From Cochliopodium minus (Eukaryota > Discosea > Himatismenida > Cochliopodiidae), in the NCBI GenBank assembly GCA_024220525.1, contig JAMYWO010000417.1, positions 1 to 29,121 on the forward strand: a stretch of DNA of 29,121 nt, in the 5' to 3' direction. Under the pieces are notes generated by a model. That model saw nothing but the letters and a program-made list of their open reading frames with translations. It was not told the DNA's origin and made no database searches. Within the stretch, counting starts at the first letter, position 1. Each line of letters opens with the position of its first letter. This document shows positions 1 through 29,121 of this stretch, in pieces. The position numbers were made by a program, and so were the translations under genes.

Positions 1-72
1 TAAAAAATAAAAAATAAAAAATAAAAAATAAAAAATAAAAAATAAAAAATAAAAAATAAAAAATAAAAAATA
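1..72. repeat. Heptamer microsatellite (TAAAAAA)n in CDK7-like intron
   Basis: About ten near-perfect copies of TAAAAAA run from the first base, degenerating after about base 72. On the CDK7-like gene's map this is the intron after the last visible exon. Confidence 0.9.
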
Positions 73-143
73 ACAATAAAATAAAAAATAAAAATATAAA
101 TGAAATATTAAAAAAATGAAATAAAATAAAATTTTTTTTAAAC

Positions 144-2009
<1,866 letters not shown>

Positions 2010-2112
2010 TTTTTTTTTTTAAATAATCTTCTGCGATCATCTATTTGATACAATTCAAGGATATATTAGTCAGAATTAGATTTAGAATTTTAAAAAAAGA
2101 TCGATTGAATGT

Positions 2113-4383
2113 TTATTTAAATTGTTTCATTTTATGTTCTTTGACAAAAACTTTCCCATCTCCTATATGAACTACTGCAAAAGCATGGACGGCTTTTACT
2201 TGCAATTGTTTTCCGAAAATATCATCAGAATTGTCAGCAATGGTGCGGATGTACATTGTCAACTGATTGTAAGCTGCCTGAACAACATCATTAATAGTGA
2301 TGCAAACTTTAGGATTTGGATCCTCAAATCCTCCCTCATCATATTTGATAACAAGACCTTTTTGGGCAAAAACAATGCTATTCATGAAATCTTGATGATT
2401 GATTTCGAGAATCTGTCGAATTCTCTTCAATTCAATCAACACAACATGCTTTGGAGAAGAAAGAGCGACCATGTCAGGTCTCTTTAAGCATGAATTTGAT
2501 ATTTCTTTGTCAAATTTGAAATCGGTCGTCTTTGCTTCATAAAGAAACTCGACACACTTTTCTAAGATGATCGAAATAGCATTTTCCTTGTCGGATTCTT
2601 CTATTTTGGTTTGAGAAGTTTGAAAAATGAATTCAAAAAAATTCTCAGCAGAACGTTGTGAAGGATGTTGAAGGAAATGGGAAAGTTTCTGAGAGGGAGT
2701 TTGAAAATCAATGAGTCCCATCAACCTTTCAAAAAAAATGGAATGGATGTATTTGTTGGGAATTTTCAAATAAACATTTCCATTATTAAGAATTTCGTCA
2801 ATCGTAGCCAAACCTGATTGAAACAATAACTGACAAATTGTGGTGTTAATAATTTTTTTGCTTTTATTTCCTTCATCCAAATTCCCAAATTCTATTTCTT
2901 TGATCAACCAATTTCTTTTCATGGTGAATTCATTGTAATGTTTGCCAGAACTTTTGAAAAGAAGAGAAGAAACGATTTCACTAGATTGTTCCCTGAACAA
3001 CTTCATAAATTCCACTATTTTTGAAGAGGGCAGCGCATTTATGTCATTAACCACATCCAAGATTGTCTCCATTGTGTTCTCATCCCAAACTATTTTTCTA
3101 AAATCATAGTTGTTTTCTTTCATCAAATCTTTCACCTCTTCCAATCTATTACCTGAGATAGAAAAATTAGTTAAAAAATTAAGAAACAAATAAAAAAAAT
3201 CAAATAAAAATAATTATAAATAAATAAAATAAAATAAAATATAAATTAAAATCTAATTAAATAAAAATAAATATAAATAAATAAACAAAAAAAAATTTTT
3301 TTTTACCTCCAAAATATTTGGCCAAAAAACCAATGCAAAGAATAGGATTGAAGATTGGACCAGCACCGCTATTAAGCTCATTATGTTTTTTATCAAAGCA
3401 GTACCCATTAAAGAAAAAAGACATGAAGAGGAGAAGAAAGGCATCTTCTTTCTTCGTGATTTCGTTTTCGCCGGTTAATTTTCTTGCTTCTTTCAGTGCA
3501 AATTCCAAGTCAACAAGATTCAAGCCATTAGTCGATATAACAATATCTTCATTAGTTATAGATTGACACATATTGAAGATTGAGAAATCAGGCAAGGAGG
3601 TTGTGAAAATTCCTGCGATGATGACGGAGATGCCTGGTTTATTCGCCAAACTTTTGAAACAAGAAGCGAACTTGCTAATTTTCTTTTTCAATGGATCAAC
3701 AGAAGACAAACTTTCTTTAAAGTTGGAGAGAGAAGTGAGATTGGAAAGAACATTCCTCGTCAAATGAGAATCAAATTCGTCGATCATCAAAAAAAACTTC
3801 CCTTTTTTCACATTGTAAACATATTCAACAATCTTTTTTAAAGATTTATTGGGAGAATTAATATTGAGTTGGTCGATGATATCTAATTTATAATCTTTAC
3901 AAAAAAGTTCAAAATGATAGTGCATATCTATTTCAAACGTTTCAAAACTTATCGAAGCAAAGTCCAAAGCCAAAACGTGATAATTAGTAACATGTTGCTT
4001 CATGTCTTCATCCAACGCAATTTTTTCTGCTTTCAATCCGGAGAAAAGTCTTTTGAAAGGTTCACCTCTATTTGATACATCAACAAATTCTTTTAAAACA
4101 CTCATCCTCAACGTTTTCCCTTCAAAGTTTATAAAAAATCATAAAAAATTTATTTAAAATAATAAAATTTTTTTAAAAATAGATAATAATTAAAGTTTTA
4201 GATACCTATTCTTGGAATACCAAAATAACTCATTGCTTTGTAACCTTTTGACAAGATCTTTACAAAATCTGTTTTGTCTGCATAAAAATTATTTTCTTTT
4301 TTGATCAATTCAAACTCTGGGCCACTGTACAGACGAGCAAAAATTCTTCCTGCTTCTTCTTTATCTCTGAGCTTTGTGTTCAT
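2113..4383 (-). CDS. AAA-ATPase-like + PD-(D/E)XK nuclease-like protein (bacterial-type family)
   Basis: Predicted 676 aa from exons 4206-4383, 3307-4119 and 2113-3152. It has the two-part layout of the AAA-ATPase-like (PF09820) plus PD-(D/E)XK (PF08011) family, abundant in bacteria and seen in some fungi and protists. Seen: the family's N-terminal ENNFYADKTDFVKIL segment, P-loop PRIGKTLRMSVL (about 57-68, where bacterial members read PRRFGKT), hydrophobic Walker-B-like FFLMIDEFD (about 168-176), and near the C-terminus RPDMVAL...VVLIELK (D557, E571, K573), which fits the D-(D/E)xK nuclease core, followed by AYNQL. Both active sites look intact. Intron 1 splits the P-loop just before GKT. The molecular role of the family is unproven; ATP-dependent nucleic-acid processing is the usual inference. 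The start is the ATG at 4383; no in-frame stop was seen just upstream, so a short extension cannot be excluded. Confidence 0.85.
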
Positions 4384-4810
4384 ATCATCTATATTTTCAT
4401 TTTTCGTTTTATGTTTTTTTTTATATTTTCCTCTATCACAATCTATTATTGATCAAGATTAATATTAAAATTATCTGCAAATTATATATTTACTTCTTTA
4501 TCATTAGATATTTCATTGTATGTCTGATGATTTTCTATTTTAGGCTTTTATTTGAAATAAATATTATAATTTTTCAATTCATGAATAGATATTACGAATT
4601 TACAACTTTGTTTGGAGTCTCTTTTACATTCTTTACATGAAACCAATTTTGATTTCCTATTCATTTTTTTTTTTTATTTTTTTAATCTTATTTTGTTTAT
4701 ATTTAAATATTTAATTTATAAAAAACAAAATAGAACGAAGGAATGAAAAGAATGGTTTCAATTTTGTTCTTTATTTTTCTTTTTTTTTAAACAATGAAGC
4801 CAAATCCAAA
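4384..4810. other. Intergenic, AT-rich; promoter side of the AAA/nuclease gene
   Basis: A 427-base gap between the AAA/nuclease start and the PARP-like stop, both genes on the minus strand. It should hold the AAA/nuclease promoter and the PARP-like 3' end. Open frames here are low-complexity and hydrophobic with no coding signature. I see no RNA gene or repeat. Confidence 0.6.
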
Positions 4811-7800
4811 TTAATAATGTTTTTTGGAAGAGGTGAGCTTCTCTATTGTTTTTTGGATGAGAGAAGAATTGGTATCTGCGACAAAAGTGACAACAGGATT
4901 GGTAGTTTTGTTCCATACAAAGAAAAACTAAACAAAATAAAATAAATAAAACAAATAAAACAAAATAAAATTAATGTAAAATTAATTTGATAAATTTGAT
5001 AAATAAAATAAATTAAATAAAAATTAATAAAATAAATGAAATAAAAATTAATAAAATATCAAATAAAATAAAATAAAATAAAATAAAATATGAAAAATTT
5101 TATTTTTTTACTCTTGTAATTAGCAAGTTATCATTTTCTACACGAATATAAGGAGAACTTTTGTTGTGATGACAACCAATTTTGTGGACGTCACCCCTAC
5201 AATGTTGACTTTTCTCTTTTGAAGACCTGAAATGAAGAGAAAAAATAAACATAATAAAAAATAAAAATAAAAATAATAAAATAAAAATTTTTTTTGAAAA
5301 TAAATTAAAAAAAAATAAAATAAAATAAAATAATATTAAATTACAAAATTATTCTTTTTTTTTACCAATCAATAATTTCGCACATTGCCATACATTTGAG
5401 ATCAGTTGTTCCAATGTCTGAACCTGGCCAATTAGAAGTACCACTACCCATACCACCTCTGTACAAATAACCAACAGATGTAGCAGCTAATTTTTATTTT
5501 TTTTTTTATATTTTTATTTTTTTTTAATTATTTTAATTTTATTTTTAATTTTTAATTTTATTTTTTATAAATTTTTTTTTTTTTTTGATTTACCATCTCT
5601 TGCCAAATAAATACCAGGACCAAATGCTTGAGCGTAAGCTTTGTTAGTAAGGCCATTTCTTAAAATGGAGTGCCAGTTTCCAATAGGAGATCCATGAAAT
5701 CTTTCAAAAAAAATTAATAATTGACAAAATTAAAATAAAAATGAAAAATAAATAAAAAAATAAAAATAAAAATTACTAAAATAAAAAAATAAAATAAAAA
5801 TAAATAAAAAATAAAAAAATAAAAAATAAAATAAAAAATATCAATAATATTAAAAATATAATAAATTATTAAATAAATAAAAAATAAAATAAAAAATAAA
5901 ATAAAAAAATAAAAAATATCAATAAAATTAAAAATTTTTTTTTTCTTTACCCATAAAAAGACCCATATTCTTCTTTTAATTCACGAAATTTCTTTTCTTT
6001 TTCTGGTGGAGTTGATTTCAATATGAATTGGAGGTCAGTGTCCATATTGGGAAAGTGCAACTAAAAAGTTAAAATAAAAAAAATAATTTTATTTAAAAAA
6101 TAGTGATAAAAAAAAATAATTGAACTTTATTAAATATTAAAAAATTCAAAATAAATATTATAATTAATGGAATATGAAAAAACAATTGAAATTTATCGAA
6201 ATAATAATAATGACAATAAAAAAAAAAAAAGATTTTAAAATAAAATTAATTATGAAATAATTTAAATAAAAAAATAAAAAAATTCAAAATAAATATTAAA
6301 ATGAAATTAATAGAAATAATAATGACAATAAAAAAAAAAATATTAAAAAAATAAAATAAATATTATAATATAAAACTAAATAAAAAAAATGAAAAAAAAA
6401 TTACCTCTTTTGGGACAAAGGCAAGATGACACTTGTTAGAAGTGATAATCCATCTCAACAAACGATAGACGTTGTTGGCGGTCAAATCTAACTCTTTCAT
6501 GGAGGAGGCAAAAGACTTTTTGACGATGAATTCTCCCATCACTTTCAAGTTGGGGAATTTTTTGACGATTTCTCCTATTTGATTTGGTTCTGTAACTTTT
6601 TCATCGATTGCAGGAAAAGGTGAAAAATGATCTTTTCTTCCTGAAAAAATTAAAAAATTATAAAATTAAAAAATAAAAAAAATAAAAAAATAAAAAATTA
6701 AAAATTAAAAAATAACAAATTGAAAGAATTTAAAAATAAAAAATAAAAAGAATTCAATAAAAAATAATAAAGTTACAAAAAATAAATGAAAAAGTAAAAG
6801 AATTTAATAAAATTTTTTTTTCTGATCAAAATATTTACCATATGCTCCTGCGTAAGTCAAACTTATCAACAAATCTACAACAATAGGAGAGAATCTTATC
6901 TAAAAATTAAATTTTAAAAAATTAATAATTGAAAAAAAATTATTTTGAAAAAAAATTATTTTGAAAAAAATTTCCTAAAAAAAATTGCTAATGGAAAAAA
7001 ATGATTACCTCACTTTCTATATCCAAACCCAAACCCAAATTCAAGAAAGAAAAACTGCAAAGCATCTTCTCACAAATGGTAGGTTTGAACAAAACGACCT
7101 GCTGCTTGTCTCCACAAATGAGACACTCCCCAGTGATGTCCTTGATGCTCTGTTTGACGAAGTCTGTCAAAAGAATCAAAATGTTGGACTTTTTGAGGTT
7201 CTCGTCGAGGTTTTTGTGGATTTTTTCGGCTTCTTTTTTATAATTGTCTTTCTTTTTTGAGTTGGCGACGCTGAGTGCTTGCATGGTGTCTCCTTTGTTG
7301 TCTTTGAGAATCAGGGCGTACATTATTTTGTCTATTTCCGAAACATTTGTCGAACCAAGCATGTCTATTTGAGAATATCAAAAGAAAATTTATGTTTAAA
7401 AAAGAAAATTATCTGACAAATAATATGAAAGATTTTAAATCATTTAAAATTATTTGGCAAAAAAAAAAAATTAATTTTTGAAAATTAAACAAATATTAAA
7501 AAAAAATTAACAATAAAATCAAAAAAATCATTAACAGTCATAAAATCAAAAAAAAAAAAAATTGTACCCAAAAAATGGTGTAATCCATCAACTCCTTCAC
7601 ATATTTTCCATAACTCATTTTCATCATCAATACACTGTTTATTCCATTTTTCAAAGTTAGATTCGATGTATTTTTTGACTCTTTCTTCCAGAGGCCAAGT
7701 CAAACCAAAGACGTGGATGTCGTTTTCCCTGATTTCGTCTAACTCTCTGTTTTTGGTTTGTCTGATGGAGACTGTGGGATATGAATGCATGTATATTTTA

Positions 7801-8856
7801 GCTCCTGAAAATTTTATTCCGATCAAAACATCCGATTGGAGATCAATCTGTAAATGAAAATTTCATTAAACAAGTTTTCGATAAAAATTTGGAAAAAAAA
7901 AAATTCAAAATAAATCAAAAATATATTAAAAAATAAATTAAAAACTGGAAAAAAATTAATTCAATTGTGAAAAAAATGAAAATTTCCACCTCAAAGTTTT
8001 AATAGTTTATAGAGATGTTCAAAACTTTACAACAGTTCAAAATTTGTTAGTTATAAATTAATATCCGCTAACAAAGTTGTAAATTTTGGACATGTCTAAA
8101 TAGTTTAAATTCAAAAATAATAATCAAAAATTTTTTATTCAGATGTATAAAGGAAACATTCAACAATGTTTCAAGATTTTGATATTGATAAGTAATCTTT
8201 AGAGTTTTGAATTTTCTGAAAATAAAAAAAGAAATAAATTAATTTTGGAAAGATTAATAACATTTCTTTTCCATCTCTTATTTGATATTTCTTTTATAAT
8301 TTTGAAATTACCCCTCTTGCTTGTGCTTCCTCTTCATCCAACCAATTACATGATGAAGATACGTAGAATAATGCCTCTAATTCGTCGTCATATTTTCCAG
8401 AATTCAATTTCTTTTGTTTGGCTTGATTATTGTGTCTATCATACAATGCCTTGTTTGATATCAAAATGAAAATGAGTTTCAAAAAAAATTTTAAAAGAAA
8501 TATTTCTATTCAGTGAAAAAAAAAAAATTATATTTTTCAATATTCAACCATTATGGAAGTTCATTAATGTTATTAAAATGTTTCTATTCTATTGATATAA
8601 AAGAAATTTGTATTATAAAAATTCCCTTAAATAATATGATTGAAAGGTTGTTATATTCTAATCATTATCTTGAGTTGATATAATTTCATATAAGCCAAGC
8701 AAATTATACCCTTCTTTTGAGGATATCTAGTTTTGACAATCCAAATTTCATTTGTTGCGATCCCATCAAATCATCTTCATCACTGTTCTCTTCATCATCA
8801 TCGTCATCCTCAATTTCAGATTCGATATCGCTTTCATTTTCTTCACTAGAATTCAT
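4811..8856 (-). CDS. PARP6/PARP8-like ADP-ribosyltransferase
   Basis: Predicted 595 aa from 11 exons: 8710-8856, 8312-8449, 7568-7847, 7009-7364, 6839-6899, 6405-6640, 5951-6060, 5594-5700, 5366-5486, 5112-5226, 4811-4927. The C-terminal third is a PARP catalytic domain closest to PARP6/8: FHGSPIGNWHSILRNGL (from about 444), GPGIYLARD, GYLYRGGMGSG, LKCMAMCE and the final LLITRFFFVW, which matches the PARP6/8 CTRFFFVYEDG strand. The NAD-site His (about 445) and Tyr (about 474) are present. No Glu occupies the third H-Y-E position, as expected of a mono-ADP-ribosyltransferase (family knowledge). Upstream, ECLICGDK (Cys 269/272) with LCSFSFLNLGLGLDIESE matches the conserved Cys-containing block of PARP6/8. 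The N-terminus is a very acidic Glu/Asp stretch. A segment with KIYMHSYPTVSI and a TWPLEERV block may be the UBC/RWD-like part seen in relatives, but I am unsure. Intron 2 (7848-8311) holds a small transposon. Confidence 0.88.
8010..8098 (+). mobile_element. 89-bp TIR element (MITE) in PARP-like intron 2, perfect 9-bp TSD
   Basis: Ends are TAGAGATGTTCAAAA and the reverse complement of TAGACATGTCCAAAA; the imperfect inverted repeats run about 24 bp. The direct repeat AATAGTTTA flanks it exactly (8001-8009 and 8099-8107). It has no coding capacity and lies wholly inside an intron. The inner part contains AATATCCGCTAACAAAG. A 9-bp duplication fits Mutator-like elements better than hAT (usually 8 bp), although the TAG ends look hAT-like. 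Homologous copies lie near 10.3 kb. Confidence 0.85.
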
Positions 8857-9127
8857 TATTGGTTATAGATGCTTTAAAAAAAACTGTTTTGATTGATCAA
8901 TTCAATATTTTTTTTATTATTTTATTTTTTTAAAACTCATTTTCAATTTTAAAATATAGGATCTCTTTTGATGGGATATCATTTTCTCAGAACATGAACA
9001 AAAAACCAAAGTTATTTCTTCATCTATTAAAGTTTAAAAAGAAATAAAAGATTTTAATTAAATTGATCAAATTTCAAGCCAAAATAGAAGGTTCATTTAT
9101 GATATTAATGTTTGCTAGTTGAAGTTT

Positions 9128-9361
9128 TTAATGCATTTCTTGATAAAAAACAGAGTCTGGTTTCCTTATCATGTCACTGAAAAGTTTGATAAAGATAACA
9201 GGTGAAGCTATAATCGCCAAAAACCCTAGTCCAATGTGAATACTCGAGTTGTAAAATCCGTAAAAAATAGAGTAAATTCCCAAAATAAAAAAGAATGCGC
9301 AAAAAATGGAAACTATAATCTCCGCAATACACGTTTTTGGTTTTCTTCTAAGCAAAACCAT
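9128..9361 (-). CDS. Small two-helix membrane protein
   Basis: A single-exon 77-aa protein, ATG at 9361, ending FYQEMH before TAA. It has a basic N-terminus (RRKPK), two hydrophobic helices (about 14-34 and 42-61) and a polar tail with a KPDSVFYQEM segment. The layout (basic start, two helices joined by a short loop, Tyr-containing tail) recalls the TMEM134/TMEM230 family, but I cannot confirm this. It sits on the same strand as the PARP-like gene, 271 bases upstream of that gene's start. The flanking spacers are short and AT-rich. Confidence 0.6.
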   Translation of the reverse strand: MVLLRRKPKTCIAEIIVSIFCAFFFILGIYSIFYGFYNSSIHIGLGFLAIIASPVIFIKLFSDMIRKPDSVFYQEMH

Positions 9362-9602
9362 TTTGCTTTTTTTATTTTTTATTTTTGAACAAAAAAAAAT
9401 AATTTATTAAGAAAGGGACCTCCATTTTATGAAATTTAACACGATGATTAGAAATCTCTTTATCTTCCCTTTTAATTTTTAATGCAAAAAAGAATGATCC
9501 AAATTTATCAAACAAGGTTGTTGGATCAAAACCATTCAAGTTTTTTTTTTCTAAATAAAGAATTCAAATAAAAAAATCGAAATAAAAAATCCATTTTTTA
9601 TT

Positions 9603-12600
9603 TTAATTTTGAATAACTTGATAACCACTTTTGTTTTTTATCTTCCTTAAGATGCAAATAAAAGTAAGAAAAATTAGGGCAAACAAAAGAGTTGCACCCA
9701 CACCAACCAAAATCCAAACCCAGTACTTCAAATGAGGGGATTCTCCCACACAAAGAACCTTTTGGCCAGCAATACTGCAATTTTGACAATTAAAATTAGG
9801 AAGAACAGAATTGTAAATACCAACCATCGAATGATAACAATAAACAGATTGAAAAGATTCATTACTGAATTTTACGCCTGACAAACTAAGAGTGGTATTG
9901 TTAAAATAATACGCAGCTCCTTGTTTAGCGGAGTTTTTTTCAAAAAAATCATGGAAGAAAGAGTTGCCCGTGATGTTCCCTTGCAAAAATATAGCCCCTC
10001 CATTTTTCCCTGCTTTGTTCTCAATGTATCTTGTGGAGAACGAATTGGTCTGTATAGATGACCAGATTGCTCCTCCATCGAAAACTGCTTCTGTTTGTGA
10101 TATAGAGCTGCTTGTAATAGAAATAGATGCTGAAAATAAAAAATTTTTTTAAAATTTTTTTTAAAAAAAAAGTGAATTAATTTTTAATTCATTTTTTAAA
10201 ATTATAGGAAAATAAAAATAAATAATTAGATGTGCAAAATTTATAACTTTGTATGGACATTAATTTATTGGTAACAATTTTTGAGTTGTTATGGTAAAAT
10301 TTTAGAAATGTCCAAATTTTACAACTTTGTTAGCGGATATTATATTTTTACTAACAAAATTTAAACTGTTGTAATATTTTTGGACATCCCTAGTAAAATT
10401 TTGAAAATCTCTAATTAAATCAATAATGAAAATTTCCAAAATTTTGTTAACGGATATTAATTTACAACTTTATTTTATGAAAAAATTTAATGTAAAAGGA
10501 AAAACTAAAAAAATTTTCCTTTGTTTTAATTTTAGTGTTTGAATAAAATTAATTTTTTTTAATTAAATTGATTTTGATTTTGATTTTTTTGTTTTTTTTT
10601 GTTTTTACCTTGTGTTGAATCAAAAACATAAAAAGCACCTCCATAAGAAGCTCTTCCTTCAGTGGCAGAGGAAACGAAGAACTGGGTCATTCCTTTTTGA
10701 ATATAAGCCAATCCTCCGTTGAGGGCAGAGAACTTGGTAAAGTTGCTGAATTGAATCTGGAAATAAGAATGCATTGACCTAACTACTCCCCCAAATGGTG
10801 CTGATCCTTGAGTTTGATTAACTTTTTTTTAATTAAAAAAATAAATAAAAATTAAAATTAAAATAATTTAAAATAAAAGAAAATTAATTGAAAAAATAAG
10901 AATAAATTAAAATAAAAATTTGAAGTAAAAATAAATAAATAAAATTAATTAAAATAAAAATTTGAAATAAAAATAATAAATAAATAAAATTTTAAAATTT
11001 GAAACAATAATTACAAATCAATCAAATTATAAATTAAAAAAAAATTAAAATTAAAATTAAAATAAAAATTAATTTAAAAAATAAACCAATTTTTTCAATT
11101 TTAACAAAAAATTTTTTACCATAATTCAAATACAAACAAGAATTTTCAACGTAAAAAGAACCACCAGAAACTCCTGCTTTATTATTTAAAAGAGAAGAAT
11201 AATCTACTTCGTAGGCAGAATTGTTCGCAAAGCCTATACCTCCACTCACAGATGCAGAATTGTTCGAGAAAAATGTGTTATTAAACAAATTTTTTTGGTA
11301 TGTTAAATCTGACTAACAAAAAAGAAATATTAAATTGAAAAATTGATTTCACAAATAAGAAAAATTGATTTCACAAAAAAAAAATTTTTTACATAAAAAA
11401 CACCTCCGTTTAGAACAGCAGAATTATTTGTGTATTTAGAAAAAGAAGATGAAACAGATTTAAGACCTTGTATAAAATAGACACCTCCGTTACCTTCTGC
11501 GGAATTGTCAGAGTAAGTGTCCGAAACGATTTCGAACGTGGAGATTTTGTTTGAAGCAATTAAATATATTACTCCTCCATCTGAACTTACAGTGTTGAGA
11601 TTGTATTTGTTGTTTTTCGAAACTAATGTTAAAGGAATTCCTGGAATTACCAATGAAAAAGCAGAACCTTCATTTTTTTTTTTAAAAAATAATAAAAAAA
11701 TAAAAAAAAACGAAAAAAAAGATAATAATTAATAGATTAAATGGTAAATTTTCTTTTACCTTTCGAAGCACGATTTTTTTCGAAATTGGAGTTATATACT
11801 TCAATAAAGTGCTGTGAAGGGGAAAGACATGTAATATTTGATTCAAATAAGGAGATGGCAGGTCCATTGAGTCCTGTAAACAAGCTTGTATTGACATAAA
11901 TGTTAATGGGGCACTATAAAGATTTTTTTTTTAAATAAAATTAAAAATAAATAAAATTAAATTAAGATTAAAATTAAAATTAAAATTAAAATTAAAATTA
12001 AAATTAAAATAAAAATGAAAACAAAAAATAAAAATAAAAATAAAAAAAAAATTATAACTTGATTGACGAATCCAAACAAAGGAGTATCATTGGGTAAATT
12101 ATTTGTAGTAAATTTAGTTCCATTGATATTTAAAACGAGATTGCTTTTGACAAAAAGATCACTCTCAAAAGGAACAGAAGAGATTATACCAAAAATGCAG
12201 CTATTAAAGTTGACATTGAAAACTTTTGATGAACTAGAAGATTGAAGAGAAAACAATGTAGGACTTGTTACTTTTGAATTCATTGTTATATCTTGAAAGT
12301 ATATGTTTGTATCTGTTGATTCTATTAAATGCGTTGCGTTTTGGATGTTGTTCGACAAGTTGGAATTAGTTAAGAAAATTCCATTTTTTGCTTGGTTGTA
12401 CGTTGGGGTATTGTAGTTGTTGATTCTTATGTAAGGTGTTTCCGAAAGAGAAATTGTTTGAAAATTGAAATTGTTCATCAACAAATATCCTTATTTTTTT
12501 AAAAAAGGGATTTTCAATTTAAAATTTTTTTAAAAAATTTTTTTTTTTTTGAAATTTTATTCTCCTCACCTTGTTCTTCAAGATTTATGAAGGAATTTTC

Positions 12601-13164
12601 TCCATTTATTATTATATTCTTTGCAGTTGTTCCAATTATTGATATTGTAAGATTATATCCATTTATAAAGGATCCATCCACTTCAAGATTTTCGGAAAAG
12701 ATCACATTTTGGAGTACCAAAGTATTTCCAATTGAATTGAAGTTGAAAAGATGAGTATTGAAAGAACCACCTCCCAAATCCTGATTATTGAATTTAATTG
12801 TTGATTCATTTGAAGAAATTAGAAAAGAATTCGCCTTTATCGAAAAATCCTTGAAATTTAAGGTTGAATTGAAAGAAATAACAAATCCATTCTCTGCTGC
12901 AAGTATGGCTGAATTCCCAATCGAAGAATTCAAATTCAAGATTTTATTATTTACAAATAAAGGTTGATTAAAAGTTAAATTGGATTGAATGATGATATTT
13001 GCTTGTTCATAGAGATCTATTGAGTATTGGAGAGATGCACATGGTTGTTGAATGGTTCCACATCCCACTGTATCATTTCCATTTTGAGATACAAAAACAT
13101 CTTCAACACAGAAAATTTCAATTATCAATATCAAAAAGAAAAACATTAACTTATTTGTCTTCAT
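9603..13164 (-). CDS. Beta-helix surface protein A, type I membrane (Pmp-like GG[AV]xY repeats)
   Basis: Predicted 795 aa. Exons: 12570-13164, 12059-12489, 11760-11913, 11393-11667, 11120-11312, 10609-10821, 9603-10129. It has a signal peptide (MKTNKLMFFFLILIIEIFC), then DVFVSQNGNDTVGCGTIQQP, the opening of pectin-lyase-fold/DUF1565-like surface proteins. About eleven repeats follow with the GG[AVIS][IVF][YF] core preceded by NNS/DNSA (for example SDGGVIYL, GNGGVYFI, VSGGSFYV, DGGAIWS), like the repeats of chlamydial polymorphic membrane proteins and protist beta-helix proteins. A Cys-rich juxtamembrane piece (FNCQNCS), one TM helix and a short basic tail with GYQVIQ (a YxxPhi-type motif) end the protein. 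It is rich in N-glycosylation sequons. The exon 6 acceptor was chosen at 10822/10823 by comparison with paralogue B; another five codons inside also works. A cell-surface adhesion or recognition role is inference. Confidence 0.85.
10227..10413 (-). mobile_element. Older TIR element copy, split by a nested insertion
   Basis: Outer element in the last intron of surface gene A, made of 10227-10302 plus 10402-10413. Its left end TAGATGTGCAAAATTTATAA and right end (reverse complement TAGAGATTTTCAAAATTT) match the element at 8010-8098 in opposite orientation. It is interrupted at GTAAAATTT by a second copy. Its own target duplication is no longer clear. Confidence 0.7.
10303..10392 (-). mobile_element. 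90-bp TIR element (MITE) nested in an older copy, perfect 9-bp TSD
   Basis: Ends are TAGAAATGTCCAAA and the reverse complement of TAGGGATGTCCAAAA, flanked exactly by GTAAAATTT on both sides (10294-10302 and 10393-10401). Internally it shares TTTGTTAGCGGATATTA with the element at 8010-8098, reversed. It lies in the last intron of surface gene A. Confidence 0.87.
10432..10476 (-). mobile_element. Degraded fragment of the same TIR element
   Basis: TTTCCAAAATTTTGTTAACG followed by GATATTAATTTACAAC matches the internal part of the two fuller copies, with short deletions and no ends. It lies in the same intron as the nested pair. Confidence 0.6.
11957..12015. repeat. Hexamer microsatellite (AAAATT)n
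   Basis: About eight copies of a six-base unit in the intron between exons 2 and 3 of surface gene A. Confidence 0.85.
12415..13091 (-). repeat. Near-identical duplicated block, copy in surface gene A
   Basis: This block matches 15695-16371 at a constant offset of 3280. Between 12455 and 13034 I read no difference over 580 bases, including the whole first intron. Only isolated changes occur at the borders (near 12434, 12454 and 13035). Confidence 0.9.
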
Positions 13165-13216
13165 TTTTCTTTAATTTAATATTTTATATTTTATATTTTA
13201 ATATTTTATTTTTATT

Positions 13217-13260
13217 AAATTTTAAAACTTTGATTTTTCCAAAGAACTTTCAAATTATTA
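13217..13260 (-). promoter_or_regulatory. Conserved upstream element of surface gene A
   Basis: TTTTAAAACTTTGATTTTTC and then AAAGAACTTTCAAA, read on the plus strand, lie about 55-95 bases upstream of the start of gene A. They are closely matched at 16490-16531, the same distance upstream of gene B. Either shared promoter sequence or simply the edge of the duplicated block. Confidence 0.45.
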
Positions 13261-13347
13261 AATGGAAAAAAATATTCCAAAAAAAAAACTTTTGATAAAA
13301 ACTTTAAAAAACCAATTAATTTGATAAGATTCTATTTAAAAGTAGTT

Positions 13348-16300
13348 TTAATAACTTTGAATGGTCTCATAACCTCTGTTTTTCTTACGATAAACAAAGA
13401 CAGAAACAGAAATAATGATTACAAACAAGAGAGAAAATCCTGCAACCAAAATCCAAACCCAAAAAGGTAGAGGAGGTTTAACAACAGCACAAACAACAGC
13501 TTGACCAGTAAAACTACAATTTTGACAGTTGAAAGAAGGGATGACAGATGAACTGACATCAACTTTGGAATGATTACAATAAACAGATTGAAAAGTGGTG
13601 TTGATCAAATTTTCTTGGTTCAAACTTGCGGTGACATTGTTAAAATAAAACGCACCTCCTTGTTTAGCGAAATTTTTTTCAAAGTAATCAAGACTGAATC
13701 TGTTTGATTTGGAGTTCTGTACATAAATAGCTCCTCCCAATCTCCCCGCTATTAAAAAAATTAATTTTTGAATAAATTAATTTGAAAAAAATTAAAAAAA
13801 AAAAATTAAAAAAATTTTTAACCTTTGTTTTCTGTATAATTACTTCCACCAGAATTTATAGGAACTTCTGACCAAATAGCTCCTCCATCATAATGAGCAG
13901 AAGTATTTAAGAAAGAACTGGATGAAACCAAAAAGTCAGTATCTACAATAAAAAATAAAAAAATAAAAAAAATAAAAAAAAAATAATTTTAAAAATTAAT
14001 TGAAATTATAAATTAAAATTTTTTTTTTACAATAGATTTTTTCAATATAAAATGCTCCTCCAAAAGAAGCATATGAGTTTTTTGCTGAAGAATAACAAAA
14101 AATGATGGTGGTAGGGCCACTTTCAACATAAGCGATTCCCCCTTTTATTGCAGTCGAATCGGAGAAATTGCTGTTGTTGATATCCAAGTAGGAATATTTT
14201 GAATAGATAATCCCTCCGAGCATTGCAGATCCCTTTTTCAGATTGGCTTCAAAGATAATTTAATAAAAAAGAAAATTAAATAAAATAAAAAGAATTTCTT
14301 TAAAAAATTTTTTAAAATTATTTGAAAAATAAATAATGAAAAAAAAAAAAATTCTTACAATTTTTGAAAAACAAACAAGAGAATGCAGTATAAAAATGAC
14401 CACCTAATAATGAAGCAACATTATTTTCTGAGAGAGAGTTTTCAATGCTGTATACAGAACCGTTGGCGTAGACTACACCCCCACTTAGCGAAGCATAATT
14501 GTTAATGAACGTAGTTCCATCTAATGTTCCTTTTCCGACTGTATTGTGAGACTAAAATAAAAAAATTTGAAATAAAAAATTTGAAAAAAAAATCAAAAAA
14601 TAAAAAATTGGAAATAAAAAATTTGAAATTAAAAATTTGAAATAAAAAAAAATACAAAAAAAAAAAAAAAATTACATAAATAACACCTCCATTCTGATTA
14701 GCGGAGTTATTGTAAAAAGTAGAAAGGGAAGAAGAAACAGATTTGACTCCTTTAACATAAAACACACCTCCATTACCTCCCGCGCGATTGTTTTGGAATA
14801 AATCAGAAACACTCAAAAAGGTAACAGAAGAAGTGGAGGAATTGATGTAGACGACACCTCCATCCGTGCTTACAGAATTGTTAAAGTAATCATTTTGGTA
14901 AGACATGATTGAGAGGAGTATGTCCATAGGTAAATCAAGCATAAAAGCGGTTCCTTTAATTAAAATTTTGAATTAAAAAATTTGAAATAAAATAATGGAA
15001 TTTAAAAAATAAAAAAAAAAATAAAAAAAATAAAAAAAATAAATCAATTTTTTAAAATCCAATATAAAAAAGAATTTCAAGTAAGAATTATAAAAAAACA
15101 TTTGGAAAGTAAAAAACCTTTTGAAGCACTTAAATGATAAAAACGAGATTTAGTTATGTTAATATTGTTGGGTCCTTGAAATTCACAGATGGTATTTTCG
15201 GAAGGAAACAAAGAGATAGCTGGACCTTTGAGCCCACTGAAAACACAAGAACTAACAAAAATATTGACGGGACACCTAAAAAAAAAAATAGAAAAAAAAT
15301 GAAAATAAAAAAAAATTGAAAAAAAATTTAAAAAAATTTTTTTGAAGCTACCAATTAACGAATCCAAGCAATGGAATGTCATCAGGCAAGATTGGATTTG
15401 TAAAGTTGGTTTCTGTCAAGTTTAAAAGGGACTTGCTGTTCGCAAAGAGACTAGTTTCAAAAGGAACAGTGGTGATCGAATCGAAAGTTATACGAGAAAA
15501 GAAAATCTCTATTTGATGAATGGTCATGTATGTCGACTTGAATGAAAACAGAGAAGGTTTTGAAACTTGGTTGTTCACTGTTAAGTTTTGGAGATTTATG
15601 TTCGTGTTGTTGGATTCTATTAGATGTGTCACGTTTAGAATGTTTTTCATGTCGCTGTTTGATATGGAGACGATGTTGTCCAAAGTATCAGGGTTTGCGT
15701 TGATTCTTATGTATGGTGTTTCCGAAAGAGAAATTGTTTGAAATTTGAAATTGTTCATCAACAAATATCCTTATTTTTTTAAAAAAGGGATTTTCAATTT
15801 AAAATTTTTTTAAAAAATTTTTTTTTTTTTGAAATTTTATTCTCCTCACCTTGTTCTTCAAGATTTATGAAGGAATTTTCTCCATTTATTATTATATTCT
15901 TTGCAGTTGTTCCAATTATTGATATTGTAAGATTATATCCATTTATAAAGGATCCATCCACTTCAAGATTTTCGGAAAAGATCACATTTTGGAGTACCAA
16001 AGTATTTCCAATTGAATTGAAGTTGAAAAGATGAGTATTGAAAGAACCACCTCCCAAATCCTGATTATTGAATTTAATTGTTGATTCATTTGAAGAAATT
16101 AGAAAAGAATTCGCCTTTATCGAAAAATCCTTGAAATTTAAGGTTGAATTGAAAGAAATAACAAATCCATTCTCTGCTGCAAGTATGGCTGAATTCCCAA
16201 TCGAAGAATTCAAATTCAAGATTTTATTATTTACAAATAAAGGTTGATTAAAAGTTAAATTGGATTGAATGATGATATTTGCTTGTTCATAGAGATCTAT

Positions 16301-16444
16301 TGAGTATTGGAGAGTTGCACATGGTTGTTGAATGGTTCCACATCCCACTGTATCATTTCCATTTTGAGATACAAAAACATCAACACAAAAAATTTCAATC
16401 ATCAATATCAAAAAGAATAACAACTTTAACTTTTTTGTCTTCAT
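13348..16444 (-). CDS. Beta-helix surface protein B, type I membrane (paralogue of A)
   Basis: Predicted 792 aa. Exons: 15850-16444, 15352-15769, 15118-15275, 14676-14953, 14359-14551, 14031-14246, 13823-13942, 13348-13748. Same architecture as its downstream neighbour A: signal peptide, DVFVSQNGNDTVGCGTIQQP start, about eleven GG-x-[IVF]-[YF] repeats (TDGGVVYI, GNGGVFYV, LSGGVVYA, DGGAIWS, LGGAIYV), juxtamembrane FNCQNCSFTGQ, TM helix and tail RKKNRGYETIQSY. Exon 1 is almost identical to that of A, while exons 2 onwards have drifted to roughly half identity by eye. B carries an extra phase-1 intron (13749-13822) that splits the ENK-AG site where A is continuous. Two donors are unusual for the window (GTTTT after exon 3, GTTAA after exon 7). 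The surface role is inferred from architecture. Confidence 0.85.
15695..16371 (-). repeat. Near-identical duplicated block, copy in surface gene B
   Basis: Partner of 12415-13091. It covers the start of exon 2, all of intron 1 and most of exon 1. The signal-peptide codons just beyond it differ by several substitutions and small indels. Confidence 0.9.
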
Positions 16445-16847
16445 TTTTTTTTTATTTTTTTTATTTTTCTAATTCTTAAATTTAATATATTTTAAAACTT
16501 TGATTTTTTCAAAAGAACTTTCAAAATATTTACAAGAAAACAATTTATCCAGTGAAGGAATCATTATTTTACAATAAAAACTTGATAAAATATTTAAAAA
16601 TCGTTGACTGGTCTTTAAAACTTTGACTATCTTACTTTCAAATGGAATTAAAAAAAATGGTGAAGTGATAAATAATTAAAAAAATAAAACTAATGACCAC
16701 TGTGCAAAAGGATGGAAAAAGGATAATTTAGAGAAGAACTTGTACGGAAAGTCATAATATTGGTGTCAAAATAAAATTTCAACCTATTTTTTTTGTAAAG
16801 ATAAAATAAAAAAAATAAGAGAAAATTAATTAAATATAAATAAAAAA
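16445..16847. other. Divergent intergenic region between surface gene B and the ankyrin gene
   Basis: 403 bases that must carry both promoters, since the flanking genes point away from each other. Apart from the repeated TTAAAACTTTGA...CTTTCAAA motif on the gene B side I see nothing recognisable. Confidence 0.6.
16490..16531 (-). promoter_or_regulatory. Conserved upstream element of surface gene B
   Basis: Matches the element upstream of gene A. A looser second copy (TTAAAACTTTGACT then ACTTTCAAA) lies at about 16614-16645, which A lacks. Function is unknown. Confidence 0.4.
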
Positions 16848-18590
16848 ATGGATCCCTTTTTTACCCATAATCTGATTGAATTGGGTAATATAAAGTTTTA
16901 AATTGAAGAATGATACAATATCCTTCAAAATATTTCGAATTATATTTTTTTTTTATTTTGCCAATAAAATAGCTTTGAATAATAAAACAAAGGAAGCAAA
17001 GGAATTGATAGAGAAGAGTGGATGTGATGTGAATGAATTGATAGATAATTCCAAGGAAGGATATCTCATCCATTATGCAATCAAATCACAAGATATAGAA
17101 TTCATAGAATATCTCTTGGATAAAAAATGTGATATCAATGATCAAAGAGGGCCAAAAGGTTGAATATCATAAAATTATAAAAAAACTTTTTTTATTTAAT
17201 ATTTTAGCACATCCTTTAATTAGATAATTAATTTTCTGAAAAAAAAATATTGTCTCATTTTTAATCATTTTTTTTCTAACAAATATTTTTTAAAACTTCT
17301 TTGATACATTTTTCTTTTAATTTCATTTTAATATTCTTCAACAAATTTTGAAAAATAATTTTTTTATTAATTTCTGTTCATAATTTTAAAAACTTTTAAA
17401 TTTTTTAGGTATCAAAAACACTCCTCTTCACATTTGTCTCTTCCAGAAAAATAACACTTCTCTCGCCAACTTTCTGTTGGAGAAAAAAGCAGATATCAAC
17501 TTGAAAAATAAAAATGGGGACACACCTCTCCTAATATCTCCAATCAACTGTGAATTGGAAATATTTTTAGAATTAATTGTAAATAATTTTAATGAATTTT
17601 AAATATTTTTTTAATCTTTTTTTTTTAAAAAAAAAATTTTGCAAAAGAATAAAAAAGCAGATTTAGTGATACAAAATAAACAAGGGAACAATATTTTACA
17701 TTTTATATCATCTCATGCCAAACCCTCTTTCGTTTCTCCTTTGTTCCAAGCCCTAAACAAAAATTATGGAGAAGAGAAGAAAAAAATATTGATAAATAAA
17801 GTAAAAAAAATAATGAATCCATTTTTTAATAATTTTTTAATAATTTTTTATTTTTTTTTAGAAAAATAAAATAGGGTTGACTCCCTCTTTTTTATGTGTT
17901 AATTTTTCTTCTTATGAAATTTTGTTTGAATTGTATAAGAATGGGATGGATATCACTGTTTTGAATAATGAAAATCATAATTTGTTGGATTATGCTAAGA
18001 AATATTTTGGTGAAAAAAAGGAGAAAAATGAAATTGTAAACAAAATTATGAGTTTATTGCAGGACATTTGGACGAAAACTGAACTTGAAGCTTTTCAAAA
18101 CTCTAAAAAATTAATAGGGAATAATAACAAAAATAAGAAAAACAATAAAAATGTAAATAAAATCCAAAAAAAGATTGTTAATGACACAAATAATAACACC
18201 AACACAATTAAAATTGAACATAACATTTTGAATGATGACAAAGAAAAAAAAATTTTGAAAGAGAAAATTGTTCGTTTAAACAAAAAGATGGAATCATTGA
18301 AAAAAGAACTAGAAAACGAGAAGCTAATTAGTGAGAAATACGAAAAAATACAGAAAAATATCAACAACTATGACAGCACCTCTGAGAATTTAGCATTAGA
18401 ACCCATTCATTTGTTAAATGCAGAAATGTACAATGAATTAAGTCCTTCTCAGCTTTCTTTGATACAGGAGATGTATTCTTCTCATATCAATCTGATTATT
18501 TCTGCGAGGATAAATCAGATGAGGATTCAACAAGAGAAAGATTACAAAGAAAAGTTGGAATTCATTTTAAACAAAAAAGAAGAAAAATAA
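16848..18590 (+). CDS. Ankyrin-repeat protein with C-terminal coiled coil
   Basis: Predicted 424 aa. Exons: 16848-16884, 16973-17158, 17409-17578, 17648-17800, 17862-18590. Divergent ankyrin repeats cover roughly residues 15-260. Visible units are GYLIHYAIKSQDIEFIEYLL, NTPLHICLFQKNNTSLANFL, NGDTPLLIS, QGNNILHFISS and GLTPSFLCVNFSSYEILFEL, each followed by the xAD[IL] or xMDI turn. An Asn/Lys-rich low-complexity linker follows, then a Lys/Glu coiled coil (LNKKMESLKKELENEKL) and a last helical segment (NELSPSQLSLIQEMYSSHIN, then RINQMRIQQEKD) like the short helices that precede RING fingers in some protist ubiquitin ligases; no RING is present here. Ankyrin repeats imply protein binding; the partner is unknown. 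The first exon is only 37 nt. Confidence 0.82.
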
Positions 18591-18694
18591 AAATTTATTT
18601 TTTATTTTTTATTTTTTATTTTTTTTCATTTTGATATATTTTTGATTATATAATATAAAAGACAATTTTTTTTTTTTTAATGGAAGATTGTATT

Positions 18695-21600
18695 TTAATT
18701 TTCCTTGTTAGGAGATCCTTCAGTATTTTCCAAGATCTTATCTTCGTTTCTAGGAGAAGAAACTTTCTTTTTGTCAGTATGTTCTGAATGGATTTTTCTT
18801 TTTTTTTATTTAAAAAATAATTAAAAAAAAAAAAAATTTTAATTGAAAATAATAATGAAAAAATTAAAAAATTTAATTAATAAAATTTAATTGATAAAAT
18901 ATAAAAAAATTCAATTTACCTTGATAATTTTACAATAATGTTCAACAAGTGATCAGAAGATTGGTTCTTGGAAACATATTTGGAAAAAGCTTTGGGATCC
19001 TCGTCGTACTTGTTGAGAAAGATCATGATGGCGCCATTCACCTCTTCTGTGTCAAAAGCAGACATGATCTCCCCATAATTTTTCGCACTTATTTTATTTT
19101 TTACTTTTTTGATATCAACTCTTTTATCCTTTTTTAAAAAAAAAAAATTTTTAATTTTTTTCATTTATTTTTTAACTTTTTTAATTTTTTAATTTAATTT
19201 TCATTTTTTTTAATTTATTTTAATATTTTATTTTTATTTTTAAATTAATTTTATTTTAATTTTTTTCATTTAACTTTTTTAATTTTTTAATTTAATTTTC
19301 ATTTTTTTTAATTTTTTTCATTTAATTTTTATTTTTAAATTAATTTTATTTTACTTTTTTCTTTGCTTTTTCTTCACCACTTGAAGAATCATCTTGCTCT
19401 TCTTGTTCCTCGATGTTGCCCAAACTGTCATTGTTGCTTCCTTTCTTTTGGTTGGTTTTCTTCATGACCAAGCTCACTATAATCAAAAAAAAAAAAAAAA
19501 TCAATTTAAAAATAATTAAAAAAAACAATATTAATTTAAAATTAAATAAAATAAAAATAGAAAATCAAAATTAAATTAAATAAAAATAAAAAAAATAATT
19601 TATTTTTATTTTTATTTTTATTTTACCTTTATTTTTTTCTTTAGTTTTTAATTTTTTGGGATCAATGGGTGCCAAGCTGCGAGATCCTTTGGGAGGAAGT
19701 TCCTTCAAATCTACAAAAATTGTCTCATAATGCTGGACCTAAGAAAAAAAAATTAATGGAATAAAAATGTCGAAAGTCAATTTAAAAAATATATGAAAAG
19801 TAAAAATAAATAATAAAATGAATAAAAAATTTAAAAATTTTTATAAAAATAAATAAAAAAGTATAAAAAAATAAATAAAAATATTTTAACAAAAATAAAA
19901 AATAAAAAATAAGGAAATTAAAAAATCAGATTAAAATTAAAGTCAAAAAAATACAATTAGTTTTATAAAATTATTAAAAAATACATGATTGTAAAAATCA
20001 AAAATAAAAAAAATTAAATCAAAAAATTAAATTAAAATAAAAAAAAATTAAAACAAAAAAATAAAAATAAAAATAAAAAATAAAATGATGACAAAATTAA
20101 AATATAAAAAATAAAAAATAGAATTTAATAAAAAATTTTTAAATTTTGATAAAAATAAAAAATAAGGAAATTAAAAAATCAAATTAAAGTTAAAAAAGAG
20201 TTTAATTTTATAAAAATTATTAAAAAATATGAATGTTAAAATCAAAAATAAAAAAAATTAAATCAAAAAATCAAATTAAAATAAAAAAAATGAAAACAAA
20301 AAAATAAAAATAAAAATAAAAAATAAAACGATAACAAAATATTTATTTTTCTTTACGAGGATGGAGACGACTTGGCATTTGAGAGGGTTGTCCATCATGG
20401 TGTCCATGGTTTCCACTCTTGGGCGCATGGTAGTGGGACCGAAAACGATACTCACATTTTCGTAGTTCATTTTGTTTTCTTCTTCGTGTGTAACTACCAC
20501 CTTTATTGTTTCGAAAAATAAAAATAAAAAAATAAAAAGATAAAATAAAAATAAAATTAATAAAAAATGAAATTGAATGAAAAAATAATTATCAAAAATG
20601 AAATATAAAAATCAAAATAAAAATATTTAAAAAAAAAAATTAACAAAATCCAAACAAACAAAAAATAAAATGGAAAATAAAAAAATGGAAAAAAATAAAA
20701 AAATGAAATAGATTAAAAAATAAAAAAATAAAAAATGGAAAATTGAAAATGAAAAAAAAAATAAAAAATAAAAATAACTTTACCTTTAAATGTTTACAAA
20801 GGCAATAGAGAGAATGTTGAACGATAGGATCCAAACTTTGAACAATCTCTTTAAAAACAGGGACAATGTTTTCCACATTGTTGGATTCTCTAATAGCATT
20901 GATGAATCTGAAGAGAAAAAATAAAAAAAATGAAAAAAAAATAATGAAGAATAAAAACTTTAAAAATTATTTAAAAATGAAAAATAAAAATAAAATAAAA
21001 AAGTAAATTAAAACAAAAAATGAAAAATAAATATAAAAATAAAAATAATCTAATAAATAAAATTTTAAATTTTAACAAAAAAAATGATTAAAAAAAAATT
21101 TAAATAAATAAATGTCGAAAAATAATTCAAAGAAATCAGTGCAAAAAAATTAAAACAAAAAATATGAAAAATAAAAAAATAATGCTTCAAAAAAATAAAT
21201 GTAAAATTTTTAAAAAATCCACCTTTCGTAGCACTCGAAAGGGATGAGAGGATCCTTTAATTCTCTCAAGTAGAGTTTGAGAGCACCAGTGATTATGTTG
21301 GGGTTGAAGCTGGAGAGGTCAGGGCTTTCAAGGAAATTGATATTTCCCAACACGAAACTGGACCACATGTACTTTACATAAATTGAGTCTCCAGATATAC
21401 GGTATATTCCTATTTAATAAAAAAAAAAATAAAAAATTAATTAAATAAAAAAAAGTACAATATTTGTTTTTTAAATAAAAAAAAGTTTTAAACTTTTTTT
21501 TATATTATTTTGATTTTATTTTTAATCAAAGTTTAATTTTTCTTTTATGAAATATTTTTAATTTAAATTTATCACATTTTTTGATTAATTTAATTAATAG

Positions 21601-24304
21601 TTTTATTTTTTTTTGTTTTTTTTATTTTATTGAAAATTTTTTTTAATTTTATTTTTATTAAAGATTTTTTTGTTATTTTTTTTTATTTTATAAATCTTTT
21701 TTTATTATTTTTTTACCTTCAGTGTCTAAAGCACCATCTATCTTCTCGAGGATAGTAGTACAATACTCAATAACTTCGTAGTCAAGATAAGTTGGCTCCA
21801 ATTCTTCTGCGGTGATGAGTTTTCCCTTCTCGTTGGTGGCCTGTCCCAACTCTGCGGTAGGAGGACGTCTTTTGAGGTATTTTTTGAGGTTGTTACAAAT
21901 GTTTTGTAAATCCACCAACTCTTTGTCTTTCTTGTTAACCTTTTCAGAAATAAAAAAAAACAAAAAAAAATTTTAAATAACACAACATAAAATAAATGAG
22001 AAACTACTAAAATAAAAAACAAAAATTTAATTTACTAAATAATTAAGTATAAATCTTAAATTAAAAGTTAAACAAAAAAAAATTAAAAATCATAAAAATA
22101 ATAAACAAATGTAATTAAAAAAATTGAGTAAATTAAATTTAAAATAACTTTAATTTATAAAAATAAAAAACATAAAACATAAAAAATAAAAATAATAAAA
22201 TTAAAAAGAATAGGAAATTAATTTAAATAATTAATTTTGGGTAAAAAAAAAAAAAGGGGGATTACCGAAACAGGTTTAACTTTTTGTCCTCTTTTGGGAG
22301 TGTTGTTCTTTTCTTTGTTCTCTTCCTCTTCATTGTAGTCAGATTCCAACTTAAGGCCGAGTTGATCTCTTTTGAATTTGTAGAGCAACTCTCTTTTTTC
22401 CTCTGTGTCCTCCACTTTTTCTGTGTCTGAGTTATCTTCTTCTTTGTTCTCTGTTGTCCCCTTCTCTAAGCTATTATTTTTAAAAAAAGAACATTTTTAA
22501 AAAATGAGAATAATAAATTAAATAAATTAAATTAAATTAAAAATAAAATATTCATAATTACAATTGAAACAAATTGATTAAAAAAGTAATAAAAATGAAA
22601 TTTATGAAAAAAAAAAAATAAATAATACAAAATAACAAATACGTAAGATTTGATAATCTAAATAATACTTAAAAAAATATGATTTAATTTTAAATAGATT
22701 TTATGATAAAACAAAAAAATTATGAATTATAATTAATGAATATTTTATGAAAAAAAAAAAACTAAATAATAATAAAGGAAATTAAAACTGACCCTTGACT
22801 GATCTCTTGTTCAGTTTTTTTCCTAAACTCGAAAGTGGTGTCTGTGAGAGAAGTGATGAAAAGATAAACAGGAGCGCCGGTATCGACCCACTTTCCCTTG
22901 GAAGGAGCATAGATGCCGTACTCTTCAAAACTTTCCGCCTTGGAAGGGAAATGTTTGACGCACTCCTCAAAGATGTTGGAGATCTCCACTTTCTCCTTTG
23001 CAAAATAAATTGTCTTTTTGGCGGACTCTTCCACGTAGTGCACTATAATGGCGAATGTTGTTACATTGGTGTGTTCCACTGCATTTATTACATCCTATTG
23101 TTAAATAACAAAATGATTATTACATTTAGATTGATGATCATTATTATTAAATAGATATTCCGAAATGGAGAATTAAAATGTGGATGTTCAACTTTGTTCA
23201 GAGGATAAATTAATTTCCGAATCAAAAGAAATGATTTATTATTTAAAAAAAAAAAATTTCAAAGAGGAGGAACTATGAAAAATTTTAATTTCTTTTTTGA
23301 CAAATAAAATTCTAAGATAAAAGAAAGATAATCAAGATAAATGATGTTTCATACAGATTGATTAATTATAATTAGTTAAATTTTGAATTTTATAATCCTT
23401 TGATATTATTCCCAAATCACAATTTGATTTTTTTTTCAAAAAATTGGAATGTTACCTTCTCGAATACATTATCATTCAAGAGGATAGGATTAGATTGAGA
23501 ATCTTTGAACAGTGCATTCTCCCATTTCACAGCCATGAACTGAGGATGTTGAAGTCTCAATAAAAAGAGTAATCCCTCCAAAATGGTTGTTTTATACACT
23601 TTAATCTTTGCTGAAAATTCTTCTTTATTTGTAAATGTGAAATTAGTTGTGATCTCTTTGCTTTCTGGGAGTTGATTGGGTGGTAATAGTTCTAATTCAA
23701 GCTATAAAAGGGAATCATTTTAAGAATTTGAAGATCAAAGATGAATAAACAAAAAATTTAATTTTAATACAAGAAATTTGAGAGAAATTAAAAAATATAT
23801 AAAATTTTATTGAAGGATAAATAAAATAAAATATATTATTTAGATCTTCGTTGCAAAATTTTTTTTTATCAATTTTTATAAAATGGTTGAATAATAGATT
23901 TTGAATATCGATCGATTATCATTGTATTCTATCAAATTAAAAATATATATATTTTTTTTTACTTCATTATCTTTTGTTTTGAGATTCTTCAATTGAAAAT
24001 ATGGAGTGAGGACAACACCATGTGATGGATGAAACATTATATAGTCATTATGATTATCCAATGGTGATAATTTTCTCAATTCATTCACTGTCATCTGATT
24101 TGGCAACATATATTCTTTGGTAACATTTTCCTCAGATATAATCTTCACTGTGGTCTTTATATCTCTTTCTTTTTGCATATTATTTGTATTATTCAAAGGC
24201 ATTGAAGTGGTGATGTTGCTGGGTGGGGTAGAAGTAGATACAGAATTGGTATCTTTTTTATCCTTGTCATTCTTTTTTCCAAATCCTGAAAATATTTTCT
24301 TCAT
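18695..24304 (-). CDS. RhoGAP-domain protein (Rho-family GTPase-activating protein)
   Basis: Predicted 772 aa from 12 exons: 23963-24304, 23456-23701, 22793-23094, 22266-22470, 21717-21939, 21223-21409, 20784-20907, 20357-20500, 19627-19738, 19355-19476, 18920-19128, 18695-18797. The RhoGAP domain spans about 400-590: EGIYRISGDS with the arginine finger (R443), ITGALKLYLRELKDPLIPF, KMNYENVSIVFGPTTMRP and MMDNPLKCQVV. It should switch off Rho/Rac GTPases controlling actin. The N-terminal 300 residues contain two or three ubiquitin/RBD-like stretches (EYMLPNQMTVNELRKLSPL; EGLLFLLRLQHPQFMAVKW; EYGIYAPSKGKWVDTG) that I cannot assign. Between them and the GAP lies a Glu/Lys-rich linker. The tail is Lys/Ser/Glu-rich (KKTNQKKGSNND) with a further small helical unit (FLNKYDEDPKAFSKYV). 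Exon 10 could end at an in-frame stop after KKKVK, but exons 11-12 continue in phase, so splicing is preferred. Introns longer than 300 nt are plain AT-rich sequence. Confidence 0.88.
19891..20340. repeat. Direct duplication inside RhoGAP intron 8
   Basis: About 190 bases from 19891 recur from about 20150 with many small changes. Shared blocks are AATAAGGAAATTAAAAAATC and AAAATCAAAAATAAAAAAAA followed by TTAAATCAAAAAAT in the same order. It accounts for much of the 618-nt length of this intron. Confidence 0.7.
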
Positions 24305-24609
24305 TTGTTAAATTTTTTCGTGTGGAAAGCTATTAAATATCCTATTCCCTTTTCTATTTTTTTTATTTAATTTTTCAATATTTTTTGTGTACTGATATAT
24401 TTTTATTTTTTTCTGGCCAACATTTTAACGAGTAGAATTAACAATCATAGTGACATTCATGCTGAAATATTAAAGTTCATATTTTGAAGGAAATTTTAAT
24501 TCTTTGAGTTTGATTAAATTAAATTTATTTTTGCAATTATCAGAATTCTAACTCCTAATCATTTGTGTCAATATAAAAGGAAAATATGAAAAATTAAAAA
24601 TAATTTTAA
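24305..24609. other. Intergenic, RhoGAP promoter / Galpha-like 3' end
   Basis: 305 bases between two minus-strand genes. No frame looks coding and I see no RNA gene or element. It is slightly less A-rich than the introns. Confidence 0.6.
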
Positions 24610-26101
24610 TTAATCACAATAATAATGATACTTTTTAAGACTGTTCCAAAGTGAAAGAAAATTAGTGGTACTACTAGAAATGTCACACAAATAATGATTA
24701 ACGAAAGGTCTTTCCTGGGGTTCGAGAAAAGAAATGATATACTTTATAACAGATTCACAATCATTTTTTCCTTCATAATTCTTGAAATAATCACTGAAAG
24801 GATACAACTTCAAATTTTTGGAAAACGAAGAATGGTTGTCCAAAAATAGAATGAAGGTAGTATTCTGAAAAAAGTTATGTTGTTTTAGAGATTTCAAATT
24901 AGTTAATTCAAAGTAAAGTTCATTATCTTTGAAGTCCTTATTACTATGTAGAAAAGAGAGTAAATAAAAGCAAAGTCTACGAGGTAAATATGTTTTGTTG
25001 TTGATTTTGAAAACTTTCATCACCATCAAAAAAATGAACGAATATTGAAGGTAGTTCTCCTTGTAATATCTCTTGTAGTCATTCAAATCTATTACATAAA
25101 TTATTTGGTTGATATTCTCGAAGAAGTAATAATAGGGTCTACTCAGATAATTTAAAGAGCTTATTAATTCGTTATTCTTTTTGAAATGGAAATCTTCAAC
25201 ATGCTTAGGATTCTTCTTTAGATTAACATAGTCTAATTCCGTCGGTGCATAGTCTTCTGCCAATATTACATCCATTCTTTCAATGAAATATAAACTTTTC
25301 TCGTTTATTTCTTCTTCGTGGATGAGTTTTAGAAAAAGATCTTCCATTTTTTCTTTAAAAAAATGTTTCAATTTTTGTATTGATTCTTTCTTTATTTTGA
25401 ATTTGTTTTCTTTTTCATTCAAAATATCACCTATTACATATTTGGATTCTGTATCAACCATTGAACTTGAAAAAGCTATTCTCAGAATGTTTATCAATAT
25501 TTCTTGTATCTTCTCTTTACAAACTTCTAAATGTTCTGCTAATTCTTTATTTCCTGAAATTATTTTCTAACAATAAAGATAACCCATGTTAATAAGAATA
25601 TTTAAAAAAAAATTTTTACAACTTGTTCTACAACCGGATTCCTTGAAGGACCTCTTCCAAGTATCACAGAATGAAGTTTACTTTCTGTTTTTTTCAAATA
25701 ATTTGACTCTATTTCCTTCGATTTTTTTGTCTGCTTTTTATTTTCTTTTGAAAAGATGAATTTTAATTTTTAAATAATAAAAAATCTTCTGTTGTATAGA
25801 GAATAAGAAATAGATGATCTATTCATCATGATGTTGATATATCTATTTTTATTATACCTATAATATTTCCTAAATACTTATTCTCTTTAGATTTATTCTT
25901 TTTTGAAGAAAAGATTTTGGAGAATCCTGTTAATGGTGCTTTGAAATCTCCTCCCACAAAATGGTCTTCTTCTTGGAATTCACGACAAAAAGATATTAAT
26001 TCATTGCAAACGAAAGATATAGGTTCAAATGATTCCACTCTTTTAAATTCATCCTCCAAATCTTTTATTTCCATCAATAAATCTCCTAATATCTTTTTCA
26101 T
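24610..26101 (-). CDS. Divergent Galpha-like protein lacking GTP-binding motifs
   Basis: Predicted 441 aa. Exons: 25858-26101, 25620-25744, 24610-25566. Homology to heterotrimeric G-protein alpha subunits shows in YFIERMDVILAEDYAPTELD (about 216-235; Galpha YFLDNLDRI..DYVPTEQD), FENINQIIYVIDLNDY (about 272-287; Galpha FENVTSIIFVVALSDY), NTTFILFLDN (about 358-367; Galpha NTSIILFLNK), YEGKNDCESVIKYI and the C-terminal helix. The nucleotide motifs are gone: the P-loop GxGESGKST reads GRGPSRNP (111-118), the switch I RxxTTG region reads LKKNPKHV, DVGGQ is absent, NKxD is LDNHSS, and TCAT is CDISSS. The first 100 residues are an unrecognised helical extension, basic just before the P-loop position. 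Exon 2 could end three bases earlier (CAA then GTTGTA); GTAAAA was preferred. The neighbouring RhoGAP gene lies on the same strand. It may act as a signalling scaffold or decoy (inference). The frame is open throughout, so it does not look like a pseudogene. Confidence 0.75.
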
Positions 26102-26209
26102 TTTCTTTTTATTTTTCACTGTTAATTTGTATTTTCCAAAGAATATTTTTAAATAAGAAATTAAATAAAAAAAATAAAAAAAAAATTTGAAAGGAATTAG
26201 ACTATAAAC

Positions 26210-26943
26210 ATGACTCCAGGTCAAAAGAAAATACTTTTAACATTTGCATTATTCATATTTGTAAGAATATAAATCGAATTATTGATAAAGTTTATTTCTC
26301 TTACAATATTTTTTTGATAGTTGGCATACATGAGTAGAATAGCACAAGGTGCTCAAGTAAGATTATAATAAATCAATCAACAGAATATATTTTTAAACAT
26401 TATATATTCTTGATAATATCTAATATCCCAATAAACGACAAATATTGGAAAAAATGATTCAAAAACATATTTTTTCTTAAATATATATTCATTTTATTTA
26501 TTTTTTATTCCATTTCCCAAAAATTTTAGAATTTGGCTGATCATACCTTCCAAACATACAAAACATGGGAGAATATACTCCAAATAGTAAATGCAGTAGT
26601 GATCTATTTCTTCAATATCTTGTTCGTTTTCGGGACGTTGTTGGGGAACACCAAATTTGGATTCTATATGTTGAGATTCGACGCTATGATAAAGATAGCA
26701 GGATCCATAGTAGAAGGTATTTTGTTGGGATCCAATTTATACTCCATCTTCACTGATAAAATCAATACAATTAAACCTGGTGTTATTGCAACCATGATAG
26801 CTCAATCAGCATTGTTGATATCCATGCTCATCTTCACTTCTATCTATGCCATCATTTTCTCTGGTGAAGAAAGTGAGGAATCCAAGTATTTGATCCCTTT
26901 TGAGAATCAACATGTCAACGATCACAAACATGATTGGAATTGA
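26210..26943 (+). CDS. Small multi-pass membrane protein, unknown family
   Basis: Predicted 166 aa from exons 26210-26260, 26321-26356 and 26530-26943, all joined in phase 0. The N-terminus MTPGQKKILLTFALFIFLAY looks like a signal sequence or first helix, with a possible cleavage near AQGAQ. Three further hydrophobic helices lie at about 47-66, 80-102 and 113-136. The tail is polar with acidic GEESEESK and His/Asp-rich HVNDHKHDWN. It is transcribed divergently from the Galpha-like gene across a 108-base spacer, so the two may share a promoter. I do not recognise the family. Two introns within the first 90 coding bases are supported by clean GTAAGA donors and TAG acceptors. Confidence 0.7.
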
Positions 26944-27103
26944 TCTTGTTTTTAATTATTATATATACCAAATCCCCTTTGAATTTTTAATGTTGTTTAT
27001 AAAATTAAAAAAATTAACTTATATCTCATATCATTTATCTTCCATTTCAATTATATTCTTTCCAATTTCCAATACAAACTTACTGCTTTTGGAAAATGAA
27101 ATT

Positions 27104-27545
27104 TTTTTAAATTGGATTGTGAACAAAGGGGAATTTGGTGGAAGCGTTAAAACTCACTAGAAGAATTAAACCATACGAAAACAACTGAGTTTTTGTTTCG
27201 GGAATTATTGAATCAGGTAATATTATTGATTACAGGAGAATGCAATCAAACGAAAATCGATTACTCTTTGCAGAAACACAAGGAGTGGTACTTGGGAGAT
27301 GGAATGTATGGCGACGGTTCTCATTTTCATTCTGACTATTACAACAATATGATATACCTTCTATGATCATGGATATCGTCGAAGTGATGAAAAGTAAGGG
27401 TATTTCCACCTTTATAGATTACGATACCGCTCTTCGAAGACACAGAAGATATGCTGCCATTCAAGAAAGAAACATTTCACCTGAAGCTACTTATCCTTTA
27501 GTCGGGAGATCTCTCGTTTACAGAATTGATGTAAAAAAAGATATT
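27104..27545 (+). pseudogene. Broken fragment of a bacterial-type DUF2264 gene
   Basis: Three stretches in changing frames match the conserved middle of DUF2264 (PF10022), an uncharacterised bacterial family related in fold to alpha/alpha-barrel glycan enzymes: NLVEALKLTRRIKPYENN (27132-27185), TGECNQTKIDYSLQKHKEWY with LGDGMYGDGSHFHSDYYNN (to about 27350), and IMDIVEVMKSKG with RHRRYAAIQERNISPEATYP and LVGRSLVYRI (to about 27530). Bacterial members read GDGxYGDGPxFHWDYYNS and RYAxIQERLISPEGTYPxxGRS. At least two frame changes and a stop at the position of a conserved Trp interrupt it, the family's N-terminal half is missing, and the match stops at VYR(I) before the usual FGAFQ. No intron explains the breaks. 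Most likely a decayed horizontally acquired gene. Confidence 0.75.
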
Positions 27546-27705
27546 TTCGGCAGGATTTGATGAGAAAAAAAGGATCTTATTTGAATAATTATTATTATTT
27601 TGAGCTAACCATTTCAATATTCTTTCATTCATCCATCCTTTCAGTTCACAGATTAAAAAAAAAAAAAAATTTTGTTGGATATATTTTGTTCATTTTGTTT
27701 GATAG

Positions 27706-28897
27706 ATGGAGCTTGAAGCTTATAAAAATTTTCAAAGGGAAAAAGAATTGTTTGAGAAGGAAAGAGAATTGTTCCAAATTGAGAAGAATATTTATTTCTT
27801 AAAGGTAATTATTTATTTATTGAAACCTATATTTTATTCATTCACATTCTGAACTGATTTGTCCAAGAAATCATCTCATTCCTACACACTATAAAAGTAT
27901 AACAAAGAGATTATTTTTTAACTATAAAAATTATAATAACATACAAGCATCTTTAATATAAATTATAATTGGAAATAATGAAATGATGTTGGTTATAATT
28001 CTCATGAATGAGATAATCATTTGTATATCTTTGTTTAAATTTTTTTTTTTTGTTTTTAATACAAATTTTTTAAAGATTTCTTTTTTAAACTTTAATATTC
28101 ATTTTCGAGGATAATTTTACTTTTCTTTTCCCCTAGAAAACATATACAAAAAAGAAAATCAACAAATTTTCTTTTCTGTTTGTCTTGATGATTTTCCTAA
28201 TTAGATGCAGATTCTATCTTATATTATTTATTAAAAATAACGAATTTCCAAAGATGCACAAAACAATGAAATATTTAAAACAATAACAATTTTTTTAATC
28301 AGATTAATTTAAAAAAATATTTTTAAATTTTACAATAAGAATATTTCAAAAATTAAACATTTTATGTTTTTTTTATTATTTTGTTTTTAATTTTAATATT
28401 TTATTGTTGATTTGATTTAATTTTTTTATTTTTTACTTTTTTGTTTTCATTTTTAAAATAAAAAAACAAAAAAATGTTTTTTTGATTTCGAATTAATTTA
28501 ACTTTAATTAATTTTAAATTTTTTTTTGATTATTTAAATATATTTTTTTATTTTTATTTTTAATTATTCGAATCAACTTTAATTTTTTTTTTTTATTTAA
28601 AAGATGCAAGAGATAGAGAATATGAAAAAGGGAGTGATTTCATTGGTAGAAGTACAAAAAGAGTTTGTAGTGACACTCATAAACTACATCGCCTCCAAAA
28701 ACATTCCCGAAAACGAGAAGCAGCTGTTGAGGGAGCAGTTGGATGGTTTTACGGAGCCTTCCAACCTTCTCTTGAACGAGATGGAAAATCAACAGAGTAA
28801 AATTTCTCAGGATCTTCCTACTCCTGTTCAAATCGATAGATCTGGCTCTCTTAACAGATCTAGTGAAAGAAAAGGTCAGATTTCTTCTTTTACATAA
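27706..28897 (+). CDS. Small charged coiled-coil protein, unknown
   Basis: Two exons, 27706-27804 and 28604-28897, joined in phase 0, give 130 aa. The first is Glu/Lys-rich heptad sequence (FQREKELFEKERELFQIEKN). The second begins MQEIENMKKGVISLVEVQKE and ends with a Ser/Arg-rich tail (DRSGSLNRSSERKGQ). The 799-nt intron is the longest in the window and is plain AT-rich sequence. Both exons start with ATG directly after AG. Exon 1 may therefore be an internal exon of a longer gene, or exon 2 may be an alternative start. No family recognised. Confidence 0.5.
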
Positions 28898-29054
28898 AAT
28901 TTTTGAATGAAAATAAAGTTGAAATAAAATGTAAAATATAAAAATAAAATTTAAAAATAAAAATGAAAATGAAAAGAAAAAAATAAAAATAAATATTAAA
29001 ATTTAAAATTAAAGATTAAAATAAAAAATAAAAAATAAATTAAAAAAATAAAAA

Positions 29055-29121
29055 TCAATTGAAAAAAGTGATACCAGTGTTGTCTTCGGTGAACATCTCT
29101 TTTTTGGGAGTCTCTGTGACA
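29055..29121 (-). CDS. C-terminal end of a minus-strand gene running off the right edge
   Basis: The last 67 bases have coding-like composition. Read on the minus strand they give VTETPKKEMFTEDNTGITFF, one more Asn and a TGA stop at 29055-29057. The plus strand is also open over this stretch, and a splice donor (ACTG then GTATCA) is possible, so strand and end are provisional. Confidence 0.4.
   Translation of the reverse strand, partial: VTETPKKEMFTEDNTGITFFN

Follow-up and report, generated by a model that had tools for sequence, protein, structure and literature searches.

A predicted fusion of a G-gamma-like domain to a G-alpha fold lacking guanine-nucleotide motifs in Cochliopodium minus

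The stretch of DNA analysed here, hereafter the window, comprises the 29,121 nucleotides of Cochliopodium minus contig JAMYWO010000417.1, which is contig C412 of the 598 contigs (44.65 Mb) in the assembly that was searched. The genome is AT-rich and carries spliceosomal introns. On the minus strand of the window, positions 26101-24610 hold a predicted three-exon gene of 441 codons plus a stop codon (Table 1), the product of which begins with MKKIL and ends with HYYCD. Downstream of this gene and on the same strand lie a small frame with no Pfam match (23876-24304) and another with a weak match to FERM_f0 (22762-23079; E 0.0012, below the cut-off). The minus strand also carries a series of tandem, partly near-identical genes with Chlamydia PMP-like repeats (9603-16468; Chlam_PMP E 0.0063, below the cut-off), as well as an AAA-ATPase_like frame (43.2 bits, E 5.1e-11) with a second frame after it that has no Pfam match (2113-4138 for the two).

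Table 1. Features of the predicted fusion gene, in the order of its coding strand
Feature	Positions	Strand	Basis or details
Exon 1: G-gamma-like (GGL) domain and beginning of basic linker	25858..26101	(-)	gene model, PF00631 match
PF00631-matched stretch, profile positions 7-49 of 69	25946..26080	(-)	genome search, 27.2 bits, E 1.6e-4
Intron 1	25745..25857	(-)	113 nt, GTATAA..AAAAG, phase 1
Exon 2: G-alpha domain segment with alpha-N helix region, beta-1 and P-loop remnant	25620..25744	(-)	gene model
P-loop remnant GRGPSRNP	25635..25658	(-)	motif comparison
Intron 2	25567..25619	(-)	53 nt, GTAAAA..GTTAG, phase 0
Exon 3: remainder of pseudo-G-alpha domain, including stop codon	24610..25566	(-)	PF00503 62.8 bits, E 4.1e-17
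Switch III insert (FLMVMKVF..LPRRLCFYLL), common to the relatives on C48 and C5	24937..25041	(-)	sequence comparison

The start codon is most naturally supplied by exon 1, because the reading frame of exon 2 contains no ATG and no GT donor occurs from position 25831 to 25745. For comparison, 49 introns were collected from canonical G-alpha genes of the same genome (12 of the 14 canonical loci, with L019 and L027 omitted). Their donors read GTAA in 41 of 49 cases and GTAT in three, their acceptors are TAG (30), AAG (12) or CAG (7), and their lengths range from 55 to 501 nucleotides. Our gene modelling is supported by three of the 14 canonical models (L020, L021 and L025), which are identical over their full length to the EukProt proteins P0007, P0008 and P0013, respectively. 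These identities show that C. minus, or a very near relative, is represented among the proteins searched. An earlier, sequence-only reading of this locus had described a long open frame. The absence of stops holds true, but the coding region is divided among three exons rather than forming one frame, and the P-loop remnant resides in exon 2.

The same reading had proposed the fold of a heterotrimeric G-protein alpha subunit, and the profile search bears this out. The Pfam G-alpha profile PF00503 matches residues 89-425 of the spliced model with 70.4 bits, above its curated cut-off of 48.8 bits, and the match spans profile positions 3-323 of 333. The locus scores 59.5 bits with this profile in a six-frame search of the genome, and a phmmer search of the PDB finds 190 different sequences with E values of 0.001 or less, the best 60 of which are G-alphas or G-alpha chimeras. 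An AF2 model of exon 3 is poor (pLDDT 61, pTM 0.45). When it was submitted to Foldseek, the 50 matches listed, with E values from 3.7e-6 to 1e-4, were G-alpha entries or complexes of receptors with G proteins; their TM-scores of approximately 0.25-0.30 are low because of the poor model.

Comparison with 14 canonical G-alphas of the same genome reveals that all five nucleotide motifs (G1-G5) are changed, in agreement with the loss that had been read from the sequence. The P-loop GAGESGKST has become GRGPS-RNP, the R..TTG of switch I reads NLKKNPKH, DVGGQ (switch II) is absent, NKxD is replaced by LDNHSS, and TCAT by YLCDISSST. The canonical proteins retain the five motifs with small variants only, which affect switch I in L023 and L027 and TCAT in L014, L017, L025, L027 and L029. 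The sequence comparisons support a G-alpha-family protein that lacks every one of the five guanine-nucleotide motifs. This gene is not alone in its genome in having lost motifs: 11 of the 25 G-alpha models compared (the window gene counted) are divergent, and several of these retain some motifs. L036 and L037, which are Arf-like and yield no coherent G-alpha alignment, were left out of the motif table and of the trees. Judging from the models, the genome holds many motif-poor G-alphas.

Both ends of the window protein also depart from what is expected for a receptor-coupled subunit. Its C-terminus is about seven residues shorter than that of its canonical relative L025, such that the full receptor-contact tail is missing, and its start lacks the MG acylation signal. 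The shortened C-terminus lowers the probability that this copy acts as a receptor decoy, a role that had been suggested earlier, and the two features together make receptor coupling by the predicted protein appear unlikely.

Ahead of the G-alpha domain, a helical extension of about 100 residues had been noted as a novelty. Helices are indeed predicted, as a single-sequence AF2 model of exon 1 (mean pLDDT 59) consists of two helices, at residues 2-20 and 26-44, and a loop. However, we rejected the notion of an extension of unknown kind, since exon 1 matches the G-gamma/GGL profile PF00631 (curated cut-off 27.1 bits), with 27.7 bits for the 91-aa frame and 28.1 bits (E 2e-6) for a 75-aa piece. 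Within the whole 441-aa model, the match scores 26.1 bits, just under the cut-off. The N-terminal part of about 80 residues matches G-gamma only, and a Pfam search with the spliced model at E values up to 10 recovers PF00503 and PF00631 only, with no RGS domain. The CaaX prenylation motif of G-gamma subunits is missing, the domain being internal to a protein that ends elsewhere.

Direct comparison of exon 1 with human G-gamma2 reveals weak similarity (shuffle p 0.01). An hhalign alignment is in register with P 0.044, and equally good results arise in 17-31 of 1000 shuffles. Neither phmmer with exon 1 alone nor a two-sequence profile finds a G-gamma in the PDB, and Pfam detects no G-gamma in the N-terminal piece of a relative on contig C48. 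These results would suit an ordinary helical hairpin that happens to resemble G-gamma, in which case the gene would encode a pseudo-G-alpha on its own, preceded by an unrelated extension. We consider this quite improbable given the E value of the PF00631 match, the fact that G-gamma is the best Pfam match in three members of the family on contig C13, and the nature of the fusion partner, which is a G-alpha. When a profile built from three fusion proteins was compared with 353 PDB sequences, the engineered G-gamma2-G-alpha chimera 9xhh_C ranked first (175.4 bits versus 172.2 for the next), with an alignment that passes through the second helix of G-gamma2. Another engineered chimera, 24xz_G, ranked 17th (171.2 bits).

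The six-frame genome search gave one PF00631 match at window exon 1 and missed the intron-split pieces on C13. No convincing free G-gamma was found in the genome, an absence that is weak because the same search overlooked the C13 pieces and because, according to extracts of PMC12716839, G-gamma detection fails in nearly half of choanoflagellates. Among candidate partners, one canonical G-beta stands out, on C38 (536.6 bits); a 2046-aa WD40 frame on C22 exceeds the G-beta cut-off only as summed pieces.

Five further divergent G-alphas in the genome carry a G-gamma-like piece at the same place, namely those on C48 (L026) and C5 (L033, the weakest case) and three tandem genes on C13 (L035, and two copies in L062 at C13:141500-151400). 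In the C48 gene, a helical exon is followed by an exon with ESFEDTISLHNSIDFCIELIEFTLKNQDNDPFV and then by the G-alpha part. The alignment between the N-termini of the C48 and window proteins spans 76 columns and contains a single gap, a result equalled in one of 2000 shuffles, and the C48 protein retains a longer C-terminal tail than the window protein. The layout on C5 is similar, with a decayed G-gamma piece (shuffle p 0.007 against C48 and 0.46 against the window). Both of these relatives keep the P-loop lysine and NHKD and have lost DVGGQ and the switch I threonine. On C13, the G-gamma matches score 16.9, 19.1 and 21.6 bits, all below the cut-off of 27.1, and cover profile positions 6-50, 16-59 and 7-49. 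With the G-alpha profile, L062b scores 45.6 bits and the partial L035 model 29.4, both below 48.8. By eye, the P-loop of the L062 copies reads GGNKTCKK, and FTDLSK replaces NKxD.

Other G-alphas of the genome were inspected upstream of beta-1 for the same architecture. Ordinary starts precede beta-1 in the canonical loci L014, L016, L018 and L027 and in the divergent loci L022c, L030, L031 and L034, with an MG start in six of these eight. A G-gamma-tail pattern searched on both strands of 24 loci matches L026 and L035 only, and was made after these two had been seen. The divergent G-alphas L022 (C5:224000-232000), L030, L031, L032 and L034, three of which are in tandem on C5, have some nucleotide motifs changed and no G-gamma piece was seen in them.

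The window protein shares a switch III insert with its C48 and C5 relatives. A SOCS box, suspected by look, was rejected: PF07525 gave no match in the genome, and the peptides of the three inserts have no Pfam match. The insert may be a small module that is mobile between protein families. SPRY proteins on C589 (L050-L055; E 0.12 from the C48 query) have look-alikes of its LPRRLxxYLL core in their tails, and C1:126961-127071 is grouped with these and the window insert.

Selection could be gauged from the two close C13 copies. Over G-alpha exons C, D and F (278 codons; the totals exclude exon B as well as exon E, which has the same sequence in the two copies), dN is 0.126 and dS is 0.499, which yields a ratio of 0.253 (bootstrap range 0.173-0.376, with none of 1000 replicates at or above 1). 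The first G-gamma exon (41 codons) gives 0.256. These two tandem relatives are under purifying selection, and their ratio of about 0.25 points to selection on the family. As a separate observation, the identity of exon E in the L062 copies, where neighbouring exons differ at dS 0.36-0.68, suggests gene conversion.

The window gene itself evolves rapidly. Its protein is about 25% identical to its nearest relative in the genome, and its branch is very long in all trees (3.6-9.0 changes per column). GC content at third codon positions is 0.29, compared with 0.40 and 0.41 in two other G-alphas of the genome, which may indicate weak expression or relaxed constraint. Moreover, searches of the protein collection with the full window model and with a three-member alignment returned no match at E ≤ 1e-3, in a collection that does hold proteins identical to three of the canonical models. 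These searches scored the 7,996 and 7,998 candidates with the most words in common, a procedure that excludes a near-identical protein of fitting length and leaves room for distant relatives. Such observations are what might be seen for a gene in decay (a pseudogene in progress) or for two adjacent genes read as one. However, simulated substitution drift to the identity level of the window protein left, on average, 22 stops for every 310 codons, and none of the 40 runs had fewer than 14, whereas the window gene has none in 441 codons, which supports the earlier argument from the open frame. Exon 2 lacks a start codon, the order of parts is repeated on C48 and C13, and the relatives show the constrained ratio given above. 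Decay or misjoined neighbours is accordingly an improbable account of the locus.

Phylogenetic trees provide no firm placement of the window protein. In the first tree, from which P0003 was left out, it stands apart from the C48 and C5 proteins. In the second, which omits P0003, L035, L034, L031, L030, L032, L022a and L022b (long rows), it joins C48 and C5 weakly (70/12). It is not joined with them in the third, where a single clade of all six fusion candidates is not rejected (p-AU 0.41).

The reading that we favour, to which we assign about an even chance, is that the gene encodes a natural single-chain G-gamma/pseudo-G-alpha protein, the G-gamma domain of which would bind G-beta and so keep a nucleotide-blind G-alpha fold in place beside it. 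The predicted chain would run from an N-terminal G-gamma domain through a short basic linker to a G-alpha fold without a guanine-nucleotide site. Its basis is two profile matches and their order, the loss of G1-G5, five relatives with a like architecture (one of them weak) and purifying selection on two of these. The fast evolution of the window gene, the lost switch II, the weak similarity to G-gamma2 and the lack of a match in the collection all count against it. In known trimers, the C-terminus of G-gamma and the N-terminus of G-alpha are close together at the membrane.

Under this arrangement, the fused G-gamma would pair with the canonical G-beta on C38 and fix the pseudo-G-alpha alongside. 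Because the pseudo-G-alpha would be unable to load GTP, GTP could not release it from G-beta. A permanently assembled, nucleotide-blind heterotrimer might then withhold G-beta from the canonical G-alphas or, alternatively, a platform anchored on G-beta could be built on the fused chain. The window protein is thus probably a fixed cap or platform rather than a switch, and it is more likely to act at G-beta than as a receptor decoy. The fused domain may also substitute for the free G-gamma that was not found. A broader proposal, which we hold tentatively and with less than even confidence, is that a selected family keeps G-beta in inseparable, nucleotide-independent trimers and acts as a G-beta-gamma buffer or antagonist, with some members linked to other machinery through the switch III insert.

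Switch II is a main G-beta contact of G-alpha, and its loss makes a second arrangement a serious rival. In this case, the G-gamma part would bind G-beta as in R7 RGS proteins, and the pseudo-G-alpha would be a new interaction or effector domain positioned off the G-alpha face. The insert common to three members, with its likeness to SPRY protein tails, is also in keeping with such a scaffold. Retention of an alpha-N-like stretch in the window and C48 proteins (by eye) and of the overall G-alpha profile match argues against it, and little else separates it from the capped trimer. We regard the scaffold as unlikely, though it deserves consideration.

Several known systems share parts of this architecture. 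R7 RGS proteins, whose GGL domain pairs with G-beta5, are likewise larger signalling proteins that contain a G-gamma-like domain, but they possess an RGS domain, for which the window protein has no match up to E 10. PseudoGTPases are proteins with a GTPase fold and degraded motifs. They and some G-alphas of Dictyostelium and Naegleria resemble the window protein in this respect. Extracts of PMC8584482 describe motif-deviant G-alphas in Dictyostelium, Naegleria and plants, and mention no G-gamma fusion for those of the first two. The plant XLG proteins place a G-alpha-like domain behind an N-terminal extension, as does the window protein, and are reported in the same extracts to bind GTP very poorly and to function without nucleotide (PMC8584482). 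However, their extension is cysteine-rich with nuclear signals, a half that the window protein lacks, and they use separate G-gamma subunits, with no G-gamma domain mentioned in these extracts (PMC8584482).

No natural G-gamma-G-alpha fusion was found in the open-licence full-text literature, with subscription papers mostly outside that scope, and none appears in extracts of PMC9283941, PMC12716839 and PMC10762035. The closest parallels are engineered. A laboratory fusion of G-gamma2 to G-alpha-s has the same order, according to extracts of PMC10762035, and the one-chain order G-gamma-linker-G-alpha recurs in the fusions used for GPCR structures (9xhh_C, 8xgr_G and 24xz_G). These constructs are man-made and keep the G-alpha fold and family motifs largely intact, whereas the window protein is natural and has lost its nucleotide motifs. 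If the favoured reading is true, a selected natural fusion with a nucleotide-blind G-alpha would constitute a trimer impossible for GTP to open, and would offer a test case for how a G-alpha fold functions without GTP, a question posed by the plant XLGs. The window fusion would then represent a natural counterpart of the laboratory G-gamma-G-alpha chimeras.
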